From Undaria pinnatifida (Eukaryota > Sar > Phaeophyceae > Laminariales > Alariaceae): DNA of 64,000 nucleotides. Positions 1 through 64,000 of this stretch are shown here, piece by piece (positions within the stretch are counted from its first letter, which is position 1; each line of letters starts with the position of its first letter). The notes under the pieces are model-generated. The model saw only the letters and a list, made by a program, of their open reading frames with translations, had not been told where the DNA came from and made no database searches. The stretch covers positions 6,678,103-6,742,102 of the forward strand of contig JABAKD010000002.1 of the NCBI GenBank assembly GCA_012845835.1, read 5' to 3'. Position numbers and translations under genes: made by a program.

Positions 1-150
1 GGGTAGGGTAGGGTAGGGTAGGATAGGGTAGGATAGGGTAGGGTAGGGTAGGGTGGGTTAGGGTAGGGAAGCGTAGGGTTGGATGGAGTAGGGGTAGGGT
101 AGGATGGAGTAGGGTAGGGTAGAATGTAGTAGGGGAGTAGAGGGGAGGGG
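1..150 (+). repeat. Degenerate (GGGTA)n G-rich repeat
   Basis: The first ~140 bases are imperfect pentamers GGGTA with GGATA, GGGTT and GGAGTA variants, decaying rightwards into G-rich DNA. It differs from the canonical TTAGGG hexamer seen at 20552. A native left chromosome end would show the C-rich strand in this orientation, so this is more likely an internal microsatellite or subtelomere-like tract than a true end. Confidence 0.8.
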
Positions 151-1560
151 AGGGTGGGGTATGGACAGGGCTTAGGGAACAACAGGGGGTCTAGAGAAGC
201 AATAGTCCTAACCAAATTAGGCCATACAATCAGCAATCTTGAACTACAGTCAGGATCGATCGGTTATTGTTCTCACATGGAGTTTCCAGCGCGTGTAAGA
301 CCAATTCCTATACAGTCGGATTAACGAGTCCAAAAGGGCCTTCTTCCTACTGAACCTTTTTCCGCCTGGATTTTTCTGAGCCTTCTTCCTGTCGTCAGTC
401 GAGTCGATCCAATAGTTTTTGAGCTCTTTCTGGAGGCGGTTGGTGTGAAGGAGTACTGCTGTATAATAGTTGAAAGTCGGTTGGAAGCTCCGTGCTTCGT
501 GGGTCAGTCACGAGCAACGTATGTTTCACCAACGAGCCCTCGTCCAATCGGTTGGTGGCGTTGGACTTGGCCCAAAGCCGTCAAAGCTACGTTCGTTCGT
601 GGCGATGCGCTCAGCCGACAGACGCCGAAGCTACAGCAAGCGTAGCCGTCGTTGGGAAAATGTCATCGATACCGCGCGCTGGTGCCATCTGCCATCGTAC
701 GATACACGTTGCTGGCGGGCGGGACTAGGAATGTGCCACGCTGACAGAGAAGCAGCAGCAGTGATATCAACCAAAGCAAGCCTCGGCGGCGTTGTAAGAT
801 ACTATGGTACCTGGTACGGGGATGTGGGCATGAGCTTGGTGTTGTTGTGGGATGCGTCGAAGGGTTCGTAACGTTTCGACTGAGAAATCCGACTGGCGCA
901 TCCAGTCGAATCGACTCTTTTTGAGGGGATGCTCCAGTCGGATCGCTCAGTTGAAAAACTCAAGTCGAAAAAGCTCTCTTGCGACTGTGCATGAAGCCCG
1001 TTTTGGTCTCCATTCAAAAAGGGCTTTTTGTAGACAGATGGACCCGACCGCCGCATAAGGACTGGCGTAAGGGCACGAGGAACCCGGTCTGTCTATCCGA
1101 CCCGTCCTGGTACCGACCTGGTCCGATCCAACACACTCTTGCTCTTCTTCAACCAACGACCGGTGTCTACTACTCGTTACTGATTATACTTCGATGTATG
1201 ATTCGAATATTATATGTCTGATACCGGCACCAACAGTGGTCTATACCTGGTATTACATACAAGTGCTGGGTCTCTCTCCCGAGCTCATGGTCATTCTTCG
1301 TCCGTTCAGCACCTTCGGGTCAAAGCTGTTTACGAGCGAACGTCGTTGCAGTTTATGCTGCTGCACATGGTCGGATGGGCAGCATCAGCAACATGACACA
1401 ACAAAAGGATCTAGCTCGACAATCGCCACCTAGAGCAAAAACGCCAAAAACAGCCATTATAGTGGAGAAAAACAAAATTAATCAAATGCTGCATATACAA
1501 AAAAATAAATAAATAAATACCAGGACCACTCCCATTAAGTGAAAAACCTCCCCCACATAT
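151..1560. other. No gene recognised
   Basis: Only short overlapping open frames occur here and none resembles a protein I know. Around 885-975 there are short repeated and inverted copies of a GACTGG/CCAGTCG motif. No RNA gene was seen. Confidence 0.5.
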
Positions 1561-1569
1561 CATACTACA

Positions 1570-1641
1570 AGTACCAACAACGCAGCTTGCAAAGATGAGT
1601 ATCGACCCCAAATTCATCGAACTCACAGCTGACGTGGTTAG
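1570..1641 (-). repeat. Dispersed TIR-end module (copy at 1.6 kb)
   Basis: A ~70-bp segment with the core GCTTGCAAAGATGAGTATCG, ending in CTCACAGCTGACGTG. It belongs to the family that forms the ends of the long-TIR element at 10652-11577. Related copies lie near 4611, 8103, 10490, 22000, 25520, 29010, 29885, 57960, 60046 and 62066. Strand is given relative to the CTCCAGCTGTGAG...CTTTGCAAGC orientation. Confidence 0.75.
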
Positions 1642-2439
1642 AATAATTTCATGAAACAAACCACAGAACACCAGGTAGAACAGAAGCCATTCTTACGGCT
1701 GCAGAATGATCATGTCAATACTCAATTTCTAAGCAATGTGTTCCCAATAACGTGGGTGGAAATACTGAAAGCTAAAGGGGTTCCGCTGTATGGAAACGTC
1801 ACCTGCCGGCGTCAACCCTCTCACCAGCACAGCACACGACACGCGGCGACCGGAGGCGAAAAACGAACAACCTATATTGCCCCTCTCGTGCAGTTTGACG
1901 CCTACGGTTGGAGGATTAACACTCTTCGGGCTTGAAAGGCGAAAAGGGACGAAACATGCATGCATACCCTGGTATACGAGTAAAGAGCAGGGGGGTTGCA
2001 CATGGCGCCCCTCTTCTACAAAAAAAACGAACTCACCCCATTTCTAGTATAACAAAACGGGATTTTTTTTGTGGGTGGGCGGGTGGGTTGGTTGTAATTA
2101 AATAGTTTCGCAAAAGAGGAACGCGCCACACTCCACCAGAGGGCTGGTTAGCTGCAAACCACCAAACGAGCGCCGCCGGGCGCCGCAATAACACCATGTA
2201 GACAAATATAGGCTGGCTACATGTCTACAACCGTCCTGTCAACCCTGGTACACCATTTAATACCGCTCAAGGGAGTCCCCGACCTATATCCTTCACGAGG
2301 TCAAAATACACCCCATGGCGAGCGCGACGGAAGACACGTACCTTACGAAGAGATTATCGACGTCGAGACATTCTCAGGATGTTTACGACTCCATAGCCCC
2401 CTTGAAAAAGAAACGTTTCCTACTCTAATCCAGCAGGTT

Positions 2440-2790
2440 TGCCCCCAAAACAACCGGGTGCAGTATTAATGCTGGGGAGTGTACCCTAATCCAAATCCAA
2501 ATAGCGTGTCGGTGGGCGCAATACCGCCAAGTGCATCTACTCCAATTCCACGTAGTTTCCCCCCGAACAAGATTGCATGCACTGCTGGAAAGTGTAGCCT
2601 ACACGAATAACTTACCCCCAAAATTGGGTGCACTACCGCAAATAGCATAGTACTGTATCCAACTCGAACTCCAAGTAGTTGGCCTTCGATAGAAGGCGTA
2701 GTTGGAAAGGGGTACGTGTACAATAGTCAGCAATTTCAACTCTAACTTCAACTATTAACAGTTTGCCTTCAAAAGAAGGCGCACTTAGAG
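2440..2790. repeat. Degenerate ~100-bp tandem repeat
   Basis: About four imperfect units share a CCCCCAAAA or CCTTCGATAGAAGG-type box, a GGGTGCA or GCGCACT box and a stretch of CCAA(A/C)TC. Divergence is high, so unit borders are approximate. No coding function is evident. Confidence 0.45.
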
Positions 2791-2796
2791 TGGGGT

Positions 2797-2980
2797 AGAG
2801 AGCGTGAGTTAGCAACACTCGATGAAAAATCGACGAGCAGTGGGATTGCTCAACCCTATGCGCGATAAAAACTGAAGGCGAGAACCGGGGGGGCAAAGGG
2901 ACGACACCTTTTCCACGGCTCGTCCAGAAGCTGGAAAATAGATGTGTGTGGAAAGAAAAATACATATATATATATATGGT
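2797..2980 (+). mobile_element. 5'-truncated SINE copy
   Basis: This stretch matches the body of the tRNA-headed element at 28531-28835 almost continuously. It begins near GAGCGTGAGTTAGCAACACT and runs through AATCGACGAGCAGTGGGATT to a tail ending in a (TA)n run at 2969-2977. The tRNA-like head is missing, as expected for 5' truncation during reverse transcription. Confidence 0.7.
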
Positions 2981-2984
2981 GTAG

Positions 2985-4610
2985 TCTACACCAGTGAAAA
3001 TATAGTTTATAACCCCTATCCGATATCACGGGAAAAACATATGTTAAACCTAAACGACGATCACATCATCGCCCATACGAAGCGGCCCGGGTTGCTGGGG
3101 TAAAGGATGTGCCCGAAGCGCAGGGGGCACATGTACGCGCGGCATGTTGATATTACTCTTGTACTGCTGCAAGACCTGCACAGGAACCCTTTTTCGGGCC
3201 CAAAAGACGAGACCAAACAATCCAGACGTGGAACCTCATTAATCGTCTACTAAGAGCGTGGGTACGCGGCAGGATGCAGGGTATCATGCTTCGCTTGTTT
3301 CTTACAACTCCGTGTAGTGTGTGGAAAAAAAAACCAACAACCTTCTCGCCAAGCCTCGTGTTAATCTGTGCCTGGTACCTGGTATGATCGATGCCGCAAT
3401 CGTCGATTTATTGGGTCAAGTTTTCCCTCTGTTCTGAAGCCCCAAGTGGGATACGCAACCATTTTCGGACGCAGAAGCAAAAATGTCGCAAAAAAAATGA
3501 AGATCACGGCAACGGCCAACCATTCGCTCTGAGATGCCCGATTTAGAACGCAGAGTGCAATGCAAGGAGATACGCAAACACACGGGCACAGCAGCCGCAG
3601 CATGATACTATAAATATTTGTTACTTGAACTGCTGGAGCGCTCGTGCTAAGCAGTTGGTAAGACCAACCTTCCCCTTTTGCTGGGTCCCCCAAATAAATC
3701 AGTATCACAGATGCCTATTGCAATCGCGTTGGTCGGCGTTTTGGCAGATATGCATGGGTCCCACAAATATTCCAACCCTTCTGAGCTTCACCGATTGCCT
3801 CGGGGACAAATACTTTGCAACGACGACGTAATGTCGGTAATTGTCGTATCATGCGTGGCCAAAGTGCGTACGACCACAGAGACCCTGTTGCATCCCTAGA
3901 ATGCCCAAACGGAGTACACTGGGTTCTCAGGTTTTCACCGACCAGGCAAGGCGCAGGTGGGCGGGGGGGGGGGGGGGGGGGGGGGAGGAAGCAGTAATAT
4001 GTGCCCAAGTACTTCTGGGGACTTTTACAATACAGTACGGGCCACCTAACAAAACACATACATAATACAGCTTGGCGAATATGAGTTTCGACAAAATCCA
4101 CGATATCACTCGCAGCTAGCTGTAGTGTGGAATCAAGTAGAGACAAAAAGTCGTGGGGGGCACACACAACCAAACGCTCGCTTCGGAAAATATCTCGTCG
4201 ATATATTTCTATAGGTGCATCGACCAGAAATTGCACTCTCCCTATTGCAGAGATAATCAGCGTGGGATTTCGTTTTGGTGCGCTGTGCGCTACCTTTACG
4301 TGTGATACGGAAGCAAAAGCATACGTGCTTTGTTTTCCACTCCGCGTGCTGGAAAACGGAAGCTGCGCGGGCAGACTTCAGACTTCAAACGGCTGTGAAA
4401 TATTTCTCGCTTTTGCTATTCAGTAGGCCTCACGTTTAGTTTCGTAGCGATGTGTCGCTACACTCCCCTGCTGGCGAGTCTACGTAACTTATTACGTCTG
4501 CATTATTTTTCCTTGGTTCGCTATCTACTTCTCTCGTTCTTCCTCTTACTTTTTCCTTACTATTAATACAAGGGTATGAGTTCCTTCTTCGTCCCTCCTC
4601 GGATTATATA
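2985..4610. other. No gene recognised; one poly-G tract
   Basis: No convincing coding region. The notable element is an uninterrupted run of 23 G at 3963-3985. The - strand ORF across it contains a proline run that is simply a translation of the C-tract. Confidence 0.5.
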
Positions 4611-4700
4611 AAAAAAAATCAAGGACGTCAGCCGTGAGTTCGACGAATTTCGGGTCAACACTCATCTTTGCAAGCTGCGTTGTTGGTACTTGTAATATAC
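4611..4700 (+). repeat. Dispersed TIR-end module (copy at 4.6 kb)
   Basis: An inverted relative of the 1570-1641 module: A-rich flank, then GTCAGCCGTGAGTTCGACGA, the core CTCATCTTTGCAAGCTGCGT and the distal TTGTTGGTACTTGTAATA. The same distal end occurs at 1562-1580 and 29010-29025, so this is a sub-family distinct from the one ending GTGTGTGATACTCC. Confidence 0.75.
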
Positions 4701-6480
4701 TATGTTTGTACAATGGTTGGGTTCTGTAGGTGGTATATAGCTAGTGGTGTGGTCCGTTTTCATATCCTAGTATGGAGTATGGAGACGTGTGAGTACCAGT
4801 ACGGGCCTGGCACGTGAGTACGTGTGATAATCTGACTTCCGATTGTGTTTGTTAATATTTTTGGCGGATGCACGAATTGCTTCAGCTATGATATGTGCGT
4901 GTACCACGTTTGGTTCGCTTGTATTTTCCCTGGGGTATTCCTTGTATACTTCCACTCCAGAGTGACTGGAGTCTGTTTTGTGACCACGGGCTTGACTAAG
5001 CGACTTCATGTGAGAACAAAAACAAAAACAGACTCCAGACAAAGCACAAGTAGTGTAGTGTAGTGTATTGTGTAGATGTACGAGCACGCTCTCTAATCGT
5101 GAATGCATCATGTCCGGCAATGGTGGCGTTGGATACTGGCAGCACTCCAGGCAGCGGAACGCTGCAGCCACGTTCAACGGCATGCAGTAGCAATGCAGAC
5201 GCGGGGGTTATTTTCGGCTGTACCTCGCATGGTGTGTAGCCTATGTCGCAACCTCGTGAGTACAACAGTGACAACGTCACAGACACCTTGTCCAGATGGC
5301 ATGTGTGTCTCCTTGTTTGTGCTGGTACACTAGGTCGAGGAACAGGCTTTTATCATGGTATCATACCCCGACTGATTTTTGTTTGGGAGTGCTTTCCCTC
5401 GACAATTGTGAAAAAAGCGAGAGATACCGGTACAGCAGTCCGAGACTAACAGGTAATACCGTGTCTTTTTTCTTTCAAGACCATGGGCTAGATCAACGGC
5501 AACGAGCTATACACACCCATGTACCTGGCACAGTATTTTTGTTGAAAGTACAGGGCACACAGAGAACACGAGCGCTAAATAACGTCAGGCCGAGATTTGC
5601 ACGAAAAATAAGAAATCCGGGAGTCGCTATGCTGGACTAAGTATAAAAAGCAACCTCTCCCAACTCAGAAACCCAGCCTAGGTCAGTACCAGGTACTTCT
5701 GTTTCTTATAGCAGTATTATTGCTACAAGTATAAACTACCGGTGTAGGTGTTCTGTACTCGTACTGCTGTACAAAACTATCAACTGCAGTCCTACTGATG
5801 TGCGTACGTAGCTGCAGTATCAAATGATGTGTACGACTGTTCACCATTGCAGCACACGCCTGTGTAACGCTCTGCTGTCTGCTCTACGCCAGTATTGCTG
5901 CTGTAATCCGCAGCGTATACTCACACAGGACCTACGAGTACCGGCCCTCCTGCAAGATACTGGTTCTAGCCTAATGTTTCTTACAAAAAAAAAGGTACGT
6001 ACAGCATCAGCCGTCGACGTGCCCTAACTGCTGTAGTCAACTGGTACCAGGCAACTTGGATTATTTTCTGGGAAAGGGTGTCGTCGACTAACTTTCAGTA
6101 TAACGGCGGTCGAGTTTTCATATAATTGCCAAGTAATTTTCGAGCTAAGGGCTTTTCTTGCGGGCTCTCTTATTTTTCGTAGGGCCGGGTAGTGCATCGT
6201 ACTGCATACCAGGTACCAGGTGTGGCACTGCTGTTGTACCTGGTATAATTCGAGCGCATATGTTATCATTAATAGGCCCTTATAAATAATATCATCCACG
6301 CTCACATCCATAAGACGAGTCCAAAACTCAGATCATTAATTACGAAATCTACCCTCTGGTACATGGAGTACGGTCACACCAGCCAGTATAACGCGGTGCG
6401 ATACACTGCCAAGGGAGTACACGTGTGATTCACACTGGCTTCTAATCGTATATAGAGTATAGAGCTGCTTGCCGTTCCTT
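4701..6480. other. No gene recognised
   Basis: Short frames only. The region holds many copies of the near-palindromes GGTACCAGGTAC and TACTGCTGTAC, for example at 5690-5770, 6030-6050 and 6205-6245. These also recur in many other non-coding parts of the window. Confidence 0.45.
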
Positions 6481-6481
6481 C

Positions 6482-7290
6482 GTGTTGCACATACATCAGC
6501 ATCATAATCAATCTGACAACAATCTAACTAACACTACTGCTTGCTGGCTTGCTGAACAACGCCAAGCCGAAGCAAAGGGCGGCACAGCCAAGCTTATACT
6601 GCATCACAGATACTTTCTTGCTCGCCTTGCATATAGAAGGCTGCGTAAAACACGACACACCCGTCCCGCCCTCCGTCCCTCCACAGCCTCCCACCCTGCC
6701 TTCCTCCTCACCTCGAGCTCAGGAGATCCGGGAGACGTTGTTGACACAGAGCCTAAGGACGACCTGCGTGTGGGGGTCGACACTGGCGGGGGCGCAACCG
6801 GAGGTGTCGGCATTTTTTCCATCCTGTCTCCTGGGGTCCAGCTCCTTAGCGTGGCAGCAAGAGGGTCTTCTCAGCTTGTTTACGTCCGACCAAGGCAAGG
6901 CCGGCCCGGTGCTGCGGCCGGCGATGGATACCCAGAGCAGGAGCAGAGGGGGGGTGCCTGCGTGGGTGCGCTTGGGCTCGGATCCTCCTCCAATTTCGCG
7001 AGAGGGTGCGGCGCTGTGTGCGTTTCTTGTTGGGTTGGCTCTGGTGCAGGAGGCAGAGGTCGTTGGTAGCAGCGCACAGCAGCAGCAGTGGCAACGGCAA
7101 CAGCAGCTCGGCGGGAAGAGAGGATGGGCGAGAGTGGTGTACCTCTCTCTAGCCAGCACGGAGAGAGACAGCGGACGGCAGTGGAGCCTGCTTCAACCAC
7201 TTCTCTCGAAAAAAAACAAATTGGCAGCAGGCGTGGCCGAAGGCAGCTCGAGAGCCAGCGTGATATTTTGATTCTGCTATCACGTTCTCG
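6482..7290. other. GC-rich open region, coding status unresolved
   Basis: Several frames on both strands stay open here: + frames of 195 and 240 codons from 6482 and 6549, and a - frame of 146 codons over 6719-7159. They overlap, are rich in Ser, Pro, Gln and Gly, and none shows a motif I recognise. Open frames on both strands are what high GC content gives by chance. A single real exon cannot be excluded, but I cannot choose a strand. Confidence 0.25.
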
Positions 7291-7930
7291 CTAGGGAAGA
7301 AGCACAAGGAAGGATTGCGGCAGTGCAGATGTTTTGCAACGGAAGATCTCAGGAGAGGCGGGGTCTTGAAAAGAGGGCGTCCTCTGTGTGGCTGAATCTG
7401 AAAATGCGTTCAACGAACGAGCATGTCGAGGTTTCGTATGAATTTGTGTGGCATGTTTGTGCATTGGGGCGAGGGGGCACAGCGGTTAGTTTCCCGGGAT
7501 CCAAGTCACCGACTGCCGACAGCAGTGCCGACTGCTCACTGACTGCACCACACGCAGCAGCCTGGCTTGGCAGCAGTTGGTTGTCCAATGATTGTGAGGT
7601 TACTACGCTATGTGGCTGCATAGACGGGCAAGAGGAATGGGCTGCAGCTGCTAACATGCTACACATGCATGCTTGGACAACCTTATTGTGGCACAATCAC
7701 CGCTCGCTTTGCTCATGTGCCACGAATGAATGTTGAGGTTCCACCATCAATGATCGCGAGTGGATGATAGTTTGAGGTCAGGATACTGTACACGAACGTT
7801 TAAGAACCAAGTTTTTACTAAAGTAACGACCTTCCGTAGTTTTTGTGCAACTACTGCTGTAGTCTATTATACCTGGTATTTTATTATTATCAGCGAAACA
7901 TAGATGTACGACGCAACTTGCAAAGTTGAG
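7291..7930. other. No gene recognised
   Basis: A + strand frame of 137 codons (7323-7736) overlaps a - frame of 115 codons. Neither has recognisable features. The stretch 7848-7880 contains the ACTGCTGTA and CCTGGTA motifs common across the window. Confidence 0.3.
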
Positions 7931-8102
7931 TTTCTTAACGTCAGCTGTGGGTACGACCGATTGATTGATTGAGTGATTGAAACTCAATTTTTTGCGCTCT
8001 TGTATTGGTTTCAATATCAATACGGATTTTTATGGGTGTGCGCTTACCAATGGTTGGATCCACATCGAACAGACATATATCCCCCTTTCGATTTATATAT
8101 TT
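7931..8102 (+). repeat. Direct repeat flanking the TIR-element cluster (left copy)
   Basis: About 170 bp starting at GTCAGCTGTGGGTACGACCG and ending near a GGTTGGATCCACATCGAACA box. A diverged copy in the same orientation lies at 11585-11760, so the cluster of long-TIR elements between them is flanked by direct repeats. Confidence 0.65.
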
Positions 8103-8176
8103 CGTCAAAAAAAATAAAAAATACACTCCAGCTGTGAGATCGAAGATTTTGTCGAAACTCATTTTTGCAAGCTGTG
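8103..8176 (+). repeat. Left TIR end interrupted by a TRIM insertion
   Basis: The segment reads ATACACTCCAGCTGTGAGAT and continues to TTGCAAGCTGTG at 8176. It is the same terminus as at 10671. It resumes after the inserted element at 8553 with TGTGTGTGATACTCC, which shows a nested insertion. Confidence 0.8.
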
Positions 8177-8552
8177 TGTTACAAGGCTTAGTTTGGGTAA
8201 GCTACGTATATTGGTTCACCTTTTGTAAGTGGTCAAACGGACTAATACCCCATTAAGTTTAACACATTGCGTCGACGGCAGGACCATGAGTTTTTTGGGT
8301 CGCGGGTTCAAATCCCACATCCACCTGTAAAACTTTTTCAGACTTTCCCCATGTCGAACTTGAAAAACACTCTCCCCGGTATCCCCAGGAAATAAAACGG
8401 CTTCGATATTGACAGGTCCGCCCGTATATCCGGCCGACCTGCTATCCCGCCATTTCAGGGGGGGAAAGTGTTATAAGACTTAGTTTGGGTAAGCTATAGG
8501 TTAGCCTTTTGCAAGTGGTCAAACGGACTAATGCCCCACTAAGTCATTAACA
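8177..8552 (+). mobile_element. TRIM-like element with ~86-bp terminal repeats
   Basis: Two direct repeats, 8177-8264 and 8469-8552, each begin TGTTA and end TTAACA, the TG...CA ends expected of LTRs. A purine tract (AGGGGGGGAAAG) lies directly before the 3' repeat, as a polypurine tract should. The ~200-bp interior has no ORF and contains GGGTTCAAATCCCA, which resembles a Pol III B box or tRNA T-arm. The flanks TGTG/TGTG fit a 4-bp target duplication in the interrupted TIR. Non-autonomous: no gag or pol. Copies: 33360-33758, and a fragment at 12016-12185. Confidence 0.75.
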
Positions 8553-10650
8553 TGTGTGTGATACTCCGATCGCGCGTGTTACGGGTTGTGTGTCCTCAGT
8601 AAGGATATAGGTCGGCGACTCCCCTTGCAACTACAGTGTAGCTATCAGGGTCAACAGGGTGATGTTAGTCAGTCTGTGTGCGGAAACTATAAAATCCGTT
8701 TTTGAGGGGGACAAATTTCTGACAGCTACAAGTGGAAGGAAATGCATCAGTTTATCAAGTGAATCCTGTAAGTCGAATAACCGGTGAGGGGAGGGCGGAG
8801 TTTTTAAGGACGTAGGGGGGGGGGGGGGGGGGGGGCGAAAAAATCATGTCGCATAGATTTAGGGGTTTGCTATACGCGTGGTGCTAGGTCTAGTTGATGG
8901 TGCGAGTGGTGGGGAAGGAGGGGGCGTTGGGGGGAGGGGGATTGCAGCAGCGGCATGGATTGCTATGGAAAGTTAATGAGGTGATATCAAGTGCATGGAA
9001 GTGTTTATTACTCTGGCAGGTTTCGATGCTAGGTGGGGCGTTTGAGCAAGAGGGAGCGGGGGTAAAAGAAAAGGGGGCGCGGGGGGGGGGGGGGTTAAAA
9101 GAGGTTTAGGTAACATGTAATATAAATTCTCCTGCTGTGAGATCGGAGATTTGGTCGAAACTCGTATTGGCAAGCTTGTGTGTGATACTCCGATCGCGCG
9201 TGTTACGCATGTATGTATGGGCTTGCTATACGCGTGGTGCTAGGTCTAGGCGATCGTGCGGGTGGTGGGGAAGGAGGGGGCGTTGGGGAGGGGGGGGGGG
9301 GGGGGATGAATGAAAGCTACGTCATGGATGGCTAGAAAGAAAATGACGTGATATCAATTGCGTAGAAGCGTTTATTCTTCTGGCCGATTTCGATTGTACG
9401 TAGGTGGGACGTTTGAACAAGGGGGTGAGGGTGGGGAGGAGAAAAAAAAAAAAAGTGGGGTGGGGGGTGGGGGGGCGGAAATGAATTGGAGCTACGGCAT
9501 GGATGGCTAGAAAGATACTGAGGTGATATCAGCTGGCTGGTAGTGTTTATTACTCTCAGGCAGGTTTTGGTTTTAGGTTGGGGCGTTTGAACAAAAGGGA
9601 TCGGGGGGGAGGGGGCGGGACACTTCAACATGTGCACGGAAACTATAAACCCTTAAAGGGGACAAATTTGACGGTTGTAGCAAGAAGACGTCCCTTTATA
9701 TCACTTGCCTGTCTGGTATTGTTTATTACTCTAGAAGATTTGATGTTACATGCCAGAAAGATAATGAGGTGATATCAGCCGGCTGGTAGTGTTTACTACT
9801 CTGGCAGATTTTGGTTTTAGTGCGGCGTTTTTACAAGAGGGATCGGGTGGGGGGGGGGGGGGGGGGCGGGACAGCTCAATATGGGCGGGACTCTTCAATA
9901 TGTGCGCGGAATGTATTACTCTTTGAAGGGGACAAATCTGACGGTTGTAGCAAGAAGACACCCCTTTATATCACCTGCCTGGTATTGTTTATTACTCTAG
10001 AAGATTTGATGGTAGATGTGGTATGTAACACAATCTTTAGGTGTGGTAAACAACGTGTTAAAGCTTCATAATTTGTTGTTGTACATGGATCGCAAGACAA
10101 AATATTTCAATCGATAGGTACAACCAACCATGTGTAGTTACCATTATTTGCTGACATCGCTAATTATATGAAAGAGATACATATTTCAAAACACAACAGG
10201 CGAGGTGATGTGGTCATGCAATGTCACCACCATTGAGCACGAGAGGGAGAAGTGCGAATCGTCTGTGTTTAGAAAGGAACGATTGGTGTACCCGCGCTCA
10301 AGTACGTTACTTCGTTAGTCATACTTCGTTTGGCATAGACAGGTTGGGAGGCGATCATGCAGACGGTATGTATGTACGAAATACCCTACGTAATAGGTTG
10401 GTAGTGTGGTCTACCGCAATTTTAACATACCTGCCTGTACTACCTTTTCCCATTATTATTATAAAAATAAGAAAACCCTCCAGAGATCGAATATTTCGTC
10501 GAAACTCATATTTGCAAGCCGTGTGTATTATTGGCTCAAATGTACGATTTAAGCTGTGTGTATTATTGGCTCAAATGTACGATTTTACGACCATGATTTT
10601 CACCGTGCCGATGGGGGGCTCTGAGATTGCTAATTCTAAGACAGCTTTAC
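8553..10650 (+). repeat. G-rich tandem module array
   Basis: After the element head (GATACTCCGATCGCGCGTGT ... CAACAGGGTGATGTTAG) come repeated ~200-bp modules. Each has a TGTTTATTACTCTGGCAG box, a GGGGCGTTTGA(A/G)CAAGAGGG box, a long G run (G tracts near 8816, 9289 and 9850), a GCGGAAACTATAAA box and a GACAAATCTGACGGTTGTAG box. Modules recur at 8987, 9358, 9545, 9717, 9788 and 9985. Another TIR end lies at ~9119 and one at 10490. The same architecture is repeated at 60046-62040. No ORF of note. Confidence 0.7.
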
Positions 10651-10651
10651 A

Positions 10652-11577
10652 TATATTATAAAAATTAAAATACACTCCAGCTGTGAGATCGAATATTTTG
10701 TCGAAACTCATCTTTGCAAGCTGTGTGTGAAACTCCGATCGCGCGTATTACGGGTTGTGTGTCCTCATTAAGGATATAGGTCGGCGACTCCCCTTGCAAC
10801 TACAGTGTAGCTACCAGGGTCAACAGGGTGATGTTAGGCAGTCTGTGCGCGGAAACTATAAAACCTGTTTATGAGGGGGACAAAATCTGACAGCTGTGGA
10901 AGGAAATGCATCAGTTTATCAAGTGAATCCTGTAAGTCGAATATCCGGTGAGGGGAGGGCGGAGTTTTTAAGGACGTGGGGGCCTGATTTTGATCAAAAG
11001 GGGGGCGGGAGGGGGGGGAAGGGGGGAAGGGCACGGGTGGGGCAGGTCTATTCGTACGTGGAAACTATAAATATTTCTTGTGGGGGAGGGGGAATGTGGC
11101 GGGGGGGGGGGGGCGGGGTGTTGGGGTTGGCTATACGCGGGGTGCGGGGTGTAGGGGTTGGCTATACGCGGGGTGCTAGGTCTAGGCAATGGTGCGGGTG
11201 TTCGGTGAAGAAGGGGGCGTTGCGGACGGGGGTGGGTGGGAATTGCAGCAGCGGCATGAACGGCTCTGAAACGATAACGAGGCGATATCCAGGGCGTGGA
11301 AGTGTTTATATATGGTGCATTTCCTTCCACAGCTGTCAGATTTTGTCCCCCTCAAAAACGGTTTTATAGTTTCCGGGCGCACAGACTGACTAGCATCACC
11401 CTGTTGACCCTGATAGCTACACTGTAGTTGCAAGGGGAGTCGCCGACCTATATCCTTAATGAGTACGCACAACCCGTAATACGGGCGATCGGAGTATCAC
11501 ACACAGCTTGCAAAGATGAGTTTCGACGAAGCCTTCGATCTCACAGCTGGAGTGTATTTTTACTTTTATAATGAATA
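10652..11577. mobile_element. Long-TIR non-autonomous DNA element
   Basis: The left arm (10652-~10912) and right arm (~11312-11577) are near-perfect reverse complements over about 245 bp. They start ATTATAAAA...ATACACTCCAG and include the CTCATCTTTGCAAGCTGTGT core, a GGCGACTCCCCTTGCAACTA box and a GAAACTATAAAAC box. The ~400-bp interior is G-rich and holds no transposase. This is the only copy here with both arms facing each other, so it defines the family. I did not find a clear target duplication. Confidence 0.75.
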
Positions 11578-11584
11578 AAAAATT

Positions 11585-11760
11585 GAAAAACGTCTGCTGT
11601 GAGTACGACCGATTGAATGGCTTAAGCTCAACTTTGCAAACTTGTACTTCGAAGTATTTGTTTTAGTATCTAAATATGGTTTTTTAGGGTTTGTGTGCGC
11701 TTGGTTGGATCCACATCGAACATATAATAATCCCCGTTTCGGTATAATCTAGTTTCTTTC
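11585..11760 (+). repeat. Direct repeat flanking the TIR-element cluster (right copy)
   Basis: Diverged copy of 7931-8102. Shared boxes include GTACGACCGATTGA and TTGGTTGGATCCACATCGAA. Confidence 0.6.
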
Positions 11761-12015
11761 ATAGACTAGGAGGGTAGATAGATAAACGATTTGTACCATC
11801 TGCTGCATGGATGGATGATCTGTCTAGGTAACAAGTAATAATGACCGATCGATGGTCCCCGGACGAGATCTGCACGACACGGCTCTTGTTTGCCGCAGGT
11901 GGGATCTGTATATGAGGAATCGATGCTCTTCTTGCGCAACATTATCAGTTATACGATGATAACGGCCACTATATTACTAATACCATAGAGTTATAAGCTA
12001 TGTTAAGGAATTATT

Positions 12016-12185
12016 TGTTAAGGTATTAGACTAGTGGGGTAGTATTGACTAGTTCGTTTGACCACTTGCAAAAGTTTAACCAACAGCTTACTCAAACTGA
12101 ATCTTATAACACTCTCCCCCCCTGAAACGGCGGGATAGCAGGTCGGCCGGATATACGGGCAGACGTGTCAATATCCAAGCGGTTA
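12016..12185 (-). mobile_element. Truncated TRIM copy
   Basis: Reverse-oriented 3' terminal repeat (12016-12111), then the C-rich complement of the purine tract, then part of the interior (CAGGTCGGCCGGATATACGG). The match stops near 12185, where a LINE fragment begins, so the other repeat is lost. A partial duplicate TGTTAAGG at 12001 suggests a small local rearrangement. Confidence 0.7.
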
Positions 12186-12214
12186 TAGGATGCTCAAGTA
12201 CGACGAGTAATCCA

Positions 12215-13175
12215 GTATTAAGAGAAGAACTAGGAATGTACCCACTTGAAACAAATACAGACGCGAGAAAGTTAAAACGGCAACTTAAAGTAAACGGAGT
12301 ATTTGCTAGAAAAGAGGTTGCCAGCCATCCATAGCTGGTAGGGCTGTATAGGAGAAAATAACAAAATGCCGAGCTGGAGTAAGATGGGATAGCGTAGTCG
12401 AGAACAGATGGAAGGGGTTAGGGAGAGGCCCAAGAAGAGGTACTGTCGTCTACAGAGAAGTTTGGCGGGTACAAGACAGAAAAGTAAAAAGGGTAGATTA
12501 GAAGAAAGGGAAAGGCTAGCGCTAAGAAATAACGAGAAAGAGGAGAATCACTTGGAGATATACAGGGGGGTTGCGGGAAGATATTGGAATGAAAACGTAT
12601 CTGCACGGCCTGATGGACAACGCGAAAAAAAAGCTGAAATTGCGATTTTGTGTATGTAGATAGGGTACCTGGACCTACCAGAAAAGACGAAAGAGATATA
12701 CCAGGAGTCAGAAGGAGGAGGGCGTGGCTACAAATACATACCATAATATATGTGCCCGTGTGGCACAACAATACAGATTAGAATCCACATATTAATAGTA
12801 GGAGAATGTGAAGTATACAAGGAGGAACGGGATGCGTTAGAGGAGGAAATGATGAACTTGGACGTATGTTACATGGAAGAGTTTGGTCAGACTAGAGTGT
12901 AGCGAGGAAACGATCGCTATCCTAGGAGAGAGAGATGGTGGCCCCAGACGGCAACACAGGACGGGGATAGATAGGAAAAACAAGCAAACCGTTTCGGCGT
13001 AGTATACCTGGTATGGAAGAAGCGTGATGAGCGCCCAAATGTCGGAGGTGTCTCGATTGGGAGTAGAAACAACGGTGCTCCATCTCGAAAGGGATGCGTG
13101 GTCAGTGGTCAAATGACTAAGGCAAGAGCAACAAATGTGAGTACGTCCCCCCCACCCCCCTCGGTTTAAAACCCC
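12215..13175 (+). mobile_element. LINE 3'-end fragment, copy 1 (decayed)
   Basis: This ~950-bp segment is collinear with 34990-35900. Both encode, in broken frames, the C-terminal part of a non-LTR retrotransposon ORF2. In this copy a frame at 12408-12659 carries the ALRN...HLEIY stretch, and the CPCG-type zinc-knuckle region lies near 12750. Stops and frameshifts make it a pseudogene. The 3' end reads CAAATGTGAGTACGTCCCCC and runs into a C-rich tail, as in copy 2. Family assignment rests on the knuckle and position and is not confirmed by search. Confidence 0.65.
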
Positions 13176-13229
13176 GTCCCCTTCCCCCCCCACCGGTTAT
13201 ACTCGTACGAGTCTCACAGGATATACATA

Positions 13230-13400
13230 CATGATAAACTGATGCATTCCACAGCCGTCATGTTCGTCCCCCTCAAAAACGTTTTTTTTTATAGTTTCCG
13301 TGCACAGATTGATTATCATCACACCCTGTTGACCCTGGTACAAGCTAGTTCTAAGGGGAGTTGCCGACCTATATAATCCTGAACGAGGACGCACACCCAG
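13230..13400 (-). repeat. Degenerate TIR-element internal fragment
   Basis: Reverse-oriented match to the TIR-element arm: TGATGCATTCCACAGCCGTC, then a TATAGTTTCCGTGCACAGA box, then CACCCTGTTGACCCTGGTA. Divergence from the 10671 arm is higher than between the two arms of that element. Confidence 0.6.
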
Positions 13401-13419
13401 AACTGTTGATTGCAGTGCA

Positions 13420-13590
13420 GTATGCTTGCATATTATACGGCTATGATGACGGTTGAGTATAGCAGGGATTTCCAATGATAGGTCCGCTAAATAGAAGGAA
13501 TATTCTCACCATCCCGATATCCCGCAACCATGTAGCCAACCTATCATCGGAAACCCCCACTATACTTGACCGTCATCATAGCCGTATCGA
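13420..13590. repeat. Inverted repeat with ~47-bp arms
   Basis: The left arm, around 13436-13483, contains ACGGCTATGATGACGGTTGA and ends CCAATGATAGG. The right arm, around 13541-13588, is its reverse complement with a few changes and ends at CATCATAGCCGTAT. A longer direct copy of the left arm lies at 14335-14440. No coding assignment. Confidence 0.7.
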
Positions 13591-14334
13591 TCGACGATAC
13601 GTCTGGACCCGAGGGCGACTAACTTTTTCGTGAGCTGATTGGAATGTTGATGTTTCTTGACTTTTGATAGCGGATGGGGATTCTGCATGATATATTAGCT
13701 GGATTTTGGTACTTTTAGGAATACATGGTATTTTGGGAGGCAAGCAACTGTTCCTTGACTTTTGAAATAGTACTGTTTCACGATTTCGTTGTCTAGTATG
13801 GCATTATTTTGCTCTGGATTTGAGCATTTATTTGGAACCTGAATGATTTTTGGGTATATACCGAGCCGGGAGGCGTTTTTGTCTAAATCGAAACTGTGTT
13901 TTGAGACTGCATCCGATCACACTTTCTTGTTGGCAGCCCTATTATATGGAGCTGATAACCATTTTACATAGGAACGCTGAGTGCTGATTACAGGGGGCCG
14001 ATGTTTAAGTTTTCGAATTTTGGAGTTTGGAACTCAGATTTCAGATTTCGGTCTATGGATGTCGGCTTTCTTTCAGTTTTTTGCTTTTGGACCTAATAAT
14101 TTCTGCATATATCTTAGGTTCGCGAAGATTGATATTGGATACTGTCCCTGAATTGTGTCTCTAGATTTATGGAGTGCTTTCCAAGGACCATGGTGCTACA
14201 ACCTTTCTTTCTTGTCACAGTACTGTATAATACTGAGAGGATATTGGTTGAAGGTATTTTACCCTGATGATATGATATTATAGCATCATGCCGTACAATT
14301 TACGAAGCAGGGAGGCTGTTGATTGTATGCTTGC
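13591..14334. other. T-rich region between related inverted and direct copies
   Basis: No ORF of note. The phrase TTGACTTTTGA occurs twice, at about 13658 and 13756. Directly downstream a 63-codon frame opens at 14288 with the residues MPYNLRSR, a phrase seen in many unrelated nucleic-acid-binding or gag-like proteins. That is too short to support a call. Confidence 0.35.
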
Positions 14335-14440
14335 ATATGATACGGCTATGATGACGGTTGAGTATGGTATGGGGTTTCCAATGATAGGTTGGCTACATGG
14401 TAGCGGGATATCGGGATGGTGGAAATATTCCGTCCATTTA
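14335..14440 (+). repeat. Direct copy of the 13.4-kb inverted-repeat arm
   Basis: Matches 13425-13530 over about 100 bp: TGCTTGCATATGATACGGCT, then GATGACGGTTGAGTATGGTA, and on to CATCCCGATATCCCGC in reverse complement. It keeps sequence lost from the other copy, so it is probably closer to the parent. Confidence 0.65.
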
Positions 14441-16680
14441 GCCGCCTTTTCTCCCTGGCAAGCGCACTCCACGCTGTGACTTGGCAAGGAACAACATAAT
14501 ATATTGGTAGGTCTTTAGCTTTTCTTCATACCGGTGACTGCACTGCCCCCTAGTATCTTTGGGGGCGGGGACTTTCAACATATTTAGGTCGCATAAAATA
14601 TGTATAGAAGCTTACTGTACACGCATGATGCCAGGCCTAGGCGATGGTGGGGGTAGCGCGGGAGGGGGTAATTTTAGCTTGGAGACCAGATATGTTATAT
14701 ATGAAATGGAGCTATACTGCACGGAGGACTCGAAAGAAAGGTAAAAAGAGGTAACATCACCTGTCGGGTAAGTTTATTATTCTGGCGGAATTTTATTTTT
14801 TTAGATGGGGCGGCGGGGGATGGGGGGGGTGGGCTTGTTGTGTGATGATAGAAGTACCAGCAGGAATGTACTACTACTACTGTCTTGGTAGAGTATCTAG
14901 TGTTGTAGATTATCTACTACTACTGTAGATCACGGCCTTGATGTAGACCACGACATAGCTGTCCGATTGGTGGATAAACAATGCACTCACTCGTAAAATG
15001 CTCCCCCTTCATACAGAGTGGTAAGAGTGCGCTTTTTCTTGTCTGTCCAATAGTGGTAAAGCCCAAAGAGCGAAAATTGAAGATCAGAAGAAGTACGAAC
15101 TATTTGATTCGGGAATTGAAGCAGTTGCTGTCTATACAGTGCCCCGACCGGCCAGCGGCAGCCGACTCCTGTCTCTTTCTGTTTTCACGAAACAGTGGTG
15201 TTGTGAATGAACTTTATGATACGCGCATATTTATGTACAAGGGAGGGGGGGCGTTTGGGGAGGCCGGGGGGGGGAGTGACCGCGGCTTGTCCGAAAGACC
15301 GTTGAGTGCAAATGCTTCAGCGAGCCGAGGTGGAATGAGGGGAACCTTAACTAACTGCAATAACTGCTGTAAGAACGAGGTTATCCCTGCCAAGCACGTA
15401 AGATCTATGATATGTTGCACACCTATTATTGTATACTGTTCTAACAACCACAATAGCCTCACCGTATTGTTCCAGGTACATGCCAGACAGTACTGACTGG
15501 TATTTTTGCAGGAAATGATAGCAGCAGCCGTTGGCATCGACACAAAACACAAATCGTAGATACTTCTGTTGAAGATAGCCCAGACGCTTTGATGGCATGG
15601 TTGTCACAAAACGACGACGGCTCAACCACCAAGTAGCGGCACGTCTTGCTGCGTTGGAGAAACTTTAAAAAGAGTGTCGTTAACCCGAGAAAAGAAAAGG
15701 CCAAGCTTGAAACTTGACTGAACAGTTTGCGCGCGGGGAGTTAGTTTCGCGGAGACCTGTGGAAAATGCGCCTAAATTGTAGACTACAGGTCGTTAACCG
15801 CGCTCGCGGTTTTGGGAACAACTTGCAATTAGTACGGGATCAGTTTTACAGTAGAAAAAGGGCTTCTACCAACGCCTACATACAGCATCAATTGCACCAC
15901 ACCATAGACTATATCTGCAGCAAGCAGCGTATGCCTGCCATGTACAATATACATATTCATATTTTTGTAATACTACATCATAGTGTTGTTGGGTAAAACG
16001 ATACCTGGTTTTTCGGCTGGCACTTTTTATTCAGCAAATGAAAACCTCCGACCTCGCTTCGCTTGTAACTCATACCGCCACCGTTGCCGCCGCGTGCACT
16101 TCTCGCCGGGGCACAAAACGCCGTAAGTAAAAGCAAACCCACCCCTAGGCTATGGACGCGGGTTGCTGTGTAATTAATAGATCAAAACGCGCCCGCCCGA
16201 AGTACCGCCGGCGACGCTGCGCCATCCACCACACACGAGAAGAAAACAAGCAACCCTGCACGCATCGGACAGATCACGATCTACTGTAGATCATGTAGAT
16301 CCTATATTGTACGTAGATCCTCTACCTGTCAAAATAAATTGTCCAGGATCCGGGTGCAGTACTGGTCTCACGCAGGAAACAGGTGCTAGATCATGCCGAT
16401 CATGCGGCTCCCACCCGTCAACGTGATGTATATTTATAGGCCACGCAGACCAAATAGACCAGGGATCTATCTGCCTTGAATGAGATAGATCTCAACAGGG
16501 ATCTGACATGTCCAACGCGTGCAAGCATGTCCCCCCCCAAGGTCAAACAGGGTGATCGATGCTGACACACCAACCATCGCTATTACCGTACTATCGTCAT
16601 CATCATCCTAGCCAAAAAAACGTCGACCGGAGCTCGTCTGTGCCTCCAACCACCGCCATTTCGGACGTGTCTACTACTAT
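14441..16680. other. No gene recognised
   Basis: Several 60-170 codon frames overlap on both strands around 14980-15700; none has a recognisable domain. The 14820-14960 stretch holds short CTACTACTACTGT repeats, and 16260-16520 has repeated GTAGATC/GATCTAC motifs. Confidence 0.4.
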
Positions 16681-16689
16681 TAATAGCGC

Positions 16690-16698
16690 CACTATATA
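16690..16698 (+). promoter_or_regulatory. Possible TATA box
   Basis: The sequence CTATATAAAG lies about 40 bp upstream of an ATG at ~16732 and about 105 bp upstream of the lysine-rich frame at 16796. It fits a core TATA element but there is no independent evidence of transcription. Confidence 0.3.
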
Positions 16699-16795
16699 AA
16701 GCGTCACGTAACTCAAGGAGCAGAGGCAGGTATGTCAAATGATACGGCGTGTATCCATACAGCAGTAGCTAGACGCATACGGGGTACCAGGTCGT

Positions 16796-17224
16796 ATGCG
16801 CTTGCGTGTTGCGTGGTATATATTCACGTTTACACAAGAGATAACACACACAGAAAAAAAAAAAAAAACTCTCGTACACACGGACTATTTGTATAGCTTT
16901 TGTTTCTCTGTTGACAAGTGTGACAACAAGGTGGGTCTGAAGCACAAAATAAAAAATCCTCCCTATACCCGAGAAAAAATCGACAAGGCCATTACACTTT
17001 TGTTTTATCTGTCGCCAAATGACGTTAAGGCCGGTTTGAAGCAACGAAAAAAACAAGAAGAAAAGCCTCCCCACACTCCAAAGCAAATCGACCTTGAAAA
17101 AAAATTGACATCGGAGCAGCCAGGGGATAGCCCGAGAGAGAAAACTCGTGGTGGCCGAGGCAAGAAACGGCAAAGAAACGAACGTGCACGCGGAAGGCAG
17201 CACCTAAGACAGAAAAAAATATAG
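16796..17224 (+). CDS. Possible small lysine/arginine-rich protein
   Basis: An uninterrupted frame of 142 codons. The first ~50 residues are mixed, with a K-run translated from an A-tract. Residues ~50-142 are strongly charged, with stretches such as LKQRKKQEEKPPHTPKQ and a basic C-terminus rich in RGK and RQ. No domain is recognisable. The ATG may not be the true start: the hydrophilic part could be an exon whose upstream boundary is unclear. Against it: the region is A-rich on this strand, which favours Lys codons by chance, and a - strand frame of equal length overlaps it. A TATA-like element at 16690 is weak support. Confidence 0.25.
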   Translation: MRLRVAWYIFTFTQEITHTEKKKKTLVHTDYLYSFCFSVDKCDNKVGLKHKIKNPPYTREKIDKAITLLFYLSPNDVKAGLKQRKKQEEKPPHTPKQIDLEKKLTSEQPGDSPREKTRGGRGKKRQRNERARGRQHLRQKKI

Positions 17225-17777
17225 TTCGCAACTTGAGACACGAAAAAAAAGAAAGTAGTTCGTACCTAACGTACCAAAGTAAAAATATGTAGCTCAAACT
17301 TAAGACACGAAAACAAAACGGAATTCGCGCCACGTAGGGGCAAGCGCGGTGGTACTTTGGGTTGGGAAAGGTTCCATGTATTACGTATCGCTGAGTCATT
17401 GGCAGCACGGGTGAAGGTTGGCGGGGGGGAGGGGGGGATCGAGTAGACTCGAGTTAAACGGCGCCAACACCCGCAGAATAGAGACGACGACGCCAGCAGC
17501 AGCAGCACCAGCGAAGCAACGCTATGCAGCGTCCGAACCTTGACAACGTTCGAAAAGGAAAGGGAAACAAAAAGATATTACAAACAAAACGCCACCATAC
17601 ACAAGGCGGGGGCGCCGGCCGGGGCAACACCTACCTAACGCCAAAAAATTACACACAAATACCACACAAAAACGTTATTCCATGTACACTCCAAAACGCT
17701 GAAACGTCAAAACGTCGGAAACGACGGTCAACACGACATGATAAACCGACTCCGCAGAAACCCAACGCTACATCATA

Positions 17778-18210
17778 AGACCAATCAGAAACCATTGTCA
17801 TTGCCCACTCAGAAACCAACCCTACGAGATCAAACCACGAACAAACCATGTGTCGTTGACCAATCAGGGATCAACCTTACCAGGTACTGGTATGTCAATG
17901 CCCAATCAGGGACGTCAATCCTATGCCATTGACTAATCAGAACCAACTTTAGGTCAGTGTTCGACCAAATAACGAACCAACCCTGTGGCCTTGACCAATG
18001 AATAAGTTGCAGGCACGATACCACTCTATCTCTGCCTGTGGCTGGAAATATTATCTCCCCCGCTAAAAACATCCTCTGTCGTAACGCCAAACAATCAGGA
18101 AACCTTTTTTTCCGACATCGCGTCTTCTTCAAGCTGAGGAACTCACTCCCGTAATATGCCATTGGCCAATCAGGAACCAACCTTACGGCATTGACCAATC
18201 AGGGAACTGC
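17778..18210 (+). repeat. ~30-bp minisatellite carrying CCAAT boxes
   Basis: About eight spaced copies of a unit close to TTGACCAATCAGGAACCAAC at 17781, 17859, 17899, 17930, 17993, 18162 and 18194, with diverged ones between. The core CCAATCAG matches the CCAAT box bound by NF-Y. Spacing is irregular and parts are interrupted by unrelated sequence. Confidence 0.7.
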
Positions 18211-18349
18211 AGGCACAAAGGCCCTTTCTGTCTGGGTGCAAATATATCTCCCACAAAATACAGGCGCCCACTCAAACCCCCTCCTCCCCTATTTCCCTTT
18301 CAATTTTGTCTCCCTCGGGGAAAAAAAAAAGTAGGGATCCCTCTATAGT

Positions 18350-18505
18350 GGCGGCATATGCCAGTCCAAAATATCAGCACTATGGCGGCAGGTGGCACTA
18401 CTCCGCATACTACCAGTACTGGCTGTTCCCATCTGTGTCAGGCGATTTCACCGGCGCTAGCCGGCAACCTGCACTACTTAACCGGCACTATAAAGGGAGC
18501 CCTAC
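18350..18505 (+). repeat. GGCACTA/CCGGCA minisatellite, copy 1
   Basis: Short repeats of GGCACTA, CCGGCA and GGCGG, including CTACTCCGCATACTACCAGT and CTTAACCGGCACTATAAAGG. Directly comparable to 49376-49550, inside an NDUFA12 intron. The 129-codon frame across it is probably an accident of the repeat. Confidence 0.6.
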
Positions 18506-18834
18506 TGCAAAGCGTCGATTGCCTCTCACGTGCAGCGCCAACAGCACCCGGGCTATTCATCACCTCCACCTCAATCAAAAGAAAAAAAAAGCAGAAGAGA
18601 AAAGCACGCCACACCACAACCTCAGAGCACCACGACACAGCGTGCCCACTAGACTAGGTCAGGAGAAAAAATGGTCGAGCATGCATGCACAGTAGTTCTA
18701 TCGCGTGGTTACGGTAGACAACAACCAACGGAGGGGGAGGGAGAGGTGGGGGAGCGTACTCATGTGATTCTTGCCCTAGTCAGTTGACCCTTGATTACGC
18801 ACCCCCTTTTGAGACGGGGCGCCGATCATGCTTC

Positions 18835-18912
18835 TAATGGACACCTCCAACATACGAAGGGGGGGGGGAGGGGGGAAGAGAAGAAGGGGGGGGGGGGGGG
18901 GGGGGGGGGGGC
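18835..18912. repeat. Long G-tracts just beyond the - strand gene stop
   Basis: Runs of 9 G near 18860 and of more than 20 G ending at ~18911, on the + strand. They lie immediately downstream of the stop codon of the - strand gene, so on that gene's transcript they would be C-tracts in the 3' untranslated region. Confidence 0.75.
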
Positions 18913-18933
18913 AGTAAGAGGGAGGAACTAGCC

Positions 18934-21900
18934 TCATCCATCGGTAGCGGGCGCGATGGTGTCCTCGTATTTGTCCGCGGCATCGTCGATGAAGCTTGAG
19001 ACCGTCTGCCGATGCCACGCAGCAAACAACGCACACGGAAAAAAGCGGGAAAATGGGAGTGGCATATTAGGGGCAGGGGGAGGGGGGAGGGTTGGGGTCA
19101 AGGCAAGTATGTACTTACAGCACACACGTGTCAACAAAGCGGTAGCAGTCAACGGGGGCGGGCGGGGGGGATTAGGGAAAATACATGAAACGTCACAAGG
19201 AGTAAGGAATACCAATGTTCCCTCGGATTGGCGGGGGTAGGGTCAACACCTACAGAAGGACATGTGGCCATTACGGATAGGGAATACCACGTGCCGTCCC
19301 CGGTTCTCTCGGAACGCTTCGTACAGGCAGAAGTGCGCCTTTCGTGCTCCCCGGCCTGCAGCACAATTCTCACGTCCCAACAACCACCCTCGATGCAACA
19401 ACCACAGAAAACCAGTCTCATGCTTGCTTGGTGGGATTTGTACGGCACGGCCCCCGAGCACGCGTTTGATTTTTGGGGTCTGCATGCTTCGGTCCTTGCG
19501 CAACATCTCATGGCGGCAAAAATACTATAATATATAGATCGCATTACGGCAAGTACAGGATAGAGATGGCCTACATTGCATAACCGCAGATATACTAGAT
19601 GATTTAATGTAGATTATCTATTGTAGGTTGCACAACGGCGAAGACAGGACAGAGATAACATAGATCGCATACCGGCTAGTACATGATCCAGATGATCTGG
19701 ATCGTGCTCCATTTAAAAGGTTGAGGTTTGTCTCATCGGCGAACTACGGGTCTCACGTCATCGGCACACCTCGACAGAACCTCGTGAAGTAGTTCCACTT
19801 AGCGAAACAAGTAGACGTTTCAGATCGTATAAAGGCCAACATAGGATCTAGACTATCAACTACGAAATATCTATAGATCGTAAATTGTCGTGCGTCTCAC
19901 CTCATCGCAGTACGTGGACAGGCGCTTCGAGAAGCCGGTGATGTAGTTCCCCTTAGCGAAACAAGATGTGTTAGATCGCATAACCGCAACTATAGGGTCT
20001 AGACTACCTCGTATATTCTACAAGATCGATTATCTAGAACGCCATTTATCAAGTGCGTCTCACCTCATCGGCATACATAGACAGGCGCTTCGAGAAGCTG
20101 GTGAAGTAGTTACCCTTGGCGTCTGTGCCCGTCCACACGACGTACACAGTCAGCTGGCACAGCGCGCTAACTTTAGCGTCCGTCCCCTCCTATCGTCGAA
20201 TACGAACAAGCCAAGTCAAGGAAGAGCACGTAAAGAACGCAGCAGTCGCGCATCGCGTAACGTCGTGGGGGGGGGAGCGAGCGGAGGGGTAGAGTGAGGA
20301 TTGGGGTTCGCCATATGCATCCCCTACATAAAATGTAACTGTTGGCGTGTTGGGCCACCAATGCATGGTGATTCCGTGTTTTTTATTTTGATGTACGGAG
20401 CTATTACTTCCAGGACCGGATCTTCGGCAGTGCAACAAGGGATACAATAATAATAATAATATGTTTTAATACCAATATTTTTGCTCAATAATGAAAGGTA
20501 CAATATAATGCTTTGTAGCAATGATCGAGTAATATAATATATACGAAGTAGTTAGGGTTAGGGTTAGGGTTAGGGTTAGGGTTAGGGTTAGGGTTACCCT
20601 AACCCTAACCCTAACCACGTACAGTCAGCTGTGACAGCACGCTAACTTTAGAGTCCGTCCCCTTATATACAGAAAGAGAGAGTCCATCCCCTCACTTTTT
20701 AAAGTAAAACCAAGCGAAGCTATATATAGAGAGTCCGTCCCCTCACTTTTTGAAGTGAAACCAAGCGACGCTGAAGCAAGAATACATAAAGAGCACGGCC
20801 ATGACATATCACATACACTCGAAGGGGTGGAGACACGGGGGGGTGTCGCGAGGAGGGGGAGGGTGGAGGTTATAATGGTGGGAGAGAGGGCAACGTGAGG
20901 AGGGGGGGGGGGCAGTGAGGGGTGAGGGGCGCGGGGGCGTAGGGGCGAGGAGACAAAAGGGGGGGGTAACAAGCAGAACTCCCTTTTCTTGCTAAGCAGT
21001 GGCGGTCGTAAAACCGTCCTCAAGCGGAGCCGGGCGGGTGAACATTTCTCTCTACTACAAAGCTCTCGTCAAAATTGCCGAGAACGATTTCCAAACAGGT
21101 CTGCCCTCGCATCTAGGCCACAAACGTGAAAACAAAAATACTGCCGTTACCTCCACCACGTTTCTTTCACGCGCCCGAGTAGTCATACAAGTGAACGCGC
21201 ATTCATCGCCAGCCCCCACGAACGCATTCGCACACACGCAGGCACAAGCCAACAAAACGGAAAGACGCCTCCCCGCACCATACCTACCCCATTTCCCTCG
21301 CCGAACCCCCCTCCCGCGCGCGTAGCTCATTGGTGGGGGGGGGGGGGTCACTCTCCCTCTCCTTTTTACTCTCTTTCTATCTCTCTCCCCCCATATATCT
21401 CTGCATCTCCGTTCCCATCCCCTCCCCCCCCCCCCAAGTCTCTACGAAACCTCTCTCCATCTCACCTGGTTGCACTCGGAGTCTAGCCAAAAGCAGTCCT
21501 CGCCAGAGTCGGGTAGAAGCGTACCCCCGTTGTAGTCGTACGTGTTCTTCTCGCAATTGGCGGAGCCGCAGAAGTGGCACCCGTCGTCCCACGAGATACC
21601 GGTTACCTGGTCGCGGAAAGGACGGCAGGAAGTAGGCTTGTGTCAATTTTGCTCGTTTGTTTGTTTTTCTTCAGTGTTTTTTTGCGGGTGATGAGCATTC
21701 CAACATTAGACTATACATGGTATGATATTACAAGGTTCCCGTTCGGAGTTCGGTTGGCTTCATTTCCCTCCGGGGGGTACCGCAAGTGCAAAGGGAGGAA
21801 CATCGGCGAATCTATGAGCGATACCTGGTACCAGGTATGGCAACACATGGAGTCGCCGACCCTTACTTGACCATTTTGGAGCCCCCAAATCCCTCCCCAT

Positions 21901-24781
21901 ACTAAATTCAAGTAAATTTGTCCCCAAAAAAGGTTTCCAGTTCTAAAGGCGTTAATGAGGACACACACACGGTAATACGCGCGATCGACGTAAAACACAC
22001 GGCTTGCAAAGATGAGTTTCGACGAAATCTTCCAGGGTTGGGTTCTGTAGGGTGCGGGTAATACCCGGGTAATTGCACACCCCCTCGTGGGGGGGGGGGG
22101 TTCGATTTGACGTGGAGGATTTAATCCAACTTGCATGGATGGCATGTCCTCACTGGGTAAATGTCCCCGAGGTAATCTGTCGTACTACGGCTACCTTTTT
22201 TTTATTTTTTTTTGGGAATTATTAATTATCGACAAAACCACTACCGAGAGGCGATAAATCGTGAACCTCAATGAGTGGTGACCGAGGGACCGGGGCAACA
22301 GCCACGCTCACGGCTATACTGCGCTGTAACAGATCATACATAGCGTACCCCGGCTGTGGCACTTCAACCCAAATAATGGCGGTCGCAAGCCCATAATATT
22401 TGCCACCACAGCTCGATAAGCCAAGTGCCGCGACAAAGAAGCGAAACTACCGAAAACACAGAAGTTAGATACACTTCTAGACGTCGATGGTTGCTGCATC
22501 GCCGTCGCGGCAGATCTACCGAGCATGTATTGTTCCGATCGGAAAAAAACATTGACAATATGCAATACGTGGTTTCCCGATAGGAGCCAATTTCGTACCA
22601 GGTATGTTTCCATCAAATCGAATCAAATTCAATTCGATTCATGAAAAATGAATATTTTGGATTGAAAAGTGTCCTTCGTTAATACAATACGTGCCCACGG
22701 GTTAGAAACGAGATAAACATGAACAGGACCTACAGCAGTAGGTCCTACTATCGTATACGATACGTACTGCTACTGCTGTACATTCGGTGTTCGGTTGGTT
22801 TCACTGACAAGATATAACATCGTAATAGAATGCATAATACACTCTTTGGGTTATTAAACCTGAATTAATGCATGTGGGTTCCCCGGGTATTGTAACAAAG
22901 GTATATCCGTACCCCGGGTGTTGTTTGTGCCACAGTCTTACAGAAGTCACAGAAGTTCCGGGTTAGGGTATGGGGATCTTACAGAAATACAGAAATTCCG
23001 GGTACGGTACGGAAATGTTACAGGACTCACAGAAGTTCCGGGTATGGTGGCACGGGCGTACAGAACTCGCATACGTTATAAAAATGATATACCCGCACCC
23101 CCCGGGGTATTTGCGGCACTGGCGTTCAGAACTTCCAGAAGTTCCGGGTACGGGTACGAATGTCATACAGAACTTCCAGAAGTTTCGGGTACAGGTATGA
23201 ATGTCCTACAGAACCCACAGAAGTTCTTTGCAGGGTAATACCCGGGGTAAATACCCGGGTATGGTTTGTGCGTACCCTACAGAACCCAACATTTTTCTCT
23301 CCTACTTTCTGGTTCAGGGGAAAACGACATGCACAGCGAAACAACGGTATTAACATACCTGATTTTACAGTTCAGGTGAAAACGGTATATGACAAACGCA
23401 TCAGTAAAGGGTGGCTCTCATTCCCTCTTCGCACCTCTCCCTGGTCGACGGTGATGATGGCCGTGTGGATGGGGAACGTTCTCAATTGCCTGTTCAGTCG
23501 AAACCCCTTCTGGAACGAGTACTTCCCCATGCTCTCCACGTGTACGCCAACCTCTTCTCCGAATGTCGTCAGGATTGGATCTAAGTCCACAGAAGACGAA
23601 TTCCACGCTGAGGGTTTCCATCAAACAGATGGCATGAGGGGAGAGGGGGGGGGGGGGTGGTTAAGGCAGGGGGTCGGATGGGCGGGGGGGGGTGAAAACC
23701 CTTCAGTAAACCGGTTTGAAAATATTCACGATTTTTGGAGTAAAGTACTTCGAAATAGTGTGTGATAAGTTATGCAGCAGTAAAACGGTGAACCTCTCGA
23801 ATGGTGGTCAGGATTGGATCAAGACCTACCGTAGAGGGATTCCACGCTGGGGGGTTCGACGAGGGGAGGAGGGGGGTTCATCAACCTTTTTCCAACTCCT
23901 AAAAAGTATCTAAATCTATTTCCAAGTTATTTGTCCCCAGAGCGGGAGTGAAGCCAAAGCGTTCGAAGGAGGAATGGAATTACGCTCCACAGTAGAGGAG
24001 TTCCGCGTTGCTACAAGAACCAAGGGTTCGGCGAAGAAACAAAGGGGGGAGAGCGGGGAAGGGAGGGGCAATATTGCCATAAGCGGGTCGTGGTGGGGGG
24101 GAGGGAGACACGGAACCAATGGAAGAGACAGACTCGAACACAGACAACAACACAGACAGCCAGACATGCCGACGTGCATACATGCGAGACAGGCAGCTAC
24201 AAACACATAAGCACACACTCACTCACTCACTCATTCAATCACTCGACCCCACACCCCCCAACCCCCCCCACCCCTCGCAAAACACACAAGACACACTGAC
24301 ACGAAAAAACAACACAACACAGATACACAGACATAGATGCCACGCCCGCGGGCCGCAGTCGACCGACTGACTTACATCCTTTAACCGAAAACCGGCTGAA
24401 ATCGTCGGCATCGGGTATGATAAGGACCTGGGAGTACTTCTCCGTCTCCCCCACCACCCACGGCAGCCCGTTGACAACGAGGCACACCGAGGTCGGCTCG
24501 CCGATAGTCACATCCGTCTGGCCCGTAGACAGAACGCACGGATCTACACACAGAAGCACCGCCAGCGCCGCCGCCGCCCAGTGAAGGCCGAGTAGAAAAT
24601 ATGACGTGCGGGGAGAGGAGAGGGGGGGGGGGGGAAGGGGGGGGGAGGAGGGGGGGGGGGGGGGGGGGCGAGAGGGAGGGGCGGGAGGCAAGGGGGGGCG
24701 GAGGGGCGGGGGGCGACGTTCACCAGGCGATTCAGCGGCGGAGGCGGGTGTTGTCTGGAGGACGAAGAACGCTACACACAT
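18934..24781 (-). CDS. Predicted secreted cysteine-containing protein, six exons
   Basis: Six exons join in phase: 24781-24724, 24543-24376, 23580-23435, 21606-21466, 20153-20064 and 19005-18934, giving about 224 residues ending in TGA. All introns are GT-AG; donors include GTAAGT and GTGAGA. The start is the ATG at 24781, giving a short hydrophobic stretch (CVAFFVL) and an ASA-AE cleavage-like site, so I infer secretion. Exon 4 carries the Cys core (W-D-D-G-C-H-F-C, then C142, C162, C169) and exon 5 the phrase VVWTGTDAKGNYFTS. I do not recognise the family. Introns are 0.18 to 1.83 kb; intron 4 holds a telomeric repeat and intron 5 partial copies of exon 5. A further exon in 19244-19500 is possible but no frame fits cleanly. 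An in-phase chain of six exons makes chance unlikely; exon 1 is the least certain. Confidence 0.72.
19535..20060 (-). repeat. Tandem copies of the exon-5 3' half plus intron
   Basis: The exon 5 3' half and its GTGAGA donor recur at 19888-19956 (encoding KGNYITGFSKRLSTYCDE) and, more decayed, at 19748-19804. Intronic sequence (AGATCGCATAACCGCAACTA and relatives) lies between them. The unit is about 165 bp. Further intron-only copies extend down to ~19535. The extra copies lack the exon's 5' half and a good acceptor, so they are probably not spliced in. Confidence 0.8.
20552..20616. repeat. Head-to-head interstitial telomeric repeat
   Basis: Seven perfect TTAGGG units (20552-20593), then TTA, then three perfect CCCTAA units and CC (20597-20616). 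Two telomeric arrays therefore face each other with no spacer. It lies in intron 4 of the - strand gene. The absence of any mismatch in about 65 bp suggests a recent origin. Confidence 0.97.
20617..20775 (-). repeat. Duplicate of the exon-5 splice boundary, then a 2x tandem repeat
   Basis: Directly beside the telomeric block, 20617-20663 repeats the exon-5 acceptor region at 20141-20190 with few changes (ACGTACAGTCAGCTGTGACA versus the exon version). It is followed by two ~50-bp tandem copies containing GTCCCCTCACTTTTTGAAGT and ACCAAGCGA(A/C)GCT, at about 20660-20710 and 20720-20775. Confidence 0.8.
21867..21955 (-). mobile_element. TTAA-ended MITE, copy 1
   Basis: Reverse-oriented copy of the 88-bp element at 39195-39282: TTTTGGAGCCCCCAAATCCC, then AAATTTGTCCCC, then GTTTCCAGTTCTAAAGGCGTTAA. 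One end retains TTAA and the other is TTGA. It lies in intron 3 of the secreted-protein gene. Confidence 0.7.
21956..22035 (-). repeat. TIR-element end (copy at 22.0 kb)
   Basis: Directly abuts the MITE: ATGAGGACACACACACGGTA, GCGCGATCG, then CTTGCAAAGATGAGTTTCGA and CGAAATCTTC, after which similarity stops. Confidence 0.75.
22727..22755. repeat. Perfect short hairpin
   Basis: AGGACCTAC, loop AGCA, GTAGGTCCT forms a perfect 9-bp stem. It contains the TACAGCAGTA motif seen throughout the window. Confidence 0.6.
22930..23235 (+). repeat. Minisatellite with CAGAAGTTCCGGGTA units
   Basis: At least six copies of ACAGAACT..CAGAAGTTCCGGGTA at about 22947, 22984, 23029, 23123, 23175 and 23217, spaced 37 to 94 bp. 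It lies in intron 3 of the - strand gene. Spacing is too irregular and the repeats too variable for a CRISPR array. Confidence 0.8.
24598..24720. repeat. G-tract block in intron 1 of the secreted-protein gene
   Basis: Many runs of G (up to ~18) interrupted by A and GC. On the gene strand this is a pyrimidine-rich C-tract upstream of the exon 2 acceptor, and it accounts for the long proline-rich reading frame across this intron. Confidence 0.8.
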
Positions 24782-24789
24782 AGCGAGTC

Positions 24790-25500
24790 AATAGTGAGGT
24801 GCGGTGACGGGTAGGTGCAGCAATGCTTACGAGTTGGCCCAGCTTCGACACAACGGTTGATAGTCCGCACGAACTCCTTGTTGCCTCTTTACACCGAAAA
24901 AAAATCAGGCAATCGGCGTTATGGGGTTACGATAGGTCAATACGCAAACAGTTCCACGTCCTCAAATACCGAAGACCCCCTTCGCAGATCAAGAGCTAGA
25001 CAAACAGAAGTGTAGCTTGAGGACGTCATACCTCGCAATCCGGTTGATCCGCGACATGAACCTTATCTTTACTGGGGGCAAAAAAAAAAACACAAATGCC
25101 AGGCGCTTTCTCCCCAAAACCTTGCGCGCAAATTCAAAGGGGTTAAGCTCAGGTGTCTACAGCAGTCGACGCCAAATAAGACATTAAGGTTCACTTTTTG
25201 GGGTACACGGGAGGAATTTGGGGAAAGGAACCCGCGGTCAGCGGCGAGCGCTACACTGCTGTGAATCCTACCGGCATATAAATAGGTCAACACCCTTAAT
25301 GAGAGTTGCATGATAGTTTCTTCGAACGAAGTACCAGGCGGGTATATTGGTTTCAGCTTCTGTCCTTCTCCATACAGGTTATATATGATATCAGTGCGCA
25401 GAATGGTTATGGACCGAAATTGCCCTTTGGGCAGAAGTATCGTGTTTGCTCTTAAGACATCTATTGATAGAGGAGTCGCATATCTTCAAAAGTAATACAT
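24790..25500. other. Upstream of the - strand gene; no gene resolved
   Basis: A - strand segment at about 25028-25070 has a good acceptor (T-run then GCCCCCAG) and a GTATGA donor and stays open in two frames. Neither frame joins the next exon in phase, so I do not include it. A fragment ending CAAAGGGGTTAA at 25134-25146 resembles a MITE end. Confidence 0.35.
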
Positions 25501-25514
25501 ACGTAAAAACGCAC

Positions 25515-25590
25515 GACCGGAGTATCACGCAGCTTGCAATTGTAAGTATCGACCATTAAATTGATTGAACTCACTGCTGACGTATTTGAA
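25515..25590 (-). repeat. TIR-end module (copy at 25.5 kb)
   Basis: Diverged copy: CGGAGTATCACGCAGCTTGC, AAGTATCGACC, then GAACTCACTGCTGACGTATT. It joins a GTATCACGC distal end to the 1.6-kb-type core, so it bridges the two sub-families. Confidence 0.65.
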
Positions 25591-26125
25591 ACATTTATAT
25601 AAAATGGTATATGTTCAAGGCGTTTCAATATGGGGGTTACGATTATTAATAGGTCTCCAGCCTTGCCCAGATCAGAGTAGTGGGACCTATATAAGGCGGT
25701 GCAGTGCGAAGGAATTTTTGCCTCCCTACATCGAGAGGCCGACCTATTCGTATATCATAGGCAGCTAGCTGCCTTCAGAGTTTTACTTGTGCCAACCCAT
25801 TCCAACCGCCCTATATCGACTGGCCCCCTTGTTCTAACCACCTTATATAGACCCCACTACTGATGCTGGACCTTGTACGTGTTTCCTGCTGACGAACCTA
25901 TACACCCGCCATAGAAAATACTTACAGGCATGCCCCCCGACTGAATCCTCTCCCTAAGCACATTCTTCCACCTCTCAGCCATCTTCAGCTCTTAATTGCA
26001 AACGAGCATGCTATGTTTCTTGGGAACTTTCCTGAACTTCTTTGCTTTCTTCATCGCTCGCTCTTCACCAAGCTCTTCACGTTCCTTGCTTTCGTATGTT
26101 TCTTGTTGTCTCGCAAGTCACTCCC
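25591..26125. other. No gene recognised
   Basis: Contains TATA-rich CCGCCCTATATCGA- and CCTTATATAG-type phrases at 25690-25860. These are weak relatives of the GGCGGT palindromic repeats at 62.3 and 63.6 kb. Confidence 0.35.
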
Positions 26126-26129
26126 AGCT

Positions 26130-26440
26130 GAGACTCAGCTCTGCAGAGCTGCGCCGTGCCCTGCCGTGCTGTGCGGTGCTGTGTGGTGTTGTGTGGTGTG
26201 TTGTGTTTACTATTTCGTAAATACCAGGTATCACATGTACGAAGTACCATCAGGTATCGGTACGCCAGTAATGTATACGTACTACAATAAATCACGAAAT
26301 ATACACTCCCAGCTCAGCTCAACTCAGCTACCTCAGCAGCTCAGCGCAGCGCCGTGCGGTGCGGTGCCGTGCGGTGCCGTGCTCTGCCCTGCGGTGTGGT
26401 GCTGCGCCGTGCTGTGCCGTGCTGCGCTGTGCTCTCTTTC
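26130..26440 (+). repeat. GTGCCGTGC-type minisatellite
   Basis: Two blocks (26145-26215 and 26340-26435) of short units GTGCYGTGC and GTGCGGT, each preceded by CAGCTCAGCTCA-like repeats. Cys- and Ala-rich frames across it are translations of the repeat. Confidence 0.75.
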
Positions 26441-26828
26441 GTACATACAGCAGTATCAGGTATCACGATCATGCGAAGTACCAGGTACCAAGTACCGGTA
26501 TGTACGTGTGTGCCTGTGTTTCACACTATAAATACTCGTCTTTGCTTTCTTCTTCATTGATTGTCCTTTTGTGTTTCTTCTTTTGCTTCTTGCGTTTTTG
26601 CATATTACACTCGTACTGCCGATCACAACGTGACGTCGCCAGCAAGCACACAGAACAGCACAGGGCAATCAGCTCTGCACAAGTAGCCATGGCATTATCA
26701 AGTCGTTAATTGCAACAAGTCATGGGCGTCATATTTCTGCCCCCTTCCCATTTTGTTGTATCAATTCTTGCCCGAGCGTACCGGGCCGCGTCAGCCGCCC
26801 GCGGAGCGGAGCTCAGCCCACAACAGAA

Positions 26829-26836
26829 AACCAGCA

Positions 26837-26868
<32 letters not shown>

Positions 26869-26870
26869 TT
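26829..26870 (+). repeat. (CAG)n trinucleotide run
   Basis: CAGCAGCAACAGCAGCAGCA continues for about nine more CAG units. A polyserine (+) or polyleucine (-) frame crosses it, but no surrounding coding context is convincing. Confidence 0.85.
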
Positions 26871-26909
26871 CGAGGGTTGCATAATTATCGACTCGGTACG
26901 TGAAGGAGG

Positions 26910-27411
26910 AAAATCGGGATTTTTGGCGGTGTTGCGCTGTGTTATGTTGTTGTCGCTGCTGTCCACGTCTGTAGTGGTGTTGGTGGTGGTGGTGGGGACG
27001 TTGTTTTTGTTGTCATTGTTGCTGAGAAAGTTTGCAAGTATCGGTGACGTTCCGTTGTGTTTCTTTTCTTGTCGCCGCTATTGTCGCTGTCGATGGTGTT
27101 GGTGGTGGGGATAGTTTATACCTGGCATTCGCCAGAAGGGGAACTTTAGAGGTTTAGTGGTGTTGCGTTGTATTGCTTTTGTTGTTGCCGCTGCCGTTGA
27201 CGTCGGTCGGTGGCGGTTGCGATGGTGATGGTGGTGCCAATGTTTTTGGCTCAACCGAGGAAGTTCGGCATTTTTTGTGGTGTTGCGTTGCTCTGCTTCT
27301 GTTGTTGTCGCTGTTGTCAGTGTTGGCGGTGGTGGTGGTGGTGATGATGTCGTTTTGTTGTTGTTGAGGAAGCTTGGAGTTTTGGTTGTGTTGCCCTGGG
27401 TTGCTTTGTTG
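26910..27411 (+). repeat. ~120-bp degenerate repeat of GTTGTTGTCGCTG type
   Basis: About four imperfect units, each with a TTTGGTGGTGTTGCGTTG-like start, a TTGTTGTCGCTG box and a GGTGGTGGTG run. Histidine-rich - strand frames here are repeat translations. Confidence 0.65.
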
Positions 27412-27914
27412 TTTGTGGTGGTGGTGGTGGTGGTGATGGTGGTGAGTTTGTTTTAGCTGTTGTCCTTGCTGTTTTGTTGTTGCTATTGCCATAGACTACA
27501 GCAGTACTCGTAGTAAGGTGGTGGCGGTGATGCTGCACCCGCGTTTCAGGAACAACTCACTTGAACCTACAGCAGTAGTAGAGTCGGGTCATATGTGTCG
27601 CACAGCTACTGTTATCGTAGATCTTGCTTTTGATAGCGCTAGAGAAGCAGCGGTACACTACCGATTTTGTCGTTTGTGGTCGTGGTGGTGGTATGGTGGT
27701 GAGTTTGTTTTAGCTGTTGTCCTTGCTGTTTTGTTGTTGCTATTGCCATAGACTACAGCAGTACTCGTAGTAAGGTGGTGGCGGTGATGCTGCACCCGCG
27801 TTTAAGGAACAACTCACTTGAACCTACAGTAGTAGAGTCGGGTCATATGTGTCGCACAGCTACTGTTATCGTAGATCTTGCTGTGGGCGCTAGAGAAGCA
27901 GCGGTACACTACCG
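27412..27914 (+). repeat. ~260-bp tandem duplication
   Basis: 27412-27667 and 27672-27914 are near-identical in series: GGTGGTGAGTTTGTTTTAGC, GCCATAGACTACAGCAGTAC, GCTGCACCCGCGTTT(C/A)AGGA, CGGGTCATATGTGTCGCACA. The second copy lacks one CAGTAG unit and a few bases near 27880. The low divergence implies a recent event. Confidence 0.9.
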
Positions 27915-28530
27915 ATACCACACAATAGGTCGAGGTGAACGTGCAGTGCTGCAGCAGTCGCAGTACACTATTAATAGCCCGATCATAAGAAAGAGCCCCA
28001 CAAGGAACTTGATCTAAAAATTACGGGGAAATAAGAAACTCGGCATTTATACAGAAGATAGTGTAGGAAACACCCTTTCTCAAATGAGAAATCTAGCCCA
28101 ACACCAAATATATCGGTTTCCTATCAAACGGCTGGTAGGCTGGTACTATTGCACGTGTATTGCTGTGGTACCCGTGGTACTATTCATATATGAACACTTG
28201 TATCTGCTTTTGGGAGAGTAGCAGGAGCTGGTTGGGCGGGACGGTGGGGGACGGTGGAGAGGCTTGTGGACCGCTGTTACACTCTCAACCCTCCAGACGC
28301 TATACCCTTCTCCACGAGTATAGTACGAGTAGAAAGGTGCGGACCACGCCCACACCTCCGCGTTTCTCAGCACGGGTGAAACCACATGAGTCGGGTCGCC
28401 CTCGCTACAAACGGGACACCGGGACAACCAGTAAGAACCAGAAACACTGAGCCAATGCAGTGATTGCTATTGAAGGGAGCGTGCGTTCTGCACTACTTTC
28501 AGTATCGTATACTATTGTACTGTCACACCG
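27915..28530. other. No gene recognised
   Basis: Short frames only (93 and 96 codons on opposite strands, 28146-28450), with no domain. Confidence 0.35.
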
Positions 28531-28835
28531 GTCGCCCCGGTGGCGTATCAGGTTACCCTCGAGCCTGGTATAGGTCAGTTTCGTGAGTTCGAGCCCGGCC
28601 GAGTGCATACTCGTAAAAATTCGTGGGGGCTTTTTCTTGTGCACAATTCGACTGGTGGAAAGCGCGAGAGCGTGAGTTAGCAACACTCGACGAAAAATCG
28701 ACGGGCAATGGGATTGCTGAACCCTATGCGCGATGAAAAATGAAGGCAAGAACCGGGGGGGAGAAGGGACGACATCTGTGACCACGGCTTGTCAAGAAGC
28801 TGGATTGTAAATGTGCGTAAAAAAAATAAAATAAA
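28531..28835 (+). mobile_element. tRNA-derived SINE
   Basis: The head has a Pol III A-box match (TGGCGTATCAGG at 28541) and, about 42 bp further, a B-box match (GAGTTCGAGCC at 28585), in a CCCCGGTGGCGT context typical of tRNA-headed SINEs. The body (GCGTGAGTTAGCAACACTCG ... GAAGCTGGATTG) matches 2797-2980, and the tail is A-rich (AATAAAATAAAATAA). There is no ORF, as expected. Mobilisation would need LINE machinery; a LINE family is present in this window, but its tail is C-rich, so that LINE is not an obvious partner. A decayed tRNA pseudogene is a less likely reading given the shared body. Confidence 0.75.
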
Positions 28836-29009
28836 ATAACTGTGTATAAACAAGATGCTTATTTTTCTTGTGAAGCTCAGCCGGACTTTCTTATTTACAC
28901 TGTTTCTCATTAGCAAGTCCAAAGTAAAAATACCAACACTTACCATTATAGTGGACCAAAAATACGACCCTCCAAATAAAAACTCATCTTTATTGTACTT
29001 CGAGTATAT

Positions 29010-29095
29010 TACAAGTACCAACAACGCAGCTTGCAAAGATGAGTATTGACCTAAAATTCGTCGAACTCACGGCTGACGTCCTTGAAATTTGTTTA
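29010..29095 (-). repeat. TIR-end module (copy at 29.0 kb)
   Basis: Nearly identical to 1570-1641: TTACAAGTACCAACAACGCA, CTTGCAAAGATGAGTATTGA, then GAACTCACGGCTGACGTCCT. Confidence 0.8.
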
Positions 29096-29880
29096 TAGAA
29101 GTCCTGTACCGGGTACGACACCATGCGAGGTACCCTGCCGATGTCTGTTAGCACCCCAAAAGTACGCACGACTTGGTCCTGTCGTACCTATGTTCACTAA
29201 TCTCCGGTTCGTAGTCTGTGACCACGGGGCAATTCTAGAGTGAATAATTGGCTGGCAGAACGAACACACATACACATGGTCGTCTAACGAAAGCGTCGGC
29301 GCTGCCTCGGCTGCAACGCGATAGTTCTGTGCTGCTGCGGTCTACAGCGCTGGTACCACAAGTAGGCTTTCTGATTCCTGCTCCATTCTTGTTGCAGCGC
29401 AACGAGTGCTGTACGGCAGCAACAGATTGTTTTCAGTTAAGGTTGTAGCTGCGGTCCCTTCCCTGCCTGCCTGCGTCCAAGGTCTAACGTCGTATAACAG
29501 GGTAACACATACCGGCACGCCAGTGCCAGGTACGGTACAGACTGCCTACGGTACGAGTATCGTGCACGTCCATCCCGTCGGCAAGTTCTTTTCTCGCCGA
29601 CCTTGTGCTTCACGATCCCCGGCCCGAACAGGAGCTGTCAACTACCATCAAGTTTATGGCGGAAGCGCCGAGGTGCACCGGGGTGTTCAGTGATAAGGTG
29701 GTGACGTCCCGCGCAACGCAGACGACCTGTGTGCACTGTGGACCACAGCCGTCGTCGTGTATCCCATCAACTCCCGCAGGAGCCGAACCGTCTCCTACGT
29801 ACGTACTACTGCCGCTGGGTTTATATTTACCAGATGTGTCGTGCACCTCAGCAGTTGTGACCCTGCGATAATGTACGAGT
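29096..29880. other. Open on both strands, coding unresolved
   Basis: At 29600-29870 a - frame (within a 145-codon ORF, 29610-30047) and a + frame (88 codons, 29605-29871) both read through mixed, protein-like sequence. I cannot choose a strand and see no domain or splice chain. Confidence 0.25.
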
Positions 29881-29884
29881 ATAG

Positions 29885-29935
29885 AACGTACGAGTATAGA
29901 ATTTCGTTGAAACTCGTACTTGCAAGCTGCGTGGA
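29885..29935 (+). repeat. TIR-end module fragment (29.9 kb)
   Basis: Contains ATTTCGTTGAAACTCGTACT then TGCAAGCTGCGTGG, with the outer part lost. Confidence 0.6.
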
Positions 29936-32900
29936 TATAAATTCCGCAGTTCTTCGATCGCGCGTGCGGCACACCAGTTGATGACCTCGTGAAGGACGAC
30001 AGGGTCGGCGAGTCGGTGCAAGGGTGTGCCAGGTACTCTGTTCTCAAAATGGTTGTCTTTTGTCTTTAAACGTATCAAACAATATCCTGGTTCTACTGCT
30101 ACGTATGAACTATCGAAAGGTGTGACCACTAGCGTCCTAAAATATAAGGAACATTTTATTATGAATATACTTTATAAAACGATTATTACATTTCCGAACA
30201 CGTTCGTATCGTAAAAAAGCACAAAATTAAAATTCGCTGGGGCGGCGCGGTTAAAAATCAGCACGTTTTTTATATCAGAATCGGAAGAATAGTAGAAACC
30301 GCCCTCTCGAAAAGGCAAGGCCCGCAATGTCTCAGGCAACCTAAGCAAAGCATCTTCCACCAGACCTGGGCTCTTCCAGTAGGCCTCTCCCTGAGGCTCA
30401 GCCACCCTGCTTACGCCAAGTTAAGCCAAGGTCTCACCTGCGCTTACCCCTAATCGACCACTCCCCACGAAAGCAAGGACACCTCCCATCAGACCCGCAG
30501 CTTTTCGCCATGGAGCTGCTCTTCTGTTCCTCCTCCCATCCGCCATGGTGCGCTACCTACGGGCACTGCTGCTATAGCAGGCAGTACCTCTTCTTCTCCT
30601 ACGCGTTCTCTGTCCAACAGGTTCAGCTACTGTCCACGGCTCGTGTACCGCCTCCTGTTCTTGCTGAGTTAGTCAAAGCAACGTACAGCTGGCAACGGAC
30701 GTCGGTATTGGTTTTGGTTTGTTTTAAAAGACCTCGCCGATAGTTTTTTGTATAGGTTTCACTATAGGAGGTATGGTTCCATGAGTGCGCTTTGCTGCTG
30801 TGAGAACTCGATGTTTTGAAGGTATGGTTCCAACGTTTCACTTTTACCGACACTTGTTTTGATATATGTGGTTCCAGAATTACATTTTATGTACCTCAAG
30901 TGGTACTGCTGTATACTTATTGTGAGGAGGGTGGTTCCAATGTTAGTCAATACAGAAACGCCTTCAGAATCCGAAACGCCAACAAACAGATAATCGGGTC
31001 CGTTCGTTCGTGATTCGTTGCCATGTTTTGACATGCGGCGCAACTTGACTCTCAACCCGCCGTGGTTTTGAGCATGCACGCTTGGAAAACGGACACACCA
31101 CAACACACGACACACGACGACTGGACGAGAACAATGAACGTATCCTACTCAAGCGGAGGGTTGGTTAGCTGCACACCTCACGAAACGACTGGCGTGTCGT
31201 GCGCTATGATTGTAAAAACTCCACTCGTAGGCGAGCGATTGTAGTTTTTCGGCGCCCCATTTTGGACGTTCCAACTCAAAACTAGTCGGAGGTTTAGGTT
31301 TGTCCGGTTTTCCCCTAGCTGCGTGAGAACATTGATATTTACAGGTGACATATGTTCTCTCGCCTCCCACCAGTACGTGCCTTCATGCATATCACACGGC
31401 GGCAGCAGGATGTTCGTGACTCCAGAGACAGTCATAATCAGAGTATTATTAATAGCCACTATGGCCATCTATCTGTAGCTTGTTGAGCATCATGTATCAT
31501 CGTCGTGTGCGTGGGTTGTGATCATCGTACAGTACTGCCGTGCGGCACAGGATATCGGACGAAAAGCGAAGCACTCACAGGGGGGGGGGGGTGCTCGCTC
31601 TTGTGCTGCGCCCTGGTAGAGAATAGCAGGATATTCGTCACTCGAGCGACGACAGTCAGGGCCAAAGGCATGACTGTTTACGCGTATCGTGCCATGGTGT
31701 GATTCATGTGCTCATCGTACATACAATGCCTTTTACGGCGCAGGAGTCTGCCTGCGCCGGCATCCGACACACAGCAAAGCAGCACTCGACCGAGAGAGCC
31801 ACAGAGGAGGATGTGCACACGCCTCCTGCACTGCGCTCTGTCTGGTAGTAGCGACACGAATAATACAACAGTAGTTAGTTAGTTGGTATTATGGTCCGTG
31901 CAGGATACTATCTCCAACAACGTTTGGGCTCATAACTTTTCAAGTAAGATGAATTTCAAGATAGGGGAAGACCACAGTCATCAGTCGTGATCACCAGACA
32001 GAGGGCAGGGTGTGAACTACGTACAGTCTTGTTTTGACAACAACAAAAAAACTTAAAACTCTACCCTGGGGTTGGCGGCGGAAGTGGAGGGAGGGAGGGA
32101 GGGATCATCATCATCACCAACGAACTGATGATAAATAGAGGAGGAGGCGGCGCCCTCTACCGGGGACGGGGGGGGGGGAGGACAGCAGTTGCGACGAAAC
32201 GCTTGAACATGTTCCCCCTTCAACAAATGCAATGACCGAAGCTTCGCCGAAGACGGGGGGGAGTAGCCGGAGGAAAACCTGGAGTTACTTGCTCATTTTT
32301 TTCGTCGTCTGCCCGTCTGTGGGCTCCGTTCCAGTACTTGTAGAGTTTGGGTTTCGAGATGCGTGTACAAGTATGTGTGCGTGGAGCCGTCACAGTTTGA
32401 GATTTGTTTCAAATAATTCATCCACTACAGAATGAAGCTGTCTCGTTTTTTTTCAAGAAAGCCCTTTTTTTGCCAAAACCACAACTATATTTTGGCATTG
32501 GGGGGCTCAACTTGGAACGCTATGTTCGATTTTGTGCCTTTGCCTAACTTGCCTTTGCCAACTGGATCTAGCTGCTGCACCAAACAGACAGGAAAATACA
32601 CTTGATGTGGTCATCGTAACCAACGAAAAACAAACAAACAAACAGACCAAAAGGATGACCAATAAGTCTAAGCAAGGACAAAAACCAAACGCACGTATAC
32701 GGCATATATTAATCGCTTAGACAACATTTTGGTGATCTACTGACGGCAAGAAGGCTTCGAAACACCCATTTAGTTTGGATATGTTTTTTCGGCCGGCCGG
32801 CCGAAGGGGTACGGAGGTGTGCCCCGGATTTGTTTTTTCGTTTGCCTTTGCTTCAACAATTAATATGTATAAATTGGGGTTGGAATTGAGAAGGTGCAAC

Positions 32901-33185
32901 GGCTGGCGCAAGCGCAGGGCATGGCGCAAGCGATCGCCAGAACGATGGAGAGCCTACTACACGAGATGGTGTCATTAAACACTGTACACATAGCAACACG
33001 TGGTAACAGCTTCCAGAGGCTATACGGGCTGTGACGGTAAAAACCGTCATAGCGCATACAAGGGCCCATAATAGTCAGCCGGAGAAACGACTGACACGCA
33101 AGATGTCACAACCCCTAGAAAAAAAAAAAACAGCACGTCTAAACCGATTCCTGGAGACGACGGGGTGCGGGCACCGCATTCTTTG
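29936..33185. other. No gene recognised
   Basis: Over 3 kb with only short frames. It includes simple repeats GGGA at 32085 and ATC at 32105, a 10-G run at 31580, and several TACTGCTGTA/CAGCAGTA motifs. No spliced gene could be assembled. Confidence 0.4.
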
Positions 33186-33189
33186 AAAG

Positions 33190-33359
33190 AGGCACGCTAC
33201 GGTCGGGGTGCATCCTATTTTTGCTGAGGCTCCTCACTTGAGGAGCTTTGTCCCTTTCTTAACTCGCCTTCTTAACCCAAAAAAAGATTTGGGGTTGGGG
33301 GGGGGTGCCGCTGGATGACCAATCCCATGGCCCAGGTATTAAGGCTTACTATGGATTGA
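33190..33359 (+). repeat. Unit Y repeat (left part), split by a TRIM
   Basis: Related to 38230-38475 and 39340-39690: GGCTCCTCACTTGAGGAGCT, then a GATTTGGGG box, then CCATGGCCCAGGTAT. It stops at 33359 where the TRIM starts and resumes near 33775 with CCGTCATTCCGGGACC. Confidence 0.6.
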
Positions 33360-33758
33360 TGTTTTAAGGCTTAGTTTCGGGTAGGCTATTGGTTAACCTT
33401 TTGCAAGTGTGGTCAAACGTACTAATACCCCATTAGTCTAATACCTTAACAAATTGCGTCGTCGACAGACCATGTTTTTTTTCGGGTCGGGGGTTCAAAT
33501 CTCACCATCCACAATAATAATAAACTTTTTCAGAACTTTCCCCATGTCGAACTTGAAAAATACTCTCCCCGCTATCCCCAGGAAATGAAACCGCTTGGGA
33601 TATTGACAGGTCCGCCCGTATATCCGGCCGACCTGGCATCCCGCCGTTTCAGGGGGAGAAAGTGTTATAAGTTATAGGTCTTAGTTTGGGTAAGCTATTG
33701 GTTAACCTTTTGCAAGTGGTCAAACGGATTAGACTAATACCCCACTAATATCTTAACA
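33360..33758 (+). mobile_element. TRIM-like element, copy 2
   Basis: Terminal direct repeats 33360-33451 and 33663-33758, again TGTT...TTAACA, with AGGGGGAGAAAG just before the 3' repeat and GGGGGTTCAAATCTCACCAT inside. The two repeats differ by several indels (for example GTCTAATACC against GATTAGACTAATACC), so this is an older copy than 8177-8552. No matching target duplication is visible. Confidence 0.75.
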
Positions 33759-34985
33759 GCCTCCACAAATACCTTGACATAAAGAAATCCCGTCATTCCG
33801 GGACCAATTCGGACAAAATTCGCTACACCTCAGTCGCAGCACGCGTCCAAAGAGCAACGCGCCTATGGAAACATCCCGACGATACCTTCTTAGAGCTGCC
33901 ATTTTTTGTTGTGCGCGCCCCCTTAGTGTAGGAAAAAATTATCTCCGGTAACTATCCCAGGGCATGTGTTACCTTGGGTGATATAGGGTATGTACACAAC
34001 CGGCGTTAGTCGCCATCGCAACCCCCACACCGTCAGTCTCGTCTTCTTCGGTCCCAAGTCCTACAAGAACTACCGTCATCGATCGCGTCCATCATTTACC
34101 CCCGAGTCCAATAAAATCTAGCCCCATCGACGGTGCCCATTCCGATACCCCCGAGCGAACATACAGATTCCTGCACGCGCCGACTGCAAGCAAGTGTCTC
34201 TTCCTGCACCGATATTGTAACCGCTGAATCGTTATTGGATAATGCCGATTTTGTAAGGTTCTTCCCACCGGCATAATTCAGCCGAGTCCCGCTATCGCCC
34301 CCCACAGCATGCCCAATGTGTTGAGATGGTAAGGTATTTGCTACCCACTGGTCTGTATATTCATTGACTAAATATCAACCAAAAGACTAAGTAGGCCAGT
34401 AGTAGAACCTTAATATATCAGGTTCTATATACTGAAAGGAGTTTTCGCCGGCATCGGACCCGGTTTTCTCAAGCGATTACCGCCCGTGACTGATACAATC
34501 GTGTTCATTTAGCCCCGACATCTCGCGAAGCAGCCGCCTCCTATTTGTCCTCCACTTTTATCGCAGGCTGGTTCTTGGCCCTGGCTCAAGTTTATCAAAA
34601 CGCGCTGAGTGGTCGTGTTGGAGGTATGACATGACTTATGATGTCTGCTGGAGCGCTCCAACACAGAACTCGACAGCAGCTCTTCCACCGGTGTGACGTC
34701 AATTCTTAGGTTTCCTCGAAATTTTCGCAGGTCGGTCGGGCGATGGTACTTGAGGTATCGAGTGTCCTCCGCGGATGGTGCCGTACGCAAAAATGTATAC
34801 GAGTAGCTATATCTCGGAATATGTTGTGATGTCGAAAAACAACGTCGAAATTATGATTTCAATTATCACCAGCATGCCTCCCCCCCCTCCGTATCCCGCA
34901 TCCCTTCGGACAGCTGCACCCCACCCAACCGCTCCAGCCCCACGCATCCCGCACCCCTTCCAACGGTCCCCCCTGCCCCCCCGCC
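33759..34985. other. Unit Y remnant, then no gene recognised
   Basis: 33775-33870 continues the split repeat (AAATTCGCTACACCTCAGTC and CAGCACGCGTCC). Beyond that only short frames occur, including a 93-codon - frame (34509-34790) without recognisable features and a C-rich stretch at 34880-34990. Confidence 0.4.
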
Positions 34986-34989
34986 CGCC

Positions 34990-35900
34990 CGCTAAGAGCA
35001 GAATTAGGAATGCGCCCACATAAAACAAATAGAGACGTGAGAAGGTTGAATTGGCAATATAAAGTGAAGAACATGCCAGAAAAGAGGTTGCCAGCCATGG
35101 TTGATAGGGCTGTATGGGAGAAAATAACGAAAGGGCGAGCTGGAATATGATGGGATAGCGTATTCGAGAAAACACGAAAGGATATACCGGGAGACCGAGC
35201 AGAGGTGCTGTCTACAGAGAAGTTTGGCGGGTACAAAACAGAAGTAAAAGGAAGAACAGAAGAAGAGGAAAGCCAAGCGCTAAGGAATAAGGTGAAAGAG
35301 AAGAACCACTTAGAGATACACGGGGAGTTGAGGGAAGATATTGGAATGAAAACGTATTTGCACGATCCAATGGACTACGCGAAAAAGCTGAAACTGCGAT
35401 TTCGTGTAGGGGACCTGGACCTACCAGAAAGGACGAAAGAGATATACCAGTAGTCGGGAGGAGGAGGACATGGCTGTAAATACGTGCCCCTGTGGCACGA
35501 CAATAGGAAGTAGGAATCACACAGTAGGAGAATGTGAAATACACAAGGAGGAACGGGATGCGTTGGAGAAGGAGATGACTAAATTAGACGTATGTGACGT
35601 GGCAGAGGTTGGTAGACTAGAGAGTAGCGATAAAACGATCGTTATCCTAGGAGATAGATGGTGGCCGCAGAAGGCGAAACAGGACGGGGATAGGATAAGC
35701 AAACAGTTTCTATGTAGTATATGGAAGAGGCGTAATGAGCGCCCGAATGTTGGAGATTTCTCTATGATGAGTAAGAACGGTGCTCGGTCTCGAAAGGGAC
35801 GCATGGTCAACGGTCAAATGACTAAGGCAAGTAACAAATGAGTACGCCCCCGCCCCCCTCCCCCCCCCCCCCCCCCCCCCCCCCCTCCCCTCCCCCCCTC
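34990..35900 (+). mobile_element. LINE 3'-end fragment, copy 2
   Basis: Encodes the C-terminal region of a non-LTR retrotransposon ORF2 in pieces: an upstream part around 35005-35200 with one in-frame stop, 35205-35453 (motifs EKFGGYKTEV, KLKLRFRVGDLDLPERTK), then after a frameshift 35470-35841 with the knuckle C-P-C-G-x(8)-H-T-V-G-E-C and the conserved ILGDRWWPQKAKQDGDR and KRRNERPNVG. The C-P-C-G...H...C arrangement after the RT domain is typical of LINE ORF2 C-termini; RT itself is absent (5' truncation). The frame ends ...MTKASNK, then TGA, then GTACGCCCCCGCCCCC and a long C-rich tail. Inactive. Confidence 0.75.
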
Positions 35901-35925
35901 CCTCCCTCCCCCCTCCCCCCCCCGC
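35845..35925 (+). repeat. Long C-tract with T interruptions
   Basis: About 75 bases of almost pure C with short CTC and CCT breaks, directly joined to the LINE 3' end. Copy 1 (13142-13190) also ends in a C-rich run. Confidence 0.9.
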
Positions 35926-35939
35926 ATTCAGCTCTAGCA

Positions 35940-36860
35940 TCTGCTAGAAAGCTTCTCGAACACCCGCAACTTCTATAAAGAATATCCTCGGTGACGTCGC
36001 GATCGTTCTCGGTCAGTTCCCTCGCAGTTGGTTCTTGCCCGCAACCTCCCGAGCGATCTGGCAGAGATTTCAGACCATGGGGGTAACCAGTGCAACGCTT
36101 CGAGCGCGATAGCCGCTTGAACGGAAAGCAAGCGTCGACTAATGAGCTAGAGTAATACGGGAAACCATATGCGCATGAAAAAAGTTCAGAGGGTGAGCTC
36201 AACATATTTCGCGCCCCATCTCCCAGCCCCACCCCACCATTCCTCGTCCCGCATCCTTTTCACAGTGTTTCACAAGCCCCCACTATCGAGAAGCCTGCCT
36301 GTCGTCGGTAACATCGCGACACTCATCAACGATCTCTCAGCCAGCAGGTACTCGCCGCCATCCTCCCGAAGAGCCTTGCAGAGATTTCGGACAACAGGGG
36401 TGAAAACGGTTAAAAGTTAATGCTCCCCGTGCGATCCAAACCACTTGAAAGGAACACGGCTCGTCCAAATTATGGCCGGCAACGCTGCCCCCCCCCCTCA
36501 CTCCCTCATCCTGCCCCCCCCCACCCTAAACCCGCGCCCCTTCCAACGTTTCACAACCTCCCGCTAGATATGTGAAACTCACACATTGTGAATGACGGCC
36601 GCGATCTTTGTGAGCCACCTCCCAACCCGGGTTTTGCCCCGCAATCTGCCGAGCGATCTTTAAAAGATATTTCGAACTTCGGGGGCATACAACCAGTGAA
36701 AATGAAACGCTCTCCGCGCGATCGAGCAAGCCGCTGGAAGGGAAAACAAGCGTCGGGGATCGAGTTAGGGTGATAGGAGCGGAGAACTTGCGCATGAAAC
36801 AAAAATAGAGGGGTGAGAACAACCTGCTTACTAGTGGCACAAACGACGCACAACTTTCTC
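35940..36860 (-). repeat. Three tandem related segments
   Basis: 35990-36200, 36330-36450 and 36640-36830 share GAGCGATCT...AGAGATTTC, a GGGGGCATACAACCAGTG box, a CGCTC...CGCGATCGAGCAAGCCGCT box and GCGCATGAA. On the - strand two copies read DACFPF(K/Q)RL(S/A)RS, so the parent may have been coding. C-rich spacers lie at 36230 and 36490. Confidence 0.6.
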
Positions 36861-36899
36861 GATACTTGTGTTGTCAGGTCTTCAATGGATTTCGCGTGG

Positions 36900-39800
36900 G
36901 ATCCTGCCACAACGTGACTCGCGAGCGCTGTTATGCAGCCATTCGCCGGGGGGCGTGGTAGGAACACAAGGCAGGCTTAAGGGCCGTGACCCCGTGTTTA
37001 CGTTGACGAGCGAGCCTGTACATCCGCGTGTTGGTTATCGGTACAGCCATCTTCTATCGCTGTATGGAGCATGGGGTTCACTTCCTATGTCCTTGAAGCG
37101 GTGCCCTTGGAGTACCCAACAGCGTTGCACAATGTACTTAACGAGAAGACGCCAGGGGAGACTCGGATAGAACGAAGTCGGGTGCCTCTTCGGTCTTCAT
37201 GCCGAGCGAAGAGCGAATAACAACGGCTGGAGGAAATTTGACACCAGAGGGGGCGGTCAACGGTGGATCAGGAGGGAGAAAATGCATTCCTCGCAAGGAA
37301 ATTCAGCACAAGGCATGCTACAACAGTGAACAGCACTCGACTTATCCTAGTATAAGTGTTGCCTCGCCTTTATAAGATCCCTTGCGTAAGATTTCCCCGT
37401 GTGGGATGCACGTTTCCCCCTGCTAATCTAGGGTAACGCTCTGGTCTCGGAAACTTCTCCAACTGTCGTTTATTCAGCATGAAGAGACGCTCGACCTCGT
37501 GTTATCCAGCTCTCCCATGGTATCTTCTCGTTGGGCACGTTGTGCAACGCCGTAGGATAATTCCTGGATAAAAGCTGGAGTCATCGAGTGAGCCCCATGC
37601 AACGATAGCAGAGGCCATGCAATACGACGAAACAGGCGTGTACCAAAGAGTGGTGCCCCTCTGACCATTGACCTCCATTTATCCGGATCGCCCATTGTAT
37701 CTTCTCGTTGGAAACGTTGTGCAATGCTTTTAGATATTTTCTTCATAAAAAGGCTCGGGGGTATCGGGAGTGAGCCCTACTGCGACGATAATGGAGGTCT
37801 TGTGGTAGCTAAAGCTACCGGTAGGGGTGCTGGGGAACGTTGGAGGAGGTCGGGCAAGAGACAAACCTCTGCTATCGTCGCATGGGGAGGCAGACCTCTG
37901 CCATCGTCGCATGGGGCATGGGTCTCAAGTCTGATGTCCCGGAACCGGCACTCGACAACTACTCAACGGCATTGCATAACGTGTCCAACGAGAAGATACA
38001 ACGGGATCACGAGCTCGCCCGAGGCCGAGCGTCTCTTCGTTCTTCATGCGGAGCGAAGAGCGAACAACAGCCGGAGGAGATCCGACACCAGAATGCGCGG
38101 CAACGGTGGGTCAGCAAGGATAGAGCGCATTCCGTGTGCGTGGGGAAGTGCAGCACAAGGCATCCTACAAAGGTGAGGCAGCACACGACTTATCCGGTTC
38201 CCAGCGCTGCGTCGCGACGTGTTCTGCGATAGAAGTGCACCACTTTTTTTCTGAGGTTCCTCACTCCCGGAGCTTAAGACATTTTCCAAAAAAAACGATT
38301 TTGGAGAAAAATAACCCTTCTACCGGACAAAACACCCCATGGCTTAGGTATACAGCGAGAATCGTGCAAAAATAAAAATGGCCTTTTTTTCCGACGATTA
38401 TGAGGTCAAGGAGCCCAGTCATTCAGAAAGCATTTCAGACGAAACGTGCTGCCCCTATCGTAGCACGCGTCTCGCCTTTAGAACACGCGGTGTATTTGAT
38501 TTCTTTCCGTGAATTGCACGTTCCTTCTTGATGACCCACCGTTCGTTACTGCGCACTCTGGTCTCGGGAAACCCTCCCGACTGTCGTTCCCTGAAAATGA
38601 AGAGACACTCGAGATCACGTTTTCCGGGCCTCCCATGATACCTTTTTCGTTGAGCACGTGGTGCAACGCCGTTGGATAGGTCTTGAGTAAAAGCTCGGGG
38701 GCATCGGAAGTGAGTCCATGCGATGATAGCAGAGATCAGGCGATACGACAAAACAGGCGTGTACCCAAAAGTGGTACCATTCTGACCCTCGACCCGGGTC
38801 TCCCAATGTATCACCTCATTTGGCAGGGTATGCATTGCTATTTACAGTTCTTGATTAAAGGCTCGGTGACATCGGGAGTGAGCTCCATCCATCCAACGAT
38901 ACAAGATGCCTAGAAGCAGCCGAAGCTACCGGTAGTGGCGAAGGGGGAACGTTGGCGGAGGCCAGCCAAGAGGCCGACTCCTGTTGACGAGTCGTTCCAC
39001 GGTGCCCCCCCCAACTTTTCTTTTAACAAAATCGCCGGTTTCGAAAACAGCTCCTGGGCGTATCTCCTGAAATGCGGCGCCCCTTGTCAACCTGACGTCA
39101 AGGTTCGATCCTCCTTTGCAAACAAGAAAACGTGTAAAATGTTTGGGTTTCTTTGTAGCATCGGTCCTCGTGTCTAGCAGCTATGAAACGTTCGTTAACG
39201 CCTTTGCAACTGGAAACCCTTTTGGGGACAAATTTACTTGAATTTAGCACAGGGGGGGATTTTGGGGCTCTAAAGGGGTTAAAGAAAAGAAAAGAGAACA
39301 TCGCTGGTTTGGGGGCGGGGGGCTATGGTCGAACGTACGTGTTCAGCACGTGCCACGGCAGAGGTGCACCGTTTTGTTTCTCTGGGTTACCTCCCTTGAA
39401 GAGCTCTAGAGCAGACGCGCGCTACGATAGAGGTGCGCCAATTTTTTTCTAATACTACCCTCAATTTCGGGGGCTCAAGACTTCTCCCAAAACTGATTTG
39501 GACGAAAATAGAACTGCTTCGTACAACACCGGATGAAAAAAAAACCATCTGGCCTGGGTACACGACGAGATTTTTCATGCCAAACAAAATGTGACCGATT
39601 TTCCGACGATTTTGGGTTAAGGAGCCCCGTCATTCAGAAAAAAAAAACAGACGAAATCTGCTACCTCTATCGTAGCCCGCGTCTTTTTTTTCACCCAAAA
39701 CCTGTTTCGGAGTTAGCTGAAAGCGCAACCCGATGAACACACCCACACTCACGGCGTCGGTATACAAAAAAATGCCCTTGCCAAACAAGACTAACGAACC

Positions 39801-41400
39801 AACAGTCTTGGGGTGAAGGAGCCCCGCCGTTCAGGACCCCGTTTAGCCGAAAAATGCTACCGCCATCGGTAGCACGTGCCTGTTATCGTTGAACGGGGTG
39901 TAAAGCTCATTCCTCCAGTCCGTGAACCGGTGCTCAAGAACTATTCAACGGTGTCGCACAACATGGACAACGAAAAAATATCATGGGAGACGGGGATAGG
40001 ATGGCGTCGAGTGTCGTTTCGTTCTTCATGCGGGGCGAAGAGCGAGCACAAGTCGGAGGATTTCCCGGAACCAGTGTGCGTGGTAACGGTAGATAAGCAA
40101 GCAAAAAGAGAATTCCATGTGGGAATGTTCAACACATAGGATCCTACGAAGGCTCGTCAATGCTCGCCTATGCGGTTCTCAGCACTGCTTCGCCTTTATA
40201 AGATGCCATGCATTGTATTTCCCGGCGTTGAACGCACGTCCCTCCTTACTGATCCACCGATACCGTGCTTTCTAGTCTCGGAAACTGCTTCGGCTACTGT
40301 TCGTGCAGTCGCAAACATGAGAGGTACCCGACTTCGTCTTATCCGGGTCTCTCATTATATTTTCTCGTTGGGCACGCTGTGCAATGCCATTAGATAGTTC
40401 TTGATTAAAAAGCTGAGGGACATCGGAAGTGAACCCCACTACACGATAGGGGAAGTCGTGTGATACGACAAAACATGTGTGTACCCAAGGGAGGTGCCAC
40501 TCTGACACTCAACCTTGTCTTTTCTCGGTCTCCTGATGTATCTTCTCGTTGGGAACGTCGAGCAATGCCGGTGGATAGCTCATCGTTATAGGCTTGGGAA
40601 CGTTGAGCGTTGAGCCTCATGTCCCGTGCAACGAAAACAGAGGGCATGAGGTAGATGGCACTACGGGCAGGCGCACCGCGAGCAGGTTGATGGAAGCCGG
40701 CTGAGAGGCAAACCTCTGCGGTCGTTGCGTAGCGCATGGGGTTAGGGTTATCATCTTGAGGGAACTGATGCTATACCGGCAATGGAGCAGGAGGAACGAA
40801 CACCGTGAGAGGCCGGCGAAGGAGTAGACCTCTGCTATCGTTACCTGGGGCATGAGCTCCCTTCCGATGTCCATGAACCAGTACTCAAGAGATACTCGAC
40901 GGCATCGCACAACGTATTAAACGACAAATACAACGAAAGACCCCGATACAAGGTTTGGGCGTCTCTTCGTGCCGCGCGAGCAAAAAGCGGAAGAGTTCAA
41001 AGACCAGAGTGCGCGGTAGTGGTGGATCGGCAAGGAGGAACGAGCATTTCATGTAGGGAAAATAAAACCGAGTCGACTTACAAAAACGAGGCTGCATAAC
41101 ACTGGTGAAGCAGTACAGTGCAGCTTCGCTTGGGTAAGTAGTCTTGGGTTTAATTTCCTTGCATAGAATGCACGTTCCGCCTTAATGGTCCACCGCTACC
41201 GCGCATTCTGATATTTGCACTCCTTCCGCTGTTGTACACACAGCATGAAGAAGCACCCAACGTTGTAATATCTTGATCTCCGACGGTATTTTCTCGTTGA
41301 GAACGTTTGTAGAATTGGATAGTTATTTGCTCAAGGCTCGCGGACATTGGAAGTGAGTATCATGCAACGATAGCAGAGGTCTGCCCCTTGGCCGGCCTTC
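36900..41400. repeat. Array of ~330-480-bp repeats in alternating orientation
   Basis: A unit with the phrase CTTCATGCGGAGCGAAGAGC, a C(A/G)GAGGA(A/G) box, a CAACGGTGG box and an AACGAGAAGATAC box recurs forwards at about 37060-37340, 37760-38230, 39840-40200 and 40780-41120. It occurs in reverse at about 37440-37760, 38450-38930, 40240-40760 and 41150-41380. Neighbours face each other, so the array is a series of large hairpins. Unit Y spacers (CGGACAAAACACCCCATGGC, AAGGAGCCC..TCATTCAG) lie at 38230-38475 and 39340-39890. Frames across the units share peptides, for example QELSNG(I/V)AQRAQRE on the - strand, but all are broken. Borders are approximate. Confidence 0.7.
39195..39282 (+). mobile_element. 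TTAA-ended MITE, copy 2 (best preserved)
   Basis: TTAACGCCTTTGCAACTGGA at one end and CTCTAAAGGGGTTAA at the other give inverted ends TTAAC(G/C)CCTTT. The core has TTTTGGGGACAAATTTACTT. Total 88 bp including TTAA at both sides. TTAA target duplication is the hallmark of piggyBac-type transposition; no transposase is encoded here. Confidence 0.75.
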
Positions 41401-41499
41401 GCCACCGTTTCCCCAGTGCTGCTACAGTTAGCTTCGGCAGCCGCCCCAATTCTACCCTTCTGTGGTGGCGGTATATCATCATGGCGTCTAACCCAAGCT

Positions 41500-41785
41500 T
41501 GCGTTTATCACCTTTGTCGATCCTCCCCATAAAACCACATATCTATCGAGGTAATGGCAAGAGTTTTCTGGCGTCCGGGGAAGGCTACACCTCGCCTGAG
41601 CTGTCTCAACCCTCTTTCTTGATATTGGCTTCTGCAAGCTCGCATTATTTTCATCTTTGCCGATCCCGCCAAAACACCACCTCTTTCTCGAGAACACGGC
41701 GAGCGTTTTTTTTAGGGGCGTCAGGCTGCGGCTGTGTCCCTTTTCTGCCGCCTCAACCCTCTCGTGCTGTGGCAGAGGCATGATG
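41500..41785 (+). repeat. Two ~130-bp imperfect tandem repeats
   Basis: 41515-41610 and 41640-41770 share a CGATCC(C/T)(C/G)CCATAAAACCAC-like start, a TCTATCGAGG/TCTCGAGAAC box and a CTCAACCCTCT end. Both strands carry open frames with repeated residues. Confidence 0.5.
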
Positions 41786-41789
41786 CAAT

Positions 41790-43085
41790 TGTGAATCGGG
41801 GCCATGATGGGGGTGTTCTCCTGGGCTTTTGTTTTCCACAGCTTAGAGCTACTCGCGCGAGTGCCAACTGCACATATGTGCAGCCTTGGGCTACTGAGCT
41901 TTCTGATTTCCTTGCACGGACCGCAGTTAAATCGTGTTTGGTACGCTGCGTCAACAGAGCACTTTAGGTCAACATACGAATGAGCGCGGCAGTTTATGAG
42001 TAGACAGCAAGCGGCGGACGTTTCGTCGAACCCACGCTCTTGCTAACCTATGAGTGAAGTACAGAGCCACTCGCGCGAGTGCCTCAAACTCCGCATTGAC
42101 AACGACAGTCCAGTATCGCATCCAACACTACAGTCCGTAGCATTTGTCCGTGGTGCCATCATCCAACCTCGCATTATCACCTGAGTGGCGGTCAGGGGTA
42201 GGTTCGACCCCTTCTAACCCAACTTCATGCGGAGAAAGTATCGTCCAAACACCGCTTTCGCCCTCAAGAGTGGGTATCGCTGCCGTCAACCTTGCTCGGT
42301 CTGAAAAGGAAAAGTGGTTGGCTATATACGCTTCTCGGCCCCAAGGTTCGTCAGGCAAAATAGAAAAATGGGCAACGTCCGAGGGCGTTAATACTATCTG
42401 CGAGAGATTGTCACTGTAGTTGGTAGTTCATACGGCCTGGGTTCGATTTGTTTTCGAATTGAGCAAAACTTTGCCGCGGCTCCAAAAATTGCCCAGACTG
42501 GCTGGCATTTCAGCACTCAAACACCGCCGGGGAAAGGGGCGTTGGGTAGTAAGAGCGTGATCGGTGGCGTCGTACGCGACTGCAGCAGTGAAGTTCTCGT
42601 GATGTTCAGGTTGCCTGTGCCTAAACGCTTCTCCGCTTGCCTAGGACCGAGCCCGACCACACAGGTGTCCTCTCCAGCCCCAGCTCGAGCATAGAGAGTA
42701 TCCTCGATGACTCGGCGTGTTCGGCAGGTGAGACAATGGTTGTGTACCCTTTCTAAGACCACCCGGGTTAAGACATTTCGGGAGATAAGACCATGTGTAT
42801 CGGCTTGTGACGAACAAATCAACAAGTTGCAGCTAGTATGGGATAATTTTCGCAGCCGAGCAAAATGATACCATTAATAGAGATAAGAACGCCTAAGTTG
42901 GCTTGTCTCGGGGCAGTCTTAAAGTGGGTAAACCACTGTTGTTTCACCGAAGTAATCCATCTTGTAGGGTAATTGATATAATTGGCCCTGTATCATGCGT
43001 GGTCGAAGGAACACACGAAGCTTGCAAATTTTATTTCTAAAAAACCCTCGATATCACAGCAGACGTGTTTTTGTTCAGTTGTATC
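41790..43085. other. No gene recognised
   Basis: Frames of 60-100 codons only. 41870-41890 and 42065-42090 repeat the phrase ACTCGCGCGAGTGCC. A TIR-module remnant (CGAAGCTTGCAAATTTTATT with ATCACAGCAGACGTG) is visible at 43017-43070. Confidence 0.4.
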
Positions 43086-43099
43086 GACCTTTAAAAAGG

Positions 43100-43200
43100 A
43101 ATGCTAAACACTTCGTGGTCCGCATCGCCACCTGTGAGTTTTCCCGACTTCGTGGTCCGCATCGTCAGCTGTGAGTTTTCCCGACTTCGTGGTAGGCGTA
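43100..43200 (+). repeat. 36-bp tandem repeat, about 2.5 copies
   Basis: Units CTTCGTGGTCCGCATCG(C/T)C and A(C/G)CTGTGAGTTTTCCCGA repeated from 43111, ending in CTTCGTGGTAGGCG. Confidence 0.85.
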
Positions 43201-43329
43201 GGCTTCTCGCTTCCAACAGTATGCCGATTGTAGATCGACACACCCAGCTGCGCGAGCTTCGTGATAGATCGTTGCGCAAATTCTGCCGGTATAATCATCG
43301 TCGAGGACGTAACTCGGTGACTCGCTTTT

Positions 43330-46200
43330 CACCTGAATATAAACGTGGAAAAAACGTTGCCGGTGCAACACGACGATATCTATCTCATCAATAACCACGG
43401 AGTCGGAGAGTCCATCCGTGACATGCGCAATACACGTGGGGCTGTCAGCTGGGCAAGGAACGGGCGGGACTGCGCCGTTCTTCGCCCCCCGCCGCCCAGC
43501 CCTGTACCGCTGAGAAGACTGATGGCACGAATTACATACGAATGTACTTCGCTTTCTGTTAGTTTTGAACGAGTGTATCCCATCAATAACACACGGACTT
43601 GGATAGGCCATATTGGAAACGTACTCGCGGGGTTCTCAGCTGGGTGACGCTGCGCCCCGCCCCAACTTCCCGCCCGCCCCCCTACCAACCCCACCGTTAT
43701 TTTCCTCGCGAAGTGCAGGACGACCTTGGAACATTTTTGCGTCTCTGCTGGCCGCAAAAGAGTCAACATCCGTCATACGACCCGTCCTACCGAGTGTTCC
43801 GCACAAAGACATGCTGCAACCGAACTTTCATCGTTTCTTGCGACAACATGGTATCTTGCGACAAGCCCGTCGCACAACTAACTTCCCCGGGTTTGTACCC
43901 CATTCTTCTCCAGCTACGCAACGATCCTGGCATAACTCGTATTGGGTGTGAGCGTGCAGAACTTCCAGGCTGTAACTCCTCTCGTGACTACTCAGAAACG
44001 TTCGGTATTTAAGTTTCTGAGTAGTCGCATGTAGAGTTGCACGCAGGAACCCCTCACGCCCACACCTCATACGAATTATATCAGGCACGGTGTTCAGCAG
44101 GAGAAGAACGGGGTACAAACCCAGATAAGTTTGTTAGGCGACGAGCGTGTCGCACCAAACCACGAAGTTTGGGCGCATCGTATATTTTACGGCATGCTCG
44201 GCAGCATGGACCGCGCGGCGGATGTTGGCTTCTTCTCCACCATGACAAGAGGGGGTTTGTCAAGGTCGCGTCCCGCCCTGCGCCCCGCCCAGCTGACAGT
44301 CCCGCGCGCGCCTGCCAAGGATGGCCTTTCCGACTACATTTGTGATTGATGAGATAGAGTCACACGAAGTCAGCAGGAAGTCCACGCCCCGCCCCGCGCC
44401 CCGTTCCCGGCCGTCCCGCCCTTATACCATAATTCTTGCACTTGCGAAACGCAGGATGTTCTTGACCGTTTTAATTTTGTCATGGCGAAGAGAATATCAC
44501 ACCTGCCGAGCATTCGGCACAAAGAAATGTTGAACTCATACCTCCATCGTTTCTTGCGACATGATGCCCTGTTCTTCTCAAGCTACAACGCTCCACACGT
44601 TCAACGTTCCTGGAATATTTCGCGTGAGGTGTGGGCATGTAGGAAATGCCTGCTAGTAAATCTACATGCCATTGCTCAGAGACGTTCGGTATTAAAGCAT
44701 CTCCAAAGTCTCTGAGTAGTCGCATGCAGACTTACACTTAGGAAGGCTCCCACGTCCACATATCGTACGAGTTGTGCCAGGCACGGTGTTAGACTGGAGA
44801 AAAGCGCGGTACCAACCCGGGAAAGTTTGCCAGGCGACAAATGCAAGTTGATAAAATATTTGTGTCAAATACACGGCAGGATGGATCGCGCGGCGGATGT
44901 TGGCTTCTCAGCCTCCATGACAGGACGGAATTTGTCAAGGTCGCGCCCCGCCCCGCGCTCCGTCTAGCCGACAACTCCGCGTGTGCCTGCCAAGGATGGC
45001 CTCTCCGACTCCAAGGACTATAGATGAGATAAATTCACACGAAGCCAACAGGAAGCGGACGCCCCGCCCTGCGTCATGCTCACGGCCGTTGCCCGCATAT
45101 ACCAACATTCTTGTCCTTACGAAGTGCAGGACAGCCTTGACTAAGTTGCTCTTGTATTGGCAGCGAAGTTATCGGCATCCGCCGCCTGGTCCATCCTGCC
45201 GAGTATTCGGCGCAAAGAAACGCCACGTTCAAATTCGTCGTTGAATGCGACAAGCTCGTCGCCCAGCAAACCTCCCCGGGTTTGTACTCCGTTCTTCCCC
45301 ACTAATACAACATTCCCGGCATAGTTCGTATGAGGTGTGGGCGTGGCAGGCTTCCTGGATGCATCTCGGCGTGTGATTAACCAGAGAAGTTCGGTATTAA
45401 AGTCTCCCGGAAGCATCTGAGTAATCGCAAGTCGAGTTGCAACCAGGAATCTTGCCACGCCCACACCTCATACGAACTATACCAGGAACGTTGTACAGCT
45501 GGGGAAGCACGGGGTGCAAACCTGGAGAAGGTTGCTGGGAGACAAGCTTGTCGCACGAAACGACGAAGTACGAGTTGAGCATTTATTTGTGCCGACTACT
45601 CGGTAGCATGGATCGTACGGCGGACATCAGCTGCTTCCTTGCCATGGCAAAATATCAATTTTAAAGTCGTTCAGCAATTCGTGAGGACAATGTTGCATTG
45701 AGAGTGGGGTGCAGGGAGCTGGGGTCGAGGCCACGCTCCGTCCAGATGAAAACCCCGTGTGTGCCTGCCAAAAATGGCCTCTCCGACTTCGTAGACCGTT
45801 GATGGGGTATGCTCACCCGAAGCCAACAGGAAGTGGACGCCATAATTGCAAAAGGCACAGGCCGGGGCGAGGCAGCAGGGTGCGGCGCGGTGCGGTGCGG
45901 TGCGGTGCGGTGCGGTGCGGTGCGGTGCGGTGCGGTGCGGTGCGGTGCGGTGCGGTGCGGTGCGGTGCGGTGCGGGGCGGGGCGGTGCGGGGGGGAGCGA
46001 AGCGGGGCGGGGCGCGGCGGGGCGAGGCGGGGCGGGGCGAGGCGGGGCGGGGCGGGGCGAGGCGGGGCGGGGCGGGGCGGGGCGGAGGGGACGGGGTGCA
46101 GCTCCGCCCCGCGCCCTGCCCCGCTGACAACCCCGCGTGTTCGGGCCAGGGATGACCTCTCCGATTCAGTGGATAATTGATGAGGTATATTGGCATGAAG
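43330..46200. repeat. Tandem array of ~700-bp hairpin units
   Basis: Three consecutive inverted repeats with centres near 44006, 44696 and 45400, so the period is ~690-705 bp. At the first centre GACTACTCAGAAAC (43986-43999) pairs perfectly with GTTTCTGAGTAGTC (44013-44026). Imperfect arms extend at least 200 bp each way and include TCGCACAACTAACTTCCCCG / GGAGAAGAACGGGGTACAAA-type partners. Linkers carry a GATTGATGAGATA...CACACGAAG box and CCCCGCCC runs. A reversed linker copy lies at 43345-43560. Frames in the arms are repeat-derived. Confidence 0.75.
45880..46095 (+). repeat. (GTGCG)n passing into (GGCGGGGCGA)n microsatellite
   Basis: About 17 units of GTGCG from ~45890 to 45975, changing through GGGGCGGTGC to GGCGGGGCGA-type units up to 46085. 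It sits in the linker of the third hairpin unit, where the other linkers have CCCCGCCC, so it probably grew from that seed. Long Cys/Gly/Ala (+) and His/Pro (-) frames across it are artefacts. Confidence 0.9.
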
Positions 46201-48359
46201 GCAAAAGGAGGAAAAGCAGACCCGCCTGGCATTCGTGCTACTAAAAAGCGTTATGATGATACTGCACGAGTGTACGCCGGCTCCAAATGCCGCGGGAATA
46301 CGTAAAAACTACATATAACAGTATACTTCGGTCTCTACGACTACACGTTGACGCACCATCTCGAGAAGCCTGCTATTCAACAACGATGCATGCAAACTTG
46401 AAAAAATCTCTCTGGGACTGATTGGCAGGGCAACTTTTCTGAACGACAATGTTGTGGCGATACTAAAAGTTAGCGTGGAGCATGCCCTTCCTACAGTAGC
46501 TGGGCCAGCGGTGTCCAGTACCACGGTATTCTAGTTCTTACCATTAATAGTCGTGAAGGGCCATTAGAATACTGCCGTATCGTCGTAGCGACCGGAAAAA
46601 CTATGAGTGCAGCATTACCAAAAGGTCTAGTCTATGGTAGTAAGAGCGTGCAACAGCAGTGCAAGGACCACTATGCTGATCGGTTCGTGTCGAACAGCTC
46701 CTTGCAAATCGGACATATCTTCCACGATTCCCGGGAGCTCGGGCTACCTTCGCGTGGGCGATGCCGTAATATCGTCCGTTTTTTCGACACTGGTTCCCTC
46801 TGAAGTGGCAACGGGGGTTGTCGAATGTTCAAACGCACCACATATCATTAGAACGCGTATTCCAAAATGTCACATATTGGACAGATCGGATCCCATTCGA
46901 CGAGGTCTGCCTTTCCAGGGCAGATAGACCCCTGGTTTATATGATCTGCATGGCGAGACCCCTGGTCTATATTATCTGCATGGTTAGATCATGTTGCCTG
47001 GTGGGAGCCGTACGAGCTGCATGATATTGCACGTATCTTCTGGCTTGGATCTGTACTGCACAGATCCTGCACAACTTATTTTATCGACAGGTATGGGATC
47101 TATGCACGAACCTGTCCGTATCAGCAGCACACTGTTCGGACAGATGTCAACGGCACCCTGCAGACCCTGCAGACCCACACGCCATAGGATCCAAAAATCT
47201 CTCCGTATCTTACGGAACGTTCGAGCTGGCTCAAAGCATGCGTTGCCGCCCGTCTGGGAGCAAACAAATGCATATACTTGTACCGTGTGAATCGAGTGTG
47301 ACGTACAGTCGGAAAATAACAGATCACTGCTGTATGTAGATGCACACGCACCATAGAATCCAAGATATCTCTCAGTATCATAGCCTTGTGCCAGCTGGTC
47401 CAAAACGAGGAGTGTCGCCGGCAGGGAAGCATACATACACACGCACGCATACGAGTACAACGTACAGGCAGGCAACACACCCCCAACGACGACTTCCCAA
47501 GCCAATTTCCTCGAAGACTGGGAAAGCGAGCGATGCGTCTTTTATGGAAAGATCTTATCAATACGAGCGAAATTCCCAAAGCAGCCGGTGTCGTGGTGTG
47601 TTCCCCGCTTGTTTTGGATAAGAGTCCTCGTGGGGTTGATATCCTGCGTGCTGCAAGGTACAGACATAACTCAACGTCACGCCGTAGATCCACATACCAT
47701 CAGATCAAAACTACCTCCGAATATTACAGAACGTCTAGCGTCGGGTCGATACCAGAACTAGCCCGAGCACGAATACACGAACAGGCACTGGCCGAGAAGG
47801 TAGGTACCGGGCGGTGAAGGTTTCAAGGGTGCAACCGGCAAAAAAGCCGAACCGTTTTAGACTTAAATATTGGGACTAGATTTTGATTAATGTGTATAGT
47901 ATAGTCTATTAAATTATCCTTACATATCCGTCCAAAGTGGTACCCTGTGTCTGCCCGATTGTCTGCAACACTCCAGCCAATCGGGGGCGCGCTGCTCTAT
48001 CTACCCCGTCCACCAGTGACATATATGATAACGGGTTTGCTCCTTACCTGTGTGCGTTATTCTTGCTGAGCTGGAGAGGCGGGGGGGAACGTTTGCAACT
48101 CCCACCCGTTCCCTTCATCTGCAGCGCCGAGCACTGCTGTGTTGTCGGTTTTCGGCATCGTTTTCGGTCATCAATTTGGCTGACACAACGACCTGGTTTC
48201 GGTTTTCGGTTTTCTTGCTTGGGGGTTCACGAAGAGTTGGAGGCACTACTCTAACGGGTTGCGCCCCCGCTCTGTTCTGTTACGCTTACGCTCGACTTTA
48301 GCAGTCCTGGCGCGTGGAACAAACGTAGAGCAGGGCGCCAGCCGATAAACCTATCAGCC
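46201..48359. other. No gene recognised; upstream of NDUFA12
   Basis: 47165-47260 and 47340-47430 are imperfect copies (CACGCCATAGGATCCAAAAA against CACGCACCATAGAATCCAAG). A 190-codon - frame (47121-47693) and a 143-codon + frame (47386-47817) overlap and have no domain. 48240-48359 precedes the NDUFA12 start and shows no TATA box. Confidence 0.4.
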
Positions 48360-51300
48360 ATGGTGGTGTCCGTGGTCGCAAAGTACATGCAGGCGTACCG
48401 GCAGTTCGGGTTGAAGTCAATGCTCACCAAGATGTACACGGTGAGTGCTCGGGTGTGTTTGTTGACGATTTTCTTATCCCTCTCGTACTCGTACTCAAAG
48501 ATGCTAGAATACAGGTCTTCTCGGACGCGTCAAGGCCTATTTTGTCCTTAATATCTTATATTTAGTAAGGGCAAGCGGTCAGTCAAAGGGTCAAACCTCG
48601 GCCGCCTAGCGTATGCACTCGTACTTGTGCTGCCGGACCTATCCACGCTCTCTTGCCTCGAGGGGATGCGAGAGTCGGACTACAGAAAGAGGGAGCGCGG
48701 AGAGGACCACCCAGAAGTACCACGTTGGGATCACTACTGTTAGTCGTCAATGCTGCCGTGATGCGTCGTTGCGTACCAATAGGTCCTGCGTCTCAAAAAA
48801 ATATTACAGTCAGCTTCTATCATACTATCATACCAGGTACGACTGGTATACTTACTGCTGTACCTGTGGTACCTGGTACATACTGGCGACTGCTGAACAG
48901 CCTCTACACCCCGGTTATACAGCGGTGCGATACCTGGTACGCAGAAGAATACGCACCTCGGTACACGGCAGCAGTAGCAACAGCATAACAGCTACCAGGG
49001 GTGTCATATCGTAGGAAGGCTGTGGTTTGGCTGGACTTTACGGCTACCGTTACCTAGCCAGTCAACAAATTGATTATTGATAATCCGCGACTTATCACCA
49101 ACCCACAGCAACAGCGCAACAGGTAACAGCAGTACTCGTACTGCGCACTGCTGTACTTTAATTAACAAGGGGAGGGGCGTTGAGGGGAGACTCAACTGCT
49201 CTCTATTTTGCACCCGATGGTGGGGTGGCTTGAGACCAGGTTGTCTGCAAGGGAAGGAAGGAAGGGCATGCCGGCTACGGGTGATGTCCCGACTGGGTGT
49301 CGGCGAGCTGTCGAGTTGTCGCATGCCAAATTCCACTACTCGTACACACGTACCAGTACATCAGTGGTGGTCCCCTATACTGCCGGTATGTGCCAGCCGG
49401 CAATACCGGCCCTATGGCGGTACCCGTCACTACTCCGCATGCCGACACTATAGCGGGCAACCGGCAATATAGCGGTGACGGTTAAAGCGATTTCAAAGGC
49501 ACTATAGCGGGCAACCGGCACTACTCAACCGGCACCATAGAGAGACCTCTAGTGTACGACAGCAACGAAGCGGTCGTGTTTGTTGCTTATTGGAGCCGCG
49601 TTTCTCTGTTTCCAATATTTGTTTCCTTTTTCCTTTTCCTTATTTTTTTCGGGGGGGGGGGTTCCCTTTTTTCCTTCTTGTAGTACGTAGTCTGGTGTGC
49701 TGTCTTGCATCTGTTTTTTGCCTGCGTGTTCATTGCGGTTCGTTGCGTGGCCAAATCATCTTTTGCTGTACAGCAGTATTTGCAATGTGTTTCTGTCTCG
49801 TAGTTTGTGACCACAGGGCTCGTCTCTCTATCGTAGGAGGCATCGGCATGGACACTTGTTGTGCTCGATGTAGATGGGTGAAAATATCAGTTTCACGTGA
49901 AAAACACACCCATTTGGGCTGTGAGTGTGCTAGGCGTCACGGCTATTAATATTAATATTAATACTACTAACTGCTAGTTGGGTGGAGAAGTAAGCCAACT
50001 ATTCTGTTGATAACTTCTCGTACAGCAGTGCTACATTCCAACACACGATCCGGCCAGGCATGTACAAAAACACAGAACTCCCCAAATTCCCACACGCCAC
50101 TACCAGTTATTAGTGACTTCTGCAATACACTGCACAACCTCGCCAACTAATAGCTAGTCAGCCACCTTACAGCCCTAGAGACTACACGAATATCGGATTA
50201 CCTGGGAACCCCCGTAGAGTTCGACGGTAGCATGGTTTGGGGCGGAAATTGCTGACGCTGACTAGCTCTGTTGATGCCGCTCGTTCCGCTGCTGTAAGGG
50301 GTGTACTCGAAGTTTACAGCAGCAGTAGATTCGTACATATCGTGCGAACGAGCATTGCGGTAGAGAGTTTGAGAATGACCAAGTCTGCGGTATTATTGCA
50401 TTATTACCCTCGTTTCCACTACAGAGAATAGGCCGCTCGCGCGAGCGGTTCTGTACCTCGACCCATAACGGGCTCAAAATCGTGTAGTTGGCGCAGGTGT
50501 AACAAAAACTTGCGTTAGATGTCGACGGTGCATATCTTGAAACCGACAAGCACGCAAGATCAACATTGCCAGCATATAGGGTAGCCACGCGCGCTAGCTT
50601 TGCGTAGACCGAAGTGTGAACCCCCGACCGTTGCCTTGATCGAAAGTCAGTAGACGAACGGAAGGAAACAGCAGAACCACCCACTGCCCACATCTCTGAG
50701 TGTCGTTAGTAGTCATGACTTGTCCTCTCCTGCTGGACTCGCGGCAGTTACTCGTACTCGTGCAAGCTTTAATACGGTTACGGACGCTTTGAACAAACCG
50801 TGGTAATATTTGTCGTGGTACATACCGGTGTGATACGTGTCTTCTACCTGTGCGTGTCTTCCCTGTCCCGTTGGATGCCTTGCTTTTTATCGCCCGGATG
50901 AGCTCTCCCACAATTCGTCGGTGGTGGTTGAGTTTCCGCTCCCGTTTGAATTGAGACTCCATTTGTCCATAAGCCTATACATGAGCCTAAAAAGTTTATA
51001 ACCACTGCCGCGGTACCTCATCCCCCTCCCCCTCGCCCCCGTCCTGCTCCTTACCCCCGTGTCATTGTCCTTCCCGTCGCGACGGCGTGCCCGCACCAGG
51101 TGGGAGACGTCAAGTTTGGAGACCTAAAGGGCGAAGACTCTCACGGCAACAAGTATTTCGAGAACAAGGAGTACCCTTACGGTGAGCGGTGGACGGCGAG
51201 GAGTCGGTCAGTTGCTTCGCCCGGTCTGCCCACCTCAGCGATTCCACCCCCCACTTCCCGCTCTCAACCCCCCACCCCACCCCCGCCGCCACTGTCGGCA

Positions 51301-54300
51301 TCCTTTGGTCGTGTTGCCCCCATATTCGTTGCGCCAGCCGCCCCACCCTAACCCCAATTGCTTCCGCACACACATACCAACCCCCTCGACCCCCACCCCC
51401 CCCGTGCACGCCGCCCTTTCGTCGTGTTCCCTGGTGTTCCTCGCCGAACCCAATCCCCAACCCAGGACAACACCGATGGGTCGAGTACGCGGACATTCAC
51501 AACTACGACAGCAGCACCGTCACTGCCGCGTGGCACCCTTGGCTGCACCACATGAGCGACTTCACGCCTAGCCCCGCGGCGATGGTGAGCTTGATTTCAG
51601 TTCTGTTTTGGTTTTGTTTCTGTGTTTCTGTTCTGTGTTTCCCTCCCCCCCGACCCTTTTTTTCTTCTTTTCTCCCTTTTGGTCTTTCTTTTTTTTTGTC
51701 TTTTCTCCCCTCTTTTTTTCGATCCTCCCCGCCCCCCCTTTTTTATATATTTTTCTCTTCATTTTCCTTCTTATTTTTTTCCTGCGCTCTACTTGGCCTG
51801 CCTAGGGAGCCAGGGATTTCTGAGCAAATCTATGGTACAACGTCCAGATGAATGCGAAATACAGCAGGCATGCATCGTATGCAGTGGAAAAGTCGTAGAC
51901 TCGCAATTACAGCAGCCGCATAAAATACTACAGGAGTTGAGCAACCTGCACTACTGCCGCGAAGAGTACTGCTGCTGTTTTTGGTGTATCCGTTCGGAAA
52001 AACAGAAAAAGAAACGCCCAGTCGCTGAAATCGATGGCGCGTGAGGGAACAATAGATGTTTTCACCTGGAATCTCTGGTATAGATAAACCTGACGATCTC
52101 CGTCATTATCTTGAAGTATATATGTGATGGGCTGTATCTGCGATAGTATCCGAGTTTAAAGCGATACAAGAGTAACTGCTGCTGCTGTAGCATGTATAAA
52201 TTCATCCGCGGTATCATGCCAGTAGCGTAAATTTGATTATTTTTGTACCTGATACAGTAGTCCATGGGGTTGAAGGCGACGGCTTTAGTGTCGTGACCAA
52301 TGGGTGGATCGTCAGGGCGTACCTGCAGACGTTTGCCTCACCGTCCGTTTCTGAGAGGCACCGCCTTACTTCGTGCGGAGAGGTGTCCCGGCAAACAGTT
52401 CGGGTCGTAGAGACCACTTCTGCGTCAGCTACGATTCAGGTGCCCAGTCGACAGCCCCGCGCAGCAGATGCACAATTTTTTTTATGAAGTTCCTGATCAT
52501 AAGGGGTTTGAAATGCGAGTGTGCCACGGCCGTGATTGACGGGTGGATCGTAGGGGAGTGTTTTGCTCCAAACGAAAAATCATCGCCGGTTGCTGCGACG
52601 CGCCGCGTTACCCGTCAATGATGATTTTTCGAACCAAGGATACGGTATATTTGTATTGATAATGGTACTGCTAAAGTATGCCAGAGCCGGCCGGTATAGC
52701 GGAGAAAGAAAAAACTATTTACCAAACAAAATAACAGGGTCACTTCCCACGGGCACAATAACACTCACCCACGTAGTAAACGAAATACCCACCCACCGAC
52801 CACATGTGCTACAGCAGCAGTACAGCAGTACGTACAGCAGCCAACAGATGCGTTCGTTCATACTCGAACGTCACCGAAGCAGGCGGGTGTAGAGGAGATA
52901 CACAAAATAACGCTGCACCTAAAAAGAACAGGGCCACCTCCCACAGGCACAGAAGCGCTCACCCACGTACAAAACGACCTACCCACCCAACCACCCACCG
53001 AACCACCCACCCAACCACCCACAGACCAACCCGTCTACCCACCAAACACCCCAACCACCACATGCTACAGCAGTACAGCAGGACGTACATCAGCAAACAG
53101 ATGCGTTTGGGTCGTACTGATGATGGGCTAGAAATTCCACGTTTTTGTTACTCTCCGCCCCTCCGGGGTGAAACGAGCCGCCCCCGGGAGGGCGCCTTCC
53201 CCCGCCCCCCGCTCGGCGAGTTCAGCTTCGTCGCCCGTTCTTTCGCCGGGGACACCGAGGGCTGACGTGTGGGGCGGTCGTCGCACGGTCGTGGTGGCGC
53301 GGGCGGCCCGGTGCCGCGCGATAGAATCGACGCCGAGCAGGGGGTACTGAAGCCAGCTTAGTCGCGAAGATCCCTTTTAACGTCACTACCATCACCACTA
53401 CGCCACTGTATTACATAATTTTTATGCCCGATTTTCACTTACCGAGTATACCCCGGTCGCTCGAGTAGCTATGTACCTCGCTCAATAACATAACTCATTT
53501 TGTTTTGTTGACACAGCATTATCAAACCAATCAATGGCGGTGGTGCACGTCGCGAATACGAAAAACAGAGAGTCTCAAGATCGAAATGAATGGGGTAGCC
53601 ACCGGCGCGAGACCTTAACAATTACCCCTCTGCCGCAGGCTTAGTCTAAGGAAAGGCGTCCCGACGCTTGTGTGTCAGCTGCGAATCAGGTGCCCTGTTC
53701 GACAGGCCTGCGCAGCAGATCCGCAATGTCAACAAGAACCCGATGATCAGGGTGGTTGACGATGAGAGCTTCGTCGTTGCACTCAATGGGTAATTGTCAG
53801 GAAGTACCTACAGACAAAAGCATCGCCGTTCGTCGCTGCAAGGTACTGCCTTGTGGCGTTCGCAAGTCTTCCGCGCGTCATAAGGTGGTACCTTGCAGCA
53901 ACGGACGGTGAGGCGTTGTCTGCAGGTATTCCCTGACAAGCCTGACAAGCCATCCGTTTATTACAACGATGACGCCTCGATCGTTACGACTCTGATTTTC
54001 TGATCTTTTGTTCAAAAAGTTGTGGAATTTGCTGGGCGGGCGTGTGAAATTGGGCACGTGAACCGCAGCTGACGCACAAGTAGCCTGTACGGCCCCAAGC
54101 GTTCGCCGGAGCACCTCTCTGCACGGTTCGACAGGCCCGCGCAGTACACCCGCAATGTCTAAACAAGAACCCGACGATCAGGGTAGTTGACGGTGAGAGC
54201 TTCGTCGTTGCACTCAATAGGTAGGTTGCCAGGGAGTACCTACAGACAAAGCATCGCCGTTCGTTGCTGCAAGGTGCCGCTTTGGGGCGTTCGGAAGTCT

Positions 54301-57300
54301 TCCGCGCGTCGTTAGGCGGCACCTTGCAGCAATGGACGGTGAGGTTTTGTCTGCAGGTACTATCTGACGAGCCATCCGTTGATTACAACGATGACGCCTC
54401 CACCGTGACCACTCTGATTATCTGGTCCTTTGTTGAAAAAGTTGTGAATTTGCTGCGCGGGCTTGTGGGATCGGGCACTTGAACCGCAGCTGACGCACGA
54501 GTAGCCTGTACGGCCCCAAGCGTTCGCCGGGTCACCTCTCTGCACGTGGTAGGGTGACACGTTGCAGAATCGGATGGCGAAGTTTTGTCCGCAAGTGTGC
54601 TCTCGCAATCCAACCCCCATCGTGCGCCGACCAACATCGAGGGTCGGCTACAGTATATCGAGGATCGGCCGCAGCCAGCAAACAATGTCGTCTCCCCGAA
54701 CTCCAAGAAGAGTAATTGTTAAATAACGCCCCTTATCCCCATTGCCCTAAAGTACTTGATTATCAACTTGTCGGATAGCGGTAATTTGCCCTCGGGGACG
54801 AATGCTAAGAGCCAGGGGTCGTCGCCGCTAGCTGCGAAAACGTGCGCGTTATGGGTTCTGTGCTCTAGGTGTCCCCAAAAGTAAATTTGATTCAAACATA
54901 TACCAGTATGTTGGTTTGACCCCAAAGCGTTGGCAGGACTTATGCGATGACGCTCGGTCCACTGTGGGTTTCTTCGGCACGCGGGAAACGTCGATGCGCT
55001 TCCTCGTCACTATAATGTAAATCGTATTGAAAAATTCTACTAACAACTTCACTTCTCAGCACTGTCACATCGTGTAAATCCTGTCAATGCTTGGGGGTCG
55101 AACGAACAGTACATATGCAATACTTCCTTAGAAAACTTCCCGTGCGATCACATCATATTTTAATCCATGTGTGGGCACAGAGAGCCATGTGTATGATGGA
55201 CGTCCGGCGGCACGCTTACTTGAACGGCGGTAACGCTAGTGGGCGGTGGTGTGCCCTTGCTGGTGCTGTCGCTTGAGCTCGTTGGCGTCGATCTGCGCGT
55301 TGATGACGTCGAGCTGTTACTGCTGTACCGGTAGGTTTATTGGCTGTGAGTCGGCTGGACTTGACTTTTAGTAGTGTCTTTTTTGTTGGGTTGCGAAGTA
55401 AGTTGCTACTGCTGTAGGTGTATAGGACTGTTAGATGGCTGGACTGGACAGCTACAGCGGTTATTTCTTGGGTGACAGCGTAATAGTCGACTGGCGTAGC
55501 TGACTTCGGGCGTTCTCGATGTAAAACGCGTTCCGAGCCACGAACGCACCAGCCAGGTACAACAAAGCGCTAAACTCCGCCATTTTCAAATGCTGCCGGA
55601 AGGAACCTACTACTGTAGTGGCCAACTCATAACCATTTAATAGTCGCCGACTTACAGTGCCTACTCGCATCCCTAGCTGCAGGGCTACTGATTGCAGGGA
55701 GAGTGCCGTTTTTTATTGGTGTTCCTCCGTTGAGGTGTCGTGCTGGTGGTTTGTACTTGAGCATGCCTCCCAGTCGATACTACTTATTCCATTCAACGGT
55801 CGTCAGACCAGTCCTCCCAGTACCAGCTATTTCAGCCCCTGGTACCCTTGAGGCTGGCAAGGACTCAGTTAATTTTGCACGTCCTGCAGCGCGCGTGGTT
55901 ATTGGCGACAACTCATTTTTTTCAGCTCCTGGTACCCTTAGGACAAAGGAGGACCCGGTAATTGGAGCCCCTTGTGCCCTTGGGACCAGCGATAATGCAG
56001 CCGTTTCAGCTCCTGGTAACGTTCGGATGTAAGACGTCTGCTACGAAAGAGGTAGCGAGCTTTTTTGGGCAAAAATGTTTTCGGAGCTTCGTGACCCCTT
56101 AACGCACATATCGCTGGCAGATGTCATTTATTTTTGCCTTTTTTTTCGTTTTATATAGTGAACCATGAGATTTTTATGTGGATTGCACTTTCGTTTTTAT
56201 CATGAGCAGTCTGTTGGGTGGGGTTTAGAGGTCCTCAAGCGAGGACTCCGTCATTTGAGCTCATCGTACCCTTGCGACAAGCGAGGACCCAACCATTTCT
56301 GCTCCTGTTACCCTGGAGATAAGCGAGGGCTCAGCTATTTCAGCTCCTGGTACCCTCGGGACACGCAAGGGCTCAATCCTCTCAGCTGCTGGTACCGTTG
56401 GGACAAGCGAGGACCCAGTCATTTCTGCTGATACCCTTGGGACTCACGAGGACTCTGTAAATTGAGCTCCTGTGGCCCACGCCCCCGCCCGCGCGCCCGT
56501 AACCCCCCCTCCCCCCCGCCGCCTCCCCTACCTTTCTCTCACCTCCTCACCCCCCGCCACATGCCCCACGCCCCCTCAACCTCAACCTCAACCGCCTCCT
56601 TGTTCTCCGCCCGCGCGCTCTTTAGGCGTGTCCGCAACGAATTCGAGGAGGAACAGTGTTGTAATCTCGCCGCTTAAAGCATTTACCCTATTTCGAAACT
56701 AAGGCACCGGTTTTACTCTTGTGTAGTGCCTGAGCAGCTAGATATGTATGGACCTCAAGTCCGTATCCCAATGGTGGCCTCCCCGCTCTTTATGGGCCTT
56801 GCAACCTTTCCTCCCCCCCCCCCCCCCCCCCCCCAACACTCCCTTAACCGCCTGTTTCTCCGCCCACCCCGCTCATTTGCTTCAGTTGATTTCGTCGTGT
56901 TGTCCAACTTCAAAACATGCTATTAATAGTATAATACCGGATGACGTGCCAAACGCAGAAAAATCAGGTTTTTTAACCCCTTTGCAACTGGAAACCCGCT
57001 TTTGGGGACAAAATTACTTGGATTTAGTATAGGGAGGGGTTCGGGGGCTCCAAAGGGGTAAAGTTGGCCCGCACATTTTTTTCATTACCTCCCAAACGCG
57101 CGGTGACGACACGCTCGGGGCGTGAGTCTGGTTTAGGGCTATAGGGTTATGGTTGGGTTGGTTGGACATCCTCTGTTGATTTGTGACACAGAAATTTCTA
57201 GAAGCACTACCGAAAAATGTTTGCATCGTAATAATATTCGTGGTGCCTTGTTTGGTGTGTAATATGTGACACGGCTAGCGATTCAACCTCTTATGCGTAC

Positions 57301-58262
57301 CCGTAACGAAACTGTTCCGCCCGCCGCCTTGTTGATGCTTTTGCCTCCAACGATTCTTCTCCGCCGACCCCGCTCGTGTTATGTTGTTGCCCACGACGGC
57401 GAAAATCTTGAAGCTCCCCGAGATGAAGCCGATCGAGATCGCCGTGGGCCAGCACACGCCGCACAACGACTTCGTCGCTCCCGGCCGTGTGGACGACTTG
57501 AACCGGTCCACCTATCGGCCGCGCGGGGCGGGCATCGGCAATGTCTTTCAAGAAGCGGGGGAGCCTGCCATGTGAGTGGGTGGAGTATGGAACGGGGAGG
57601 GGGGGGGGGGGGTTCTGCCATGTTGGGTGTCATGCTTTGGTCGTGGTGGAGAGGGGGGGTGATATTGGTTGATTGAATCGAGCATATGGAAACCCCTTCG
57701 TTCATGCGCGGGTGATTGCCGCTCATCCTTCATTAGTGGTAACTTTTTTTTTCAATTCTGGGTGCGTTTCTAATTTACACCGCGCCACAAACTAGGGACC
57801 TCTTTCGAGATGGCTGTTACGACAACCGACTGCCGGCCACCAACGCACACAATATGGTGACAGTAACCAAAACCATCGGTCGACACTAACAGCTGAACTA
57901 TTGCTGATAATATTTTGGGGCATCTAGGAGCAAAAATGCACAACACGCGCGGTCGACAACGATACGCAGCTCGCCAAGTTGAGTATCGACACTCAACCAG
58001 TCGAGGTCTGATCGAGGTCACAGCTGACGTGTTGGAAATGTTTGTGTATGATATCCTGTTGTGCGAGGTCCTAACCACAGCTATTGTACCATTTGTTGCT
58101 GCTGCACGCGACAGGTTCTACAAGCAGCCGGGGCACCCGCAGCACAAGCTGTCGAAGGCAGGGGGGCGCTTCAGCAAGCAAAAGAGCATGGAGACGTGGG
58201 ACCCCTCCGACCCGAAGGGGTTGAACACTAAGCAGCCTATCCGAGACCTGAAGGAGGTTTAG
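48360..58262 (+). CDS. NDUFA12: NADH dehydrogenase (complex I) subunit NDUFA12/B17.2
   Basis: Accessory subunit of mitochondrial complex I, acting at the matrix side of the inner membrane in assembly and stability. Five exons: 48360-48440, 51100-51181, 51466-51584, 57423 (or 57414)-57571 and 58115-58262, all GT-AG (donors GTGAGT, GTGAGC, GTGAGC, GTGAGT) and all in phase; about 192-195 residues. The family core is clear: exon 1 ends SMLTKMYT, exon 2 reads VGDVKFGDLKGEDSHGNKYF, and exons 2-3 join as YPYG-QHRWVEY, then WHPWLHHMSD. The C-terminal half (NRSTYRPRG, GNVFQEAGEP, FYKQPGHPQHK) is longer than the human protein (145 aa). The ATG at 48360 has a GCC-ATG-G context. Introns are 2659, 284, ~5830 and 543 bp; a small extra exon in intron 3 cannot be excluded, and exon 4's acceptor is the least certain site. 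Confidence 0.92.
49376..49550 (+). repeat. GGCACTATAGCGGGCAACCGGCA minisatellite, copy 2
   Basis: In NDUFA12 intron 1. Units such as CACTATAGCGGGCAACCGGC at 49448 and 49500, with CTACTCCGCATGCCGACACT. Comparable to 18350-18505. Confidence 0.75.
51610..51785 (+). repeat. Pyrimidine-rich tract at the 5' end of NDUFA12 intron 3
   Basis: Long T/C runs such as TTTTTTTCTTCTTTTCTCCC. A 60-140 codon Phe-rich (+) or Lys-rich (-) frame arises from it and is not a gene. Confidence 0.8.
52250..54640. repeat. Hairpin repeat array inside NDUFA12 intron 3
   Basis: Inverted repeats with centres at about 53866 and 54297 (period ~430 bp). At the first, CTGCAAGGTACTGCCTT (ending 53852) pairs with TAAGGTGGTACCTTGCAG (from 53881). 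At the second, CTGCAAGGTGCCGC (ending 54280) pairs with GCGGCACCTTGCAG (from 54315). Arms reach ~190 bp and share CGCAGCTGACGCAC..GTAG and CGATCAGGGT(A/G)GTTGACG boxes. A single-orientation older copy lies at 52255-52480. The - strand phrase QATCASAAVQVP recurs, which suggests a once-coding parent. Confidence 0.75.
52900..53060 (+). repeat. ACCCACC-type simple repeat
   Basis: Repeated ACCCACCCAACCACCCACCG units at 52975-53060, flanked by CTACAGCAGTACAGCAG at 52808 and 53063. Confidence 0.7.
55826..56475 (+). repeat. ~45-bp minisatellite in two blocks
   Basis: Unit close to TTTCAGCTCCTGGTACCCTT then GGGACAAGCGAGGACCCAGT. Blocks at 55826-56035 and 56250-56475 hold roughly ten copies together, separated by unrelated sequence. 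In NDUFA12 intron 3. Confidence 0.85.
56973..57062 (+). mobile_element. TTAA-ended MITE, copy 3
   Basis: TTAACCCCTTTGCAACTGGA, then CTTTTGGGGACAAAATTACT, then GGGGCTCCAAAGGGGTAAA. The left TTAA is intact and the right end has GTAA. It lies in NDUFA12 intron 3, about 360 bp before exon 4. Confidence 0.75.
57960..58034 (-). repeat. TIR-end module in NDUFA12 intron 4
   Basis: ACGCAGCTCGCCAAGTTGAG, TATCGACAC, then GAGGTCACAGCTGACGTGTT. More diverged than other copies. About 80 bp before exon 5. Confidence 0.6.
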
Positions 58263-58945
58263 GGTTTAGACGCTAGTAGAAAGGCTTTTTTATTTGCAAT
58301 GTGTTTCGTGGGGGGAAAAGTGGGGATCAAATTGCCAAGCCGTTCTACATCGAGGTGGTGTAGTATGCGGTATGTCGGGGCGGGAAGAGACTGCGGGGGC
58401 ATATTATATCGAGATGGGGGGTTTCAACAGTGAAAGGCGTGTTTCGCTCCACATAGGGGGGAGGGACCAGGTGTTGAACACCGCCTACGAATACAAAATC
58501 CTAGTGAGAGCTTGAAATCGACCGCCCCGCCTTTTGCTTTTTCCAAAGTGTTGTACTTTTGTGCCAACTTGCGTGGAGGACGGCAGCGGAATGAACGGGA
58601 TGTGGATGGCGTGCAGCGCACGCTTTATGCCGGGGGGCTGGCTGTTTTCTGGTTGGACCATTTTTTTTTCCCCCAGTGGTGGCTTTGCCAGTATGTTTTC
58701 GCTTTTTGGCCAACTATTTTTCCCAGTGGTGACTGTGCTCTACTTGAGGTTGTGGAGCGCTGCGGGGGCGTTGTTGGTCCGGGCATGCACTCGGTTCCGG
58801 TTTAATGTGGCGGAGGTGGCCGTCGAACACCCGCGGAGGTTGCGATCCGTGCGTTCTGGCTGGAGAAGAGCGCGTTTGCGTTTCCCCCATCGCGTGGTAC
58901 CTGGTGCTACAGTGTCTGCCCTCCACCATGAATTAAGATGATACT
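58263..58945 (+). other. Downstream of NDUFA12; 135-codon frame of uncertain status
   Basis: A + frame at 58534-58941 has a hydrophobic middle (about GGWLFSGWTIFFS to FFPVVTVLYLRLW) followed by an Arg-rich end. It could be a decayed membrane-protein fragment or part of the NDUFA12 3' region. No family is recognised, and - strand frames overlap it. Confidence 0.25.
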
Positions 58946-60045
58946 GGCCCAGGCTAATTTCGTATTTGATTCAGGGTGTCCCACGCTACTCTGTGTCTGC
59001 AGCGTAACCGCTCAGTACAAATTCTTTGATTACAACGCTGCGTTTTGGACGTAAAACGACGCGTTTCTTGTACCAAAGTCGCTTGCGTAGAGCGTTGTTT
59101 TTGAGCCGGCAGCCTGTTGTTTAGTTCGCGCGCTGTGGAGGACCCTTGAAAAATGCTGCCTGAAATCATAAATAAGACAACGAGCGGTCTTTGGTCTTAG
59201 ACATGACACCCTGTCTATCTATAGCGGAGTATCCGAAGTTCAGGAACTAGGTTCAGATATGCGGCCGTAGTAGAGTGGACGAAAGTCAAAAGGTGCTGTA
59301 ATACGAGTACGGTGTGCTGTTGCAGCCCTCGAGCTGTACTACAGTAAGCAACGTCTTTGCCGGCGCCAGCCTGGCAGATTAGCGTCACCAAAACAGTAAA
59401 CAACAGCTATTATATACAAGTATGACTGGCTGGGTTACGTGATACTTCGAAGTTTAAAAAAACATGTCGCTGTCCACAGCGGCTGCATAGTATCTCTGGG
59501 ATGAAAAGCCAGCACGGATACTGGATCTATCTGCTGGATATCGATGGGTAGAAATAACGGATTTCTACGTAAAAAACACAAACACGCCATAAATCGCTGC
59601 TGCTGCTGCACAATATGCCTGTGCACCGTACATACATCAATCATCGGCTGCATTTCATGGTCTTATCTCCTATGGATAACTAGAGCGCCAACGCAAGAGC
59701 GCCAAAACGATATGAGGTCACTGGTTCGATGCACAGAGTCATCACACGTTTGTTTGTTTTTTCTTGCCTACATGATACGTAAAATTCAGCACATTTTTCT
59801 GCGAGAATCTTGTCTTCGAATTTACATGCAAGAGTACATACCATAAGACGACAGGGTGGGGTCTTGGCAACTTATCGCGTTACGCACACCTACGCTCCTG
59901 AGCTCAGCAGGAGCTCGGAGTCAGCATCGCTACACAATCGGGTTGGTAGATGGGCCCATAGTCTAGATATATTATTATATTATATACATATTATGTTTCC
60001 AACAGAGAGAAACCGAGTTAAATTGTACTTAGTACTTGCAATCCG
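58946..60045. other. No gene recognised
   Basis: Short frames only. The stretch is AT-richer than its surroundings near 59960-60060. Confidence 0.4.
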
Positions 60046-62040
60046 ACAACATATTATAAAAATCTATACACTCCAGCTGTGAGATCGAGGATTTCGTCGA
60101 AGCTCATCTTTGTAAGCTGTGTGTGATACTCCGATCGCGCGTATTACCAGTTGTGTGTCCTCATTAGACAAGGATATAGGTCGGCGACTCCCCTTGCAAC
60201 TACAGTGTAGCTATCAGGGTCAACACCGTGATGTTAGGCAGTATGTGCGCGGAAACTATAAACCCCGTTTTTGAGGGGGATAAAATATTACAGCTATGGA
60301 AGGAAATGCATCAGTTTATCAAGTGAATCCTGTAAGTCGAATAACCGGTGAGAGGAGGGCGGAGCTTTTAAGGACCTGGGGGCCTGGGTTTGATCAAGAG
60401 GGGGGGGGGGGGGGGGGCAGCTCAATCTGTGCGTGGAAACTATAAATCCTATCCTGTAAGTCGTACAACCCGTGAGGAGAGGGCGGAGCGTTCGAGGAGG
60501 TGGGGGGGGGGGGGGGGGGGGGGAAGAAAGGGTTTTTAACCAACATCTTTAGGTCGCATAGATACAGGGGTTTGCTGTAAGCGTGGTGACTAGGTCTAGG
60601 CGATGGTGCGGGTGGTGAGGAAGGAGGGGGCGTGGGGGGGGGGGGGGGGGGGGGGGTGAATGAAAGCTACGCCATGGATGGCTAGAAAGATAATGACGTG
60701 ATATCAATTGCGTAGAAGTGTTTATTACTCTGGCCGATTTCGATTGCAGGTGGGGCGTTTGAACAAAAGGGCGGGAAACAAAAAAGGGGTGGGGGGGGGA
60801 ATGAATTGGAGCTACGGTATGGATGGCTAGATAGATAATGAGGTGATATCAGCTGGCTGGTAGTGCTTACTACTCTCAGGCAGGTTTTGGTTACAGGTTG
60901 GGGCGTTTGAACAAGAGGGATGGGGGGGAAGGGGGGGGCGGGCGGGACACTTCAATATATATGTGCGCGGAAACTATAAACCCTTAAAGGAGACAAATCT
61001 GACGGTTGTAGCAAGAAGACATCCCTTTATATCACCTGCCTGGTATTGTTTATTTTTCTAGAAGATTTGGTGTTAGATGGATAGAAAGATATTGAGGTGA
61101 TATCAGCCGGCTGGTAGTGTTTACTACTTTGGCAGATTTTGATTCTAGATGGGGCGTTTGTACAAGAGGGATCGGGGGGGGGGGGGGGGGGCGGACACTT
61201 CAGTATGTGCGCGGAAACTATAACTAACTCCTATAAGGGGACAAATCTGACGATTGTAGCAAGAAGACATCTCTCATGTATTGTGCATAGTAATCGTCAT
61301 TATCAGCAGAAAACGACGACGAAGCGAAACAGTTAGACGACTGAGTTCATACGCAAAAGCCTAAACTTGCGTCAAACACACACTTGAATGCACCCAAAGC
61401 AAGCCCCCCGTATAACCAAGCATCCCTATTCCACCTGCTTATCTGCCAAACTAAACTACGACCAAGCTGCCCCCCCCAAACTAAAAAAAAGCACCCTCCA
61501 CGGATAACGCGCTGTCCATTTGGTTCGCGCTTCTCAAAAACGCCAACATTGCGCGGTAGGGGGGGGGATGGGGGAGGGGGGAGGGGGGAGGGGGGGGCAA
61601 CTCAATCTGTGCGTGGAAACTGTAAATCCGTTAAGGGGATGAACGTGACGGTTTTGGAAAGAATGCACCAGTTTATCATGTGTATGCTGTAAGTCGTACA
61701 ACCAGTGAGGAGAAGGCAGAGTGTTCGAGGGGCTGGGGGGGGGGGGTTGGGCGAAAAGGGTTTTTCAACAGCTTTAGGTCGCATAGATGTTGGGGTTTGC
61801 TATACGCGTGGTGCTAGGTCTAGGCGATGGTGCGGGTGGTGGGGAAGGAGGGGGCGTTGGGGGGGGGGGGGGGTGAATTGAAGCAGCGGCATGGATGGCT
61901 TAGAAAGATAGTGAGGTGATACCAAGTGCGTGGAAGTGTTTATTACTCTGGCAGATTTCGATGTTAGGTGTGGGGCGTTTGAGCAAGAGGGGGCGGGGTG
62001 AAAAATAAAAAGCGGGGGGGGGGGGGGGGGAGAGGGTTTT
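60046..62040 (+). repeat. Second G-rich long-TIR element cluster
   Basis: Opens with the left terminus TATTATAAAAA...TACACTCCAGCTGTGAGATC and follows the 10652-type arm through GGCGACTCCCCTTGCAACTA and AGGGTCAACACCGTGATGTT. Then come the same G-tract modules as at 8553-10650: TGTTTATTACTCTGGC boxes at 60719, 61048 and 61939, and G runs near 60402, 60500, 60637, 61176 and 61860. No facing right arm is present, so this looks like a partial element plus tandem growth. Confidence 0.75.
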
Positions 62041-62065
62041 TAACAGAGGGTTAGGTCACACATAA

Positions 62066-62135
62066 TATTAAAATACAGTCCAGCTGTGAGATGGAAGATT
62101 TTGTCGAAACTCATCTTTGCAAGCTGTGTGTGATA
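62066..62135 (+). repeat. TIR-end module (62.1 kb)
   Basis: ATTAAAATACAGTCCAGCTG, GATTTTGTCGAAACTCATCT, TTGCAAGCTGTGTGTGATAC; similarity ends there. Confidence 0.8.
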
Positions 62136-62189
62136 CTAAATATGTGGAAGTGTGGTGAGCTTGAGCTGTATGTTAATAAACATCCCGAC

Positions 62190-62262
62190 TATCACTGACT
62201 GTTCGTTGTTGTGGACAGTCACACGTAATAAAATCATGTTGACATTGTTATATCGACTACAG
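62190..62262 (+). repeat. ~65-bp minisatellite unit, left side
   Basis: CTGTTCGTTGTTGTGGACAG, then CACACGTAATAAAATCATGTT, then TTATATCGACTAC. The same unit is tandemly repeated at 63815-63990. Confidence 0.75.
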
Positions 62263-62269
62263 TGGGGGG

Positions 62270-62445
62270 GTCTATACACGGCGGTATAGTGCATCGAGAT
62301 TTTGACCGCCCTATCTCGAAAGACACCCCTACCCTATCTCGAAAGGTCCCCCTATTGGAGTGAGGGCGGTTGACCGCCCTTTTGAACTTTTGGTTATATC
62401 CCAATAATAAGGCGGTAACCGCCGTATTGTGAGTGCGTACAGCCT
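62270..62445. repeat. GGCGGT/ACCGCC palindromic repeat block, left side
   Basis: Contains GACCGCCCTATCTCGAAAGA, a second CCCTATCTCGAAAGG, GAGGGCGGTTGACCGCCCTT (a palindrome) and AAGGCGGTAACCGCCGTATT. Matched by 63590-63800 on the other side of the ORF. Confidence 0.8.
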
Positions 62446-62935
62446 TTTAAGGTACAGCACAGAGTGCCTCTGACCCAGAAGATGACCCAGAGGGCGTCAG
62501 GAAGATGGATATCATACGTGCGCTCGGAGAAGGAAGGTGCGGCGTTGCAGCAGTATCAGTGCTGAACCCAGTAAATATGTGTAGTGTCAAATACACACGA
62601 AAGCACAGCAGAGCAGACGGGTGCACACACACTTTGCATGTTGAGAAAGTATAATATCAATTGAGCTGCGGGCGACAGAACCCACCGAAGACGCACTTCA
62701 CCCAGACAGAGAAGATACACACTGCCGTACTGTTATACGGAGAGGACTCTTTGCTTTGCTACACATTCACAACAGAGCTCCCACCTATTCTACGGCACTG
62801 TACTACTGTACTGACTACTACTGTACTGCACTACAGTCCTCCGCTGTGCCCCCCCCCCTTAGCCTTGTTGAGGCTCACAAAATTGCCTCATGTCTGCCTG
62901 CTGCACAGTGGCTTAGAGGCATGCGCTTTGATGAA

Positions 62936-63469
62936 CTACATCCTGGCCTTCTGCAGATAGAAGGAGGCATCGTCATTGCCGCACGCCTCCGCTGCGCTCT
63001 CCAGAGAAACGAAGTGCGACGAAAGTTCCACGTAGGCCGGGGGGGCACCGCCACCGTGCCCCGTCGTATCATCATCGCTGTCTTCGATCTCTTCAGTATT
63101 CACTTTGTTAACTTGAGTGCCTTTCAGCGCTTCCGTCATCACGTCTGCCGCATCGAGTTGCATTGCCTCTGTGACATCCGTATTGTCTATTCCAGACTTT
63201 GCGTTCTTCCATGGCCCCGCCCCAACACCGCCCGTGTCTGACGCCTTGCGCTTTCCCGCCTGGGTCTTGACCATCTTGCCCTTGCCCTTCGAAGATCGCT
63301 TGGCGGCAAGGCAATCATGGCAGACGCGCTGCATTGGGTTGTCGCAGTCCGGATCGGCTTCACCACGTCCGTGCAGTCGACCACCGTATTTTCCGCGACA
63401 TTCGCGGCCGTCAGGGCGCTCGGGGGTGCGGGCTGGAACCAAACACAGTTCACCTGCTGCACGGGGCAT
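62936..63469 (-). CDS. Hypothetical protein with Cys cluster and acidic tail
   Basis: A 177-codon frame from ATG 63469 to a stop ending at 62936. The N-terminal third has C9, C24, C42, C50 and C53, with CRGKYGGRLHGRGEADPDC and a VCHDC C-x2-C pair, so a small zinc-binding fold is plausible. Residues ~55-77 are basic (KRSSKGKGKM, GKRKAS), like a nuclear localisation signal. Residues ~125-135 are acidic (EEIEDSDDD). I do not recognise the family; DNA or chromatin binding, or the product of a mobile element, are guesses. Matching repeats on both sides (GGCGGT blocks and ~65-bp units) hint that ORF and flanks form one unit. It may be the last exon of a longer gene. A + frame of 142 codons overlaps but looks like its shadow. 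Confidence 0.5.
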   Translation of the reverse strand: MPRAAGELCLVPARTPERPDGRECRGKYGGRLHGRGEADPDCDNPMQRVCHDCLAAKRSSKGKGKMVKTQAGKRKASDTGGVGAGPWKNAKSGIDNTDVTEAMQLDAADVMTEALKGTQVNKVNTEEIEDSDDDTTGHGGGAPPAYVELSSHFVSLESAAEACGNDDASFYLQKARM

Positions 63470-63589
63470 CGTGCGTGTCCCCTCTGTTCGTTGTGTGCTA
63501 GGGGTGTGTGTTCTCGCAGCAGCAACAACAGCAGTAGGGGTGTGATACTGCTGCCTATACCTCGCTCAAAAGCAGCTCCAGAGCGAGGC

Positions 63590-63800
63590 TTCGTACTGAT
63601 GATGTGGAGGCGAAAATGGGCCGTTGATCAGGGCGGTAGCCGCCTTAAATAGGGCGGTAGGCGCCCTGAATAGGTGGCTACCGCCTTATATAGGGTCCGC
63701 TGCTATATAGGGCGGTAGCTGCCCTATTCGCATCTTCTGTCGTGTCAAGCAGTTTTCGACCGCCCTATCTCGAACGACCGCCTTATACAGCCCCCCTTAC
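63590..63800. repeat. GGCGGT/ACCGCC palindromic repeat block, right side
   Basis: Tandem GGGCGGTAGCCGCCTTAAAT, GGGCGGTAGGCGCCCTGAAT, GTGGCTACCGCCTTATATAG, GGGCGGTAGCTGCCCTATTC, then CGACCGCCCTATCTCGAACG. Units are ~20-25 bp and self-complementary. Confidence 0.85.
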
Positions 63801-63809
63801 TGCTGCTGT

Positions 63810-63995
63810 ACCACTGTTTCGTTGTTGCGGGCAGCACACGAAATAAAATCACATTTCCAATGTTATCGACTACCACTGTTCGTTGTTGTGGGCAGCACAA
63901 ACACACACGTCATAAAATCATACCAGGTATATTCACATTATTATGACTACCATTCATTGCTGTTCGTTGTAGTGGACAGCACACGCACTTGACTT
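63810..63995 (+). repeat. ~65-bp minisatellite, right side
   Basis: About 2.7 copies of a unit with TGTTCGTTGTTGTGGGCAGC, CACACGTCATAAAATCATAC and TTATCGACTACCA, reaching close to the window end. It matches the single unit at 62190-62262. Confidence 0.8.
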
Positions 63996-64000
63996 GATGA

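Follow-up and report, generated by a model that had tools for sequence, protein, structure and literature searches.

In an intron of Undaria pinnatifida, a 249-bp patch of ectopic genomic sequence, a head-to-head telomeric array and a copy of a local exon boundary lie side by side and form a compound repair scar. The scar is located in a stretch of 64,000 nucleotides of contig C26 (the window, GC content of 50.3%), in whose numbering positions are given here unless a contig is named, and it is best explained as a real, short interstitial telomeric sequence (ITS). The original prediction described the array and the copy to its right. It missed the third piece of the scar, the patch from contig C55 that lies directly left of the array.

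The telomeric array and its host intron

The array begins with seven TTAGGG units on the plus strand (20552-20593), all of them perfect. A TTA (20594-20596, no strand assigned) joins this run, in the context GGGTTACCC, to three CCCTAA units (20597-20614), which together with a trailing CC (to 20616) form the second half of the array and correspond to (TTAGGG)3 on the minus strand. The meeting of seven TTAGGG with three CCCTAA units across TTA is, as predicted, exact at 20552-20614. With 10 perfect hexamer units at a site ~6.7 Mb from the start of a 29-Mb contig, the array has what defines short ITSs, a small number of near-exact hexamers at an internal position. When at most one mismatch is allowed, TTAGGGTTAGGG occurs 9 times in the window versus 0.31 expected from shuffled sequences, and eight of the nine occurrences fall within the array. 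As a single strand, the array could form a 21-bp hairpin (−23.9 kcal/mol, z of −5.8 for 200 shuffles). In a genome pattern search, the GGGTTACCC/GGGTAACCC join recurs at C21:1043949 and C29:14186348.

The whole scar is contained in a predicted intron on the minus strand (20154..21465), read from splice signals and open frames. On this strand, exon 4 ends at 21466 with ..SECNQ, followed by the GTGAG donor, and exon 5 (20064..20153, 30 amino acids) starts at 20153 with CTGACTGTG, after the CAG acceptor, in phase 0/0. Exon 5, the exon whose acceptor region is copied, is recognized by its splice signals, its open frame and a single genomic match. A 74-amino-acid query built from both exon pieces matches only these two places in the genome, on the same strand and in the right order, in agreement with the earlier claim that in-phase exons 4 and 5 flank the array. 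The homologue search of the gene, made in Pfam, gave no match up to E = 1, and the predicted gene model rests on splice signals and open frames.

After exon 5, at 19750-20121, exon-5-like stretches are observed (74% identity between 19776-19958 and 19930-20121 in an alignment of 195 columns), one of which keeps the frame and the donor (SKRLSTYCDEV). These stretches are either a tandem exon duplication or decayed exon copies. Elsewhere in the window, ~43 GCGGG pentamers form an array at 45882-46096 in which several frames are open, and an open frame at 35410-35841 has a CPCG..HTVGEC..H pattern, which we take to resemble the C-terminal end of a non-LTR retrotransposon reverse transcriptase, as a putative assignment.

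The two facing runs are also the result expected of a chromosome-arm fusion, which leaves head-to-head telomeric arrays, as at human 2q13. The subtelomeric flanks or former ends of a fusion ITS are not seen here. One intron lies on both sides, the pieces of the gene are ordered around the array 6.7 Mb inside the 29-Mb contig, the two flanks searched (20001-20550 and 20616-21010) have no satellite match, and the array measures merely 63 nt. In accordance with the original prediction, a relic of an arm fusion is extremely improbable.

The ectopic patch and the local copy

The patch occupies 20304..20552 on the plus strand, and its donor is G000:C55:2602376-2602619 on the minus strand. In a genome search with 20001-20550 as the query, for which four matches were listed including the query itself and a local 69-base match, the last 250 bases match C55:2602376-2602619 at 95% and C55:2739443-2739672 at 80%. 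Relative to the donor, the patch has 5 substitutions in 243 aligned bases and one 6-nt indel (AATAAT-type) in an AAT microsatellite. The two C55 loci are inverted with respect to each other and colinear on both sides of the segment, with 84-86% identity along most of 9.9 kb. Because the segment is native in the colinear second locus, C55 is the source and the window is the recipient. The last some 16-18 nt of the patch are common to the first C55 locus only, and the rest is present in both (L033/L036 for the homologous locus); from a point some 16 nt before the patch meets the array, the second locus lacks ~275 nt. Donor and window are identical up to CGAAGTAGT, after which the donor continues with ATTTAT and the window with TAGGG. 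At this left end of the array, GT (2 nt) is by eye in register with the hexamer.

The C55 loci (G000:C55:2598000-2607900, L035, and 2734500-2744400, L036) constitute an inverted segmental duplication, ~84% identical and 137 kb apart, that covers most of the 9.9 kb fetched per locus.

By eye, no poly(A) is present at either patch junction. The patch has a distant template, no target-site duplication and no poly(A), the features of a class 2 templated insertion. A mobile element with telomeric ends was rejected as a candidate: the patch is found at at least two other places, both in the colinear C55 duplication. A decayed exon copy extending across both sides of the array, to which ACTACTTC in exon 5 and beside the array had pointed, was dropped because C55 accounts for the left flank.

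Another possible source of the patch is reverse-transcribed telomerase RNA, as at the TERC-ITS loci of rodents. The patch does directly adjoin the repeats, and a CTAACCCTA 9-mer lies ~60 nt from the patch homologue in the second C55 locus (L036:4877). In the donor locus, however, the motif is missing near the patch; the sole 9-mer (six hexamer permutations, both strands) is 4 kb off, in a stretch common to L036. Neither the window nor the donor locus has an Rfam match at the gathering threshold, L036 has no telomerase RNA match up to E = 1, and the two C55 loci are homologous over most of 9.9 kb. Judged by Rfam and the motif, no telomerase-RNA-derived flank is identified, and this origin carries only a slight probability.

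On the right side, positions 20614..20663 (minus strand) are a diverged copy of 20137..20188 (minus strand), which comprises the start of exon 5, its acceptor and the adjoining intron. Of 50 bases aligned between the two, 5 are mismatched, and the alignment has one gap of 2 nt. In the core, 20621-20663 versus 20146-20188, identity is 39/43 (blastn self-comparison of the window, E = 4.7e-11), and the claim that the sequence beside the array repeats the exon-5 acceptor region holds. A crowding of the differences at the array junction was considered and rejected, as they are scattered along the copy (20616, 20632, 20633, 20639 and 20652). At the right end of the array, a register of GG is obtained, by eye, only by placing a 5-nt gap in the exon sequence. 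With its start 475 bp away from the template and with differences in sequence, the copy is not counted as a target-site duplication. The right flank (20616-21010) has no copy elsewhere in the genome except three 75-84% matches in its G-rich bases 237-335. The word GTCCRTCCCCT occurs at 20653, 20682 and 20733 (20653..20743, no strand assigned), and also at 20178, and may represent an 11-nt annealing site.

Substitutions are more frequent in the copy than in the patch (4/43 versus 5/243, Fisher p = 0.03), so that one single event is not proven and an older, separate origin of the copy is possible. In a layered history of this kind, the acceptor copy would be an older local duplication, to the edge of which patch and array were added later. 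Besides the difference in substitutions, the tandem copies around exon 5 (19750-20121, 74% over 195 columns) are in line with this history, as is the combination of an array that is perfect in 63 nt with copy differences that are spread as by age. On the other side, the copy ends at most 6 nt from the array, which would be due to chance if it were a separate older duplication, and 43 bp is a short yardstick for divergence. Perfection over 63 bases has a probability of 0.27 at 2.1% divergence and is compatible with the age of the patch. A layered history is considered somewhat unlikely. With regard to the layout first proposed, the copy does lie beside the array on the right. On the left, the 249-bp patch separates the array from the original flank, and the array is thus not placed directly on both original break ends.

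Junction polarity and empty sites across the genome

The genome searched comprises 511,146,479 bases in 68 contigs. A perfect TTAGGG 18-mer is not rare in it (6380 matches, 3393 + 2987, with overlapping matches counted apart), and the first 30 of the 6380 loci correspond to 21 arrays, many of which are located in degenerate TTAGGG-like minisatellites. Polarity was counted for junctions of two runs. Abutting head-to-head runs (GGGTTAGGGN{0,8}CCCTAACCC) are found at 15 places in 511 Mb, the window included, versus 1 place, close to a contig end, for abutting tail-to-tail runs (CCCTAACCCN{0,8}GGGTTAGGG; 15:1, two-sided binomial p = 0.0005). Both patterns read backwards gave 0 matches genome-wide. 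Without places less than 60 kb from a contig end, the ratio is 13:0 (p = 0.00024). When the C13 tandem satellite and the palindromic repeat centred at C26:25462352 are also removed, it is 11:0 (p = 0.001), a count that leaves out these two, the two head-to-head places near contig ends (C19:15987475 and C29) and the one tail-to-tail place. The genome-wide check for further (TTAGGG)n-(CCCTAA)n junctions that had been proposed at the outset yields 14 more abutting places, and in most of their flanks the runs reach, by eye, unrelated sequence within a few bases. The polarity holds only for directly abutting runs: with longer arms and a spacer of up to 30 nt, 9 head-to-head and 5 tail-to-tail places are observed, which is not a significant difference (p = 0.42), and in all 5 of the latter other sequence of 17-28 nt separates the two runs.

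At G000:C13:1382545-1383031 (L040, L042), the unit of the tandem satellite itself has a head-to-head telomeric inverted repeat. At G000:C26:25462263-25462463 (L071), a head-to-head join centres a palindromic repeat with arms ATTGGTTG...GCGTTTCATT, which is perhaps a foldback element. The first 400 of 3000 bases fetched from C26 contain, by eye, no terminal telomere, and TTAGGG as the Undaria telomere is not seen there; (TTAGGG)n is given as the telomere repeat of Ectocarpus in PMC11541908.

If telomerase extends both 3' ends of a break and the ends are then joined, TTAGGG...CCCTAA results on the plus strand, and if two independent fragments are captured, tail-to-tail junctions should be as frequent as head-to-head ones. 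These expectations bear on the explanation that pre-existing telomeric DNA, from shed ends or a fused telomere pair, was captured as filler with no telomerase at the break. Filler capture or copying does happen, as the ectopic patch adjoining the array indicates, and fused telomeres, if captured as one piece, would likewise face head to head. Yet two independent fragments would produce both polarities equally, which disagrees with the 15:1 ratio of abutting runs, and a single fused piece could be the source only if fused telomeres had been at hand in many independent events. Capture of filler is accordingly rated as unlikely. Of the origin first suggested, break repair with telomerase product and a copied flank remains the best reading, and the 15:1 ratio speaks against randomly oriented capture of telomeric DNA.

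Empty copies were sought at five loci: the window, C28, C52, C33:15578252 and C19:15987475. The locus at C28:13050095 belongs to a repeat family, and the array is absent from 9/9 examined copies (44 matches listed, 10 cut out, one of which is the locus itself). Here, the ~13 nt of the copies are replaced by ~34 nt, consisting of (TTAGGG)2..(CCCTAA)2 with partial units, and the left break end shows no register by eye. The locus at C52:14209668 belongs to another repeat family, and the array is absent from all five fetched copies (5 of the 70 matches listed, with flank halves counted apart). In this case, 37 nt of telomeric DNA replace 156-188 nt of the copies. At the left break, one of the five copies has CTGGGTTTT, with 5 nt in register (GGGTT), and the other four have CTGTGTTTC, with 3 nt (by eye). 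At C19:15987475, 56 kb from the contig end, the left flank is a broken-off satellite with a ~204-bp period and the right flank is a dispersed repeat; all three of the copies fetched lack the array but have TAACTATTAG, in which 4 nt are in register (by eye). No spanning copy of C33:15578252, C19:15987475 or the window locus is present among the matches listed. Register at break ends would also fit microhomology-mediated joining of captured fragments.

The ~204-bp-period satellite (L068:1-88, L079, L087) has copies near the ends of contigs C1, C31 and C57 and is likely subtelomeric. In L087, the satellite copy lies 13 kb away from the C56 end and passes directly into TTAGGG repeats.

Assembly across inverted telomeric repeats is difficult, and the array could in principle stem from a chimeric contig or a misjoin at 20596. 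No N is found in the 64 kb of the window; as gathered from PMC7058681, the contigs appear to be PacBio contigs with N at scaffold joins. The patch is 2% off C55, whereas a chimera would carry C55 sequence unchanged. Both the divergence from the donor and the lack of N argue against an assembly join. In addition, abutting head-to-head junctions exist at 14 more places, two of them with clean empty sites. The probability of an artefact is very slight.

Proposed origin and relation to known systems

The scar is proposed to derive, probably, from a break that was end-joined after receiving the C55 patch, the ~40-nt local copy and telomerase repeats on both ends. A double-strand break in the intron would have been repaired by error-prone end joining. 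At the left end, the 249-bp patch would have been copied or captured from C55, and at the right end, annealing via GTCCGTCCCCT to the sister word beside exon 5 would have led to the copying of ~40 nt. Telomerase may then have extended both free 3' ends, by seven TTAGGG units on the left and three on the right (which the plus strand shows as CCCTAA), after which the new telomeric ends would have been joined head to head. The polarity, together with the literature, suggests that the repeats are a telomerase product. The sequence of steps, the annealing and the occurrence of all steps in one event are what we infer, and the single-event claim is the weakest part of the proposed account.

More generally, it is possible, and we suggest it tentatively, that telomerase in the kelp lineage routinely extends both break ends before they are rejoined, and that head-to-head inserts, sometimes with ectopic patches, are a standing class of scar. 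If this is true, healing would be followed by end joining in a single pathway, and the two would not be alternatives. Orientation would serve as a fingerprint, with two-end telomerase action giving head-to-head junctions only and random capture giving both. The 15:1 ratio and the repeat-embedded empty sites would make a mechanism from three vertebrate loci countable in any genome, and would extend the two-sided telomerase reading to a lineage only distantly related to animals. In addition, the scar in the intron illustrates how acceptor-like sequence and foreign DNA can enter a gene, maybe by one repair event.

Short ITSs of vertebrates are mostly of one orientation. Nergadze et al. 2007 (PMC2246262) describe short ITSs that formed at breaks where flanking sequence was deleted, added or duplicated, with a register of 1 to 8 nt, and a horse and human study (PMC7215372) describes complex horse loci, one of which has two head-to-head stretches with inverted duplications of 38 and 53 bp. 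The kelp scar resembles these in its few perfect units, which would have appeared at once in unrelated sequence, and in its flank changes, and perhaps in the 2 nt in register at the left end. It differs from them in combining, in a brown alga, a 249-bp patch from another contig, a direct local copy and a head-to-head array. For TERC-ITSs, PMC8537989 gives head-to-head repeats at 3/41 loci and proposes a second telomerase at the other side of the break. The mouse lemur and Xenopus examples share with the kelp scar two facing runs at a non-fusion site and differ in that the kelp patch is, as far as tested, not telomerase RNA. Class 2 templated sequence insertions have, according to PMC5110952, a distant genomic template. 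The patch is similar in its distant source and in having no poly(A) and no target-site duplication, whereas the kelp scar also has telomeric repeats and a flank copy. Human 2q13, presented as a fusion ITS in PMC6410037, has the same (TTAGGG)n(CCCTAA)n orientation as the kelp array, which in contrast is short, perfect and intronic, has like junctions at other sites and does not lie at an arm join. A literature search for ITSs in brown algae gave a single paper, which judged by its title concerns an oomycete. Since two-sided telomerase action has already been proposed for rare vertebrate loci (PMC8537989), the kind of scar is already known; added here are its compound build, its occurrence in a brown alga and a count of the polarity.
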